Source of the DNA: Tepidamorphaceae bacterium | Lineage (GTDB): Bacteria > Pseudomonadota > Alphaproteobacteria > Rhizobiales > JAKSCL01 | Assembly: GCA_028289445.1 (NCBI GenBank) | Contig: JANQPO010000004.1 | Location: 1 to 64,000, forward strand | Direction of reading: 5' to 3' | Length of the DNA: 64,000 nt | Shown here: positions 1 to 64,000 of the stretch, one piece after another | Position numbering within the stretch: the stretch's first letter is position 1 | Layout of the letters: every line of letters starts with the position of its first letter | Notes under the pieces: generated by a model | Databases searched by the model: none | Told to the model about the DNA's origin: nothing | The model's input: the letters and a program-made list of their open reading frames with translations, nothing else | Program-made: the position numbers and the translations under genes

Positions 1-1
1 G

Positions 2-78
2 GCGCCGGTAGCTCAGCTGGATAGAGCACCAGACTACGAATCTGGGGGTCGGGGGTTCGAATCCTCCCCGGCGCGCCA
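2..78 (+). tRNA. tRNA-Arg (anticodon ACG)
   Basis: The sequence folds as a complete cloverleaf. The acceptor stem GCGCCGG pairs with CCGGCGC, the anticodon stem CCAGA/TCTGG encloses loop CTACGAA with anticodon ACG, the T arm contains GGTTCGAATC, and the terminal CCA is encoded at 76-78. It would read CGN arginine codons (A34 is normally edited to inosine). tRNA 3' ends often serve as integration sites and mobile-element remnants lie elsewhere in the window, but I found no second copy of the 3' end here. Confidence 0.97.
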
Positions 79-568
79 ATAAAATCAATGGGTTAGGAAG
101 GGAATGGACTTTTTTTTGCTTCGTTTTGTCAGCAGAATGTAAGCATCTGGTCTTTTCTGATCATGGGCAGGTTTGAAGCAGACATAGCGGTTCCTGCGAA
201 CCGTTCCCTCCACTCCACACCGTTCCTGACATTCGAACAGCCCATGATAGACGAAGATGGCCAATGCCGTGTTGGCTGCTTGGTGCACAATCTAGCCTTT
301 CGCTGTTTTCGCTAGGTTGCAGCTTTCGGCCCTTTGTGGACGTCCGTCGTGTACATCGAAAATGGATGAGCAAGACCCTCCAACAGACATCGCCTCCGAA
401 AGTCCTTCTGTTTCCGGGGCGCAGTGAGATGCTGGATTTCAAAGTCGCACAGGCGAGCCGGAGCAATTTGGGGTGCAATAACTCATCGTGGCGCCCGCCT
501 TCGGCAGGCTAGAATGAGATAGGCTCGCACTTGCCCGGAAGCCGTCCCATGCGTGCTGAGCGCCGGGA
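79..568. other. Gene-free stretch after tRNA-Arg
   Basis: Between the tRNA and the stop codon of the response regulator, only short unconvincing reading frames occur on both strands (for example 85-288 minus and 264-512 plus). None has a recognisable motif or a good ribosome binding site. I see no terminator with a T-tract, no repeat array and no RNA gene. Confidence 0.5.
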
Positions 569-1288
569 TCAAGTTTCACCCGGGTCGTAGACGTAGCCAA
601 TCCCGCGCACTGTGCGGATAATCGACGGTTTCTCAGGATTCTTTTCGATCTTTCTGCGCAGACGGGAAATGCGGATATCGATGCTGCGGTCGAAGGGATC
701 CCAGGTCCGATCATGGGCTTGTTCGAGGATCTGATCACGGTTGAGGACACGGCCTTTGTTGTCGGCGAAAGCCTTGAGCAGGCTGAACTCCATCGCCGTC
801 AGCGGGATTTCTTCCCCGTCGTCCGACATCATCTTGGCCGCCTCCAAATCAAGCGTGTAGTCGCCAAAGCGGGCGGTTTTTGCAGCGACCTTGTCGCTCT
901 TCGCAACCGCCGCGGGGCCGTGCCTGCGTAAGACCGCCTTCACCCGCGCCTCCAACTCGCGCAAATCGACCGGCTTACCCAGATAGTCGTCGGCGCCCAT
1001 TTCGAGGCCGATGATCCGATCGATCACTTCACCTGCTGCCGTGAGCATGATGACCGGAATGGACAGGTCGGGTCGTAGCGATCGCAGGATCGCCAGACCG
1101 TCTTCTCCAGGCATGTTAATGTCCAAGATAATGAGCTCTATGTCGCCGGCTGCCAAAAGGGTTCTGAGCTCCGCGCCGTCTGCGGCGAGCGACACCTTGA
1201 AGCCGCGTTTGCCGAGATACTCCCGAACCATATCGCGCAGGTCCGGCTCGTCGTCGCAAACGAGGATATGGGATTGCCGCTCCGTCAT
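569..1288 (-). CDS. OmpR/PhoB-family response regulator
   Basis: This 239-aa protein has an N-terminal receiver domain with the acidic pair D12-D13, phosphoacceptor D56 in the motif ILDINMPG, and a Lys in the LGKPVDL loop. A C-terminal winged-helix DNA-binding domain ends in the typical signature VRGIGYVY. Its start overlaps the stop of the upstream hybrid kinase by 4 bases (ATGA), so the two are probably co-translated and form a cognate pair. Its target may be the divergent hydrolase-methyltransferase-globin-cyclase operon and its own promoter, because a 14-bp motif is repeated in front of both. That last link is inference. Confidence 0.93.
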   Translation of the reverse strand: MTERQSHILVCDDEPDLRDMVREYLGKRGFKVSLAADGAELRTLLAAGDIELIILDINMPGEDGLAILRSLRPDLSIPVIMLTAAGEVIDRIIGLEMGADDYLGKPVDLRELEARVKAVLRRHGPAAVAKSDKVAAKTARFGDYTLDLEAAKMMSDDGEEIPLTAMEFSLLKAFADNKGRVLNRDQILEQAHDRTWDPFDRSIDIRISRLRRKIEKNPEKPSIIRTVRGIGYVYDPGET

Positions 1289-3522
1289 CCCTTCACGTCT
1301 TCCAGATTGCTCAAAATGCCGTGGATCAATCGTCGCAGATCATCCGGCACGACGGGCTTCTCAAGATAGGGCCTCTGCGAGTCCTGCAATAGCGCCTGGG
1401 AGGCTTTTCCCATTGTATCGCCGGTAACGAAGCCGGTGCGTGGAACCATGTCGGGGAAGTCCTTTTGCAGAGCATCGAGAAGGCCCCGTCCATCGACGTC
1501 CGGCATGTTCAGATCGCTCAGCAGCACATCGTAGTCACCGGTCTCCAGCCGACTGATGGCCTGCGCACCCGAATTGGCGATCTCGACCGTGAAGCCGTCC
1601 TTGGCCAGAACTTCACCGATGAAGGCCGCCACGTCCTCTTCGTCATCGACGACCAGCACGCTAAGCGCGGAGACTGCGTCAACACCTTCGGAGAACTCCG
1701 CATCGCTTTTCGCAACGCTCTCGGCGACCGGCAAGGCGATGCAAAACCGACTGCCCCGATCATGACTTTGATCGAGCCAGATGCGCCCTTTGTGGGAATG
1801 AATGATGCGATGGCAAAAGGCCAGCCCGATGCCCGTGCCGTCGCCGACCTTCTTCGTCGTGAAGAACGGCTCAAAGATACGCGCCCGAATGGCCTCAGGG
1901 ATCCCGGGCCCATTGTCGGCGACGACGATCTTGAATGCGCCTTCCGCCGCATCGAAGCCGGTCGAGACCTCTATCCGATCTCCGACGCCGGACTCGCTGA
2001 TGGACTGCCCAGCATTGATGACAAGGTTGATGATGACTTGCGTTAGCTGATCGGCGTCGGCCAGGACATCGGGGCCACTCTCATCGATCGAAGAGACGAT
2101 CTCGATCCCGTCATGCTGGCCACCGAAGCCGGCGACATCGACGGCCGTCGCGACGATAGACGCGATGTCGACCCGTTCCATCCTTGTCGGCTGTTGCCGC
2201 GCCATGGCGAGGAAGGTCTTGACGATCTTGGCGCAGCGCTCGGCAGCACTGCCGATCTTTTCGATCCGCCGGAGCGTCTCCGGATCGCCGGATTCCTCGC
2301 GTAGCATCAAGGAATGTCCAACGACGATGGACAGCGGATTGTTCAATTCATGAGCGACACCCGCAAGCAGTTCGCCCAGCGCTGACATCTTCTCGTTCTG
2401 AAAGAGCATCTCACGCTGGCTGGCGAGCTCTTCCTGGAGCGCCAGTTCCTCGGTGAGATCGCGCGTGTTGGAGACGATGACGTCCTCGCCCCTGAACTCG
2501 ATCAGATTTGATGAGACCGCACCCCAAAATGCTTCGCCCTTCGCATTCCTTAGCCGCGCCCTGCGGTTTACGACCGCTCCCTTCGATCGAAGCTCCTTGA
2601 GATAAGTCTCCCGTTCCTCATCGTCGGCGTAATAGGTCTTGGCGTTCTCGACCGCGCCGAACAGCGCTGTCGTCTGTGGGCTTCTGAAGAGCAGCGCTCC
2701 GGTTTCCGCGTTGGTCATTTGCACCGGAACCGGACAAGCTTCCAAAACTTGCCGGATCAAGGCCTCGGCTTCGGTCTGCTTGGTCAGATCGACTGTGGTC
2801 GCGACGGCCACATCCTCACCCTTATACTCCGCAAGCCGCCCATAAACCGCAGCTGGAAAGCGCTTGCCTTCCGCGTTGATCAGCGTCAGCTTGAACTCGT
2901 CGACGCGCCCATCGGCCAAAAGTGTCGTGATGTAGTCGGCGCGATCGGCTGGATCGACATAATACTCGTTGTCGTTCTTGACCTTGCCGAACAATTCCAT
3001 GGCTGCGGGCGAACGATAGATGATCTCGCCGCTGCCGACACGCGCCATGACCACGGCCGCCGGGCTCGCTTCCAAGACTTGCCGCACAAGAAGATCGCCA
3101 TCACGTTCAAGCGCTTCGGCTTGTTTCTTTTCGGTGATGTCGGTGCGCGTGACGACGAAGCCGCCAAGCTTAGTGGGATGGACGGACACCAAATAAGTGG
3201 TCCCGTCGGTATGACTCAGCTCATAGTCCTGGATGTACTCGACGCCATTCTCAAGGCGTTCCGCGATCCACGCCTCCTCCCGACCGATCGCATCAGCGTA
3301 GACGCCGCGCCGGGCAGTCTCTCGCATCAGGATTTCCCAATCCAGGCCCGGCTCCAGGATATCGGACACGGCCCGGTTCATCCGCCGGTAGCTTTCGTTG
3401 CACATGACCAGCCGGCGATCGTCGTCATAAAGAGCGAAGCCCTCGCTCAACGATTCGATTGCGTCTTGGAGAAGGTCGCGGGCCCTGCGGATATCGTGGC
3501 CGACTTCACCGTCCTTGATCAT
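1285..3522 (-). CDS. PAS-domain hybrid sensor histidine kinase
   Basis: The 745-aa protein has about three PAS modules (roughly residues 15-130, 145-250 and 255-360) and no predicted membrane segment, so it is likely a cytoplasmic sensor. HisKA follows with phosphoacceptor H391 in [10 protein letters not shown], then HATPase_c with the N box (NLVINAGQS) and G boxes ([15 protein letters not shown]), and a C-terminal receiver with a DLNMPD phosphoacceptor near residue 670. The PAS ligand cannot be deduced: the flavin-type LOV signature is absent and no heme ligand is evident. It overlaps the response regulator and is transcribed divergently from the globin/cyclase operon. Confidence 0.93.
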
Positions 3523-3539
3523 GATGCTTCCTTATCCCG

Positions 3540-3553
3540 CCGACGTTTCAGTC
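3540..3553 (-). promoter_or_regulatory. Candidate operator, left copy of 14-bp inverted motif
   Basis: Read on the minus strand this is GACTGAAACGTCGG, ending 17 bases before the kinase start codon. An identical copy lies on the plus strand at 3714-3727 in front of the divergent hydrolase gene, so each gene has the motif in the same orientation relative to transcription. The core CTGAAAC also recurs at 3631-3637 and 3683-3689. It could be the binding site of the adjacent OmpR-family regulator or a shared promoter element. The repeat is seen directly; the function is inferred. Confidence 0.45.
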
Positions 3554-3657
3554 GGTTATCAGACGCAGCCTGAATTGTTTCAATTGTAACACCCGAACGC
3601 GTGAGGTCATCGGTCGACGCGAACAACCGGCTGAAACCCATAAGAAAAATTCGTCTG

Positions 3658-3673
3658 TGTGACCTCGCTCACA
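3658..3673. promoter_or_regulatory. Perfect CRP/cAMP-receptor-type palindrome
   Basis: TGTGACCTCGCTCACA matches the full CRP consensus TGTGA-N6-TCACA with no mismatch. It lies about 100 bases upstream of the hydrolase start and 135 bases from the kinase start, in the divergent promoter region. The plus-strand operon ends with a class III nucleotide cyclase gene, so a cAMP-CRP feedback loop is plausible. Ten fixed bases would be expected by chance about once per megabase. Confidence 0.6.
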
Positions 3674-3713
3674 AAAATACATCTGAAACATCATTCCACA
3701 GTCTCGGACAAAA

Positions 3714-3727
3714 GACTGAAACGTCGG
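3714..3727 (+). promoter_or_regulatory. Candidate operator, right copy of 14-bp inverted motif
   Basis: GACTGAAACGTCGG occurs on the plus strand, ending 43 bases before the hydrolase start codon. It is an exact inverted copy of the element at 3540-3553. A further CTGAAAC core lies 33 bases upstream (3683), about three helical turns away, as expected for tandem binding by an OmpR-family dimer. Function is inferred. Confidence 0.45.
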
Positions 3728-3770
3728 CCACCCACATTCCCGTCATCGAACACGAGACGAGACAGGTCCG

Positions 3771-4607
3771 ATGACCCAGGATTACTTCGAAACGGGAACA
3801 CACGACGCGCCGGTTGTCGCGCTTCACTCTTCCGCGTCCAATGGCGCGCAGTGGAAGGCACTGGTCGCCGACCTGCGGGACCGCCACACCGTCCAGGCCT
3901 ATGATTTGCCGGGCTACAACGCTCAGGTGTCGCGAGATCGCGCGATCGACGGCATGGCGGCCGTCGCCCAACCGATCATCGACCAGATCCTGACCCTGGA
4001 CTACCCGGTTCATTTGGTCGGGCATTCATTCGGCGGCGGCGTTGCCATCAAGATCGCCTTGATGCGGCCGGATCTGGTCAGGAGCCTGACTTTGTTCGAG
4101 CCGGCAGCGTTTCACGTTCTAGAGAACCATCCCAATGACGAGCGGTCACTCCTCGACGACCTTAGGAATATCAACGCGTCACTGAAGGCACAGACTGGAA
4201 ACGATAGCGACGCCGCTGGCATGAAGGCCTTCATCGATTTCTGGAATGGCGAGAATACCTGGGATCGGATGGCGGATAACATCCGCGCGGTACTCGCCGG
4301 CGTCGCGGAAACGGTGATCGCCGACTTCGGCAACGTCTTCTCCGAGAACTGGGCGCTCAATGACCTCGCACGGCTGACCATGCCCGCGTTAATGCTGATG
4401 GGCATGGACTCGCCGATGGTGGCGCAACGGACCGCCACGCTCGTCCACCAGCACATTCCTGGCTGTGAACTGGCCATTCTGCCCGGTCTCGGCCACATGG
4501 CGCCGATCGATGCTCCGGAATGGGTGAACCCGCGCATCAAGCAGCATATCGCCCGCGTTGAGCGGCAACCCGCTCAGTTTAGCTGGCCGGAGAAACTGGC
4601 GGCCTAG
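3771..4607 (+). CDS. Alpha/beta-fold hydrolase
   Basis: This 278-aa protein has the alpha/beta-hydrolase layout. The nucleophile elbow is GHSFGG (Ser near residue 85), an acidic residue sits in MGMDSP, and the catalytic His is in GLGHMAP near the C-terminus. It is a typical soluble esterase/hydrolase of unknown substrate. It is the first gene of an apparent four-gene operon with a methyltransferase, a truncated haemoglobin and a nucleotide cyclase, and lies downstream of the CRP-type site. The closeness to signalling genes suggests a role in making or clearing a small hydrophobic ligand, which is speculation. BchO (20279-21145) is a relative of the same fold but not a duplicate. Confidence 0.85.
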   Translation: MTQDYFETGTHDAPVVALHSSASNGAQWKALVADLRDRHTVQAYDLPGYNAQVSRDRAIDGMAAVAQPIIDQILTLDYPVHLVGHSFGGGVAIKIALMRPDLVRSLTLFEPAAFHVLENHPNDERSLLDDLRNINASLKAQTGNDSDAAGMKAFIDFWNGENTWDRMADNIRAVLAGVAETVIADFGNVFSENWALNDLARLTMPALMLMGMDSPMVAQRTATLVHQHIPGCELAILPGLGHMAPIDAPEWVNPRIKQHIARVERQPAQFSWPEKLAA

Positions 4608-4640
4608 AGCCGCCAGTCACGGCATTGGAAAGGAGCCCTC

Positions 4641-5543
4641 ATGAGCCAACAGATCGCCCCCAACCCGCTGCGCCTGCTCGCAGCACAGACACAGACTGTC
4701 AAACCCAAGGAGACTAAGATGACTGCGATGACTCAAACCGCGCCGGACTACACGGCCATCAAAACCAAACAGAATGCCGCTTGGTCGTCAGGCGACTACG
4801 CCAAGATCGGCGTTACGCTGCAGATTACCGGTGAAGAGTTGGCCGAGGCTACCGATCCGACGCCCGGCGCCAGCGTCCTGGACGTCGCCGGTGGCAACGG
4901 CAACGCCACCCTGGCTTTTGCAAGGCGTTGGTGCAACGTCACCTCAACCGACTATGTCGAAAGTTTGCTCGACGGCGGCCGTGTGCGCGCCGAGGCGGAA
5001 GCGCTCAATGTCTCGTTTCAAAAGGCGGACGCCGAAGCCCTGCCTTTCGAGGACGCCAGTTTCGATATCGTCACGTCGACGTTCGGTGTGATGTTCGCGC
5101 CGAACCAGAACAAGGCGGCATCGGAGCTCACGCGGGTCTGTCGATCAGGCGGCAAAATAGCCATGGCCAACTGGACACCGGAGAGCTTTATCGGTGCTCT
5201 GTTCAAGACCCTGGGCCGGCACGTGCCCCCGCCCGCTGGCGTGCAATCGCCGGCCAATTGGGGCGCGACATCGTGGGTCCAGGAGCATTTTTCGGCCGAA
5301 GCCGCGTCGATCTCGATGAAGATGCGGAACTTCAATTTCCGCTATCCGTCACCACGGCATTTCGTCGACTTCTTCCGGACCTACTACGGACCGGTACACA
5401 AAGCCTTCCTCGCACTGGATGCTGCGGGCCAGGCACAGTTGGAAGCCGACATTCTCGCGACGATCGATCGTTTCAACGTTGCGACCGATGGCACAATGAT
5501 CGTGCCATCCGAATACGCTCAGATCGTTATCGAGAAGCGCTAG
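4641..5543 (+). CDS. Class I SAM-dependent methyltransferase
   Basis: The protein has a UbiE/Methyltransf_11-type fold. Motif I is VLDVAGGNGNATL, an acidic residue follows in the TSTDYVE strand, and a post-motif ADAEALPFED region is typical of this family. Two in-frame ATGs each have a good Shine-Dalgarno: 4641 (AAGGAG, 300 aa) and 4719 (AAGGAG, 274 aa). The extra N-terminal stretch is low in structure, so the shorter form may be the real one. The substrate is unknown. It lies 33 bases after the hydrolase and precedes the globin gene. Confidence 0.87.
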   Translation: MSQQIAPNPLRLLAAQTQTVKPKETKMTAMTQTAPDYTAIKTKQNAAWSSGDYAKIGVTLQITGEELAEATDPTPGASVLDVAGGNGNATLAFARRWCNVTSTDYVESLLDGGRVRAEAEALNVSFQKADAEALPFEDASFDIVTSTFGVMFAPNQNKAASELTRVCRSGGKIAMANWTPESFIGALFKTLGRHVPPPAGVQSPANWGATSWVQEHFSAEAASISMKMRNFNFRYPSPRHFVDFFRTYYGPVHKAFLALDAAGQAQLEADILATIDRFNVATDGTMIVPSEYAQIVIEKR

Positions 5544-5678
5544 ACCAAACCCCAGCCGCGTCGACCGATTGTCCGATAATCAGCGATGGGCCGGCGCGGC
5601 CTTCCACAAGTTTCGAAATTGGGCGAAGATGCGCCCGCGCGATGCTTGGAGGGAGGCGTCACGCAAGGGGAGAAAGCC

Positions 5679-6053
5679 ATGTCAGAAAGAACGCTTTTTG
5701 AGAAATACGGCGGTTTCTCGCAGATCAGCAAAGTCGTGCTGTCCTTCTACGACACATTGCTCGACAGCGATGAGATCGGCCCATTCTTTGATGATGTCGA
5801 CATGGCCAAAATGGTGGATCACCAGACCAAGTTTATCGCCTCGCTCCTGGGCGGGCCGGCGTCATACACCGATCAGCAGCTTCAGCGCCTGCATGCCCAC
5901 CTGAACATCAACGATTCCCATTTCGATGAGCTAAAGGTCGTTCTGAAGGGGACGCTTTCCGATCATGGTATCGAAGCCGGTGATGTCGACGCTGTTTTGC
6001 AGGAGTTCGAAAATCGGCGTGACATGATCGTAGGGAAACCCCATGTCGATTGA
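5679..6053 (+). CDS. Truncated haemoglobin, group I-like
   Basis: This 124-aa protein has the 2-on-2 globin pattern. It starts with LFEKYGG, has Tyr24 at the B10 position (SFYDTLL), an FFDDVDM segment, and the proximal F8 His at H72 (HAHLNI) with the expected downstream Ile. Such globins bind O2, NO or CO. The ATG at 5679 was chosen because it has a strong ribosome binding site (AAGGGGAG) and gives the family length; the longer frame from 5586 adds unrelated residues. The stop overlaps the start of the cyclase gene by 11 bases, so the two are translationally coupled. It may therefore act as the heme gas sensor for the cyclase rather than only as a dioxygenase. Confidence 0.92.
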   Translation: MSERTLFEKYGGFSQISKVVLSFYDTLLDSDEIGPFFDDVDMAKMVDHQTKFIASLLGGPASYTDQQLQRLHAHLNINDSHFDELKVVLKGTLSDHGIEAGDVDAVLQEFENRRDMIVGKPHVD

Positions 6054-7098
6054 AGCCATCAATGAACAGCTCCTGCGCGCCATCGGTGTCGGCGTCGCCC
6101 TGTTGGATCGGTCGAATCTACGTTTTCACTTCCAAAACGACACGTTTAAGGACTGGTTTGGGGACAGTGTCGAAGCTGCGTCGCTATCGGATGTGTTTGC
6201 CGACCTCGATCTTGTCGAGCTTGAGGCCGGCCTTTCCGACAGCGGCCGTTTCACGGCGGAGATCAAACATAAGAAAAAGAGGCGAATGCTGGTCATCGCC
6301 GTCGATTTCACGGCTGCCAGCGACAACGATCAGGATTTCGTCGTTCTCGTCTGCCAGAACATCACGCGCATTCGCGAATTGGAGTCGATGATCGATTCCT
6401 ATTCGATGATGGTCGAGCGCAACACGCGGGAGATCAAACGCGAGAAGGAGCAGGTCGAAAAACTGCTTCTCAACATCATGCCGCGTGCCGTCTACGAGGA
6501 ATTCAAGACGTTTGGTGTCGTCACGCCGCAGCTTTATGATCCCATCTCGGTTCTAATGCTGGATTTCGTCGGTTTCACCGATATGGTCGCGTCGTCGGAT
6601 CCGAGCGTCACCGTGACCGAGTTGAACGACATCTACAGCGCCTTCGATCGCATCGGCGAGCAGTTCGGATGCGAGCGCATCAAAACCATTGGCGACGCCT
6701 ATATCACGGTCGCGGGGCTTCCTGATCCGACGCCAGATCACGCCAAGGCCGTCGCCAACACGGCGATCCGGTTCGTTCGCTATCTGGAACGGCGCAACAC
6801 CAGCCATCCCAACCAGTGGCGCTGTCGTATAGGTCTGGCAACAGGTGCGGTTGTCGGTTCCGTCGTCGGAATCCAAAAATATGTCTACGACATCTTTGGA
6901 CCGGCGGTGAATTTGGCGACCCGGCTCCAGGACTTCGCCGAACCCATGCAGATTTGCGTTCAAGATGAGGTCGCCAAAGTGCTGCGCGATCAGTTCGACA
7001 TCGAAAATTTGGGCGCTCAGGACATTCGCGGATTTGAGAACCAGGATGTCTGGCGGCTTCTGGATAGCAAGAAAGATATGGCGACCGGCCAGACTTAA
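6043..7098 (+). CDS. PAS-type class III adenylate/guanylate cyclase
   Basis: The 351-aa protein has an N-terminal PAS-like domain (about residues 5-115), a coiled-coil signalling helix (REIKREKEQVEKLLLNIMP) and a class III cyclase catalytic domain (about 160-340). The metal-binding aspartates are in LDFVGFTDM and GDAY, and the transition-state Asn/Arg pair is in AVNLATRLQ. Substrate choice between ATP and GTP cannot be settled by eye; the CRP-type site upstream favours cAMP. No membrane segment is seen. It is the last gene of the hydrolase-methyltransferase-globin-cyclase operon and overlaps the globin gene. The arrangement recalls heme-associated guanylate cyclases, but here the heme protein is a separate globin. 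Confidence 0.93.
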   Translation: MSIEAINEQLLRAIGVGVALLDRSNLRFHFQNDTFKDWFGDSVEAASLSDVFADLDLVELEAGLSDSGRFTAEIKHKKKRRMLVIAVDFTAASDNDQDFVVLVCQNITRIRELESMIDSYSMMVERNTREIKREKEQVEKLLLNIMPRAVYEEFKTFGVVTPQLYDPISVLMLDFVGFTDMVASSDPSVTVTELNDIYSAFDRIGEQFGCERIKTIGDAYITVAGLPDPTPDHAKAVANTAIRFVRYLERRNTSHPNQWRCRIGLATGAVVGSVVGIQKYVYDIFGPAVNLATRLQDFAEPMQICVQDEVAKVLRDQFDIENLGAQDIRGFENQDVWRLLDSKKDMATGQT

Positions 7099-7376
7099 TC
7101 CCATTGGGCTCACCCGATCGCGGGCGTTCAGCTCAAGAACTTAAGTGCCCGCTAGGGGTTGAAAGCGCGAATGGCGCTACTGGAAGCTCGTTCCATTTGC
7201 CACGTCTAGTGGATGTCCGTAATCGGTGCCAGCACATCATTTCCCCAAGACCGAAATATCCGCATACCAGCCGTTCACCCATATCCGGAATGCCGCCACG
7301 ACCTGTCGCAGGTCGGACGACTGATCCGAGCCCTGAGCAGACCTCCGGCATTTGAGGCGAATTGCCGGATTGTTTG

Positions 7377-7793
7377 CTATCCGTCTCGTCCGGGTTCGCT
7401 CGGATCATTAGAAAATAGGGCGATCTTGTTGCCTTGAGGATCGCGAAGATAAGCAACATAAAATCGGGGGCCATACGCTTGACGGAAGCCTGGCTGGCCT
7501 TCGTCAGTGCCGCCTGCAACAATCGCGGCAGAGTGTAGGTCACGAACCTGTTTTTGGCTGCGGGCTTTCAGTGCGATCATGGAACCATTTCCGGCCGAGG
7601 CCGGACGTCCATCAAAGGGCGATCTTATATAGAGTTCCGGCATAGCATCAGACTGACCCGATTGTTCGGATAGCACGCAGCTTATGCCTTCAGGGCCTTC
7701 TGTCAGTTCATACCCAAGGGCTGGCAGGAACGCAGAGTAAAACCGTTTCGCGCGCGCGATGTCATCAGCCCCGACGGTGAGGTAGGAAATCAT
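7377..7793 (-). CDS. VOC-family (glyoxalase/bleomycin-resistance fold) protein
   Basis: This 138-aa protein starts with MISYLTVGADDIARAKRFY, the usual opening of single-domain VOC proteins, and ends with the family pattern RDPQGNKIALF. It probably contains two beta-alpha-beta-beta-beta modules that bind a metal. The ATG at 7793 is preceded by AAAGGAAC, a good ribosome binding site; the longer frame to 8024 is not supported. The substrate is unknown. It is flanked by gene-free stretches (7099-7376 and 7794-8035) in which I see nothing recognisable. Confidence 0.88.
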   Translation of the reverse strand: MISYLTVGADDIARAKRFYSAFLPALGYELTEGPEGISCVLSEQSGQSDAMPELYIRSPFDGRPASAGNGSMIALKARSQKQVRDLHSAAIVAGGTDEGQPGFRQAYGPRFYVAYLRDPQGNKIALFSNDPSEPGRDG

Positions 7794-8035
7794 GCTTCGT
7801 GTTCCTTTCAGAAAGCCCAATTGTTGCAAGAGATTAGTGCAGTTTGGAAGGCCGACAGACATTTCGGTGCGATATGAAACTACATATGACCGAGTCCAAA
7901 AGCAGACATCTGTCCAGCCTCCGCAAATGGCCGCTTTGTCCGCAGAGCAGCCGTTCGAACTCGGATCGACTGGACCTGACACGGGATTGTGACAGTCATT
8001 CGCGGCGATCAAAGCAACCTGCATCTACCGTTCCC

Positions 8036-8401
8036 AAGGAGAGGACCAAGGAGGCCGAAAGAAGCCTCCAGCCTCTAACTTATCTGCAAGCCACGCATGC
8101 CGGCGTGCAGGCGCTCGGTCTGGAGCCGGAGACCTGAGAGGCCTTCGGGGCAGGTTACGCACCCAAGGGTATCTTGCGCGGTCGGTTGGCGATTCCGATC
8201 CATGACATGGACGGCAAGCTCGTGGCCTATTGCGGTAGGGCTCTGAAAGACAAGGAGCCGACGCTGATCTTTCCAAACGACTTCGATCCGTCAGCTCATA
8301 TCTTCAATGCACATCGCATCGAGAAGCCTGAAGTTCCCCCACCCCAGATTCGCAAAACGGATCTTGTGCGAATCGCTTGCACGTTATGCCCCAGCCAGTA
8401 A
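8036..8401 (+). pseudogene. Toprim/DNA primase remnant from a mobile element
   Basis: One reading frame, broken by a TGA at 8135-8137, encodes a segment typical of the CHC2/toprim primase-like proteins of integrative elements and plasmids. It runs ALGLEPET, stop, EAFGAGYAPKGILRGRLA, then IPIHDMDGKLVAYCGRAL and a closing FNAHRI. The zinc finger and the rest of the toprim/C-terminal part are missing. The fragment has no start signal of its own. It lies just outside ppsR at the left edge of the photosynthesis region. Confidence 0.75.
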
Positions 8402-8545
8402 GGGCGTCAGCCCTTCGAGGCTTCGCGACGAATTCCTCTGGCTGATGTCGCTTGTCTCGCATTCCAGGCCATCTAGTTGCTCGCGACGGTGGTGCACCAA
8501 TCCAATTGGCGAGGCCCAACTTCGTGATTGAGACCAGTTTTGCGA

Positions 8546-9952
8546 TTACTCTGCCTCATCCTCGCCATTCAGCAGCCCAAAGCGCCGCATTTTGTTATAC
8601 AAGCTCTGGCGGCTCAAACCCAGAACACTGGCAGTCCGGGCGCGATTGTCACCGGTCAAATGCAAAGCCGCTTCGATGCAATTACGCTCAATCACATCGC
8701 GGCTGTCGCGCACCAGCGTCTTAAGCGGCACTTTGCCAACACGCGAGATGAATTGCTCAGCGGATTGCGACAAGGGTGGCGACGGAAACGCGTCAGCGAC
8801 CCGCAACGACGCGTTACGGAAGACAACGCCGAAACCCGTCATAGAATCGCTCGGCATGACGACGACGGAAAGTTCGACCTGTTCCACCTGCCCGGTCGCG
8901 CTGCGCATCGATGCTGAAACGAAACTTAGACGCTCATGGCGTCGCGCATTGTCCAGAACTAGACTCAAGCTGAATTCTGGTTGATCCAAAAAATCGGCAA
9001 GCGAACGCCCGGTCACCTGATCGACATCGCCATATTGCGAAAGATCCAAAAAGGACTCATTGGCCCACACAATGATTCCGGCCTCATCGGTGAGAACGAT
9101 CCCCTCGCTTGCCAGATGAAACAGATCGATCAGATCCGCCTCCTCCGATGCTTCGAGATTTCGACCGAAATCAGGAGCAATAGAGATGAGATAGACCCTC
9201 TCCTCCTGAGACTTTCTCACAACGACCACTAGTTCGCAGTGCTGGCCGCTACCCGCTAGCTCGACCACTTGGCGGACCGGATCACCGGTGGCGGACGCCT
9301 GAGACAACATATTGGAGACCGTTGCTCGATCGGATTTCGCGAACAGCGTCGACAGGTTACGACCGATCAACTCGGCGACACCGCAGTTAAGCAACTCCGC
9401 GCTCTTTAGGTTGGCTTCCTGTATGTTTAGTGTGGCGCCGTCGACAATCAGGAACGGTTCAGACGCGATCTCGAACAGCATGCGATAGCGTGCCTCAGCC
9501 TGCCGATGACGCATGTGGTTCGCTTCGAGCGATTGTTGCGCCATTAGCAAGCGTGCCTGCAGCCCTGTCGTCGGCGTTAAATCGCGTCCAATAAGAAGAA
9601 CGCTTTTACCCGCACCGGCGGAATGCGCTGTGTACCGAACAAGCACACGGTCGCCCGTTGTCGCCGGATGATAAATTTCCCACGCAGCGACAGTTGGGTC
9701 CGATCGGGCTGACGACAACAGATCCTTTATGGCCGACCGGGACTCCGCGTCGACTACAGCATCCACGCGCTTGCCCCGCCAATCCTCGACATTTAATCCC
9801 GAAAGGAGGCCAGAAGCGCAGGCTGAGTCTTGCACGACGTCGTTTTCGTCGACGATGAGAGCGACATCGGATGTCGATGCAATTAGCGAGGCCGCCGTTC
9901 CAGCATCAAAGTCACTGAACACAGAGCCCAACTGAGAGAAGTGAAGCGTCAT
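8546..9952 (-). CDS. ppsR: PpsR/CrtJ-family transcriptional regulator, copy 1
   Basis: This 468-aa protein has the PpsR/CrtJ layout: an N-terminal PAS-like domain, a Q-linker near residues 130-160, two more PAS domains, and a Fis-type HTH (ASVLGLSRQSLYNKMRRFGL) at the C-terminus. It binds TGT-N12-ACA and represses photosynthesis genes. Cysteines include one in the HTH (ERNCIEAAL), matching the redox-active HTH cysteine described for CrtJ, plus others in ACAS, LLNCG and QHCEL. The ATG at 9952 gives the family N-terminus. It lies back to back with the heme oxygenase/bacteriophytochrome operon, as ppsR and bphP do in Bradyrhizobium and Rhodopseudomonas. A second, cysteine-free paralogue lies at 54804-56249. 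Confidence 0.93.
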   Translation of the reverse strand: MTLHFSQLGSVFSDFDAGTAASLIASTSDVALIVDENDVVQDSACASGLLSGLNVEDWRGKRVDAVVDAESRSAIKDLLSSARSDPTVAAWEIYHPATTGDRVLVRYTAHSAGAGKSVLLIGRDLTPTTGLQARLLMAQQSLEANHMRHRQAEARYRMLFEIASEPFLIVDGATLNIQEANLKSAELLNCGVAELIGRNLSTLFAKSDRATVSNMLSQASATGDPVRQVVELAGSGQHCELVVVVRKSQEERVYLISIAPDFGRNLEASEEADLIDLFHLASEGIVLTDEAGIIVWANESFLDLSQYGDVDQVTGRSLADFLDQPEFSLSLVLDNARRHERLSFVSASMRSATGQVEQVELSVVVMPSDSMTGFGVVFRNASLRVADAFPSPPLSQSAEQFISRVGKVPLKTLVRDSRDVIERNCIEAALHLTGDNRARTASVLGLSRQSLYNKMRRFGLLNGEDEAE

Positions 9953-10162
9953 GATCTGCCTGCCGACCTGCGTTTGTCGGAAGCGTCCTCTATAGGGTGG
10001 AACGCACCAACATTCAAATTGCACGGCAAAGCCAAAGTCGAAAGGCGGCTCGGCGATAGGATATCGAGTCGCGTGCGGACCGCCGGGATGCGACCGGACG
10101 CGCCGTTGCAACCGCGTTGGCTCAGCCGATACACTGACTTAACGATATGCGAGGGCTCATCG

Positions 10163-10837
10163 TTGGATTTGGACAGGCAGAGACACAAAGCACGACGGCA
10201 AGTTGCATCAGATAACGATGCTCGCTCAGCGCATGACATCTTGCGCGCCGAGACGGCGGCCATCCACAAACGCCTCCATGCCGATGCGACCTTTAGCGCG
10301 CTCTTGGACGGACGATTGAGCCGCAAGGATTATGAGTCGCTGATGTGCGGCATGTACGGATTCTACCGACCTCTTGATGAGATGATCTGCTCGGCGGAGA
10401 GAGATCTGATCTCGATACCACGAACCGTGACCTACCAACCGCGCGGCCCGATGTTGGCCAACGACCTTTCGGCCCTCGGCGTCGATGCTGACCTATTGGC
10501 GTCCATCCTGACATGCCAAGACCTGCCAGACATTACGTCACCTGCCGATCTCACGGGTGTGCTCTATGTCGTCGATGGTGCAACGCGTGGTGGCGTTTTG
10601 CTTAACAACTGCGTGTCGCGACTTTTGGGAAGCCAGAGCACGGCCGGACGTACATATTGGGACTGGTGCCGTCAAAGTGGTGGCGCGCATTGGCGCTCAA
10701 CGCGTCAATTGATCAATCACTTCGGCCGCGACAAAGCTGCGATCGAGCAAATGACTTTAGTGGCCAATCAAACGTTCAGTGCGTTTGAGAACTGGCTCGC
10801 CGCGGTGATCGAGCCCGACGAAGCAGCGATGGTTTGA
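10163..10837 (+). CDS. bphO: Biliverdin-producing heme oxygenase
   Basis: The protein resembles bacterial heme oxygenases (BphO/HmuO type). The proximal His is in ETAAIHKRLH, followed by DYESLMCGMYGFYRPLD, and a glycine-containing distal region lies around VVDGATRGGVLLNN. It opens heme to biliverdin, the chromophore of the bacteriophytochrome encoded next. The TTG start at 10163 is preferred (GAGGG seven bases upstream, 224 aa, usual length); ATG 10088 and a start at 9941 would give extensions overlapping the ppsR promoter. It ends in a TTGA overlap with bphP. Confidence 0.9.
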   Translation: MDLDRQRHKARRQVASDNDARSAHDILRAETAAIHKRLHADATFSALLDGRLSRKDYESLMCGMYGFYRPLDEMICSAERDLISIPRTVTYQPRGPMLANDLSALGVDADLLASILTCQDLPDITSPADLTGVLYVVDGATRGGVLLNNCVSRLLGSQSTAGRTYWDWCRQSGGAHWRSTRQLINHFGRDKAAIEQMTLVANQTFSAFENWLAAVIEPDEAAMV

Positions 10838-13134
10838 AGTCAGTGCGAAATCGGTTCGACGACTGCGACACTGAACCCATCAACCTTATCGGCTCAATTC
10901 AGCCGCATGGCTGCCTTGTGGCCATCGCTGAGGATAGTCAAAAGATATCCTTCGCAAGCGAAAACACGGCCGATTATATCGGGTTTGGGCACGATGATCT
11001 GATCGGTCGCAACATCGAAGAGATCATTGGGGCGCAGAATTATGGCGAGCTTCGTCAACTGCCGCTCGAACCCTTGTCTCCCGATCTTCTTCGGCCCTGG
11101 TTCATCAACTTCGACTGCGGGGACCACTCGACAAGATCGCTTGAGTGTCTGCCTCATCGAATAGGCAAACATCTAATCCTCGAATTCGTGCGGCGGGACG
11201 ACGAGCCAACATCGGTCTGGCAAGAGGAGATGCTCAGACAGCAGATCATCTCCGACCTGATCAAGCCCAATGTGTTGGAGGAACTCGCGCAGGTTAGCGC
11301 GGACATCATTCGCACCGTAACCGGTTTTGATCGTGTCATGATCTACCGCTTCGCCGAAGATAAGCATGGCGAGGTCATCGCTGAAAGCACGGTGCGTGAT
11401 GACAGTTTCCTCGGACTACACTATCCGGCATCCGACATTCCGGATCCGGCACGCCGGCACTTTACCCTTAATGTCATGCGATCAATCCCGGACATAAATG
11501 CCCGCCCAGTGCCGATACAAGGCGCGAACGGTCTCGTGCCGGATGCGGAATCGGCCACCCCGCTCGACCTCACCTACTGCAAGCTGCGCGGCGTGGCGCC
11601 AGTTCACGTCGAATATCTCAATAATATGGGTGTTGGGGCCAGTCTGTCGATTTCGCTGATCACAAATCAGGAATTATGGGGTTTGATTGCCTGCCACCAT
11701 TATGACGTTCGCCATGTCCCGTGGTCTCGCCTGCGTTTCGTTGAGCTGCTTGGCGGCACAATTTCAGCCCTGCTTCAAAGTATCGAGAACACGAACCAAC
11801 TGCGGCAAAGCATCAATGCGGAAAAGATCGCCTTCACCATTGAGCAGACAGCGCGCAAGGATGGCAGTCTAAGCGCGGTTGTCGCCGACCATGCCGAAAC
11901 GTTGATGGATCTACTCCATGCCCAGGGCCTGGTGTTGAAACTCAGCGGCAAAGTGACCGAGTTCGGCGTGGTCCCTAAACCGTCATTTGACTTTGCTCCA
12001 TTGCGCAAGACCGCGATCGAAGGCATCGCCACATCGTCTCATCTTTCAAGCATTATCGACATGATCGACAGTCAGCAGGCGGTTGCCGCCGGCGCTGCAT
12101 TTCTGGAACTTTCTGAAGATGGCGATGACTTCCTCGTTTTCCTGCGCGAGCACTTCGAGGAAACGATCAAGTGGGCAGGCAAACCTGAGAAGATCGAGCA
12201 GACATCGCAGGATGGTGCCGTCAGACTCTCACCGCGTGGTTCGTTCGCTCTTTGGCGCGAAGAGCGACTCGGCAAAAGCAAGCCGTTCGACACGTTGGAT
12301 CACGAGGCGCTACGGATCATCCGAAGAGCGCTGTTCGCGCTGAACAGCCTAGCGCGCGAGCGTGAAGCTGTTGCCGTACAGAAGGAAGCCGAATCCGAGA
12401 AAGCTCGCCTGCGACACGCGCTCTTGGATGCAGCGCGTACACATTCGATGGGCGAACTGGCATCGGCGCTGGCGCATGAATTGAACCAGCCGCTTGCAGC
12501 CGTGTCCAACTACATCAACGCCTGTCGCCAGGAACTGCGAAACGATGGCATCGTGTTGCCAGATCACGCGGCCGAACTCATAGAGGAAGCCGTTGCCGAG
12601 TCGGCGCGGGCTGGCGAACTTGTTCGTCGGCTGCGAAACTTCATTGCCCGTGGGGACCTGGTTGCCGACTACATCGATCTCAACGAGACAATCCAGCACG
12701 GCATCGATCTCGCGCGCGACGCAAATGCCGCAACGGACTTCGAGCTACAACTGCAGCTGGAGGACGACTTGCCGAAAATCTGGGCCGACCCTGTCCAGAT
12801 TGCTCAAGTCGTCCTGAACTTGGCGAAAAACAGCATAACCGCCATGGAAGGTATGCCAGACCGACGCTTGATGGTCGCGACGCGTTTGCAAAACGACTTC
12901 ATCGAAATTCTTGTCCGCGATACCGGGCGCGGCATCTCCCCAGAGATCGCGGATACCATGTTTGATCCCTTCCACACATCGACAACAAGCGGAATGGGGA
13001 TCGGATTGTCCTTGTGCCGCTCCATTGTCGAGGCCCATCGAGGACGCATCGAAGCGCGACAGGTAAGTCCGGGCGCGGAACTGACCTTCACGCTGCCGGT
13101 TGGCGAAGTATGGGATGGACCGGCGAATGAGTGA
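10834..13134 (+). CDS. bphP: Bacteriophytochrome histidine kinase
   Basis: This 766-aa photosensor has the PAS-GAF-PHY core. The biliverdin-attachment Cys is C11, near the N-terminus before the PAS domain. The GAF domain contains the PASDIP motif near residue 200, and the PHY-domain tongue has PRGSF near residue 467. A HisKA domain with H548 in ALAHELNQPL and an HATPase (DTGRGIS, GMGIGLSLC) follow. The kinase part is FixL-like. Translation starts at TTG 10834, overlapping the bphO stop, so the pigment enzyme and apoprotein are coupled. It should switch between red and far-red forms and phosphorylate the FixJ-like regulator encoded next. Confidence 0.95.
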   Translation: MKSVRNRFDDCDTEPINLIGSIQPHGCLVAIAEDSQKISFASENTADYIGFGHDDLIGRNIEEIIGAQNYGELRQLPLEPLSPDLLRPWFINFDCGDHSTRSLECLPHRIGKHLILEFVRRDDEPTSVWQEEMLRQQIISDLIKPNVLEELAQVSADIIRTVTGFDRVMIYRFAEDKHGEVIAESTVRDDSFLGLHYPASDIPDPARRHFTLNVMRSIPDINARPVPIQGANGLVPDAESATPLDLTYCKLRGVAPVHVEYLNNMGVGASLSISLITNQELWGLIACHHYDVRHVPWSRLRFVELLGGTISALLQSIENTNQLRQSINAEKIAFTIEQTARKDGSLSAVVADHAETLMDLLHAQGLVLKLSGKVTEFGVVPKPSFDFAPLRKTAIEGIATSSHLSSIIDMIDSQQAVAAGAAFLELSEDGDDFLVFLREHFEETIKWAGKPEKIEQTSQDGAVRLSPRGSFALWREERLGKSKPFDTLDHEALRIIRRALFALNSLAREREAVAVQKEAESEKARLRHALLDAARTHSMGELASALAHELNQPLAAVSNYINACRQELRNDGIVLPDHAAELIEEAVAESARAGELVRRLRNFIARGDLVADYIDLNETIQHGIDLARDANAATDFELQLQLEDDLPKIWADPVQIAQVVLNLAKNSITAMEGMPDRRLMVATRLQNDFIEILVRDTGRGISPEIADTMFDPFHTSTTSGMGIGLSLCRSIVEAHRGRIEARQVSPGAELTFTLPVGEVWDGPANE

Positions 13135-13720
13135 CATCTGTGTCTACGTCGTCGACGACGACAAAGCGGTCCTGAATTCACTCTGTGCGCTCTTGTCGTC
13201 ACACGGTTACGAAGCGGTCCCGTTTGACACCGCTGAGGCATTTCTAGAGTCGTTTCGTCCAGATCGTCGAGCGATCTTGCTGCTCGACGTCCGCATGCCC
13301 GGTATGAGCGGGCCAGAGCTCCAAAAGTACTTGAAGCACCGGCGAATCGAGATCCCGGTCATCATCTTGACTGGCCATGGCGACGTTCAGATTGCCGTCG
13401 ACGCCATGAAGGCGGGCGCTGTCGATTTCATCGAGAAACCTAGCGCCGAAGATCACTTGCTCGACGCGATCCGCAATGCTTGCCGCGTTGCAGAGCATCA
13501 AGAACCGCACACCGTTCCTGGCGAAATTGTAGCGGAACGTCTCGAGAAGCTTACGCAGCGAGAGCGAGAAGTGCTTGACCATCTCGTCATGGGGAAAATC
13601 AACAAGGAGATCGCGACTGAACTCCGCGTCAGTCAGCGAACCGTAGAGATCCATCGGGCGCGTATTCGTGAGAAGATGCAGGCGCGCGGGCTCTCCGACT
13701 TGATCCGCATGATGAAGTAA
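13127..13720 (+). CDS. FixJ-type response regulator
   Basis: This 197-aa protein has a receiver domain (VVDDD, phosphoacceptor Asp in LLDVRMPGMSG, TGHGD, Lys in IEKPS) and a LuxR-type HTH (LTQREREVLDHLVMGKINKEI). It is close in layout to FixJ. The ATG at 13127 was chosen because it begins just before the receiver domain and overlaps the end of bphP by 8 bases; an upstream frame from 13100 adds nine residues. It is the likely phosphoacceptor of the bacteriophytochrome. Its targets are not visible; dxs, the second AerR gene and the photosynthesis promoters are nearby. Confidence 0.93.
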   Translation: MSDICVYVVDDDKAVLNSLCALLSSHGYEAVPFDTAEAFLESFRPDRRAILLLDVRMPGMSGPELQKYLKHRRIEIPVIILTGHGDVQIAVDAMKAGAVDFIEKPSAEDHLLDAIRNACRVAEHQEPHTVPGEIVAERLEKLTQREREVLDHLVMGKINKEIATELRVSQRTVEIHRARIREKMQARGLSDLIRMMK

Positions 13721-13962
13721 GGCGACGCAGCTCAATACGTTACCGCCGTAGGCCCAAGTCGGGTGGTTCGGACGCAAACAGCTAAGCGCTCAGTGCTGAA
13801 CGGTGTCAGGTACGTATTTCTACGTAAGAGTATAACCGAAATAGTGCGAAACTGCGCACATCCATACGCTCAGCTAGATGGAGGAGGTGCGCCCTCCGGC
13901 GGCAAGAACAGACACAAAGCCGCTGGATTCGCACTAGATGCGTTCACGAGAACTGGCTTTCG

Positions 13963-14178
13963 ATGAATCGTGTGATCAAACACACCGGTAATCATACGGT
14001 GACGGTATTTCTTGATGACGAGGAGCTCGCCGCCGTGAAGGGGTGGGCGGCTGCGAACAACATGATCTCCGTTTCAGACGCAGCACGCGAGTTGCTTCGA
14101 CTTGGCTTGTTAAGTGAAGTCGCTGAGACCTACCGACGCGTCGCGATGAGGAATGACGTTTCCGCGCTATCCGACTAA
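13963..14178 (+). CDS. Small ribbon-helix-helix-like protein
   Basis: The 71-aa product begins MNRVIKHTGNHTVTVFLDDEE, a possible beta strand, followed by two helices (LAAVKGWAAANNM and VSDAARELLRLGL). This resembles MetJ/Arc-type ribbon-helix-helix DNA-binding proteins or antitoxins. No toxin gene is adjacent. It follows 242 bases without genes after the FixJ-like regulator and lies convergent to the AerR-like gene. Codon use looks like the neighbours. It could be a small regulator acting in the photosensory region; the family call is tentative. Confidence 0.6.
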   Translation: MNRVIKHTGNHTVTVFLDDEELAAVKGWAAANNMISVSDAARELLRLGLLSEVAETYRRVAMRNDVSALSD

Positions 14179-14239
14179 TCAATGCGATCTGCGGCGATCG
14201 AGCCGGAATGTGGATCGTGCTTCGCCACATCAGTTTAGC

Positions 14240-15106
14240 CTAAGCAACGAGGCTTTCAGCTATTTCGATCGCCTCGTTCGCATCATTAGCGAAGAAATCC
14301 GCGCCGGCGCGCGCGCATAGCGACGCATCCGCTCGGACTGCCGCGCCACCGACGGCGATCTTAAGATTGGGGTTCTTGGAGGACCTGCGTACGTCGGCGA
14401 TGATCTTCGACAAAGCGTTTGAATTCGCTTGCGAGCCGACGGACAAGCCAAGAACGCCATAATCGTGGTCGCACAGCTCGCGATAGAGCGAGTCGCCCGC
14501 CTCAATATCGCTGCCGCCACTGACCTCCCATCCGGCACTGTCGAAATAAAGTCCCAGCACGACGAGCCCGAAAACATGGTCTTCGCCTGGCACCCGCGCC
14601 AGCATGATCCGGCGTTCCATCGGCGGTCTCGATGCTGCGGCGCTGCGATAGGCGGCGAAATCCTGAACCATGGCCTGCAGCCGCGACAAGGCGAGCGTCA
14701 CGTCGACGAAACTGACGCGGTCATCGCACCACATCGTGCCAAGGGACTCCGCAACTGGAATGAAAATGCGCTGACAGGCTTCGATAAGCGAGAGTTCGCC
14801 GCTTTCGACGGATCGGGCGAAGGCCCGCACACCCTCAGCGTCGTTTTGCAAAAGGCAATCCATCAAATACTGCGCCTGCAGCGACGCGGTTGCCAAATCA
14901 GGCGATGGATCTCCTGATGGCTCGCGCTCCGGACCGGAAGGCCCGACTTTCGCTAACACGCGCGGAGCGACGTCGCGCACCACCGCTTGTTCGATTGCGC
15001 GCTTGCTTGCAGTCCGACGGGCCTTTTGAAGTCTGGGTCTTTCGGTCTTATTTTCGTTGCCGCCGCGTCGAACTTCGCCGCTTTCGATGGATCCCCTGTC
15101 GTCCAT
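14240..15106 (-). CDS. AerR/PpaA-family cobalamin-binding regulator, copy 1
   Basis: This 288-aa protein has a helical B12-cap region (about residues 85-165, with the pattern GTMWCDDRVSFVDVTLALSR) and a C-terminal Rossmann-like cobalamin-binding domain (about 170-285). The key His is in EDHVFGL, and the glycine-rich segments VLGLSVGS and VAVGGAAV-like strands follow. Family members (AerR, PpaA, the SCHIC domain of AppA) bind cobalamin and modulate PpsR/CrtJ. The first about 75 residues are charged and probably disordered. It lies apart from any ppsR gene, between the small RHH-like gene and dxs. A paralogue is at 53881-54807, next to ppsR copy 2. Confidence 0.88.
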   Translation of the reverse strand: MDDRGSIESGEVRRGGNENKTERPRLQKARRTASKRAIEQAVVRDVAPRVLAKVGPSGPEREPSGDPSPDLATASLQAQYLMDCLLQNDAEGVRAFARSVESGELSLIEACQRIFIPVAESLGTMWCDDRVSFVDVTLALSRLQAMVQDFAAYRSAAASRPPMERRIMLARVPGEDHVFGLVVLGLYFDSAGWEVSGGSDIEAGDSLYRELCDHDYGVLGLSVGSQANSNALSKIIADVRRSSKNPNLKIAVGGAAVRADASLCARAGADFFANDANEAIEIAESLVA

Positions 15107-15241
15107 TTCTTATCTCGGACGCCACAACGTCCGAACCTCCCGATCAGAACGCTAGTTTTTGTCTAGTTCTTGCGCAAGTCCCATTCTTCGCAATCGATCC
15201 GAACACTGTCCAAAGTGCGTCGATAGGCCGCATCACGTCTT

Positions 15242-17194
15242 TCAGCGAACCGTTCTCAACGCAGGTTGACGGCGAGTTGTGGTGTTTTGCTTTTGATCAA
15301 GCGCGTCGAGGGTCTTTTGCACAATATGTTCACAGTTGAGGCCGGCCACATCGTACATCGCTGCTGGGCTGGCCTGCTGAATGAACCGATCCGGCAATGT
15401 CATCGCTCTGACGGCCACTCCAGATTCAAGCGCGCCGCAATCCGACAAAGCATGCAGAACCAGCGCACCAAATCCGCCGGTCGCGCCTTCTTCGATCGTC
15501 ACCAGAACGTCGTGGCTGTCCGCAGCCTGTACGATCAGATCGAGATCGAGTGGTTTAGCGAACCGCGCGTCGATCACCGTGGTCGACAATCCCTTCGCGT
15601 CGAGAATGTCGGCGGCAGCGAGGCATTCCTGAAGTCGGGCGCCGAAGGAGACCAGAGCTACGGTCCGGCCAGACTTGATGACCCGGCCCTTGCCGATCTC
15701 GATCGGTTTCCCCTGATCCGGTAGATCCACGCCGAACCCTTCGCCGCGCGGATAGCGAAACGCGATCGGACCGTCATCATAGGCGGCAGCGGTCGCGACC
15801 ATGTGGACGAGTTCGGCCTCATCGGCGGCCGCCATGACCACGAACCCCGGCAGGTTGGCCAGGTAGCCGACGTCATATGCACCGGCATGGGTCGGGCCGT
15901 CGGCTCCAACCAGCCCGGCGCGGTCGATGGCGAAGCGCACCGGCAGGCCCTGCAAGGCCACATCGTGAACCACCTGGTCATAGGCCCGCTGCAGGAAGGT
16001 CGAATAGATCGCGCAAAACGGCTTCATGCCGCCGGCAGCCAAGCCAGCCGCAAACGTCACGGCGTGCTGCTCGGCAATGCCAACATCGAAACTGCGGCGT
16101 GGAAACCGCTTGGCGAAGAGATCGACACCGGTACCCGCAGGCATCGCGGCCGTGATCGCCACGACGCGCCGATCTCTTTCACCTTCTTCGACCAATGCCT
16201 GACCGAAGACTTTCGTGAAACTCGGCGCCTTCGCCGTCCCCTTCGATTGCACGCCGGTGGCGACGTCGAACTTCGACACGCCGTGATATTTGTCCGACGC
16301 GGTTTCGGCCGGCACATACCCGGCGCCCTTTTTCGTCACCGCATGAATGAGGATCGGGCCGGTGCCGTTGCGGCGCACAGCACGCAAGATCGCCACCAGA
16401 TGCCGGACATCATGCCCGTTGATCGGGCCGACATATTGGAAGCCGAGCTTGTCGAACAGCGTCGTGCCAGTGACGAACTCCTTCATCAGGTCGCGAGCCC
16501 GCTCGGCACCGTGACGCAAGGGCGAGGGAAGGTGCGCCGCCACATCGTTCATCAGCGCCCTAATGTCCTGTGCCGGCTTTTGCACGCACAGTTCCGACAG
16601 ATGATGCGAAAACGCCCCCACCGGCGGCGCGATCGACATGTCGTTGTCGTTGAGGATGACGATCATGCGCTTTTTGAGCGCGCCGGCATTGTTCATCGCC
16701 TCATAGGCCATGCCGGCCGACATGGCGCCGTCCCCAACAACGCACACCACGTCGCCGGGATCGCCGCCCAGATCGCGCGCCACCGCAAAGCCAAGACCCG
16801 CCGACATCGCTGTCGATGAATGCGCGGCACCGAAAGGATCGTAGGCGCTCTCCGCGCGCCGGGTGAAGCCGGAAAGCCCGTCTTCCTGGCGCAAGGTGGT
16901 CATTCGGTCACGGCGTCCGGTCAGGATCTTGTGCGGATAGCATTGATGGCCGACATCCCAGATCAGCTTGTCGCGCGGCGTGTCGAACACGGCATGGATC
17001 GCGACGGTGAGTTCAATGACACCGAGGCTCGATCCCAGATGCCCACCCGTTTGGGACACGACGCGGATGGTCTCCTGGCGCAGTTCATCCGCCAGCCGGG
17101 ATAGTTCCCAATCCCGCAAAGCCCGCACATCTGCGGGCGAACTCACTCTGTCCAAAATCGGAGTTGCCGCGTCGTGGACCGCCCCATCCTTCAT
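15242..17194 (-). CDS. dxs: 1-deoxy-D-xylulose-5-phosphate synthase
   Basis: This 650-aa protein is full length. The N-terminal thiamine-diphosphate region has [10 protein letters not shown] and the [18 protein letters not shown] motif; the central transketolase domain has [17 protein letters not shown] and [15 protein letters not shown]. It condenses pyruvate and glyceraldehyde 3-phosphate in the first step of the MEP isoprenoid pathway, which supplies carotenoids and the bacteriochlorophyll tail. It is transcribed divergently from bchI, so the PpsR-type operators at 17313-17354 could act on both. A copy inside a photosynthesis cluster suggests a light/oxygen-regulated dxs. Confidence 0.97.
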
Positions 17195-17312
17195 CGCAAC
17201 GAATCTCCCGTCCTCCAGTGGCCGGGGGGACCGGCCAGGGCGCCGGCGGCGGTATGCGTCGTGTCGTCGGCGCTTCTGCTTTTGGAGGTATTGTCTGCCT
17301 GTTGCAATCGAT

Positions 17313-17330
17313 TGTAAACTAATTTTTACA
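17313..17330. promoter_or_regulatory. PpsR/CrtJ operator (TGT-N12-ACA), dxs-bchI region, site 1
   Basis: TGTAAACTAATTTTTACA is an 18-bp match to the PpsR/CrtJ consensus TGT-N12-ACA with extended dyad symmetry (TGTAAA/TTTACA). It is followed by a second site whose start lies 24 bases on. The pair sits 119 bases from the dxs start and about 140 from bchI, so it may regulate either or both. Confidence 0.82.
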
Positions 17331-17336
17331 GTTGAG

Positions 17337-17354
17337 TGTCAATTCGTCGCGACA
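17337..17354. promoter_or_regulatory. PpsR/CrtJ operator, dxs-bchI region, site 2
   Basis: TGTCAATTCGTCGCGACA matches TGT-N12-ACA. With site 1 it forms the tandem arrangement that supports cooperative PpsR binding. A third, near-consensus dyad occurs at 17431-17448. Confidence 0.8.
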
Positions 17355-17430
17355 CTTCCGTAGCCCAACCGACATCGTTCGTTCGACAATTGCATTTGAA
17401 CAGGGCCTGTACCAATCTGCCGGCACGTTC

Positions 17431-17448
17431 CGTCAACCCTGGTTGACA
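17431..17448. promoter_or_regulatory. Near-consensus PpsR-like dyad before bchI
   Basis: CGTCAACCCTGGTTGACA differs from TGT-N12-ACA by one base, but its core GTCAACCCTGGTTGAC is a perfect 16-bp palindrome with the GTCAA/TTGAC arms seen at other operators in the window. It ends 22 bases before the bchI start codon. Confidence 0.5.
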
Positions 17449-17470
17449 GTTGTCTTTGCGTGGAGAAACG

Positions 17471-18517
17471 ATGACGGCGCCCTTCCCCTTTTCTGCAATT
17501 GTCGGTCAGGACGAGATGAAATCGGCCTTGCTGATGGCGGCCGTCGATCCGTCGCTGGGCGGCGTCTTGGTTTTCGGCGACCGGGGGACGGGCAAGTCCA
17601 CTGCGGTGCGGGCGTTGGCGGGGCTTTTGCCAAAGATCGTCGTCGTCAAAGGGTGTCGCTACAATTGTGACCCAGAGGCGAACGGGGCGATGTGCCCCGA
17701 CTGCGCCGCGCAGACTGACGCGACGGCGTTAAAGACGCAGTCGGTGCCGATTCCGGTGATCGACCTGCCGCTGGGAGCAACCGAGGACCGGGTTGTCGGC
17801 GCGCTCGATCTCGAAAAGGCGCTGGTCGCCGGCGAGAAAGCCTTCGAACCCGGATTGTTGGCCCGCGCGCATCGGGGGTTCCTCTACATCGACGAGGTCA
17901 ATCTTCTCGAAGACCATTTGGTCGATCTGCTGCTCGACGTCGCCGCATCGGGTATCAATGTCGTTGAGCGCGAGGGTCTGAGCGTTCGGCATCTTGCACG
18001 TTTTGTCCTCGTCGGCAGCGGTAATCCGGAAGAGGGCGAATTGCGGCCGCAGCTCCTCGACCGATTCGGACTGTCCGTCGAGGTACGCTCGCCACATGAC
18101 CTGGAGGACAGGGTGGAAGTCGTCCGGCGGCGCGACGCCTATGATGCCGACCCACAGGCCTTCGCCAAATCCTGGCGAGCGAAGGAAAGCCGCATCCGTG
18201 GCCGGATCAAGAAAGCCCGCGGCCTTTTGTCCGATGTCACGACGCCAGACGAGGCCATGGCCTTCGCATCGATGCTATGTCTCAAACTTGGCGTTGATGG
18301 ACTGCGCGGCGAGCTGACGCTGACCCGTGCCGCGCGTGCACGCGCGGCCCTTGCGGGACGCACCGAGACCAGCCGGGCCGATGTGAACGCGGTCGCGCCG
18401 ACGGCCCTTCGCCACCGGCTCCGGCGCGACCCGCTCGACGAAGCGGGATCAACGGTCCGTGTCGAGCGCGCTCTGGCAGAACTGGCGGATGGCTCCGGGA
18501 TCCCGGCCGGTGTCTGA
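17471..18517 (+). CDS. bchI: Magnesium chelatase ATPase subunit I
   Basis: This 348-aa AAA+ protein has Walker A GDRGTGKST (near residue 40), Walker B in FLYIDEVNLLEDH, and a sensor region LVGSGNPEEGELRPQLLDRFG. It hydrolyses ATP to drive Mg2+ insertion into protoporphyrin IX with BchD and BchH, the committed step to bacteriochlorophyll. The ATG at 17471 gives the family N-terminus (MTAPFPFSAIVGQ); the frame extends back to 17450 without support. It heads the bchIDO-crtIB operon, and its end overlaps bchD by 29 bases. Confidence 0.97.
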   Translation: MTAPFPFSAIVGQDEMKSALLMAAVDPSLGGVLVFGDRGTGKSTAVRALAGLLPKIVVVKGCRYNCDPEANGAMCPDCAAQTDATALKTQSVPIPVIDLPLGATEDRVVGALDLEKALVAGEKAFEPGLLARAHRGFLYIDEVNLLEDHLVDLLLDVAASGINVVEREGLSVRHLARFVLVGSGNPEEGELRPQLLDRFGLSVEVRSPHDLEDRVEVVRRRDAYDADPQAFAKSWRAKESRIRGRIKKARGLLSDVTTPDEAMAFASMLCLKLGVDGLRGELTLTRAARARAALAGRTETSRADVNAVAPTALRHRLRRDPLDEAGSTVRVERALAELADGSGIPAGV

Positions 18518-20261
18518 AGCGCCGGCACCGTGGTCTGACGCTCGCCTTGCAATTCAGGTGTTGGCGGCCGGCGCCGGCCGGCTGGGCGGCATCCATGTGC
18601 GCGCGCGTGCCGGGCCGGTCCTGGACCGGTGGCTGGACCATCTGCGCGCAGCGCTCGACCCGACCCGCCAAGTGGTTCGCCTATCCGCGACGACGCCAGA
18701 AAGCCGGCTCCTTGGCGGACTGGATGTCGCTGCGTCGCTTGAACAGGGCGCACCGGTAAGCGATCCAGGCCTGCTGGCGAAGGCAGACGGCGGCCTAATG
18801 ATCCTGTCCATGGCGGAACGCATGCCGCCATCATTCGCCGCTATTGTCGGCACCGCCTTGGAAAGGGGTGAAATCGTCTCGGAGGGTCACGGCGTGTCGC
18901 GACGCGACTCCGCTCGCTTCGAGGTGATTGCGCTTGACGAAGGTGTCGACGACGAACGCGTCCCCGCCGCCCTCGCCGACCGCCTCGGACTGACGGTGGA
19001 TCTGTCCACCGTCTCGTGGGCACAAGCCCGTTTGGATGCGGCCGGCGCCCGTCAAGATCCGATTGACATGTCGGCTGTCGACCTCAGCGACGAGATTGCA
19101 CGGGCGATTGCTGAAACGGCGCAGCTCGCGGGCAGCCGGTCAATGCGCGCAACGATCTGGCTGACGCGGGTCGCACGTGTTCTGGCTGGATTGGATGCAG
19201 CGAAAGCCGTCAACGCTCATCACGTCGCGACCGCGATCAGACTGGTGTTTGGGCCCGGGATCATCGCCCCGCCCGAACACCTTCCCGAAGAAACCACGGA
19301 TGATGCGACGCCAGATACACGTGCAGACGATTCGACCGTCGACGACGCTGAGCCCACGGCGATCGACATCGACATGTTACGTGACATGCTGGTCAAGCCC
19401 GACGCGGCGAAAGGCATCGAAATCGACGGCTTTCCCGCACCGAAACAAAGCCGCACGCGCAGTGCCGCGGCCGCTGGCAAGTCCGGAGCCGTCAAAGACC
19501 GGAGCCAACGGGGCCGGCCGGCCGGGCTGGCGTCGCGTTCGCCATATCCAGGTGCCCGGCCGAATGTCGTCGCCACATTGCGGGCCGCCGCACCTTGGCA
19601 GAAGATGCGGCGCCGCAACACTCCGCTCAGCCCGATGCCGCCGGCCAGCGCACTTGTCATCCGCAAGTCCGACTTTCGCTATGTCAGGTATCGTCATCAG
19701 ACCCGGTCAACGGCGATATTCGTGGTGGATGCATCGGGATCGACGGCGGTGGAGCGCCTCGGCGAGGCCAAGGGCGCCGTCGAACTCCTGCTCGGCGATT
19801 GCTACATCCGCCGCGACAGCGTTGCCGTGGTCGCGTTTCGCGGCATGGAAGCAGAAGTGGTCGTCGAGCCAACGCGCTCACTGGTCCGCGCTAAGCGCCT
19901 ATTGACCGGTTTGCCCGGCGGTGGACCGACACCGCTTGCAAGCGGCCTTGCAAAAGGCGCTGAGTTGGCAGCGCATGCCAGCCGCTCGTCGCAGTCACCG
20001 CTTCTCGTGGTTCTCACCGACGGCAATGGCAATGTCGCCCTTGACGGCCGCATCGATCGGCCGGCCGCACGCGAGGATACCGAAGCGATCGCGCGTCACT
20101 GCGCGATGCTGGGCGTTCCGGGGCTCGTCATCGATATCGCCCGCCGTCCGCGCGACGCGGCCCGAGACCTTGCGACATCGATGACCGCCGATTATCAGCA
20201 GTTGCCGCATGCCGACGCACGATCTGTATCGGCGCTCGTAACCGACTACATGCGATCCTGA
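18489..20261 (+). CDS. bchD: Magnesium chelatase subunit D
   Basis: The 590-aa protein has an N-terminal AAA+ domain without an intact Walker A. An acidic/proline-rich linker follows (about residues 260-370, for example DATPDTRADDSTVDDAE), and then a C-terminal von Willebrand A domain with the MIDAS motif DASGS. It forms the platform that couples BchI hexamers to BchH. The start was placed at ATG 18489, overlapping bchI; the frame is open to 18459. This fits a translationally coupled bchID pair. Confidence 0.96.
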   Translation: MAPGSRPVSEAPAPWSDARLAIQVLAAGAGRLGGIHVRARAGPVLDRWLDHLRAALDPTRQVVRLSATTPESRLLGGLDVAASLEQGAPVSDPGLLAKADGGLMILSMAERMPPSFAAIVGTALERGEIVSEGHGVSRRDSARFEVIALDEGVDDERVPAALADRLGLTVDLSTVSWAQARLDAAGARQDPIDMSAVDLSDEIARAIAETAQLAGSRSMRATIWLTRVARVLAGLDAAKAVNAHHVATAIRLVFGPGIIAPPEHLPEETTDDATPDTRADDSTVDDAEPTAIDIDMLRDMLVKPDAAKGIEIDGFPAPKQSRTRSAAAAGKSGAVKDRSQRGRPAGLASRSPYPGARPNVVATLRAAAPWQKMRRRNTPLSPMPPASALVIRKSDFRYVRYRHQTRSTAIFVVDASGSTAVERLGEAKGAVELLLGDCYIRRDSVAVVAFRGMEAEVVVEPTRSLVRAKRLLTGLPGGGPTPLASGLAKGAELAAHASRSSQSPLLVVLTDGNGNVALDGRIDRPAAREDTEAIARHCAMLGVPGLVIDIARRPRDAARDLATSMTADYQQLPHADARSVSALVTDYMRS

Positions 20262-20278
20262 TCGTCGCGGCAGTCCCG

Positions 20279-21145
20279 ATGGCCAGCGAACTCGATTGGA
20301 CAAACGACGGCCGCGACTGGCCCAACCGCGAGGCCAGCCAGTTCGTCACCTGCGGCGGTGTCCGGTGGCACGTCCAGTCCATGGGTGACCAAAACGCGCC
20401 GGTGACCCTTCTCGTTCACGGAACCGGCGCCGCAACACATTCGTTCCGCGACCTGTTGCCGCTTCTGGCTAACGAATTTCACGTGATCGCCGTTGACCTT
20501 CCAGGCCACGGCTTCACGAGAATCACCGACAACGCCGCTTTGTCACTGCAAGGCATGGCGGCCGAGCTTTCGATCCTCTTGAAAGCCCTGGACGTGTCGC
20601 CGGTGATCGCGGTCGGCCATTCCGCCGGCACGGCGGTTTTGATGGAGATGGCCCTGAAGGGCTATATCGCGCCGCATCGGATTGTCGGGATCAACAGCGC
20701 CCTGAAGCCCATGCAGGCCCACGCCGTGTTCTCACCGATGGCGAAGCTCCTGTTCATTAATCCAATGGTGCCCCGGCTTATGTCCTGGCGCGCGCGCTAT
20801 GCCGACGGCGCGAAGAACGTGCTCAAGATGACGGGTTCGCCGATCGACAAAGACGGTCTCCGCCTCTATCAGCGCCTGTTTGAATCGCCGGGCCATGTGT
20901 CAGGTGCGCTCGGGATGATGGCCAATTGGGACCTCGAGGGCTTGACTGAAGGCCTGTCGTCCATGCCGGTTCCCATAACGCTTGTCGTGGCGGAGGACGA
21001 CACGATGGTCTCGCCATCGGTCTCCAGGACCGCGGCGCAGAGCCTTCCAGATGCCGAAATCGTCTCGATCGAACACGGCGGACACCTGCTTCACGAGGTC
21101 GAACCGGAACGGATCGCCGATTTGATCCGGGATCGCGCGGCTTAG
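20279..21145 (+). CDS. bchO: BchO, magnesium-chelatase-associated alpha/beta hydrolase
   Basis: This 288-aa alpha/beta hydrolase has nucleophile motif GHSAGTAV, an acid in VVAEDDTMVSPS and a His in EHGGHLLHEVEP. Its position directly after bchD (17 bases) and its pattern fit BchO, a conserved protein of purple-bacterial clusters whose exact role in Mg-chelation is not established. The start ATG at 20279 gives the usual N-terminus. Confidence 0.93.
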   Translation: MASELDWTNDGRDWPNREASQFVTCGGVRWHVQSMGDQNAPVTLLVHGTGAATHSFRDLLPLLANEFHVIAVDLPGHGFTRITDNAALSLQGMAAELSILLKALDVSPVIAVGHSAGTAVLMEMALKGYIAPHRIVGINSALKPMQAHAVFSPMAKLLFINPMVPRLMSWRARYADGAKNVLKMTGSPIDKDGLRLYQRLFESPGHVSGALGMMANWDLEGLTEGLSSMPVPITLVVAEDDTMVSPSVSRTAAQSLPDAEIVSIEHGGHLLHEVEPERIADLIRDRAA

Positions 21146-21177
21146 AGCCTTGTGCGAAGGGATTGGACGGTATTAAC

Positions 21178-21195
21178 TGTCAACCAATGATGACA
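21178..21195. promoter_or_regulatory. PpsR/CrtJ operator overlapping the crtI start codon
   Basis: TGTCAACCAATGATGACA matches TGT-N12-ACA and lies inside a larger dyad (ACTGTCA, eight bases, TGACAGT). It covers the two consecutive ATG codons at 21187-21192 from which crtI is best translated. A possible sigma-70-like promoter (TTGTGC at 21150, TATTAA at 21171) would start transcription about where the operator lies, giving a nearly leaderless mRNA. No second site is seen at the usual 26-base spacing. Confidence 0.72.
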
Positions 21196-22719
21196 GTCCA
21201 CGCCCGTCCACCGACGACTGCCAAGGCGCTTGACGCGCAGTCGACGGCGATTGTCATTGGCGCTGGTTTTGGAGGGCTGGCGGCCGCGATTCGGCTCGGC
21301 GCGCGTGGCTATCGCGTAACCGTCCTGGAACGCCTTGACCAGCCCGGTGGCCGCGCCGGCGTTTTCCGACAAGATGGGTTCACGTTCGACGCCGGGCCGA
21401 CGATCATCACGCTGCCGATGCTCTTCGAGGAGTTGTGGGCACTCTGCGGCCGGCGGTTTGAAGACGATGTCACCCTCGTTCCGCTTGATCCCTGTTATGC
21501 GGTGCGCTTCGCCAACGGCGAGACGTTTCGCTGTTTCGTTGACGATGATGCGATGCGCGACGAGGTCGCGCGCTTCAACCCGGCGGACGTCGCTGGCTTC
21601 GAGCGATATCTGGCCGAAAGCGAGGCGTGTTTCCGCACCGGCTTTGAGGGCATGGTCGATCAGCCATTCCTGTCGTTGTCGGATATGGCAAAGGCCTTTC
21701 CCGACCTGATCCGCCGCCGCGCCGATCGCTCCGTCTACGGGCTCGTGTCCCGTCATATCCGCGATGAGCGGCTCCGCATGGCGCTCAGCTTCCATCCGCT
21801 CTTCATCGGCGGCAATCCGATGCGCACATGCGCGATTCTCAGCCTAATCTCCTATTTGGAGCGCCAGTGGGGCGTGCACTATGTGATGGGTGGGACCGGC
21901 GCGCTTGTGGCCGGTCTGGTCGACCTTATCGAAACGCAGGGCGGCTCGGTGTCGCTCAATAGCGACGTCACGGAAATCACTGTCGACAACGGAAAAGCGA
22001 CCGGCGTCGTGCTGTCCAACGGTCAGCGGTTGCCGGCCGATATCGTTGTCTCCAATGCCGACGCGGCTTGGACGTACAGCAAGCTTGTTGCGCCTGCATC
22101 CCGCCGCCGTTGGACCGACGCGAAGCTGGCACGTTCCGCCTACTCGATGAGCCTTTTCGTCTGGTATTTCGGCTCATCCCAACGCTATCCGCAGGTCGAT
22201 CACCACACCATCATGATGGGGCCGCGCTATCGGGGCCTGTTGAGTGACATTTTCGACCGCAAGGTGCTGGCCGACGATTTCAGTCTCTATCTGCATCGCC
22301 CAAGCGCCACCGACCCCTCCGTCGCGCCGGATGGCTGCGAGGCGTTTTATGTGCTCTCGCCGGTCCCCAATCTCGACGCCGATATCGACTGGCACAACGC
22401 GGCTGAACCCTATCGCCGCAAGATCGCCGCGTTTCTCGAAGCGACGATCCTGCCCGGTCTCACAGATCACATCGTCACGTCTAAGGTCATCACACCGCTC
22501 GACTTTCACGATCGGCTGAACGCGGTCAAAGGCGCGGCGTTCGGACTTGAGCCTCGGCTCACGCAGATCGCCTGGTTCCGCCCCCACAACCGCAGCGAAG
22601 ACATCAAGAATCTTTACATCGTCGGCGCCGGGACGCACCCAGGCGCCGGTGTTCCCGGCGTCGTTTCCTCGGCGCGCATTCTCGACAGGATCGTCCCCCA
22701 TGGCGTATTGGCCGCCTGA
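21187..22719 (+). CDS. crtI: Phytoene desaturase
   Basis: The protein is about 510 aa. The N-terminal dinucleotide-binding motif is AIVIGAGFGGLAAAIRLGARGY followed by VLERLDQPGGRAGVF, and the C-terminal signature (VGAGTHPGAGVPGV) is that of the CrtI family. It desaturates phytoene to neurosporene or lycopene; the number of steps cannot be told from sequence. The start at ATG 21187 (or 21190) fits the family length; the frame opens at TTG 21163. The end overlaps crtB by 20 bases. Confidence 0.96.
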   Translation: MMTVHARPPTTAKALDAQSTAIVIGAGFGGLAAAIRLGARGYRVTVLERLDQPGGRAGVFRQDGFTFDAGPTIITLPMLFEELWALCGRRFEDDVTLVPLDPCYAVRFANGETFRCFVDDDAMRDEVARFNPADVAGFERYLAESEACFRTGFEGMVDQPFLSLSDMAKAFPDLIRRRADRSVYGLVSRHIRDERLRMALSFHPLFIGGNPMRTCAILSLISYLERQWGVHYVMGGTGALVAGLVDLIETQGGSVSLNSDVTEITVDNGKATGVVLSNGQRLPADIVVSNADAAWTYSKLVAPASRRRWTDAKLARSAYSMSLFVWYFGSSQRYPQVDHHTIMMGPRYRGLLSDIFDRKVLADDFSLYLHRPSATDPSVAPDGCEAFYVLSPVPNLDADIDWHNAAEPYRRKIAAFLEATILPGLTDHIVTSKVITPLDFHDRLNAVKGAAFGLEPRLTQIAWFRPHNRSEDIKNLYIVGAGTHPGAGVPGVVSSARILDRIVPHGVLAA

Positions 22720-23743
22720 CCCGTTCAGCCTGAGCGAAGACGACCGGACCCATTGTCGCGCCGCGATCCGCGTCGGTTCAACATCGTTTCATGCCGCCTC
22801 GCTTCTTTTGCCCAAACGGGTTCGCCTGCCGGCGCGCGCGCTTTATGCGTTTTGCCGGGCCAGCGACGACGCCGTCGATTTGAACCAGGAGGGCGCTTCA
22901 GTCGCGGACCGCCTGAAGATGCGCCTCGACCGCATCTATGCCGGCCAATCGTCGGACATCGTCAGCGAACGTGCTTTCGCCGCATTGGTGCGCGCCTGGC
23001 GGATTCCCTACACCGTTCCAGCGGCCCTGATCGAAGGCTTCGCGTGGGACGAGGCCGGTCGGCGCTATGCCACGCTCGACGACCTTCTCGATTATTGTGC
23101 CCGCGTCGCCGGCACCGTCGGCATCATGATGACCATTCTGATCGGCCGTCGCGACCCGGCCGTGCTCGCCCGCGCTGCTGATCTGGGCCTTGCCATGCAG
23201 TTGACGAACATTGCCCGCGATGTTGGCGAAGACGCACGCCAAGGCCGCATCTATCTGCCACTGGACTGGCTAGCGGAAGCCGGTATCGATCACGAAAGGC
23301 TCCTGGCCGAGCCACGACATTCGCCGGCGCTCGGCAAGGTCGTTCAGCGCGTGCTGGCCGCTGCTGACACGCTTTACGACCGGGCATTGACGGGCCTGTC
23401 GGGCCTACCGCTCGACAGCCGGCCGGCGATCTGTGCGGCCGGCCTGATCTACCGCGCGATCGGCGACCAGATCGCCGAAAACGACTTCAACAGCGTCGAC
23501 CGGCGCGCGTTCACATCGCAGCAGACCAAGCTAAAGCTTGCAGCCGCGGGCACCGCCGGATGGGTGTTTGCTGGCTCAGTAGACAGCTCTCCGCCCCATA
23601 CCAGTACGCACTTCTTGGTCGAGGCGACGGCCGAAACGCCAGTGCAAGGCTTCGACGCGAAGGTCGGCCGCGCGATCGAGTTGCTCGCTTTGTCGGCGAC
23701 GCGGGAATACCAAACGGGCACGCCGGCACACGGCAGGCCCTAA
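22700..23743 (+). CDS. crtB: Phytoene synthase
   Basis: The 347-aa protein has the squalene/phytoene synthase motifs. The first aspartate-rich motif is CRASDDAVD (about residues 53-61) and the second is LTNIARDVGEDARQGRIYLP. It joins two geranylgeranyl diphosphates to form phytoene. The ATG at 22700 lies within the end of crtI, so translation is coupled. A 46-codon gene follows at once. Confidence 0.96.
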   Translation: MAYWPPDPFSLSEDDRTHCRAAIRVGSTSFHAASLLLPKRVRLPARALYAFCRASDDAVDLNQEGASVADRLKMRLDRIYAGQSSDIVSERAFAALVRAWRIPYTVPAALIEGFAWDEAGRRYATLDDLLDYCARVAGTVGIMMTILIGRRDPAVLARAADLGLAMQLTNIARDVGEDARQGRIYLPLDWLAEAGIDHERLLAEPRHSPALGKVVQRVLAAADTLYDRALTGLSGLPLDSRPAICAAGLIYRAIGDQIAENDFNSVDRRAFTSQQTKLKLAAAGTAGWVFAGSVDSSPPHTSTHFLVEATAETPVQGFDAKVGRAIELLALSATREYQTGTPAHGRP

Positions 23744-23744
23744 C

Positions 23745-23885
23745 GTGTCGGACGGCACGTTCTATCTGCTCGAAGCGGTCTTGTTCTTTTCCGCCATCTT
23801 CGGCTTTTGCGTGTGGCAGCTCATCAGCGTCAATCGCGACATCAAAGCGCGGAAAGAGCGAGAGAAGCGCCAGGCAATCGACTAG
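23745..23885 (+). CDS. Small single-span membrane protein after crtB
   Basis: This 46-aa frame starts at GTG 23745, one base after the crtB stop. It encodes a hydrophobic segment (LLEAVLFFSAIFGFCVWQLI) followed by a highly charged tail (RDIKARKEREKRQAID). The single predicted membrane helix and basic tail recall small assembly or carotenoid-related proteins seen at this position in photosynthesis clusters; no function is known to me. Its TAG stop interleaves with the opposing crtC stop in a CTAG tetranucleotide. Confidence 0.72.
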   Translation: MSDGTFYLLEAVLFFSAIFGFCVWQLISVNRDIKARKEREKRQAID

Positions 23886-24769
23886 CGGCCTGCTCGGCGC
23901 GGCATTCGAAACGGCAGCATCGCCTTGACGATCGGTGAGGCGAAACGGTCGGCGGAAAGGCTCTCGTGCATGGACCTGGACCGAATCCCGCCAACCGTCG
24001 TGTCGACAAGCGAACGCGTGTAAAAGGGACTGTCCTCAAGCGTTTGGACAATCGCGGCCTCTTCCCCATCGTCACAGGGCACGCGCCGGGTCACGCCCCA
24101 AAAGCCCCGCCGTAGTGTTTGTGATGGGGGAAGGTCGAACCGCGAAAGATCTCCATCTCTCCCAAAGTGGAGACCGTGCCGCACCGCCGAGCCGTCGCGG
24201 CGGATGATGTCATAGAGAATGACAGTCGAGCCATCCTCCCGGTGGGTTCGCGCCCAGTCCCAGCGCGCGAAGCCAGTCTCCAGCGGCTCCGATCCCCAGT
24301 TCTGGTCAAGATACCCCTCCCCCGTCCAAGTCTGCGCGACGGGTCCCATTAGGTCGAGGGCAATGCGCCCGCGCGGCGCGATCGGCCGCCAGGCATGACG
24401 CTCGTTCATATCAAGGGGAATCCCTGAGGCAACTGCGGTTTCCGGCACGAAGCGCACCGACCCGCGCAGGCGCTTGGGCCACCAGTTATCGGGCGGTCGC
24501 GGCAGCGCGATCTCATCGAAGTGGATCGTAAGCCCGGCCTCGGTCCATGTAAGCGCGCTCGGCCCTATCTGGAGTGACGCCGATGTCCGTGCCAGTACAT
24601 TGCGGTTGCGCTCGGTCATCGCCCAGTGGTGTCCGTTCGGCCTATAGACCGCGACATTGAGCGCGACGTGGTTTTGCGGATCGCGGCGCCCCGCCCATGC
24701 GTAGTACGGCGAGAACACGGACCCTATGAAGGCGATGATCGTCAGACCGAACTGACCGCAGTCGCTCAA
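23882..24769 (-). CDS. crtC: Carotenoid 1,2-hydratase (hydroxyneurosporene synthase)
   Basis: The product is about 295 aa. It has the CrtC N-terminus IIAFIGSVFSPYYAWAGR and a DPQNHVALNVAVY motif, with NWGSEPLETGFARWDWAR later in the protein. It adds water across the terminal double bond of neurosporene/lycopene-type carotenoids. The likely start is TTG 24769, which overlaps the crtD TGA (TTGA). A longer open frame to 25114 lies antisense-free but inside crtD and is not supported. It converges with the small ORF after crtB. Confidence 0.93.
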   Translation of the reverse strand: MSDCGQFGLTIIAFIGSVFSPYYAWAGRRDPQNHVALNVAVYRPNGHHWAMTERNRNVLARTSASLQIGPSALTWTEAGLTIHFDEIALPRPPDNWWPKRLRGSVRFVPETAVASGIPLDMNERHAWRPIAPRGRIALDLMGPVAQTWTGEGYLDQNWGSEPLETGFARWDWARTHREDGSTVILYDIIRRDGSAVRHGLHFGRDGDLSRFDLPPSQTLRRGFWGVTRRVPCDDGEEAAIVQTLEDSPFYTRSLVDTTVGGIRSRSMHESLSADRFASPIVKAMLPFRMPRRAGR

Positions 24770-26319
24770 GCCGTCGAGATACCACCAACAATAGCCGCCT
24801 GGCTGGACCGGCGCGTCGAAGCGCGGTCCGTCATCAACGCTTCCGCCGCCAGCCGGCCCGACATCGCCGCCATCGGGACGCCCGGACCCGGATGGACGCT
24901 GCCCCCCGCCAGATAAAGACCTGGGATGCGGGTGCGCGCGCCCGGCCTTCGGAATGTCGCTGCCCATCCGTGCGACGCCCGGCCGTAAAGCGCGCCACCC
25001 GTCCCCGGATAAAGGTCGCTGAAATCCGCCGGCGTTGTCGCCACCGCGCTCATGTCGGTGGTGTCGAGGGTCAGGCCGCAGCGGTTCAAATGAGAAATCG
25101 TCTTGTCCATCCATCGCTGGGGTCCATCCATCGCGTTGGGCGCCCGATCGCCATCGGCCGGGGCGTTGATGAGAAGCAGAAGGCGTTCGCGACCGTCATC
25201 CGGAGTCACCATACCCCCGTCGTCGTCGCGATCCTGTGCGCAGACATAGATCGTCGGCTCGTCGGGAATCGTGCGATCGCGCACCAGCGCATCGAATTCG
25301 ATCGGATAGTCATCTGAAAAGAAGACGGTGTGCCGGCAAAGCTGTGTCCCGCTCGTGCGGGCAACAGCCGCCCAGGTTAGTGCGGACAAGGACCGCTCGG
25401 CCGGTGCGACGGCAGGAATCCCGGTATCGAGGGGTCCAAAAATGCCGGCCGCCAGAGCTGACACATCACCACAATAGACAATCGCATCCGCGTTGATGAC
25501 GTCGCCAGAGTCGAGCGCGACGGCGGTCACCCCGGACCGATCCTTCTCAATCCGCGAAACCTCGGCGTCGTATTGAATCTCGACGCCGCGCGCCGATGCG
25601 AGATCGGCCAGTGCTTGTGCCAAAGCGCGCATGCCACCGTCGACAAGCCATACGCCATCCTGCTCGACATGGGCGACCAGCATGAGCGTCGCGGGTGCGG
25701 CGAACGGCGATGAGCCGCAATAGGTCGCATAGCGGCCGAAGAGCTGGCGCAGGCGAGGGTCGGTGAAGTAATCGCCAAGCGCGGACCAAAGCGTGGAAAA
25801 TGGCCGCAGGCTTGCCATTCGACCCACCCGCAATGGACCGATCCGGCTGGCGAGCGAGACCGGATTAGGCCGCTCGGCCTCAATAAACGTCGTCTTCAAT
25901 GTCTCGAAAACTGCTCGGCTATCGGCGCAAAAACGGCGATAGCCGTCGGCATTCGCCTGATCCGAGAACGCCGCGATTGCCTCGGCGCTGGCCTCGATGT
26001 CGGCAAAAAGATCGAGGCTGGCACCATCGGACCAATAATGACGGGCTAGCCGGTTCGCAGAAGTCAGCCGCACATGATCGTCCAACCGAGCACCGACTGC
26101 CGCAAAGAGGCTGTCGAACACGGCTCGCATCGTGAAAACCGTCGGCCCGGCGTCGATCCCGCGACCGTCGACATCGATCTGTCGCATCTTGCCGCCCGGC
26201 ACCGATTGTCGCTCCAGGAGAACCACGCTACCCGGCCCACCGCTCAGCGCGATGGCCGCGCTCAGGCCAGCAATCCCCCCCCCGATGATCACGGTGCGGT
26301 TCCGGCCGCTCTGGGTCAT
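24766..26319 (-). CDS. crtD: 1-hydroxycarotenoid 3,4-desaturase
   Basis: This 517-aa FAD-dependent desaturase has dinucleotide-binding motif VIIGGGIAGLSAAIALSGG, the PGGKMRQ segment, and the C-terminal GLYLAGGSVHPGPGVPMA motif. It is related to CrtI but is placed with crtC as in other purple bacteria. It introduces the 3,4 double bond of spheroidene/spirilloxanthin-type carotenoids. It is transcribed divergently from crtE across the paired PpsR operators at 26361-26404. Confidence 0.95.
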   Translation of the reverse strand: MTQSGRNRTVIIGGGIAGLSAAIALSGGPGSVVLLERQSVPGGKMRQIDVDGRGIDAGPTVFTMRAVFDSLFAAVGARLDDHVRLTSANRLARHYWSDGASLDLFADIEASAEAIAAFSDQANADGYRRFCADSRAVFETLKTTFIEAERPNPVSLASRIGPLRVGRMASLRPFSTLWSALGDYFTDPRLRQLFGRYATYCGSSPFAAPATLMLVAHVEQDGVWLVDGGMRALAQALADLASARGVEIQYDAEVSRIEKDRSGVTAVALDSGDVINADAIVYCGDVSALAAGIFGPLDTGIPAVAPAERSLSALTWAAVARTSGTQLCRHTVFFSDDYPIEFDALVRDRTIPDEPTIYVCAQDRDDDGGMVTPDDGRERLLLLINAPADGDRAPNAMDGPQRWMDKTISHLNRCGLTLDTTDMSAVATTPADFSDLYPGTGGALYGRASHGWAATFRRPGARTRIPGLYLAGGSVHPGPGVPMAAMSGRLAAEALMTDRASTRRSSQAAIVGGISTA

Positions 26320-26360
26320 GGTGAAATCCGCCAGGACCGCATTGACATTCCCTTGGAATG

Positions 26361-26378
26361 TGTCAAATTTAATTTACA
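26361..26378. promoter_or_regulatory. PpsR/CrtJ operator, crtD-crtE region, site 1
   Basis: TGTCAAATTTAATTTACA matches TGT-N12-ACA. It lies 41 bases upstream of the crtD start and pairs with a second site whose start is 26 bases away, so one tandem operator could control both divergent operons. Confidence 0.85.
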
Positions 26379-26386
26379 CTAATGCC

Positions 26387-26404
26387 TGTCGTGCATAATT
26401 GACA
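26387..26404. promoter_or_regulatory. PpsR/CrtJ operator, crtD-crtE region, site 2
   Basis: TGTCGTGCATAATTGACA matches TGT-N12-ACA. It includes a CATAAT that could serve as a -10 element for crtE and ends 14 bases before the crtE start codon. Confidence 0.82.
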
Positions 26405-26418
26405 AGTGGGAGGCGGAC

Positions 26419-27291
26419 TTGACGGACCCTCGAAACCAGATCGAGCGGGCTTTGGATCGAGCCTTGGCCTTCGCCACCGCGACCAAGCGCCCACCACTGT
26501 TATGCGAAGCCGTTCACCACGCAGTCTTCGCGGGTGGCGCGCGGGTCCGACCCCGCTTGTGCCTGGCAGTCGCGGCAGCCTGCGGCAACCGCAATCCGAC
26601 CGCGTCGATGGCCGCCGCGACGGCAATAGAGCTCTTGCACTGCGCATCCCTCGTCCACGACGATCTGCCGTGCTTTGACGATGCCGACCTTCGTCGCGGC
26701 AAACCCTCAGTTCACGCCGCATTCGGCGAGCCGATCGCCGTCCTTGTTGGCGATGCCTTGATCGTGCTGGCGTTCGAGACAATCGCGCGCGAGTGTGCGA
26801 CGAGCCCAGATCGCATCGCGCCGCTGATCGCGACGATTGGCCGGTCGGTTGGCATGCCACATGGCATCGTTGCCGGCCAAGCGTTTGAGAGCGAACCGGA
26901 AATCCCGCTCGCCGAATATCACCGCACCAAAACGGCTGCTCTTTTCGTCGGCGCGACGGCCTCGGGCGCGATCGCGGCTGAATCGGATCCTCAGCCCTGG
27001 ATGGCGGTCGGCGAAGCGCTCGGTGCGGCGTACCAAGTGGCCGACGACCTGCGCGACAAGATGGCGGACCTGGCCGAGACCGGCAAACCCTGCCGACAGG
27101 ATGCGGCGAATGGTCGGCCGAACGCCGTTGACGCATTTGGGGTCTCTGGAACGCTCATGCAGTTGCAGACACTGGTCGAAGAGGCCGTCGCCACCGTTCC
27201 CGATTGTCCGGGTGCCGACAGCCTGAAAGCGCTGATCGCGGGCGAAGCCAAGCGTCTGGTACCCAAACGCGCGGCACAGGCCGCGGCTTAA
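26419..27291 (+). CDS. crtE: Geranylgeranyl diphosphate synthase
   Basis: The 290-aa polyprenyl synthase has the first aspartate-rich motif in HDDLPCFDDADLRRGKP. The second (DDLRDKM) follows GAAYQVA. It makes the C20 precursor for phytoene and, through BchG/BchP, the bacteriochlorophyll tail. Translation starts at TTG 26419 preceded by GGGAGG. It heads the crtEF-bchCXYZ-puf superoperon; crtF follows after 5 bases. Confidence 0.96.
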   Translation: MTDPRNQIERALDRALAFATATKRPPLLCEAVHHAVFAGGARVRPRLCLAVAAACGNRNPTASMAAATAIELLHCASLVHDDLPCFDDADLRRGKPSVHAAFGEPIAVLVGDALIVLAFETIARECATSPDRIAPLIATIGRSVGMPHGIVAGQAFESEPEIPLAEYHRTKTAALFVGATASGAIAAESDPQPWMAVGEALGAAYQVADDLRDKMADLAETGKPCRQDAANGRPNAVDAFGVSGTLMQLQTLVEEAVATVPDCPGADSLKALIAGEAKRLVPKRAAQAAA

Positions 27292-27296
27292 AGCCG

Positions 27297-28451
27297 ATGG
27301 CGTCATCCGCCGGTTCGCTGCCCATTCGAAACGGCCCGACATCGCCGAAACCCACGCTCTCGGACCGCTATCGGTTTTGGCGGAACCGAATGATCGCGCG
27401 CCCGGCTTTTCAGCGCTGGGCCAGCGGCTTCTGGCCAACGCGTTGGATCGCCAGACGGCAGGCCGGCGAGCTGTTTCGTATCACCACCGGATTTGTCCAT
27501 TCCCAGGTCCTAAAAGCTTGCGTCGAGCTGGGCGTGCTTGACGATCTCAAAGCAGAACCGCGCACGACTGAGGAAGTCGCCGCGCGCACTGGACTGTCGA
27601 ATGATTCGGCGGGCCGTCTGCTTGACTCGGCAGCAGCGCTGCGCCTTGTCTGCCGGACGTCGACCGGAAACTGGACGCTCGACGATCTTGGTGCCGTCGT
27701 CGCCGCGAATTCCGGCATCCAAGCCATGATCCGCCACCACGCTATGCTTTATCGCGATCTCGACGATCCGGTCGCGCTTTTGAACGACACCACGACAGAG
27801 ACGGAGACATCACGGTTTTGGGCTTATGCGCGCAACGATCAGGTGACCTCCGATCAAGCCTCCGCCTATTCCGATCTCATGGCCGCCAGCCAGGACCTGG
27901 TCGCGGCTGAGGTCACCCGCTCATATGATTTTTCCAAACACGATATCGTTCTCGATATAGGCGGCGGGAATGGCACGTTTCTGATATCGGTAGCCGAGCA
28001 GTTCACCGGCGCACGCCTGTGGCTGTTCGACCTGCCCGAAGTCGCAAAGCTGGCGCAAAACCGCCTTGATGGCGCCGGTCACAGCGACCGAACGACATGT
28101 CACGGCGGCGACTTCTTCAACGACGAGATCCCGACCGGCGCGGACTGTCTTACCCTTGTGCGGGTCCTGTGCGATCACGGCGACGACGCCGCGCTTGCGC
28201 TCCTTGAGGCTGTCCGGCGCGCCATGCGCCCAGGTGATTGCTTGCTCGTCGCTGAGCCGCTTGCCGGCCAGGACGCCGACGGCCGGGCGTTGGCCGCATA
28301 TTTCGACATGTACTTTCTTGCCATGCGGTCCGGCCGTTGTCGCACGCCGGATCAGATCGGCTATCTGCTCCACAAAGCTGGCTTCGCAAGTTGGAGTGCA
28401 TTGCGCACCCGAATGTCGCTCTTCACCGGGCTGATCGTTGCACACACCTGA
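27297..28451 (+). CDS. crtF: Hydroxyneurosporene O-methyltransferase
   Basis: This 384-aa SAM-dependent O-methyltransferase has motif I VLDIGGGNGTFL after an N-terminal dimerisation/winged-helix region (GFVHSQVLKACVELGVLDDL). It methylates the 1-hydroxy group of carotenoids. ATG 27297 directly follows crtE; an open frame reaching back to 27204 overlaps crtE and is not supported. The end lies just before the bchC operators. Confidence 0.95.
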   Translation: MASSAGSLPIRNGPTSPKPTLSDRYRFWRNRMIARPAFQRWASGFWPTRWIARRQAGELFRITTGFVHSQVLKACVELGVLDDLKAEPRTTEEVAARTGLSNDSAGRLLDSAAALRLVCRTSTGNWTLDDLGAVVAANSGIQAMIRHHAMLYRDLDDPVALLNDTTTETETSRFWAYARNDQVTSDQASAYSDLMAASQDLVAAEVTRSYDFSKHDIVLDIGGGNGTFLISVAEQFTGARLWLFDLPEVAKLAQNRLDGAGHSDRTTCHGGDFFNDEIPTGADCLTLVRVLCDHGDDAALALLEAVRRAMRPGDCLLVAEPLAGQDADGRALAAYFDMYFLAMRSGRCRTPDQIGYLLHKAGFASWSALRTRMSLFTGLIVAHT

Positions 28452-28460
28452 CATCGGATT

Positions 28461-28478
28461 TGTAAAAAAGATTTGACA
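28461..28478. promoter_or_regulatory. PpsR/CrtJ operator, bchC promoter, site 1
   Basis: TGTAAAAAAGATTTGACA matches TGT-N12-ACA. Its 3' half contains TTGACA (28473-28478), a consensus -35 element paired with TACAAT (28495-28500) at a 16-base spacing. Repressor here would block polymerase directly, as known for bchC of Rhodobacter. Confidence 0.88.
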
Positions 28479-28486
28479 CTTCATGA

Positions 28487-28504
28487 TGTCAATTTACAAT
28501 GACA
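28487..28504. promoter_or_regulatory. PpsR/CrtJ operator, bchC promoter, site 2
   Basis: TGTCAATTTACAATGACA matches TGT-N12-ACA, starts 26 bases after site 1 and covers the candidate -10 element TACAAT. The bchC start codon is 52 bases further on. Confidence 0.88.
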
Positions 28505-28556
28505 TTGGGAGAATGCCGATCGCAGACAATGATTTGCAGGCGGCGTAAAAATCGCA

Positions 28557-29498
28557 ATGGAAACCACGGCTGTCGTACTTGAAAAACCAGAGCAGCTAGG
28601 CCTTCGAGCGCTCGATCTGACACCGCCTAGCGACACCGACATCATTGTCGATGTGCATTGGAGCGGAATCAGCACGGGAACTGAGAAACTCTTGTGGAAC
28701 GGTACCATGCCCCCCTTTCCCGGCATGGGCTACCCCCTGGTTCCTGGATATGAAGCCCTTGGGCAAGTAAGCGCTGTTGGCGATGACGTCGACCTTGCCG
28801 TGGGCCAATGCGTGTTCGTCCCCGGCGCAGTGTGCTTCGACGGCGTCAACGGTCTTTTCGGTGCCTCCGCGTCGCGGCTCGTGGTTGACGCTGGCCGCGT
28901 TGTTCCCGTGCCGGCAGCCATGGGAGAGACCGGCGTTCTCCTCGCGCTTGCGGCAACCGCTCACCACGCCTTGACCTTGCCGGGGTCGAAACTCCCCGAC
29001 CTCATTATCGGTCATGGTGTCGTTGGTCGGCTGCTCGCGCGATTGACGATTGCGATGGGCGCACCGTCACCAGTGGTTTGGGAACGTAGTGAGCACCGCC
29101 GCGGCGGTGCAAAAGGTTATGACACGATCGACAGTGCGCGCGATACGAATGCGTCCTACCGCGTCATAATCGATGCCAGCGGTGACCCAACCATTCTTGA
29201 TACGGCAATCGCACATGCCGCAAAGGGGTGCGAAATCACGCTGGCCGGGTTCTATCACGAGCCGCTCGCCTTCGCGTTTCCGCCGGCATTTATGTGTGAG
29301 GCGACGATCCGCATCGCGGCAGAGTTCCAGCCGTCGGATATCTCCGCAGTGCTGGCGCTGATCGAGGCCAACCGACTTTCGTTGGATGATCTGATTACCC
29401 ATAGGGCGCCAGCGGCCGACGCACAGGGTGCCTACCAAACAGCCTTTGACGATCCCGACTGTCTGAAAATGGTGCTGGACTGGAGGACAATCGCATGA
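28557..29498 (+). CDS. bchC: Bacteriochlorophyllide a dehydrogenase (BchC)
   Basis: The 313-aa protein is a zinc-free member of the medium-chain dehydrogenase fold. An N-terminal GroES-like part (STGTEKLLWNGTMPPFPGMGYPLVPGYEALG) is followed by a Rossmann part around PDLIIGHGVVGRLLARL. It oxidises the C3 1-hydroxyethyl group to acetyl late in bacteriochlorophyll a synthesis. Its end overlaps bchX by 4 bases (ATGA). Confidence 0.95.
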   Translation: METTAVVLEKPEQLGLRALDLTPPSDTDIIVDVHWSGISTGTEKLLWNGTMPPFPGMGYPLVPGYEALGQVSAVGDDVDLAVGQCVFVPGAVCFDGVNGLFGASASRLVVDAGRVVPVPAAMGETGVLLALAATAHHALTLPGSKLPDLIIGHGVVGRLLARLTIAMGAPSPVVWERSEHRRGGAKGYDTIDSARDTNASYRVIIDASGDPTILDTAIAHAAKGCEITLAGFYHEPLAFAFPPAFMCEATIRIAAEFQPSDISAVLALIEANRLSLDDLITHRAPAADAQGAYQTAFDDPDCLKMVLDWRTIA

Positions 29499-30502
29499 CC
29501 GAGGGCCTTAGTGCACGTGGTGATTTGACCATGCACGACTACCTCCGCGACGAGGCGGCGATCGAACCGGACCCAGTCCAGACCGGTCCGGTGACGAAAG
29601 AGACGCAGATCATCGCGATCTACGGCAAGGGTGGGATCGGCAAGAGTTTCACACTCGCCAATCTCTCTTACATGCTGGCTCAACTCGGCAAGAAAGTCCT
29701 CTTGATTGGCTGTGACCCGAAGAGCGACACGACGTCCCTGCTCTTTGGCGGCCGTGCCTGCCCAACCATCATCGAAACCTCGTCGAAGAAGAAGGAGGCC
29801 GGCGACGAAGTAGCGATTGGCGACGTCTGCTTTAAGCGCGACGGTGTCTTCGCCATGGAGCTCGGCGGCCCGGAAGTCGGTCGCGGCTGCGGCGGGCGCG
29901 GCATCATCCACGGCTTCGAACTTCTGGAAAAGCTCGGCTTCCACGATTGGGATTTCGACTATGTGCTGCTCGATTTCCTGGGCGACGTGGTGTGCGGCGG
30001 CTTCGGTCTGCCGATTGCCCGCGACATGTGCCAGAAGGTCGTCGTCGTCGGCTCCAACGACCTGCAATCGCTCTATGTCGCCAACAATGTCTGCTCGGCG
30101 GTGCAGTACTTCCGCAAGCTCGGCGGTAATGTCGGCGTCGCCGGCATGCTGGTCAACAAGGACGACGGCACCGGCGAGGCGCAAGCGTTTGCCGATGCCG
30201 CCGGGATCCCGGTTCTCGGCACGATCCCGCAGCACGAGGATATCCGGCGCAAGAGCGCCAATTATCAGATTATCGGCATGCCGGGCGGTGAATGGGGCGA
30301 CCTGTTCGAAGGCCTAGCGGGAAACCTCGAAGCCGCGCCGCCGACCCTGCCGACACCGCTCACCCAAGATGAATTGATCGGCCTCTTCGACACTGAGGAG
30401 GTTGGCGACGGCTTCATTCTGGAGCCAGCCGCGCCGGAAGACATGTGCGCAGCCTCCACCCTGAACAAGCCGTCTCTCGAAGTGATCTACGACGCAGTCT
30501 GA
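29495..30502 (+). CDS. bchX: Chlorophyllide a reductase iron-sulfur protein BchX
   Basis: This 335-aa NifH/BchL-like protein has P-loop [11 protein letters not shown], a CDPKSDTT segment and conserved cysteines in GGPEVGRGCGGRG and [12 protein letters not shown] that bind the inter-subunit [4Fe-4S] cluster. It transfers electrons to BchYZ for C7=C8 reduction of chlorophyllide a. Its position with bchC, bchY and bchZ separates it from BchL. Confidence 0.97.
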   Translation: MTEGLSARGDLTMHDYLRDEAAIEPDPVQTGPVTKETQIIAIYGKGGIGKSFTLANLSYMLAQLGKKVLLIGCDPKSDTTSLLFGGRACPTIIETSSKKKEAGDEVAIGDVCFKRDGVFAMELGGPEVGRGCGGRGIIHGFELLEKLGFHDWDFDYVLLDFLGDVVCGGFGLPIARDMCQKVVVVGSNDLQSLYVANNVCSAVQYFRKLGGNVGVAGMLVNKDDGTGEAQAFADAAGIPVLGTIPQHEDIRRKSANYQIIGMPGGEWGDLFEGLAGNLEAAPPTLPTPLTQDELIGLFDTEEVGDGFILEPAAPEDMCAASTLNKPSLEVIYDAV

Positions 30503-30510
30503 AGGAGCCA

Positions 30511-32064
30511 ATGAACGACCACGCTTCCATAGACGCTGACAGCGCCGTTCCCGTCGACGACACCACAGAGGACGTCGACGTGGGCGCGCTCGGCTGTCAC
30601 GCCGGAGCCGAACAGCTCAAGGCGGCCGCCGAGGCGAAGGGTAAGGCCGACGTGATGGCGCGCTTTGAAGCGGACTATCCGACCGGCCCGCACGACCAGC
30701 CGCAATCCATGTGCCCGGCCTTCGGCTCATTGCGTGTCGGACTCAGAATGCGCCGTGTAGCGACGATCCTCTCCGGCTCGGCCTGCTGCGTCTACGGCCT
30801 GACCTTCACGTCGCACTTCTATGGCGCCCGACGCACTGTCGGCTATGTGCCGTTCAACTCCGAGACGCTGGTCACCGGCAAGCTCTACGAGGACATCCGC
30901 GACGCGGTGCATGAGATCGCCGATCCGGACAACTACGACGCCGTGATCGTCACCAATCTGTGCGTGCCGACGGCCTCCGGCGTGCCGCTCCAAATGCTGC
31001 CGAAAGAGATCGATGGAGTGCGGATCGTCGGCATCGACGTGCCGGGCTTCGGTGTCCCGACCCATGCCGAAGCGAAGGATGTGCTCTCCGGCGCGATGCT
31101 GAACTATGCCCGCCAGGAGGCCACCGCCGGCCCGGTCCAAGCCCCGCGAGAAGGCGTCGAAGACCGCCCGTCGATCACGCTTCTGGGTGAAATGTTCCCG
31201 GCCGATCCAGTGATGATTTCCGCCATGCTGGAACCGATGGGCCTGGCCGCCGGTCCGGTCGTGCCTGTGCGTGAGTGGCGCGAGCTTTACGCCGCGCTCG
31301 ATTGCGCCGCCGTCGCCGCCATCCACCCGTTCTACACCGCCTCGATACGCGAATTCAAAGAAGCCGGCCGCCCTGTCGTCGGTTCGGCCCCCGTCGGTGT
31401 CGAGGGCACGGACGCGTGGCTCAAGTCGATCGGCAAGGCCTGCGGCGTCGCATCGGATCAGATCGATGGTGCACGGAACGCGTTCCTTGGTGCCATTCGC
31501 GGCGCGGCGGCAGACGCACCGATTAAGGGTCGGATCACGCTTTCCGGCTACGAGGGGTCGGAACTTCTCGTCGGACGGCTGCTCGCTGAATGTGGCGCCG
31601 ATCTGCGCTATGTCGGCACGGCCTGCCCGCGCACGCCTTATTCGGCAGACGACGCGGCCTGGCTGGAAGACCACGGGGTCGAGGTCCGTTTCCGCGCCTC
31701 GCTGGAGCAGGACTTGGCGGCATTCCACGAATTCCGCCCCGACCTCGCCATCGGCACCACGCCGGTCGTGCAAAAGGCGAAGGAGGCCGCGACACCGGCG
31801 CTCTACTTCACCAATCTGATTTCAGCGCGGCCGTTGATGGGACCGGCCGGCCCGGGTTCGCTGGCGCAGATTGTCAACGGCGCAATCGCCAACAAGGCAC
31901 GTTTCGACCGGATGACTGACTTCTTCGACGGCGTAGGCACGGGCGACACCGCCGGGGTCTGGGAAGAGGTTCCACCGGACAGGTCACAGTTCCGCAAGAA
32001 GTACGCCGCGCGCGTCAAGATCTCCCACAACGCGGTGGATGCCGGGGAGTCGGTCGGATGTTGA
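30511..32064 (+). CDS. bchY: Chlorophyllide a reductase subunit Y
   Basis: The 517-aa NifD-like catalytic subunit has conserved cysteine segments such as [23 protein letters not shown] and [11 protein letters not shown] for cluster ligation. The ATG at 30511 is preceded by AAGGAG. Its end overlaps bchZ by 7 bases. Confidence 0.97.
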
Positions 32065-33515
32065 TCCTCGATCACGATCGGGCCGGCGGCTATTGGGGTG
32101 CTGTTTACGCGTTCACCGCGATCAAGGGACTGCAGGTCATCATCGACGGCCCCGTCGGCTGCGAGAACCTGCCGGTCACCTCTGTACTGCACTACACGGA
32201 CGCTCTCCCGCCGCACGAGTTGCCGATCGTCGTTACCGGTCTGGGCGAAGAAGAACTCGGCCAGCACGGCACCGAGCAGGCGATGAAGCGCTCGCGTCAA
32301 ACGCTCGATCCGGACTTGCCGGCCGTCGTCGTCACGGGGTCCATCGCCGAGATGATCGGCGGCGGCGTCACCCCGGAAGGCTCCAACATTCAACGCTTCC
32401 TGCCGCGCACGATCGACGAGGACCAGTGGCAAAGCGCCGACAGGGCGCTGAAGTGGCTTTGGACGGAGTACGGTCCGAAGAAGGGCCGCGTGCCGGTGCA
32501 AAAGGCCCGCAAGGAGGGCGAGAAGCCGAGCGTCAACATCATCGGCCCGATCTACGGCACCTTCAACATGCCATCCGACCTGGCCGAAATCCGCCGCCTC
32601 GTGGAGGGCATCGGTGCCGAGATAAATATGGTCTTCCCGCTCGGCAGCCACCTGGCGGACGTAAAGATGCTCGCCAAGGCCGACGCTAATATCTGCCTCT
32701 ATCGCGAGTTCGGCCGCATGCTGTGCGAGGTGCTCGACCGACCGTATCTGCAAGCGCCGATCGGCATCCACTCGACGACGGCGTTCTTGCGCGAGCTCGG
32801 CGGCATCCTCGATCTCGACCCCGAGCCTTTCATTGCGCGGGAAAAGCACACGACGCTGAAGCCCATGTGGGACCTGTGGCGCTCCGTCACCCAGGATTTC
32901 TTCGCCACGGCCAGTTTCGCCATCGTCGCCTCGGAAACCTATGAGCGCGGCATTCGCAATTTCCTGGCGGAGGAACTTGGCCTGCCCTGCACGTTCTCGT
33001 TCCAGCGGCGCGCTGGCGTCAAACCGGACAACGCGGCGATCCGGGCCGCGATCAAGGACACCCCTCCGCTCATCCTCTTCGGCTCCTACAACGAACGCAT
33101 GTATCTGGCCGAGACCGGTGGGCGCGCGATCTATATTCCGGCGTCGTTTCCTGGCGCCATCATTCGCCGCCACACCGGCACGCCGATGATGGGCTATGCG
33201 GGCGCCACCCACCTCATCCAGGAGGTCTGCAACAGCCTCTTCGATGCCCTTTTCAACATATTGCCGCTGGCCGGCGACCTCGACCAGGTCGACGCCACGC
33301 CGGCGCACATCCACCGGGAGATAGCCTGGACGCCGAAGGCGCGCGCCGAACTGGACACGTTGGTCGCCGCCGCGCCGGTGCTGGTGCGGATATCAGCGGC
33401 CAAGCGCATGCGCGACGCGGCGGAAGCCGCGGCGAAAGCGGATGGATCGAAAGACGTAACGGACAAGCACGTCAGGCTTGCAAATGAGATGGTCGCACTC
33501 GGCCGGGCCGCTTAG
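32058..33515 (+). CDS. bchZ: Chlorophyllide a reductase subunit Z
   Basis: The 485-aa NifK-like partner of BchY begins [19 protein letters not shown] and has a cysteine in [13 protein letters not shown], expected at the BchYZ cluster. With BchX and BchY it forms chlorophyllide oxidoreductase. pufQ begins 36 bases after it, so it belongs to the same superoperon. Confidence 0.97.
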
Positions 33516-33551
33516 GCCAGGTCGCAACGCGGGCGGAGAAGGAGGAAAGCA

Positions 33552-33776
33552 ATGGCGAACGCTGAAATGGCGAGACTACGGGCTAGCCGCCGGTTCGGGC
33601 TTTGGGATCGCATTGAATACCAGGTCCTGATCAAGCTCGCCTTCGCGCTCTGTCTCGCATTGGCATTGGCCAAACGTTTGACCGGTCGACGCGACAAAGA
33701 GAACCCCCACGCTTCAGCAATTGCAGAAGCGCGGTCCGCCGCTCACGCGGCAATTGGCTACGCCTATTTGGCTTAG
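33552..33776 (+). CDS. pufQ: PufQ, bacteriochlorophyll-related membrane protein
   Basis: This 74-aa protein has a single hydrophobic segment (IKLAFALCLALALAKRLTG) and the family motif FGLWDRIEYQVL. PufQ is required for normal bacteriochlorophyll levels in Rhodobacter. It has a good ribosome binding site (GGAGAAGGAGG) and precedes pufBA. The 141 bases up to pufB hold no other gene. Confidence 0.92.
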   Translation: MANAEMARLRASRRFGLWDRIEYQVLIKLAFALCLALALAKRLTGRRDKENPHASAIAEARSAAHAAIGYAYLA

Positions 33777-33917
33777 CCGCCCACGAATTTGCCGGGGTCC
33801 AAACCCGGTAAAGCGCTGAAGGCGCCGCTGGCCTTGGCCGGCGACGTCGGAAGCACCGGAACCGCGCCGGATCCTGCGCGGTGATGGCCGCAAGGCCAAA
33901 CTACGGAGGTCATGTAA

Positions 33918-34064
33918 ATGGCTGACAACCCTGGCTCGCTGTCTGGATGGACAGAACAGGAAGCACAGGAATTCCATAAGTATTTCATGCAGGGATTCAT
34001 GTATTTCCTAGGGCTGACGCTCGTCGCTCATATCCTTATCTGGATATGGCGTCCGTGGTTTTAA
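33918..34064 (+). CDS. pufB: Light-harvesting 1 beta polypeptide
   Basis: This 48-aa protein was read directly from the sequence. It has an acidic N-terminus, a His in EFHKYF, one membrane span and the bacteriochlorophyll-ligand His in [14 protein letters not shown]. The ribosome binding site ACGGAGGT precedes ATG 33918. It forms LH1 rings with PufA. Confidence 0.98.
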
Positions 34065-34091
34065 TCTAGGCCAAGATAGGAGTGTGAAAAC

Positions 34092-34250
34092 ATGTGGAGA
34101 ATCTGGCTTCTATTCGATCCGCGTAGAGCATTAGTCGCCATCCTGGCGTTTGCCTTCATTATGGTACTGCTGAACCACTTCGTTCAGCTCAGCACGGACC
34201 GGTACGGGAGTTGGCTTAATGCGCCTGCACCCGCAGCCAGCAGCGAGTAA
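34092..34250 (+). CDS. pufA: Light-harvesting 1 alpha polypeptide
   Basis: This 52-aa protein begins MWRIWLLFDPRRALVAIL, the standard LH1 alpha N-terminus. It has one membrane span with the ligand His in LLNHFVQLSTDRYGSW and a short Ala/Pro-rich tail. It follows pufB after 27 bases. Asn before the ligand His and Gln four residues on are less usual than hydrophobic residues there and may tune the Qy absorption. Confidence 0.98.
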   Translation: MWRIWLLFDPRRALVAILAFAFIMVLLNHFVQLSTDRYGSWLNAPAPAASSE

Positions 34251-34265
34251 TCGCAGGTCCCTAAA

Positions 34266-34307
34266 GCAGCGGGCGGACGTCGGACCCCGGTCCAAACCGC
34301 CCGCTGC
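34266..34307 (+). terminator. Intercistronic stem-loop between pufA and pufL
   Basis: GCAGCGGGCGG at 34266-34276 pairs perfectly with CCGCCCGCTGC at 34297-34307, with a 20-base loop and no T-tract. Comparable hairpins after pufBA in Rhodobacter block 3'-5' decay and stabilise the pufBA segment, giving excess LH1 over reaction centre. I infer that role here rather than full termination. Confidence 0.8.
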
Positions 34308-34363
34308 CAATCCGGCTTCCACCCGAAGCCACAAGTCCGTCCATTCCGGCGGGGAGAAGAACG

Positions 34364-35209
34364 ATGGCACTGCTCAGCTTTGAACGAAAATACCGCGTCC
34401 GAGGGGGAACGCTGATCGGCGGCGACCTTTTCGATTATTGGATCGGCCCGTTTTATGTCGGGTTTTTCGGGGTGACCACGATCTTCTTCACCGTGATCGG
34501 GACGGTCCTGATCATTTACGGTGCGGCTCTAGGACCCACCTGGAACATTTGGCAAATCTCAATCGCGCCGCCGGATATCAGCTACGGTCTCGGCTTTGCG
34601 CCCATGCAAGAAGGCGGCTTGTGGCAAGTGATCACGATCTGCGCGATCGGGGCTTTCGTGTCCTGGGCACTACGCGAGGTAGAGATCTGTCGCAAGCTCG
34701 GCATTGGCTATCATGTGCCGGTTGCCTTCGGCTTCGCCATTTTCGCCTATGTGACACTTGTCGTCTTTCGCCCACTGCTTCTAGGCGCCTGGGGGCATGG
34801 CTTTCCTTACGGGATATTCAGCCACCTCGATTGGGTCTCAAACGTCGCCTATCAGCAGCTGCACTTCATGTACAACCCGGCGCACATGATCGCCGTGACG
34901 TTCTTCTTCACGACGGTCCTAGCCCTCTCACTGCACGGTGGATTGATCCTATCGGCCGCCAACCCCGGCCGCAGTCGGACGAACTTTCGCGAGCGGGCTG
35001 AAGTCAAATCGCCTGAGTACGAAGACACCTATTTCCGTGACACGATCGGCTATTCGATCGGAACCCTCGGCATCCATCGCCTCGGCCTATTGCTGGCGCT
35101 CAACGCCGGCTTCTGGAGCGCCGTGTGCATCGTGATCGCGGGGCCGTTCTGGAGCAAGAGCTGGCCGGAATGGTGGGCCTGGTGGCTCAATCTGCCGATC
35201 TGGATCTAA
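34364..35209 (+). CDS. pufL: Photosynthetic reaction centre L subunit
   Basis: The 281-aa protein has five membrane spans. Ligand histidines are present: accessory bacteriochlorophyll (SHLDW, L153), special pair (NPAH, L173) and the non-heme iron (LHGG and GIHRLG, L190 and L230 in Rhodobacter sphaeroides numbering). Tyr162 and Phe181 equivalents are kept. Position L168, normally His hydrogen-bonded to the special-pair acetyl, is Met (HFMYNPAH), and L166 is His. The gene follows the intercistronic hairpin and precedes pufM by 12 bases. Confidence 0.98.
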
Positions 35210-35221
35210 GGACGAAACGCC

Positions 35222-36199
35222 ATGTCCGAATATCAAAACATCTTCACCGCGGTTCAGGTCCGGGGACACCTGGAAACCGGGATCGCGCTTCCCGCTGGGA
35301 GCAGTGAACGAAGGGGGATGCCTTTCTTCGAGTACTGGCTTGGCAAAATTGGCAATGCCCAGTTGGGACCAATCTATCTCGGCACCCTCGGCTTTCTGTC
35401 GCTGGTTTGTGGCGCGGTCTCCATTGTCATCATGGGTTTGAACATGTGGGCGTCGGTCGGCTGGGACCCGATCCAGTTTGTCCGACAGCTTCCCTGGTTG
35501 GCCCTTGAACCGCCTCCGGCAAAGTATGGTATTTCAATCTTTCCGCCTTTGAACGAAGGCGGGTGGTGGCTGATCGCTGGTTTCCTGCTCACATTGTCCA
35601 TCCTCCTTTGGTGGGTCCGCATGTATCGCCGCGCCCGCGAGCTGGAAATGGGAACGCACGTGGCCTGGGCCTTCGCCTCGGCAATCTTGCTGTTCTTGGT
35701 ACTCGGCTTCATCCGTCCGCTCCTTATGGGAAGCTGGTCCGAAGCTGTACCATTTGGGATCTTTCCGCACCTTGATTGGACGACGGCATTTTCAATCCGC
35801 TACGGCAATCTGCATTACAATCCGTTCCACTGCCTGGCGATTGTGTTCCTTTATGGTTCGGTACTGTTGTTTGCCATGCACGGCGCAACCATCCTCGCCG
35901 TCACACGTTATGGCGGCGACCGGGAATTGGAGCAGATTACCGATCGAGGCACGGCATCCGAGCGCGCCGCGCTGTTCTGGCGCTGGACCATGGGTTTCAA
36001 CGCAACGATGGAGTCGGTCCACCGCTGGGCTTGGTGGTTTGCCGTTCTCACGCCGCTGACCGGTGCCATCGGTATCCTACTCACGGGCACCGTCGTCGAT
36101 AACTGGTACCTGTGGGGAATGAAGCACGGGATCGTCGCACCTCTGCCTGACGTCTTCCCTGGTGTCGTCGACCCGGCAACGTCAGGAGGCACCCAATGA
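35222..36199 (+). CDS. pufM: Photosynthetic reaction centre M subunit
   Basis: The 325-aa protein has five membrane spans. Ligands are present at PHLDW (M182), NPFH (M202, special pair), FAMHG (M219) and VHRW (M266), with the iron-ligand Glu in RELEQI and Tyr M210 in FLYG. Position M197, often Phe or Tyr, is His here (NLHYNPFH), which could hydrogen-bond the other half of the special pair. No pufX follows; pufC overlaps by 4 bases (ATGA). Confidence 0.98.
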
Positions 36200-37281
36200 G
36201 ACTCGTCGTTCTCTTTGTCGCAGGTGCACTCGGCCTCGTCACAATCGCGAGCTTTGTTACCGCTGGCTGGGATCTACCGCCCGTGGAGACCGAACAGATT
36301 GGCTATCGCGGCACTGGCATGGTGATCCACAAGGACGCCGAAGACGAGGCGGCGCGCCGTGCTGCCAACGTCTTGCCGGAACCCTTTGAAGCGCCCGACG
36401 GCTCCGGAGATCGCGCCGGCGACGTTTATGAAAACGTCCAGGTCTTGGCCGATCTACCGCAAGACAAGTTCGACCATCTGATGTTGTCGATCACCGAATG
36501 GGTATCGCCGGAACAGGGCTGCGAGTATTGCCACAACGTTGAGAATCTGGCGTCCGACGAGGTCTACACCAAAGTTGTCTCGCGACGCATGCTGCAAATG
36601 ACCCAGGCGATCAACGCCGACTGGCAGCCACACGTCCAGGAGACCGGCGTGACCTGCTATACCTGCCATCGGGGTGAGCCCGTGCCGGCCGACGTCTGGT
36701 ACAAAGACCTTTCGCCGAAAGCTCAACCGGGTATTGTCGGCTACCGCGCGGATCAGAATGTCGCGGCGCAATTCGCCGGCCTAACCTCGCTGCCGCAAAA
36801 CAGTCTGGAAGATTACCTTCTGGGCGATGCGCCAATTCGCGTCCACTCGCAAACAGCGCTGCCGACAGGTGAGAACGAGAACGGCGTGATGGAGGCCGAG
36901 CATTCCTGGGCGCTGATGATGCACATCTCGGAGTCCCTCGGCGTCAACTGCGTGGCCTGCCACAACTCGCGGGCATTTGATGACTGGGATCAAAGCCCGC
37001 CGCAACGTGTGTCGGCCTGGCACGGGATCCAGATGACCAGGCTGCTGAACACCGATTACATGCTCGGCATGACCTCGATCTTCCCAGACAACCGCAAAGG
37101 CCCTCATGGCGACGTCTTCAAGGTTGGCTGCGGCACCTGCCACAACGGCGTTCAAAAACCGCTCTATGGTCAGTCGATGTTGGCCGACTTCGTAGATTCT
37201 CTGGGCCAGAAGACCGAAACCAGCGTGCCGGACTTCAGTAGCTACCAGCCCGGAGCAACACAGGTGCTTAGCCCTCAGTAG
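36196..37281 (+). CDS. pufC: Reaction-centre tetraheme cytochrome c subunit
   Basis: The 361-aa protein has one N-terminal hydrophobic anchor ([19 protein letters not shown]) and four heme-binding motifs CEYCH, CYTCH, CVACH and CGTCH, with Met axial ligands likely in the preceding helices. No lipobox Cys is present at the end of the hydrophobic segment, so it is probably held by an uncleaved helix rather than a lipid anchor. It reduces the oxidised special pair from the periplasmic side. It closes the superoperon and is followed by a strong terminator. Confidence 0.97.
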
Positions 37282-37352
37282 CAGCACACGGGGAAGGGTG
37301 GTATTGCCAACCCCCTAGGCACCTCCATCAACTGCCGTTCCCCGCAACTTAG

Positions 37353-37380
37353 AAGGGCCGGTTAGCCGGCCCTTTTCTTT
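37353..37380 (+). terminator. Rho-independent terminator after pufC
   Basis: AAGGGCCGG (37353-37361) pairs with CCGGCCCTT (37366-37374) around a TTAG loop and is followed by TTCTTT. It ends the crtEF-bch-puf transcript. idi converges from the other side with its stop at 37392, so the stem may also work for that transcript, although its T-tract in that direction is poor. Confidence 0.9.
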
Positions 37381-37391
37381 GCGGCGAACCT

Positions 37392-37916
37392 TTAAAATAC
37401 GAAGTCGGGAAATCGCTCGACGTAGATGTGGAACCAGGGCGTGAAGTCCTCCGGACGTTCCGCGATCTCCACGCGCAGTGTCTCAGGTGAGATCCAGCGA
37501 GTCTGGGACACCTCCCGTGGGTCGGGGCAGATCGTCAGCGCGTCGCGCCGGGTTCGGCCGACATACATGGTCACTTTCTCGTGCTCATGAAGCCCCTCGC
37601 CGACATCGGCGGAATACTCGACCACCCGAACTTCGGCGAGCGGAAGAGAGAAACCAAGCTCTTCTCGCAATCGCCGCGCGGCGGCGTCAGACAAGGTCTC
37701 GTTCCAGTGCGGATGAGTGCAGCAGGTATTCGCCCATTGGCCGCCGCAATGATACTTGTCGGCGGCGCGCTGTTGGATCAACAGGTCGCGACCGTCGAAC
37801 ACGAAGACGGAGACGGCCAGATGGAAGACGGCGTCGGTGTGCGCTTGAAGTTTCTCGATCGGAAACAACATGCCATTCCCGTCGATCCCCGGGATCATAA
37901 TGGGTGCCTCGACCAT
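37392..37916 (-). CDS. idi: Isopentenyl-diphosphate delta-isomerase (type 1)
   Basis: The Nudix-fold protein has the active-site Cys in WANTCCTHPHW, a metal-binding His/Glu set and a Nudix-like RRLREELGF motif. It interconverts IPP and DMAPP for carotenoid and phytol-type tails. I take ATG 37916 (174 aa); ATG 37898 with GAGG upstream is an equally good start. Open frame upstream to 38285 overlaps hemA and is not supported. It is the last gene of the long minus-strand series. Confidence 0.93.
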   Translation of the reverse strand: MVEAPIMIPGIDGNGMLFPIEKLQAHTDAVFHLAVSVFVFDGRDLLIQQRAADKYHCGGQWANTCCTHPHWNETLSDAAARRLREELGFSLPLAEVRVVEYSADVGEGLHEHEKVTMYVGRTRRDALTICPDPREVSQTRWISPETLRVEIAERPEDFTPWFHIYVERFPDFVF

Positions 37917-37959
37917 CTGAGCCACGGAGCGCGCCGATGACGGATGCACCCCTGTCGCC

Positions 37960-39177
37960 TCAGGCCACGGCCCGCGACAGGGCACATTGCGACCACAGAT
38001 TGCTGAGCGCACCGACCAGATGGTCGATGTCGGCATCCGAATGCAGCGGTGTCGGCGTGATCCGCAGCCGCTCGGTTCCGACCGGGACCGTTGGATAATT
38101 GATCGGCTGCACATAGATCCCGTAATTGTCGAGAAGCAGGTCGGAAATCCACTTGCACTTAGCGGCATCGCCGACCATGACCGGAACGATGTGGCTTGGG
38201 TTCGGCATGTGCGGGATCGACAGAGCGTCGAGCTTCGCCCGGACCTTTGCGACCCGTTCCTTGTGGCGCAGGCGCTCGATCTCACTGCCCTTCAAGTGCC
38301 GGATCGACGCGGTCGCCCCAGCAGCAAGTCCCGGCGGCAGCGCGGTCGTGAAAATGAAGCCTGAAGAAAACGATCGGACGAAATCGCACAGCGCCGTCGA
38401 CGCCGCGATATAGCCGCCCAGGACACCGAACGCCTTGCCGAGCGTACCCTCGATGACGGTCAAGCGGTCCATGAGGCCCTCTTGCTCGGCAACGCCACCG
38501 CCGCGTGGGCCGTACATGCCGACCGCATGCACCTCGTCCAGATAGGTCATGGCGCCATACTTTTCAGCGACATCGCAGATTTCGGCGATCGGCGCGATAT
38601 CCCCGTCCATGGAGTAGACGCTTTCGAAGGCGACCAGCTTCGGCCGCTCCGGGTCATCGGCCGCCAGCTTGCGGTCGAGATCCTCCGGATCGTTGTGCTT
38701 CCAAATCCGTTTGTCGGCGCGCGAATGGCGAATGCCCTCGATCATGGAGGCATGGTTGAGCGCGTCGGAATAGACGATGCAGTCCGGAACTTTGGATGCG
38801 AGCGTGCCGAGCGCGGCCCAATTGGAGACGTAGCCCGACGTGAAGATCAGAGCCGCCTCCTTGCCGTGGAGATCGGCGAGCTCTTTCTCCAGAAGGACGT
38901 GATAGTGATTGGTGCCGGAGATGTTGCGGGTTCCGCCGGCGCCTGCTCCGCACTTCTCGATCGCCGCAATCATCGCCGAGGTGACGATCGGGTTCTGCCC
39001 CATACCGAGATAGTCGTTGGAACACCACACGGTCACATCGTGGGTTTGGCCGTCGGACCGATATCGAGTCGCGCGCGGAAAGTCGCCGGCATGACGCTCT
39101 AGATCCGCGAAAACACGATAGTTGCCAGCGTCGCGCAGGCCGTCGAGCGCCTTCTCGAAATAGGTGTTCATATCCAT
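37960..39177 (-). CDS. hemA: 5-aminolevulinate synthase
   Basis: The 405-aa PLP enzyme has the glycine-rich and active-site motifs of [30 protein letters not shown] and the PLP-binding Lys in EGTLGKAFG. It condenses glycine and succinyl-CoA to 5-aminolevulinate, the Shemin route to tetrapyrroles. Overlapping puhE by 10 bases, it joins precursor supply to the bacteriochlorophyll/reaction-centre operon. Confidence 0.97.
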
Positions 39178-40085
39178 GACGCGCCTCCTTTGCCGGCATT
39201 TGCGCGTGCCGGTCGATCATCGGTTTTGGTGGAGTTCGGGGTGTGAGCGTTCGCCGTCGTCTGCTCGCTTGCACGAGGGAACGAGACGACATTGTCATTG
39301 GGACCGCTTTCGACGCTTGCCGAAGCAGACTCGGTTTTATCGGTTGCCCAAGACCAAAGGGCAGCATCGGAAACGGGAAGAACCAGAAAGAAATGTTCGA
39401 CGATCGCCAGACCCAAAAACGTCGCGAGCAATGTCCACTGCGCGACCTGATACGGCTCGCCGGCCTGAAGAGCGGCAAACACGAAACCTGCGGCGACCAG
39501 ACTGGCCAGCATCACGGAAACGAAAAACAGCGGGCTGACGCGGTCGGTGCGGTAATAGGTGGTGACGTAGGCCAGGTGAGGCGGCACCAGGACGCTGATT
39601 GAATTGGGAGCGCCCAAAAAGATGTTGATCTTGGCGCTGATACGCATCGCCCACAGGATCGCAAAGGTCCACAAGCCGGCCTGATTGACACCACCATAGG
39701 TCAGCGCGACGACCAGGAGACCGGCCGCCAGGATCGCAAACTCATGATCGCGCACGACCTCGAAACCGGCCCGGAACCTCGCCCATCCAGCGACTCCTTG
39801 CGGACACGGCGTGCGCCTGGGGCCGGTGATCGCGCCAACGAGAAACGTCGTCTCGCACCAGGCCCAAACGCCGAGCGCGCTCAAAAACGCGATGAACACA
39901 CCAGCGGTCGTCGGCATCCCCGCGCTGATGTATAGCCCCAGCGATGCGACAAGCGCGACGATCGTCGCCCCAGCGATCGCAACCGTCCGGTTCTGTGTCG
40001 CCCGGCGGGCCGCCAGGAGCACCGCTCCGGTGGACAACCACCAGACGATCACCGTGGCGACTATGGCGAAGATCGCGTGGGTCAC
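39168..40085 (-). CDS. puhE: Photosynthetic complex assembly protein PuhE
   Basis: This 305-aa membrane protein has about seven or eight hydrophobic segments and the DUF3623/PuhE pattern ([11 protein letters not shown] followed by [18 protein letters not shown]). The C-terminal about 50 residues are polar and low in complexity. It is implicated in reaction-centre/LH1 assembly. It sits between acsF and hemA as in many alphaproteobacterial clusters. Confidence 0.9.
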
Positions 40086-40103
40086 GTTTGCACCATCACC
40101 CTC

Positions 40104-41192
40104 CTACCAGACCGGCTGCAGCCGGCTGGTTTCAGGAATCGTGTTCTGCTTTGTCGGGATGGCGAACACGCGCAGGAAATTGATCCCGGCCGCCGCGCCC
40201 CAGAACGCCTTGCCGAGAGCGCCCATCAGCCCGCCGGCCGCATCGGCGGCCGCCAGTTTCCGATTGATCCGCTCAAACCGCCTGAAACCGACGAGCAAGG
40301 CCGGGTTGTCGAGATCAAGCGTCAGCGGGAATACCTGTTTGGAGATCTCGCTCGTCGTCCTGAAGACCTTCATGTCATAGTCTTCGATGTCGACGCCGAG
40401 CGCCTCGTGGAAGGCCGGCCGGGCATGATCGCGCACATACATCGTCGCGAACACTGCGAGCAGGAAGAACTTGATCCAAAGCTTGTTGCGTCCGGCCAGG
40501 AGCTTCGGATCGGACCGCATCAACAGCGAGAACGCCTCACCGTGGCGGAACTCGTCATTGCACCACTCCTTGAACCATTTGAAGATCGGGTGGAAACGGC
40601 GGTCAGGGTGCTGCTCAAGGTGCCGATAGATGGTGATGTAGCGCGCGTAGCCAATCTTTTCCGACAGATAGGTCGCGTAGTAGATGAATTTCGGCTTGAA
40701 ATAGGTGTACTTCTTCGCTTTGGCGAGGAACCCCATGTTCACGCCAATGCCGAAATCCTTCAGCGCATCGTTGATGAAGCCGGCATGGCGCGATTCATCG
40801 CGGCTCATATAGCCGAACAGCTCACAGATGTCCTTGTTGGAGCCGCGCCGCTTCATTTCCTTGTAAAGCACGCAGCCGGAGAATTCGGCGGTCAGCGATG
40901 AAACGAGAAAATCAACCAGCTCCTTGCGCAGTTCCGGCGTGAGGCTATCGAGGTCGAGCTGCTCCCAGTCGGCGTTGCGCTTGAAGTGCTCCTTGTTCGG
41001 GTCGCTCTTCATTTCAGCGATAAGCGCATCCCATTCCTCGCGCACCAATGACACATCGATCCGGTCCATTTCGTCGAAATCCGTGGTGTAGAACCGCGGA
41101 TTGAGCATGGTCGATTCCAGGGCCGTGCGAGTCGTATCGTTCTGTTCGCCGATACGGGCGTCGAGATTTGATGGGTTAACATGCGTGTTCAT
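40104..41192 (-). CDS. acsF: Mg-protoporphyrin IX monomethyl ester oxidative cyclase
   Basis: The 362-aa diiron protein has carboxylate/His motifs [18 protein letters not shown] and [11 protein letters not shown]. It forms the isocyclic ring of bacteriochlorophyll using O2. The window also encodes the O2-independent BchE (61250-62884), so the organism can probably make pigment with or without oxygen. It overlaps the 101-aa upstream gene by 4 bases. Confidence 0.97.
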
Positions 41193-41494
41193 AGCGTCGC
41201 CCTTTCGGAAAAGCTGAATTCACACAGTTCCATGAATTCCAGATCGCCGGTCGCCCGCGTCCAGGCGCGCTCCAGACCGCTCGCCCGCGTGATCGTCGCT
41301 GTGCGGCGAAAGGTCTGCGTCTCGCCATAGGGAACCTCGACGGGCGCGCCGTGAACCATCACCTCATCGCCCGGATAGACGCCCGCACCGTTATCGAAGC
41401 GAACGTGCGCACCCAGGCTGTCGAAGGTGTTGTTGATTTCCACCGTGCAGGGGACTTCTTCCTTGCGTCGTGTGAAGACGGAAAGCCAACTCAT
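41189..41494 (-). CDS. Conserved PGC protein between puhC and acsF
   Basis: This 101-aa soluble protein has the segments [19 protein letters not shown] and [18 protein letters not shown], suggesting a small beta-barrel. It overlaps puhC and acsF by 4 bases each, so it is firmly part of the operon. An unnamed gene of this size commonly lies at this position in purple-bacterial clusters. It may serve the aerobic cyclase or complex assembly; no function is assigned. Confidence 0.85.
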
Positions 41495-41985
41495 TGTTCG
41501 TCTCCCACTTTGTGGTTGAGGAACCGGGCAAACGCCGCCGCGTTATCGGGGCCGAAGGCATTGAGATAAATGCGCTCACCCGTTCCCGTGTCGGACAACG
41601 ACACGGCGCCGCCCTGCCATTTGATCAAGCGATACGGCTGCGATGGCGGAATGTTCGCGATCTTCCGAACCCGTTGCAGTCCGCGCAGCGCGCCTTGCAC
41701 GAAGCCTTCGTCGTCCGGACCAATTGTCGCAATCTCGGCGCCACTGGTTGCATCAGTGACGACCATGCCGCCCGCCGCGCGAGGCAGAAAGACGACGTCG
41801 CGGATATCGGTGGGGGCATTGGTGACAACGCGCACCGTGCCGATATCGGTGAAACGCCCGAACAGGACGATGACGAAGACCACGGCGACAAATGCCAACG
41901 CCCCGAACAGGGGCAGACGCGGGAAGCGTGGCTGCCTTTTGCCTGCGCTTGCAAGTGTCGGAACTGACTGTGTCGCCATGCTCAC
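41491..41985 (-). CDS. puhC: Photosynthetic complex assembly protein PuhC
   Basis: The 164-aa protein has one N-terminal membrane span (LFGALAFVAVVFVIVLFG) and a periplasmic domain with the PuhC motif DVVFLPRAAGGMVVTDA and PSQPYRLIKWQGG. PuhC is needed for normal reaction-centre/LH1 assembly. It is located between puhB and the 101-aa gene. Confidence 0.93.
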   Translation of the reverse strand: MSMATQSVPTLASAGKRQPRFPRLPLFGALAFVAVVFVIVLFGRFTDIGTVRVVTNAPTDIRDVVFLPRAAGGMVVTDATSGAEIATIGPDDEGFVQGALRGLQRVRKIANIPPSQPYRLIKWQGGAVSLSDTGTGERIYLNAFGPDNAAAFARFLNHKVGDEQ

Positions 41986-41994
41986 AATTGCCTC

Positions 41995-42675
41995 CTATTC
42001 GGCCGCCATGACCGGCGCTTCAGGCGCTGCCACCGTTTCGGGCCCCGACACATGCACGGTCGGGGCGACGGTCCGGCCTTCGGCGGCCTCGGCGAGCTGA
42101 ACCTGCAGAACCTTCGCAACTGCCTCGACATCCGGGATACAGCGCAAGGACGGTTCCGGCCGGGTCATCCGCCAGGGCCGCACATGGGGCCACAGAACCA
42201 GCCATGAGAAGCGCTGGCCGTCATTCAGCCGAAAGACGATATCGCCGCTGCCGTAACGATCGCGGCTCATACCGGCCGATGCGATCTGTCTGAACGGCAG
42301 GTTCAGCGTGACCGACAGCGCAACGCCGATGCGCATCACGAGGCGATGATTGGTGATCGTGTAGAGTGTCGTCTTCTGGACACCCCAGGCGAACAGTTCC
42401 AGCATCGCAATGGCGATGCCCCCCAGAAGAAGCAGCACGGCGGCGGAAAACAGAATCTCGCCCAGCGGTCTCCCGTCGTAAAAGCCGGCAGCTAAAGCCC
42501 AGGCAGCGAGCACAAGGAAGTATCCGGCCACCCAATGCGTCTTGAAGACACGCCGAGCAACCAGTCGGCCGGTCGGATGGCCCTGCCAGACGATGTACTC
42601 GCCGTCCGGCAGACGCGCCGGCAGGCCCGGAACCGGTTCGTGATCGTGTTCGAAAACTGCAACCTTCGACAACAT
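41995..42675 (-). CDS. puhB: Photosynthetic complex assembly protein PuhB
   Basis: The 226-aa protein has two or three membrane spans (about residues 48-95) followed by a PH-like domain (YTITNHRLVMRIGVAL), matching PuhB, a reaction-centre assembly factor. The N-terminal motif LPDGEYIVWQGHP is typical. puhA lies 12 bases upstream. Confidence 0.93.
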   Translation of the reverse strand: MLSKVAVFEHDHEPVPGLPARLPDGEYIVWQGHPTGRLVARRVFKTHWVAGYFLVLAAWALAAGFYDGRPLGEILFSAAVLLLLGGIAIAMLELFAWGVQKTTLYTITNHRLVMRIGVALSVTLNLPFRQIASAGMSRDRYGSGDIVFRLNDGQRFSWLVLWPHVRPWRMTRPEPSLRCIPDVEAVAKVLQVQLAEAAEGRTVAPTVHVSGPETVAAPEAPVMAAE

Positions 42676-42687
42676 ATCAGCGCCTCA

Positions 42688-43467
42688 TCAGAAGTATGGT
42701 TCCTGGCGCCGCGGCGTCGCGTAGAGCTGGCCGCCGCCAAAGTAAGCCGCGGTTTTCTCTTCCTCCAGCCGGGTCACCTTGTCGGGGTTCGCCAAGGCCG
42801 GAACGCCAGCGAACTGAGCCCCGGTGATTGCGTTCACGTAGACTTGCCGCACGGCGCCGCGGCCCGTCTTGAAGACACAGAAGTTGATCGGCAGTAGTTG
42901 CGTTCCCGCACCGGACGTTTCGACCTCCAGGTAGCGGATCATCTGCTCTGAACGGTCGACCCAGATATCCTTGACCGTGCCACCGACCGCCGTGTCGCAA
43001 CCGATGACGTCCATGCCGCGCGGATCGGTGTCGCCTTCGGCTACAGAGTAATCCTCCGCAAGGCGCATTGGCACCAGTCGGTCGGCCCCGTCGGCCATCT
43101 TGTCCGTGACATCCGAGCGCTCGGCCCACGAACCTGGACCAATGCCATCGGCCATGGGGTCACCTGTCGGAACCAGCGTGGCACCGGAGAAGGCGGCCGA
43201 CCGTTCAGCGGCAATCGGCCGCGCATCGCGCGACCCATCAGGAACGCTAACGGTCCCCTCGCCATGCGGCAGGACGAATGTCTTGGCTGGCGGAACGAAC
43301 AGCCACGGATCTTTCGAGTGCTTCCCCGTGACATCGTCTTCAAGAGGATAGCCTTCCCGGCGATCTTCCTGCCGGAGATACCAAATCAGGCCAGCGAAGA
43401 AGATCCAGAACGCGTAAAGCGCAAGCTGCGCGACATCGATGTAACCTGTGAAAGCTCCCGTCTCCAT
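42688..43467 (-). CDS. puhA: Photosynthetic reaction centre H subunit
   Basis: The 259-aa protein has one N-terminal membrane helix (LALYAFWIFFAGLIWYLR), the charged RQEDRREGYPLE motif and a cytoplasmic beta-rich domain ending in the family pattern KTAAYFGGGQLYATPRRQEPYF-like tail. It caps PufLM and tunes QB protonation. It lies 25 bases after lhaA. Confidence 0.97.
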   Translation of the reverse strand: METGAFTGYIDVAQLALYAFWIFFAGLIWYLRQEDRREGYPLEDDVTGKHSKDPWLFVPPAKTFVLPHGEGTVSVPDGSRDARPIAAERSAAFSGATLVPTGDPMADGIGPGSWAERSDVTDKMADGADRLVPMRLAEDYSVAEGDTDPRGMDVIGCDTAVGGTVKDIWVDRSEQMIRYLEVETSGAGTQLLPINFCVFKTGRGAVRQVYVNAITGAQFAGVPALANPDKVTRLEEEKTAAYFGGGQLYATPRRQEPYF

Positions 43468-43492
43468 AGCGGACCTCCGTTTCCGTCCTCTC

Positions 43493-44922
43493 TCAGCCCG
43501 GCAAATCGACCAGACCGAACCGTTTCATTTCAAGCGTTGATCGGCGCGTGCCCACCAATGGGCCGAGCACGATCAGGCAAGCGAAAAGTAATATGATCTC
43601 AATGTGATAGACGATGCCGTAGCCAGTTGCGGGTGACGCGAGCGCGACGCCGAGTACACCGTCCATGGCGAGCGCGTTCACGCCGTCGCGGATAAGGCCT
43701 CCAAGGGCCAATCCAACGCCAATCGCGGTCGCTTGCACAGCACTCCACGCACCGATGGCAAACCCGCTGTCTGACCGGTCGGCTTGGTCCATCGCGGCCA
43801 GCATGGTGCAAACGGCAAAGAGACCGCCTCCGAAACCGATCACCATCGTTCCGATCCTAAACAATGCGGGCGATCCGAGCGGTGCGGCGAAGATGACTGC
43901 GGCGAATGCGAAGATGCCGGCAAGTGCGCCCGCTGCAGCGACACGGTGCATGTCGAACTGTTTGTGTAAGAGCCGGCCGGCCAGGCCGAACCCGACCAGC
44001 GTGCCAGTCGCCCAGAGCGCAGTCAGATAGGTCGTCTGCGCAACTGAGAGCCCGAGGATCTCGCCGCCATAGGGTTCAAGCAGCACATCTTGCATGGCAA
44101 AGGCCATCGAACCGAGGCCAACGCCGAGCAGGAGCCGCGTAGTGCGCGGATCGGTCCGATAGGCCGCCTGTGCTTCCGCGAAACTGGGCATCTCGCGGTC
44201 TGCCCGCGTGCGGCCGGGATTGCGCGCTTCCTGCTTCCATAGAGCGATGACATTGATCACCAGCGTCACCGATGCGGCGCCCTGGATCACTTGGATCAGG
44301 CGTTTCGGGCTGAACTCAGTCAAGAGATAGCCAAAAGACACCGACGCGATGATCATTCCGATCAGCAGAACGACATAGACAAGCGCCACCACCCGAGGTC
44401 GTGTCTCCTTCGGCGCCAGGTCGGTGGCGAGTGCCAGTCCGGCGGTCTGTGCCATGTGCATGCCGGTTCCGGTCAGGAGGAACGCGAGCGCGGCGGAGAC
44501 GGGGCCGGCCCATTCAGGCCCATGAGTCTGCGATTGCAGCAACAGGAGCGCAAACGGCATGAAGGACAGACCGCCGAACTGGAGGAGCGTGCCCATCCAG
44601 ATGAACGGGACACGCCGCCAGCCGAGAGCCGAGACATAGGTGTCGGAACGATATCCCATGAGCACGCGGAACGGCGCGGCAAGAACCGGGATCGCCACCA
44701 TCAGCGCCACCAACGATGTTGGGACGCCGAGTTCGATGATCATCACCCGGTTAAGTGTTCCCGTCAGCAGGACGGCGGCCATGCCGACAGTCAACTGGAA
44801 CATCGACAAGCGCAGGAGCCGCCCGAGTGGCAAGTTCGCAGATGCGGCGTCGGCGAACGGCAGGAAGCGAATGCTCACCTTCTGCCACGCCGCGAGGATG
44901 ACGCTGCTTTTGCGGGAGAGGC

Positions 44923-44926
<4 letters not shown>
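43493..44926 (-). CDS. lhaA: Light-harvesting 1 assembly transporter LhaA
   Basis: The 477-aa MFS-like protein has about 12 membrane spans and the PucC/LhaA family motifs GTLNRVMIIELGVP and MGYRSDTY. LhaA assists LH1 assembly. It overlaps bchM by 4 bases. The related protein at 57267-58619 is a second member of the family. Confidence 0.93.
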
Positions 44927-50263
<5,337 letters not shown>

Positions 50264-50289
<26 letters not shown>

Positions 50290-51808
50290 CGTAAAGCGTC
50301 TCAATCGTGATGACATCAATGCCGCTTTCGGCGGCAAACTGTTCGGTGTTGCGGCGCGCCTTGCCGCGCACGAAGAACGGGATCTTCTTCAATTCGTCCT
50401 CGGCATCCAACGACCAAGACGGCAGATCCAATTGCGGCTCCGGCGCCTCGCGTGACCCTTCAGGCGACGGCGTCTGGTGAACGGCGGCGAGATGTGAGGC
50501 CTCGACGGTGTCGTTGAACTCGAAATCGTCGCGGAACATCCCGAGCAGATGTTCCTCCAGCCCCATCGTCAACGGATGCACCCAGGTGTCGAACAGCACA
50601 TTGGCGCCCTCGAACCCCATTTGCGGAGCATAGCGGGCGGGAAAATCCTGGACGTGAACAGGCGCCGAGATCACCGCACACGGTATCCGTAAACGTTTGG
50701 CGATATGGCGCTCCATCTGCGTGCCGAGCACGAGTTCGGGCTGCGCGGCGGTGATCGCGTCCTCGATTTCCAAGTGATCGTCTGAAATCAATGCATCGAC
50801 GCCATAGCCCTTGGCAGCGGCGCGCACGTCGCGGGCGAACTCACGCGAATAGGTGCCCAATCCGCAGACCTTGAAGCCGAGCTCCGTCTCCGCCACCCGC
50901 GCGGCGGCGACCGCATGTGTGGCATCGCCGAAGATGAAGACCCGCTTGCCGGTCAAATAGTTGGAATCGATGGAGATGGAGTACCAGGACAGGCGCTCAT
51001 TGCCGGCGGCAAGCGCCGGCTTTGGATCGACACCGGCCAGATCGGCCACGGCGCGAATAAAGTCCTTGGTCGCGTTCACGCCGATGGGAACCGTGCGCAC
51101 TGCGGGCTGCTTGAATTCCTTCTCAAGCCAGCGTGCCGCCGTGTCCGCGATTTCCGGATAAAGCACGACGTTGAAATCGGCATCCGGTATGCGCGACAGA
51201 TCGGCCGGCGTTGCATCGAGCGGAGCGACGACATTGACCGAAACGCCGAGCAAATCCAGTATCTTACGGACTTCAACAATATCGTCGCGATTGTGGAAGC
51301 CAAGCGATGTCGGACCTAATATGTTGCACGATTTCGGACCCGCGCCGCCGCGCTCCGGCGCCGTCCGACCACCGGCGAAACCGCGCACGAGCCGGTAGAA
51401 CGTTTCGGCGGCGCCCCAGTTTTCCTTCTTGGAATAGGACGGCAATTCGAGCGGCACGACCGGCACCGCCAAGTCCAGCGTCTTCGCCAGACCGCCCGGA
51501 TCATCCTGGATCAGCTCCGCCGTGCAAGACGCGCCGACGATGATCGCCTGAGGATCGAACCGTTCCACGGCTTCGGCGCAGGCGCGCTTGAAGATCTCGG
51601 CGGTATCCGCACCCAGGTCCCGGGCCTGGAACGTCGTGTAGGTCACCGGCGGGCGCGACTTGCGGCGTTCGATCATCGTGAAGAGCAGATCGGCGTAGGT
51701 ATCGCCCTGCGGCGCGTGGAGCACGTAATGAAGGCCGCGCATCGAGGTGGCAATGCGCATGGCACCGACATGCGGCGGGCCTTCATATGTCCACACGGTC
51801 AGCTTCAT
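50264..51808 (-). CDS. bchB: Light-independent protochlorophyllide reductase subunit B
   Basis: The 514-aa NifK-like subunit begins [20 protein letters not shown], typical of BchB. It has the segment [16 protein letters not shown], and the C-terminal domain ([19 protein letters not shown]) is the small BchB extension. It forms the catalytic heterotetramer with BchN. Confidence 0.97.
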
Positions 51809-51811
51809 CGC

Positions 51812-53616
<1,805 letters not shown>

Positions 53617-53681
53617 ATTTTGCGGCCCTTCCGTCTCCCAAAAGGTCCTAGGCTTGAACTCTAATCCCCGCGCTATATATG

Positions 53682-53699
53682 TGTCAACTTTTCTTGACG
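53682..53699. promoter_or_regulatory. Degenerate PpsR-like site upstream of bchF
   Basis: TGTCAACTTTTCTTGACG matches TGT-N12-ACG, one base off the consensus, with GTCAA/TTGAC arms intact. It lies 65 bases upstream of bchF and in front of the divergent aerR. A TGT half-site at 53708 keeps the 26-base spacing seen elsewhere, but its other half is not conserved. Moderate support only. Confidence 0.5.
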
Positions 53700-53880
53700 T
53701 TGATTTTTGTTTACATCCCTCTTGACTTGGGACAGTGTGCCCATTGCTCTGAAATGCCGACGTTGCGGGACCGATTCGGAGCCAGGTTCGAGCGTGGCTC
53801 ACCACATGCGAACCCACCGCTTGAAACAGCGCAGCTTCTCGTGTCCCGGCTTTGGCAGACGTGGATGACGCAAAGTGGCG

Positions 53881-54807
53881 ATGGACGATCTTTGGACCGG
53901 CGAAGGGTACGACCCAGTGGATCTAAGGGTCGATCCAAAGCCGTCACGGGACCAAAAGTCTCACAACGGCGGATTGCACGGCACCCAGCGGGAAGCGCTG
54001 ATCACCATGATTCAACGCAAGATCGTCCCGGCCACGGCTGTGCATGTCGCTTGGTCATCGGGCTCGCTTGACTGGAACGATACCTTTCGAGCCAGCGATT
54101 TGCGCCGGTTCTGCGAAATTGCCTACGCAACGACCGCGAGCCGCACCACGGAGAAGTTGACGCAGTTTCTGGACGGACTGAAACTCTCGGCGCAACGCAA
54201 AATTACATTCCTCCAGGCGACGGCGCGTTGTCTTGGAGACGACTGGGTCGGCGATCGGCGCTCTTTTCTCGACGTCACCGTCGCAATGACTCGGCTGCAG
54301 ACTCTTCTCCGGCAGCTTTGTCAAAATGATCGTCAGGCGCCCGCGCCTGCCACGTCGCGGTCGGTTTTGCTGGCATGTCCGCCGGGAGAGCAGCACGTGT
54401 TCGGGCTCCAAATCGTTGAAGCCCTGTTTCGCTCGGCCGGATGGCGAACCACCTATTCGGAGCCCAAGACTCTGGGAGAGTTCAAGTCGGCTGTCGGTAA
54501 CGCATCAAACGACGTGATCTGCCTGTCGTGGTCGAGCGGATTTCTGGCCAATCGCGTTTCCGACTGCCTGAAAGCCATCATCCGCCTCCACCAAGCGCCT
54601 ATGGTATTGGCCGGTGGCTATGCGGCGGAAAGAAATCGAAATTGGCTTGCCAAACAAGGTGTTGACCATGTGTGTGCCAGCCCGGCTTCGGCGTTGCAAT
54701 GGGCCAACGAAGCGTGTAGGTCGGCGATGCCGTTCGATACGGCGGAACTGAGTAGATTTACGCAGCACTCATACGGCGGTGCCGGAGCAGTGCCGCAGGC
54801 AGTGTGA
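53881..54807 (+). CDS. aerR: AerR/PpaA-family regulator, copy 2
   Basis: The protein of about 308 aa has a helical region with SFLDVTVAMTRLQTLL. A cobalamin-binding fold follows, with the His in PGEQHVFGLQIVEALFRSAGW and a glycine-rich VLAGGYA strand. It overlaps ppsR copy 2 by 4 bases, the classic aerR-ppsR arrangement in which AerR binds cobalamin and antagonises CrtJ/PpsR in the light. ATG 53881 (or GTG 53875) is the likely start. Compared with copy 1 (14240-15106), the N-terminal extension differs. Confidence 0.9.
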   Translation: MDDLWTGEGYDPVDLRVDPKPSRDQKSHNGGLHGTQREALITMIQRKIVPATAVHVAWSSGSLDWNDTFRASDLRRFCEIAYATTASRTTEKLTQFLDGLKLSAQRKITFLQATARCLGDDWVGDRRSFLDVTVAMTRLQTLLRQLCQNDRQAPAPATSRSVLLACPPGEQHVFGLQIVEALFRSAGWRTTYSEPKTLGEFKSAVGNASNDVICLSWSSGFLANRVSDCLKAIIRLHQAPMVLAGGYAAERNRNWLAKQGVDHVCASPASALQWANEACRSAMPFDTAELSRFTQHSYGGAGAVPQAV

Positions 54808-56249
54808 ACCACGGCATGGACAAACAGGCGACCTGGGCGAAGCACCGGGTCTTCGGTCGTTCTGCGTCTCTCTTTGAGAGCCTCGGCGGCGAAGACTTGT
54901 CCCACCTCCTATCTATCGGCGCGGACGTAACACTGATTGTCTCCGAAAACGGCCTCATAGAGGATGTCGCCTATCGTGACACGTCGCTTGGCGACTACAA
55001 CATCGATTCCTGGATCGGCAAATCCTGGCGCGATACGGTAACGGTGGAGAGCGTCGAAAAGATCGACGCCTTGATGGCGGAAAGCACGAAGGTCGGGGTA
55101 ACTCGCCGGCGCCAGGTCAACCATCCGGCAAAGGATCATCCGGATCTGCCGATCGACTACATGGTCGTCACGGTGAAGGATGCGCCTCTGCGTGTCGTAC
55201 TTGGCGCGGATCTGCGCCAATTCGCCCAGATCCAACAACGCCTCGTCGAAGCGCAAATGGAGTTGGAGGCTGAGTACCGCAAGATCCGTGAGGCCGAGGG
55301 GCGATATCGAACCATATTCCAGTTGTCGAATGCCGCCATGGTGGTCGTCGATCCCAAGGCGCGCAAAATTCTCGACGCCAACGCGGCGGCCGCAAGGCTC
55401 ATCGGCAGATCGCCGCAAAAACTTGTCGGCGAGTCCATTTTGACCCTCTTCCCGCGTGCCAACCACACCAAGGTCACCGAGGTGTTTTCAGAGGCGCACT
55501 ATCGCGGCGAGTCGCAAACCACGAATGTCCCGCTTTCGGCGACCGACAGCGAAATTGTGCTCGACATCGATCCCTACCGGGAGTTCGGCCAGAACAACCT
55601 TCTTTTGACCATCGACGCCGATCATCACGACGATCATGCGGCATCGCTTGGCAATGATGCCAAGAGCCTCATGGACAGCCTACCGGAAAGCATCGCGACG
55701 ACCGATAGCAAAGGCATTGTGCTCGACGTCAACGATCAGTTTCTCGACCTCATCCAGGTTCTGCACCGGGATCGCGTGATCGGCAGAAATCTGAACAACT
55801 GGCTGGGCGCATCGTCCGTCGATCTCCAGGTCTTGCTGTCGAGAGTGAGGGAAGAGGATCGCGTCCAACAGTTCTCCACCATCGTGCGCGATGAACTGGG
55901 CGGCAGTCACCAGATGACCGTTTCAGCGGCGAGGCATGCCAAGAACGGATCCGAGGAGCGCGTAGGATTTCTCTTGACCCGAGCCACGGCACGCGAAAGC
56001 GGCGTCAATTTCCCATCCGGCTCGGTCACGCGTGAACCATCGGACTTCTCTGAACTCGTGGGCCGCGTACCGTTGAAGGAACTGATCCGCGAAGCCGTCG
56101 ATGTCATCGAGCGGCTGTCGATCGAAGCGGCCCTGCGCCAGACCGGCAACAATCGCGCATCGGCCGCCGACATGTTGGGCCTGAGCCGGCAGAGTCTTTA
56201 CATCAAGCTCAAGCGTTATGGGCTTGAGGACTTCGGCGCCAGCGAATAG
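54804..56249 (+). CDS. ppsR: PpsR/CrtJ-family regulator, copy 2 (cysteine-free)
   Basis: The 481-aa protein has an N-terminal PAS-like domain, linker, two PAS domains and a Fis-type HTH (ASAADMLGLSRQSLYIKLKRYGL). No cysteine occurs anywhere in its sequence: the HTH position that is Cys in copy 1 is Ser (ERLSIEAAL). It therefore cannot use a thiol redox switch and must respond through partners such as AerR or through PAS ligands. It starts at GTG 54804 (GTGA overlap with aerR) or ATG 54816. The 46-bp palindrome with PpsR operators lies just downstream, in front of bchG. Confidence 0.95.
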   Translation: MNHGMDKQATWAKHRVFGRSASLFESLGGEDLSHLLSIGADVTLIVSENGLIEDVAYRDTSLGDYNIDSWIGKSWRDTVTVESVEKIDALMAESTKVGVTRRRQVNHPAKDHPDLPIDYMVVTVKDAPLRVVLGADLRQFAQIQQRLVEAQMELEAEYRKIREAEGRYRTIFQLSNAAMVVVDPKARKILDANAAAARLIGRSPQKLVGESILTLFPRANHTKVTEVFSEAHYRGESQTTNVPLSATDSEIVLDIDPYREFGQNNLLLTIDADHHDDHAASLGNDAKSLMDSLPESIATTDSKGIVLDVNDQFLDLIQVLHRDRVIGRNLNNWLGASSVDLQVLLSRVREEDRVQQFSTIVRDELGGSHQMTVSAARHAKNGSEERVGFLLTRATARESGVNFPSGSVTREPSDFSELVGRVPLKELIREAVDVIERLSIEAALRQTGNNRASAADMLGLSRQSLYIKLKRYGLEDFGASE

Positions 56250-56273
56250 CCAAACATCGCAGGCAAACATACT

Positions 56274-56291
56274 TGTCAAGAGAGAGTGACA
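56274..56291. promoter_or_regulatory. PpsR/CrtJ operator upstream of bchG, site 1
   Basis: TGTCAAGAGAGAGTGACA matches TGT-N12-ACA. It partly overlaps the left arm of the 46-bp palindrome at 56281-56326, and its start is 21 bases from the second site. Confidence 0.8.
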
Positions 56292-56326
56292 GACTGTCAA
56301 TTTAAATTGACAGTCTGTCACTCTCT
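56281..56326. repeat. 46-bp perfect palindrome before bchG
   Basis: The two 23-base arms, running from AGAGAGTGACAG to its complement CTGTCACTCTCT, are perfectly complementary and meet at the TTT/AAA centre between 56303 and 56304. The middle 18 bases are a symmetric PpsR operator. The element lies between the ppsR stop (56249) and the bchG start (56342). It may be a cooperative operator, a transcript hairpin that ends ppsR mRNA, or both; no T-tract follows. Confidence 0.9.
56295..56312. promoter_or_regulatory. PpsR/CrtJ operator upstream of bchG, site 2 (fully symmetric)
   Basis: TGTCAATTTAAATTGACA is a fully palindromic match to TGT-N12-ACA at the centre of the 46-bp palindrome, 29 bases before the bchG start. 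It is the most symmetric PpsR site in the window. Confidence 0.88.
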
Positions 56327-56341
56327 CCGTAGCATTCGCGC

Positions 56342-57265
56342 ATGGCATTTCATGCTGTGACAAGCGAGCGGCCAATGGTTCCCGCACCGAGCGCGGTGCT
56401 GGCGCTGCTGAAGCCTATTACGTGGTTCCCACCCATGTGGGCCTATGCCTGCGGCGCGGTTTCCGCCGGTGCCGCGACTGGCGAGCGCTGGCCCTATGTG
56501 CTCGGCGGCGTACTGCTTGCCGGACCTCTCGTTTGCGGGGCCAGCCAGGCGGTGAACGATTGGTTCGACCGCCATGTCGACGCCATCAACGAGCCGGATC
56601 GCGTCATACCCTCGGGCCGGATGCCTGGGCGATGGGGCCTTTATGTTGCGATCGCCATGTCCGCTTTGTCGCTTGCGCTGGCGACATTTCTCGGACCGGT
56701 CGTCGTCTTGGCCACGGTGATCGGATTGATCTTCGCTTGGGCCTATAGCGCGCCTCCGTTCCGGTTGAAGAAGAACGGTTGGTTCGGCAACGCGGCAGTC
56801 GGCTTTTCCTATGAGAGCTTGCCGTGGATCACTGCCGCCGCAGCCGCCTTTGGCACCCTCCCCCCGATCCCGATCATTGTAATCGCCATTCTCTATGGTA
56901 TCGGCGCCCACGGCATCATGACACTCAACGATTTCAAATCGATCGAGGGCGACCGGCAGATGGGGCTGGCCTCGCTGCCGGCCATGCTGGGTGCTGATCG
57001 TGCGGCGCGCGTCGCGTGCGGCATCATGGCGAGCGCTCAAATCGGTGTCGTGGCCGCGCTGGTTGCGTGGGATCAGCCCTGGCACGCCGGCATCGTCGCC
57101 TGTCTGCTCATTGCTCAGCTTGCCTGCATGGGCCGCTTGTTGCGGGACCCGAAACGCCATGCCGTGTGGTACAGCGCCGTCGGCGTCGGACTTTACGTCA
57201 GCGGTATGATGGTCAGCGCCGTCGCGCTTATGACGGTCGCCGGCGCATCATCGGTTGGAGGGTGA
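56342..57265 (+). CDS. bchG: Bacteriochlorophyll synthase
   Basis: This 307-aa UbiA-type prenyltransferase has about eight membrane spans. The first prenyl-diphosphate motif is QAVNDWFDRHVDAINEPDR and the second is TLNDFKSIEGDRQMG. It esterifies bacteriochlorophyllide a with geranylgeranyl diphosphate. ATG 56342 or 56375 could be the start. It is followed by a PucC-family gene and bchP. Confidence 0.96.
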   Translation: MAFHAVTSERPMVPAPSAVLALLKPITWFPPMWAYACGAVSAGAATGERWPYVLGGVLLAGPLVCGASQAVNDWFDRHVDAINEPDRVIPSGRMPGRWGLYVAIAMSALSLALATFLGPVVVLATVIGLIFAWAYSAPPFRLKKNGWFGNAAVGFSYESLPWITAAAAAFGTLPPIPIIVIAILYGIGAHGIMTLNDFKSIEGDRQMGLASLPAMLGADRAARVACGIMASAQIGVVAALVAWDQPWHAGIVACLLIAQLACMGRLLRDPKRHAVWYSAVGVGLYVSGMMVSAVALMTVAGASSVGG

Positions 57266-57266
57266 T

Positions 57267-58619
57267 GTGACGAAGGCATTCAACACACCCGGACTGAGTT
57301 GGTTTTCCATCATCCGCCTTGGATTGGTGCAAGCCGCACTTGGCGCCATCGTCGTCTTGACGACTTCGACGCTGAACCGCGTCATGGTGGTCGAGCTAGC
57401 GCTTGCCGCTGTCATTCCAGGCGCGCTCGTGGGCCTACACTATGCGATCCAGATCCTCCGACCCGTTTGGGGACACGGATCCGACCGTGGAGGCAACCGC
57501 ACACGCTGGATCATCGGCGGTATCGCGCTGCTCGCGGTCGCCGGCACCGGTGCGGCGGCCAGCACATTTCTGTTTGAGATCGATTTCACGCTCGGTCTGG
57601 CCGCGGGCCTGGTGAGTTTCGCGTTGATCGGCCTTGGGATCGGCGCATCCGGCACGTCGCTCCTGGCTCTCCTCGCCAGCCGGACCGCGCCCGCGCGCCG
57701 CCCGGCGGCTGCCACCATCGTCTGGATGATGATGATCGCCGGGATCGTGATCACCGCGATCGTGTCCGGGCAGTTTCTAGACCCCTATTCGCACGCCCGT
57801 CTGGTGGCCGTGACCGGCATTGCTGGCCTGCTCGCCCTGGTCATCGCGAGCCTTGCGGTGTTCGGTATCGAAAGACGTTCGGCACCGGTCCGCGACCCCG
57901 CCCGCCCGACGCGCAACGCGGTGGGCTTCCTGGAAAGCCTTGCCGACGCATGGGCCGACCGCAAAGCCCGCATCTTCACGATCTTCGTCTTCATGTCGAT
58001 GCTGGCCTACTCCATGCAAGACCTAATCCTTGAGCCCTTCGGCGGCCTTGTCTTCGGGATGACGCCAGGCGAAACGACGCAGCTTTCAGGCGTCCAACAT
58101 GGCGGCGTTCTTCTCGGCATGGCGATGGTCGGCTTACTCGGCAGTCTGATGGCGCGCCGCAAACCAGCGATCTTGCGGTTTTTCGTCATCTCTGGCTGTT
58201 TGGGATCGGCAGCCGCGCTTGGCCTTCTTTCAATCGCACACAGCTACGCGCCCGCTTGGCCCTTGAAAGTCAATATCTTCGTGCTCGGCTTCGCCAACGG
58301 CGCCTTTGCGGTTGCGGCAATCGGCATGATGATGGCGCTGGCGGGCGCCGGCAAGAAGTCTCGCGAAGGGATCCGCATGGGACTGTGGGGCGCCGCGCAG
58401 GCAATTGCCTTTGGGCTTGGCGGGTTCCTGGGCACGGTTGCGCTCGACAGCGTTCGGGCGCTAACCGGCGAAGTCGGCCCGTCCTTCGCCGTCGTGTTTG
58501 CGGGTGAAGCTGCGCTGTTCTTCGTCTCGGCGCTGATCGCAACGAAGATCGGTGACGGTTCAGCCGAGCGCCGACCAGATGCCGGACTCGCCACCCCACC
58601 CATGCAGCCGGCGGAGTGA
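57267..58619 (+). CDS. PucC-family MFS transporter next to bchG/bchP
   Basis: This protein of about 450 aa with 12 predicted membrane spans has the family motif TTSTLNRVMVVELALAAVIPG and is related to LhaA (43493-44926). A member in this bchG-X-bchP position is common in purple bacteria; proposed roles are in light-harvesting assembly or pigment handling. GTG 57267 follows GGAGGG at good spacing, so it is preferred over ATG 57255. It overlaps bchP by 4 bases. Confidence 0.9.
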   Translation: MTKAFNTPGLSWFSIIRLGLVQAALGAIVVLTTSTLNRVMVVELALAAVIPGALVGLHYAIQILRPVWGHGSDRGGNRTRWIIGGIALLAVAGTGAAASTFLFEIDFTLGLAAGLVSFALIGLGIGASGTSLLALLASRTAPARRPAAATIVWMMMIAGIVITAIVSGQFLDPYSHARLVAVTGIAGLLALVIASLAVFGIERRSAPVRDPARPTRNAVGFLESLADAWADRKARIFTIFVFMSMLAYSMQDLILEPFGGLVFGMTPGETTQLSGVQHGGVLLGMAMVGLLGSLMARRKPAILRFFVISGCLGSAAALGLLSIAHSYAPAWPLKVNIFVLGFANGAFAVAAIGMMMALAGAGKKSREGIRMGLWGAAQAIAFGLGGFLGTVALDSVRALTGEVGPSFAVVFAGEAALFFVSALIATKIGDGSAERRPDAGLATPPMQPAE

Positions 58620-59806
58620 GTGGCGTGACCGTCGATCACGATGTCATTGTCGTCGGCGGCGGGCCTTCCGGCGCAACGGCCGCGCAGGCCCTTGCTGAAG
58701 CCGGTCGCGACGTCCTGCTTCTCGATCGCGACGGCCGCATCAAGCCTTGCGGTGGCGCCATTCCAACGCGTTGCATTGCCGATTTCGATATCCCCCAGAG
58801 CTTGCTGAAGGCAAAGATCGGTGCCGCCCGCATCGTCGGACCGAGCGGGGTCCATGTCGACATGGAGATCGGCGATATTGGCTATGTCGGCATGGTCGAT
58901 CGGGATGAATTCGATCCGTGGCTACGCGACCGGGCCGAACGCGCCGGGGCACAGCGCCTGACGGGCGTCTTCAAGGGCCTCGACCGGAATACCGACGGCA
59001 CGGTCGCGGCCCGCTTTGCCGGACCCGAAGGTGACGTGACGAAGACGGCACGTCTCGTCATCGGCGCCGATGGCGCCAACTCGGCGGTCCGGCGCGCGGT
59101 CTTCGGGCCGAACAAACGGCCGCCCTACGTTTTCGCCTATCACGAGATCATCAAGGCACCGGAGACCAACTCCGAGGCTTATGACAGCCGGCGTTGCGAC
59201 GTCATCTATCAGGGCGAGATTTCACCGGACTTCTACGGCTGGGTCTTTCCCCACGGTTCCCATGCCAGCGTCGGTTGCGGCTCGGCCGTCAAGGGTCACA
59301 GCCTGCGCGGCGCGACGGAGATGCTGCGCAAAGCGGCAGGACTTGAGGACGCAGAAACCGTGCGGGAGGAAGGGGCACCGCTGCCGCTGAAACCCATGCG
59401 GCGCTGGGACGATAGTCGAAACGTCGTGCTGGCCGGCGATGCGGCAGGTGTCGTCGCGCCGTCGTCCGGCGAAGGCATCTACTACGCTATGCTAAGCGGT
59501 CAACTATGCGCCGAGGCGGCCGAAGCCTGTCTGGCGACCGGCACCGCGCGCCATCTGCGCACTGCGCGCCGCCGCTTCATGCGCGAGCACGGGCGGGTCT
59601 TCATGATCCTGGGTTGGCTGCAGGCGATCTGGTATCGCTCCGACAAGCGGCGCGAACAGTTCGTCAAAATGTGTGCCGATGCCGACGTTCAGCGGCTTAC
59701 CTGGGAGTCGTATCTCAACAAGCGCCTCGTCCGCCGCGAGCCGATGGCCCATATGCGTGTCCTGGTCAAGGATGTGCAGCAATTGCTGGGACTGCCGGCT
59801 CGGTGA
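58616..59806 (+). CDS. bchP: Geranylgeranyl diphosphate/bacteriochlorophyll reductase
   Basis: The 396-aa flavoprotein has dinucleotide-binding motif VIVVGGGPSGATAAQALAEAG and the KPCGGAIPTRC segment, with VLAGDAAGVVAPSSGEGIYYA later. It reduces the geranylgeranyl tail to phytyl. The start is GTG 58616 (overlap) or GTG 58625. Its stop overlaps the next small gene (GTGA). Confidence 0.96.
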   Translation: MSGVTVDHDVIVVGGGPSGATAAQALAEAGRDVLLLDRDGRIKPCGGAIPTRCIADFDIPQSLLKAKIGAARIVGPSGVHVDMEIGDIGYVGMVDRDEFDPWLRDRAERAGAQRLTGVFKGLDRNTDGTVAARFAGPEGDVTKTARLVIGADGANSAVRRAVFGPNKRPPYVFAYHEIIKAPETNSEAYDSRRCDVIYQGEISPDFYGWVFPHGSHASVGCGSAVKGHSLRGATEMLRKAAGLEDAETVREEGAPLPLKPMRRWDDSRNVVLAGDAAGVVAPSSGEGIYYAMLSGQLCAEAAEACLATGTARHLRTARRRFMREHGRVFMILGWLQAIWYRSDKRREQFVKMCADADVQRLTWESYLNKRLVRREPMAHMRVLVKDVQQLLGLPAR

Positions 59807-60087
59807 CGGAACCAGGCGTTTTGGCGTCCTTCATTCAATCCGGACGTGTCGCCGATCTGGCGATCATAATCTTGGTCGCCGAGACAATTGCGCTCGTCCT
59901 TTGGACGCGTCGCCGCGGTATGCAACTGCCATCCGGTTTGGTGAGCAACGCGGTTTCAGGTGTCTGCCTCTTGCTCGCCTTGCGCGCCGCACTGACCGGG
60001 TCAGGAGCCGTGATGATCGCGGTCTGGCTCGCCGCCGGTTTCGTCGGTCATCTCGTCGACGTCGTGACTCGCCTCAGGCCCCGCTAA
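59803..60087 (+). CDS. Small membrane protein after bchP
   Basis: Starting from GTG 59803, which overlaps the bchP stop, this 94-aa frame has about three hydrophobic segments (VADLAIIILVAETIALVLW, LVSNAVSGVCLLLALRA and VMIAVWLAAGFVGHLVDVV). It is tightly coupled to bchP and ends 14 bases inside the opposite-strand tspO. Similar unnamed small membrane genes follow bchP in other clusters; function unknown. Confidence 0.8.
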   Translation: MTEPGVLASFIQSGRVADLAIIILVAETIALVLWTRRRGMQLPSGLVSNAVSGVCLLLALRAALTGSGAVMIAVWLAAGFVGHLVDVVTRLRPR

Positions 60088-60541
60088 GGCCGGGAGCCAA
60101 GTTCGGGTTCATGCGCCAGACCCGCCAGTTCAGCGCGGCGGCGATTGTTACCCACACGAGGTAGGGCAAGAACATCGAGGCCGCCCACGGTGAGGTCGTC
60201 GCGGCCACGCCTATAAACGCGGCGATCACCAGCCACAACACGACGACATCGACAAACGCCCAGTCCATCCGTCGCAATCCGAAGAAGAACGCCGACCATG
60301 CGGCGTTGAGCGCCAGTTGCGCGCCCCAAAGCACAAGCGCAAGTCCGAGACCCGCATCCCGCCAAACGAGCCAGCCGGCGATGCCGATCAAGACATAAAG
60401 CGGAGTCCAGACAACCGGGAACACCCAGTTCGCCGGTGTCCAACCCGGTTTCTTCAGTGTCTCATACCAGGGACCGGGTTTGAAGAGCGCACCCGACATC
60501 GCGGTCGCAAAGACGAGGGCGATAAACACGGCGATATCCAT
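60074..60541 (-). CDS. tspO: TspO/MBR-family tryptophan-rich sensory protein
   Basis: The 155-aa protein has five membrane spans and the TspO signature residues: GPWYETLKKPGWTPANWVFPVVW near the N-terminus and WGAQLALNAAWSAFFFGLRR. In Rhodobacter TspO negatively affects photosynthesis genes, probably through tetrapyrrole efflux or sensing. It is the last gene of bchE-bchJ-tspO. Confidence 0.95.
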   Translation of the reverse strand: MDIAVFIALVFATAMSGALFKPGPWYETLKKPGWTPANWVFPVVWTPLYVLIGIAGWLVWRDAGLGLALVLWGAQLALNAAWSAFFFGLRRMDWAFVDVVVLWLVIAAFIGVAATTSPWAASMFLPYLVWVTIAAALNWRVWRMNPNLAPGLSGA

Positions 60542-60606
60542 CCCCGCCTACCTAAGTCAGTTTGACGTTGCGGCAAGCTATCGCAGAACCGGGGACATGA
60601 ACACGC

Positions 60607-61242
60607 TTAAGGTTGAGCAGAGCGCCGCGACGTAATCTCGAACCGGCAGACCGCCCCGCCATCGCGGCAGCAGTCTCGATGCCTGACACGTGAGCCAGGG
60701 GCCACAAGGCACTGAAACAGGCGCTCGAACACGGCGACATGCCAAACGCAGCCTGGCATGGTGATCGGATTGTTGGTGATCTCGATAATGTGCGGTGACC
60801 CGGCTTGGACCGTCACCCCGCCGGATCCGGCGAACGTCCACGCATGTCGTGCAATCGCCTGCAACAACAGCGGTGCGGCAAGCGGCGCCGGGAGCACGGT
60901 CAAGGTCAGCCTCGCAAACGCCGGGATGCGATGGGCGATCACATAATCGGCCGTCCGAGCGCCGGCTTCGCGCGCCACTTCTAAGGCCGTGGTTCGATCG
61001 AGGCCGCTGAAGAGCGCGTCGAAAAGCGCCCAAGCCTTGCGTTCACTGACCATGTCCGTCGGCGACGCGACCAACATGTCGGTCAGTCCGGCGTTCTCGA
61101 AAACCGAGTGCGCCCAGGCGTCGCCAAGACGATCCCTCAGGACCTCGCCAATTTGGATGATGGCGTTCGGCCCGACGCGCGCCGAGGCGGCATCGGCCGC
61201 TGCCCCCACTTCCAGATCGGCAATCGTGGCGGCATGGGCCAT
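60607..61242 (-). CDS. bchJ: BchJ, V4R-domain protein
   Basis: This 211-aa protein has a V4R/heme-NO-binding-like fold with C-terminal cysteines in RVRHRDCCRDGGAVCRFEI. BchJ was once called the 4-vinyl reductase, but other enzymes do that step; a carrier or stabilising role for vinyl intermediates is now thought more likely. ATG 61242 lies 7 bases after bchE. Confidence 0.92.
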   Translation of the reverse strand: MAHAATIADLEVGAAADAASARVGPNAIIQIGEVLRDRLGDAWAHSVFENAGLTDMLVASPTDMVSERKAWALFDALFSGLDRTTALEVAREAGARTADYVIAHRIPAFARLTLTVLPAPLAAPLLLQAIARHAWTFAGSGGVTVQAGSPHIIEITNNPITMPGCVWHVAVFERLFQCLVAPGSRVRHRDCCRDGGAVCRFEITSRRSAQP

Positions 61243-61249
61243 TGTGCGC

Positions 61250-62884
61250 TCAGTGCACCGCGCCGACCGCCGGCCGCTCGTCCACCTCCGGCAATTGTTG
61301 CGTGGACCCGCCACAGGCCTTCGCGGCGGCAACCCGCTCCTTGATCGACCGAAGCTTGGCGGCGCGGTCAGCCGCCGCTTCCCAGTCCTCCAACTGCGCG
61401 TCTGCGATCTTACGGCTGGAGTCGAAGTGGAAGTCGACTGTCTTCTTCGTCTGCGGGCCCCAATAGCCAACCTTGCCGAGATCGTAGAAGGTGCGCTGGA
61501 AGCCGGCCTTCATGAATGCCTTGAGGCAGCCAAGCAGGTATTTGCGCCGATATCCGGTGCCGCGCCAGGGATAGTGGAACAACGCCTTGATCATGTAGAA
61601 GCGGCGATAGTTGTGCATGACCCTATCAAGCAGGGTCGCGCGATCCATCGCGTCGGGCTTCATGATCGGCGTCACGAAATTGTATTTGGAGAAGTCGAAC
61701 ACCTCGACCTTGTCGCGAATCTCCTGATAGAGCGGCGAGAACGGCCAGGGCGTGTACATCGTCCAGTTGGCGAGATCCGGGTTCCAGTCGCGTGCGAACT
61801 GATAGGTCTCCTCCAACGTCTCCTCGGTCTCGTTGTCGAGCCCGACGATGAACTGAGCCTCGGTGAAGATATCCGCCTCGCGCAGAAGCCGGATCGCTTC
61901 CTTGTTCTGCTCCACCCGGGTTTCCTTGTTGAAGCGGTCGAGCTTCATCTGGGCGGCGGCCTCTGTGCCCAGCGAGATGTGAACGAGGCCGGCCTTGCGC
62001 CAAAGCGGCAGCATGTCTTTGTCACGTTGGATGTCGGTGACCCGGGTGTTGATGCCCCATTGCACGCGTTCCGGCAGGCCGCGCCTGATCAATTCATTGC
62101 AGAATTCGACGAACTTCTTGCGATTGATGGTCGGTTCTTCGTCCGCAAGAATGAAGAAGCCGACGCCGTGGTTCTCGACCAGGTCCTCGATCTCGTCAAC
62201 GACCTTGATGGGATCGCGGACGCGATAGTCGCGCCAGAACTTCCATTGCGAGCAAAATGAACAGGTGAATGGACATCCACGCGCCATGTTCGGGATGGCC
62301 AACCGCTTGCTGAGCGGGATGTAAACATATTTCTCCCACTCCAGGATCGACCAGTCCGGCACAATCCCGTCCAAATCCTTGACGGTCGGTGCGGCCGGCG
62401 TGGCGACGATCTCGGAGCCGTCGCGATAGGCAATGCCCTTGATATCCTTGCGATCGGCAAGCCACCGGCCTTCGGCCACAGCGGTGACGAGATTGACGAA
62501 GATCTCCTCGCCTTCGCCGCGCACGATGGCATCGATGTGGGGCGCTTCGGAGAGCACCTGCTTGTACATGAACGTAGCGTGGACACCACCGATCACCCGA
62601 ACCGCATCCGGACAGGCCTCTTTGGCAATCTCCAAAACGCGTTCCGCGACATAGATCGACGGCGTAATCGATGTCGTTCCGACGATGTCCGGCCGAAGCG
62701 CAGCGAGCCTGTCGTGCAGGTCGTCGTCCTCGACATGATTGGTCATCGCGTCGATGAAATGGACGTCCGTATAGCCGGCTTTTTTGACGGCACCGGTCAG
62801 ATAGGCGACCCAAGCGGGGGGCCAATTGCCGGCAATTTCCGCGCCGCCTGAATGATAATTCGGATGAACCAGGACAATGCGCAT
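61250..62884 (-). CDS. bchE: Anaerobic Mg-protoporphyrin IX monomethyl ester cyclase
   Basis: The 544-aa radical-SAM/cobalamin enzyme has an N-terminal B12-binding domain and the CX3CX2C motif in [13 protein letters not shown], with downstream radical SAM strands. It forms the isocyclic ring without O2. Its upstream region has a PpsR operator and an FNR-like site, fitting use at low oxygen. It complements AcsF (40104-41192). Confidence 0.97.
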
Positions 62885-62900
62885 GGGGAATATCCTCTTA

Positions 62901-62918
62901 TGTCAACTAAAATTGACA
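62901..62918. promoter_or_regulatory. PpsR/CrtJ operator upstream of bchE
   Basis: TGTCAACTAAAATTGACA matches TGT-N12-ACA with GTCAA/TTGAC arms, 16 bases before the bchE start. A one-mismatch copy (TGTCCATATTCATTGACG) at 62927-62944 keeps the 26-base spacing and overlaps the FNR-like site. Confidence 0.85.
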
Positions 62919-62938
62919 CATAAGAATGTCCATATTCA

Positions 62939-62952
62939 TTGACGTAAGTCAA
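62939..62952. promoter_or_regulatory. FNR/FixK-like site upstream of bchE
   Basis: TTGACGTAAGTCAA is a perfect dyad of the anaerobox type (TTGA-N6-TCAA, consensus TTGAT-N4-ATCAA). It lies 55 bases upstream of the bchE start, where an FnrL activator would be expected, because bchE is activated at low oxygen in related bacteria. It overlaps the degenerate second PpsR site, so repressor and activator may compete. Confidence 0.75.
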
Positions 62953-63116
62953 GGATTGGAAAACGCTGATCTCTCTAGCGCTGAGCCAACCTCGCTGTAT
63001 CGGTTTCATCTTCGATCGTTGGCTTCAAATCGCTGAACGATGGTATCGCCATTTCATCACAAAGCTTGTCCCCTCACCCAGCCCCAACGAATATCTGGCC
63101 GTGATAAAATTGGGCT

Positions 63117-63833
63117 ATGGCAGATCAGAGACCTGTGCCTCCGAACCCCTCCGGAACGGTGGCCACAGATCTAGACACGTTCGACGACTGGCTGACCGTT
63201 GCGGAAGCCGCCGTCGATTGCTCTCTCAAGGGCCTTTTCCGAACGTCAAAGACAATCCGCAAATGGGCCCATCGTTCGTTTGAAGACAATGAGAATGCCG
63301 AACTTGCCGTTCGCCGTGAGGACGTTGAGAACGGATTTCGCTGGTCCATCGAACGGGCTTCACTGGATCGCAAAGTCGAGCAGGAGCTTGAGTTTTAGGC
63401 TCGTAGGGAGGGTGAACACATGCAGACCGGTTCGGAGCCATCCGAACCCGTTCAGACCGAGGCCAGCGAAGTTCTAAGCCGTGAAAGCACTCAGAACCCG
63501 TCCGAACCCCTAAGAACCAGTACGCACCCTTCCGCTCCAGTTCGAAGCGACGACCCGCTCGTGATCTCTCACGCGGAGAGAATTGAGCACCTCGAAGGCA
63601 AGGTGAAGTTTCTCCGCGAGGAGCTCACCGATCGACGGCAATCAACAACCGCGTTGACCGATGTTGTCGAAATGGGCCGCTTGAGTGCGCAGGCCAATGC
63701 GCTGCAATTGGGTGGGAGGCGAAGGTCCGAAGCGAAGCGATTGAGCATCTTCGTTGAATGGGGCTTTAGCGCTGAGATCAATCCCAGTGATGACCGCCGT
63801 TCGGGACAGCTGAGCGGACTTGCGTGCATCTGA
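63117..63833 (+). pseudogene. HTH-type mobile-element gene split by an amber codon
   Basis: Two frames, 63117-63398 and 63420-63833, are in the same reading phase and separated only by TAG 63396-63398 and seven open codons. The first part has a helix-turn-helix-like segment (DWLTVAEAAVDCSLKGLF then KTIRKWAHRS). The second is Ser/Glu/Pro-rich (SEPSEPVQTEASE) followed by a coiled coil (RIEHLEGKVKFLREELTDRR). I read them as one original gene, excisionase/regulator-like, inactivated or possibly amber-read. The tail may be disturbed where it overlaps the integrase remnant. Confidence 0.65.
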
Positions 63834-64000
63834 CAGCGATGAGTCTGGATACCGTCCAAGCGTGAGCCGTTTTCGCCTGCCGTTGAATCAATAGACAAGC
63901 ACAAATGCCTTTGTCCCAGACGGAGACACGCGAAGACCAAAGCCAGGCACTTTGGCATCCCAGATCTCATATTGGCGATCTGGATCCGGGTTGGCCTTGC
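63762..64000 (-). pseudogene. Tyrosine integrase N-terminal remnant (partial, internal TGA)
   Basis: On the minus strand from the window edge inward, the frame reads YEIWDAKVPGFGLRVSPSG then TKAFVLVY, stops at TGA 63890-63888, and continues in phase as FNGRRKRLTLGRYPDSSLSD. This is the N-terminal arm-binding pattern of phage/ICE integrases. The match fades near 63762. The beginning lies beyond the window, and no catalytic domain is seen inside it. Confidence 0.72.

Follow-up and report, generated by a model that had tools for sequence, protein, structure and literature searches.

Genes and promoter elements of the locus

Six genes in two divergent groups occupy the region of interest within the 64-kb window, the whole stretch of DNA that was analysed. 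On the minus strand, the gene for an OmpR-type response regulator (569..1288; receiver and winged helix, PF00072/PF00486) overlaps by 4 bp that for a PAS hybrid histidine kinase (1285..3522; profile match to PAS_7, a further PAS, HisKA, HATPase and receiver domains). The regulator had its top NCBIfam score with OmpR, under that model's cut-off. On the plus strand are an alpha/beta hydrolase (3771..4607, PF12697/PF00561), a class I SAM methyltransferase whose start codon is uncertain (4641..5543, PF08241), a group 1 truncated haemoglobin (trHb; 5679..6053, PF01152, 58.1 bits) and a protein with a PAS domain, a coiled coil and a class III cyclase domain (6043..7098, PF00211, 148.6 bits). The last two ORFs, globin and cyclase, lie in different frames and overlap by 11 bp (6043-6053). 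An earlier note on this DNA had described this six-gene set and the 11-bp overlap, and all are found where it had placed them.

Kinase-hydrolase intergenic regions were aligned from 22 loci, revealing four conserved elements built on GTTTCA/TGAAAC. In the window these response-regulator-type (RR-type) boxes, which the earlier note had not mentioned, flank both divergent promoters. The two on the minus strand are a kinase-proximal GTTTCA-N4-GTTATC block (box 1, 3545..3560) and TGTTTCAATTGTAACA (box 2, 3576..3591), whose family consensus is GAAACAATTGAAAC with a 9-bp period. On the plus strand, the operon side carries AATAC-N4-GAAAC (box 3, 3676..3689), with a GAAAC half that is invariant in the alignment, and the conserved operon-proximal block GACAA...CTGAAAC (box 4, 3707..3722). 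Exact GAAAC-N4-GAAAC occurs 113 times in 955 kb from 80 related loci (described below), versus 1-10 times for other spacings and 0-23 times for permuted halves. Whichever of the two gene arrangements a locus has, these repeats lie upstream of the globin-cyclase pair, the kinase and further genes of the cluster. An OmpR-type regulator adjoins the pair in 52/80 loci and kinase relatives are near it in most of them. Direct repeats of this ~10-bp kind would most naturally be read by the linked OmpR-type regulator. As with autoregulating OmpR-type response regulators, the repeats are near its own operon and conserved across species, and its binding to them is predicted. The repeat was also used as a regulon search in the source genome, where 179 matches versus 131 for the control (≤1 mismatch, forward and reverse) were near background and gave no usable enrichment.

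The same intergenic region also has an exact CRP-like palindrome, TGTGA-N6-TCACA (TGTGACCTCGCTCACA, 3658..3673), as the earlier note had reported. It is the sole match in the window even at ≤1 mismatch, where 1.2 are expected. Across the whole 3.95-Mb genome there are three exact sites versus one for the reversed control pattern, so that enrichment is not clear and the motif alone proves little. However, the box lies exactly 10 nt before the proximal TGAAAC both in the window and in 12 relatives, namely one Rhizobiaceae MAG and 11 Ruegeria-group loci (10 exact, 2 with one mismatch). Its position is therefore non-random, given this recurrence at a fixed spacing. The genome encodes one CRP/FNR protein with a recognition helix that reads by eye as R-E-x-x-x-R (ARENANRIL), which supplies the CRP homologue that the circuit of the earlier note needs. 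A conserved upstream box and a CRP homologue with a matching helix are the features of a CRP-regulated promoter, and binding of cAMP and of this DNA is predicted for the protein. The cAMP feedback through CRP proposed earlier is accordingly plausible where the box is in register (13 loci), but it would be a lineage-restricted addition, as the box is absent from most relatives.

Pairing of globin and cyclase across genomes

Searching 297 genomes of the same order with the globin returned 12 other genomes containing a globin at 45-59% identity, along with weaker trHb matches. Eleven of these 12 globins adjoin a cyclase orthologue, either full-length or truncated by the contig; the remaining one lies where its contig stops. 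Globins at ≤44% identity in the same-order genomes had no cyclase orthologue as a neighbour, and the other group 1 trHbs in the same genomes were unpaired. An independent scan of GTDB genomes with a globin alignment yielded 80 named loci by globin similarity alone, from Alphaproteobacteria and three Granulosicoccaceae (gammaproteobacteria). The cyclase gene is directly downstream in 79 of these, at a spacing of -11 to +23 nt throughout, and the 80th locus stops at a contig edge. All 79 pairs are separate ORFs; no globin-cyclase fusion was seen among them.

The pairing was also approached from the cyclase, using its PAS-helix part as the query. Counting the source genome, the cyclase is encoded in 13/297 genomes of the same order and 17/385 of the same class. 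In total 29 of 29 cyclases from approximately 680 genomes adjoin a globin (one contig being broken), and no solitary cyclase of this subfamily was found by these searches. A phylum-wide draw of 398 genomes contained the cyclase in Alphaproteobacteria only, although the named set does include the three Granulosicoccaceae. The pair is present in many marine bacteria and its gene order is kept in dozens of genera. Globin and cyclase are thus an obligate, nearly overlapping pair in many alphaproteobacterial families. The earlier note had asked for conservation of the neighbourhood beyond close strains, and this is evident in both directions; since nearly every globin-found locus has a cyclase next door, the gene set is far beyond chance. 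A search of the literature open to non-subscribers found no paper describing the pair.

The globin of the window is the only trHb in its genome. It belongs to group 1 by PF01152, F8 His, B10 Tyr and GG motifs, and its top PDB matches are all group 1; haem binding is predicted. The pocket residues are Tyr24 (B10), His48 (E10), Gln49 (E11) and His72 (F8). In 92/92 paired globins, Tyr24, Asp47, His48, Gln49, Thr50, Phe52 and His72 are invariant, as are the GG motifs Gly11-Gly12 and Gly58-Gly59. Moreover, Asp47, His48 and Lys51 are fixed or nearly so in paired globins but not in unpaired ones. In Synechocystis cyanoglobin 1s69 the residue aligned with His48 is likewise a His, and the E10 His of that protein is the sixth ligand. 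An E10 His has also been flagged for possible hexacoordination (PMC4720485).

Other neighbours are less constant. The alpha/beta hydrolase is found in 37/80 loci and the methyltransferase in 30/80, and these two genes belong to one locus flavour only. The earlier note had further spoken of a light region, a link that we abandon: PpsR, haem oxygenase and phytochrome genes lie beside 0/80 relatives. In many relatives OsmC, CysK-glutaredoxin (CysK-Grx) and other thiol/oxidative genes are near the pair. A thiol-related reading was dropped for the window, since neither an OsmC match nor a CysK-Grx fusion turned up in its own genome, where CysK is represented by ordinary relatives alone.

Architecture of the cyclase and loss of catalytic residues in relatives

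In alignments, the window cyclase keeps every adenylyl-type catalytic residue, namely Asp174, Lys214, Asp218, Asp283, Asn290 and Arg294, and Lys214, Asn290 and Arg294 are 100% conserved in 32 intact cyclases. The meaning of these six residues is taken from established class III cyclase work. By its residues the protein is a class III adenylyl cyclase, with two metal Asp, a Lys/Asp adenine pair and an Asn/Arg transition-state pair, a set which predicts ATP cyclase activity and hence a probable cAMP output. An AF2 model of the cyclase alone (pLDDT 84.5; pTM 0.56, relative domain placement being weak) has a PAS domain (3-106) and a long helix (108-145) followed by the class III catalytic domain. 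The best Foldseek matches of this model were human soluble guanylate cyclase (sGC) chains (sGC beta, E 2.7e-19). VIA-align, which covers just the chains ranked by Foldseek and is not an independent search, placed model residues 1-346 onto sGC beta 205-609 and 2-342 onto sGC alpha 274-660. As modelled, these ranges are all of sGC after the H-NOX domain; the superposition has a large rmsd, since the relative placement of the domains differs. The cyclase matches Pfam HNOBA weakly (21.0 bits vs a cut-off of 23.4), no locus protein matched an HNOB/H-NOX profile, and the cyclase protein begins at PAS. The model is therefore best matched by soluble guanylate cyclase minus its haem-binding H-NOX domain, and the globin would probably supply the haem in trans.

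Not all relatives have kept the catalytic residues, a point that the earlier note had likewise missed. Neighbourhoods were mapped for 61 cyclases, 47 of which are near HK/RR genes and 14 are not. Asn290 and/or Arg294 are lost in 28/61, and many of these have Arg for Lys214 as well. The losses are confined to cyclases near HK/RR genes (28/47, versus 0/14 of the remainder). The tree requires at least four changes to explain the loss, and the association is strong in raw counts but weak when shared descent is taken into account, with few independent events and no significance in sign tests. The window itself combines an intact cyclase with HK/RR, hydrolase and methyltransferase genes.

Relative to the intact set, the main affected clade is more conserved in the PAS (0.64 vs 0.55) and the helix (0.95 vs 0.88) and less so in the two catalytic halves (0.69 vs 0.82 and 0.53 vs 0.66). 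The globin haem pocket is untouched where the cyclase has lost its residues, and a second AF2 model, of a relative without them, indicates that the predicted fold persists. Loss of Asn/Arg alongside continued constraint on globin pocket, PAS and helix suggests that the output moved from cAMP to a phosphorelay in the affected lineages, of which there are at least four, all near the kinase/regulator genes. In our own reading, catalysis became expendable once the pair signals to the kinase. Twenty-three affected loci have the kinase gene immediately after the cyclase gene, at a spacing of -4 to +10 nt. Genes for OsmC, a flavoprotein, CysK-glutaredoxin and related proteins are grouped around affected pairs, and a plasmid of Novosphingobium has a comparable set annotated. 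That catalytic loss goes with thiol genes was examined in a tree-controlled test; the direction was consistent across only 4-5 independent pairs and not significant.

A putative two-piece gas or redox sensor

The constant adjacency of the globin and cyclase genes makes it probable that their products form a two-piece sensor of gas or redox state. We put the probability that they make up a split, sGC-like sensor, each contributing one half, at roughly 0.66. The globin would bind haem, whose ligands in the resting state are probably E10 His and F8 His, and dock onto the PAS/coiled coil of the cyclase. Ligand binding or a redox change may then shift the coiled coil and switch cAMP synthesis. Candidate ligands are O2, NO, CO, sulfide or redox state, among which the sequence does not discriminate. 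The divergent PAS kinase and OmpR-type regulator would control both transcription units via the GAAAC repeats, to which a CRP-type protein at the 3658-3673 box may add cAMP feedback in the window lineage. In lineages with the same kinase and regulator and a cyclase without its catalytic residues, that loss implies that the pair probably signals to the kinase by contact. A globin partnering the cyclase in trans had been put forward from the overlap of the two genes; the two-way obligate pairing, the tight spacing, the sGC-like architecture without a haem domain and the invariant haem pocket all strengthen the partnership, while the complex itself is something we infer. Obligate pairing could also reflect shared regulation alone.

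Alternatively, the globin may serve in detoxification, as an NO dioxygenase or peroxidase, and be co-expressed with an independent PAS cyclase, lowering the ligand concentration which that cyclase sees, without physical signalling. In favour of this, group 1 includes NO dioxygenases, M. tuberculosis HbN among them; a B10 Tyr with an E11 Gln suits oxygen chemistry; and the thiol/oxidative genes near many relatives fit such a role. However, a scavenger needs no strict two-way pairing with one cyclase subfamily, the other group 1 trHbs of the same genomes have no such partner, and the residues at 47, 48 and 51 distinguish paired globins from the rest. We therefore consider detoxification unlikely. 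That the genes are ordinary neighbours beside a chance palindrome has next to no probability: three exact CRP-like palindromes in the genome would allow a chance box, but the conserved gene order and fixed register do not fit, and for the gene pair the idea is already refuted.

A different possibility is that the phosphorelay is the conserved output everywhere, the window included. Globin and cyclase fold would then sense on behalf of the hybrid kinase as its co-protein, and cAMP would be incidental. The 28 cyclases near HK/RR genes that lack transition-state residues and yet retain conserved globin, PAS and helix argue for this, as do the tightly spaced globin-cyclase-kinase-regulator operons. 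There is also precedent in bacterial stand-alone H-NOX proteins, which regulate adjacent kinases, and in HnoD with its inactive DGC domain (PMC8738867). Against this, the window cyclase and all pairs without HK/RR genes keep every catalytic residue, and catalysis is therefore under selection there; as a general account we regard it as distinctly improbable. In a fuller form of the split sensor, to which we give somewhat less than even odds, a group 1 trHb would replace in trans the H-NOX of an sGC-like haem-gated enzyme. Where this enzyme stands beside the PAS kinase and OmpR regulator, it would on several occasions have turned into a relay that keeps the cyclase fold without catalysis, its output passing from cAMP to phosphorelay.

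If the split sensor holds, truncated haemoglobins, usually seen as scavengers or enzymes, would gain a role devoted to signalling alongside an obligate partner, and the sGC design of haem subunit, PAS, coiled coil and cyclase would also exist in split form with a globin for its haem subunit. Lineages that have lost the catalytic residues open the conversion of a second-messenger enzyme into a signalling scaffold to direct testing, since intact and degenerate members share 45-85% identity. Moreover, the conserved GAAAC repeat is an immediate handle on the targets of the OmpR-type regulator.

Soluble guanylate cyclase (H-NOX, PAS, coiled coil, cyclase) has the same domain order as the window cyclase for PAS, coiled coil and class III catalytic domain. 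However, the window cyclase lacks H-NOX, in whose place stands a separate group 1 trHb gene, and has adenylyl-type Lys214/Asp283 rather than guanylyl-type Glu/Cys. Bacterial stand-alone H-NOX proteins with a histidine kinase or DGC/PDE similarly present a free haem sensor encoded beside a signalling enzyme, with kinase/regulator neighbours, but here the haem protein is a truncated globin and the partner a PAS class III cyclase. In its proposed working the pair comes closest to a split sGC, or to a stand-alone H-NOX acting on a neighbouring enzyme (PMC8738867), but with H-NOX absent and the residues adenylyl-type it is neither. Globin control of a signalling output domain, as proposed here, is shared with globin-coupled sensors and HemAC-type globin cyclases. 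HemAC-Lm, a globin controlling an adenylate cyclase, is cited in PMC12755159. These are single-chain fusions, whereas the 2/2 trHb1 is encoded separately, and the pair is not a globin-coupled sensor because its chains are separate. Synechocystis GlbN and M. tuberculosis HbN share with the window globin the sequence family, B10 Tyr, E11 Gln and F8 His, as well as E10 His in the case of Synechocystis; the window globin differs in its obligate cyclase pairing, its fixed DHQTKF motif and a signalling rather than enzymatic context. Lastly, the Roseobacter denitrificans trHb RD1_4240, a roseobacter globin from an oxidative-stress context, is group II with Trp G8 (PMC4319818) and not of the window globin's family.

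Genes adjoining the module

Relatives of a cysteine synthase-glutaredoxin fusion adjoin the globin-cyclase module in 25 of the 80 loci. The union of PALP and Glutaredoxin in one protein, as found at the loci L118 (10729-12222) and L103 (7536-9083), is an unusual architecture. A second globin of the single-domain 3/3, flavohaemoglobin-like type, as at L118 (10051-10545), is present in 9 loci and follows the OmpR-type regulator in most of these. On the Novosphingobium plasmid pLA3 (L208 758-3151), an arsenic-resistance operon adjoins the module.

Downstream region and genomic complement

Downstream of the module, at 8549-13134 of the window, lie genes for a bacteriophytochrome histidine kinase, for haem oxygenase and for PpsR, which matches TIGR02040 above cut-off; relatives do not conserve this photosynthesis-regulation region beside the module. 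An ORF of 215 aa after the cyclase (7377-8024, minus strand) has a glyoxalase-type resemblance by eye and returned no Pfam match. The whole genome encodes 16 class III cyclase domains over the cut-off, eight cNMP-binding proteins and only one truncated haemoglobin.

Irregular copies and records

At L149 (G223:C241), a globin fragment carrying an in-frame TGA comes after the cyclase, and another globin is present at a contig end in the same genome; together these possibly represent a duplication. In two distant cyclase matches, L194 and L198, the PAS-helix part was reported to carry a single in-frame TAA, which may reflect decay or assembly error. Lastly, L125, a record titled Oceanobacillus, contains a module of alphaproteobacterial type and is probably mislabelled or contaminated.
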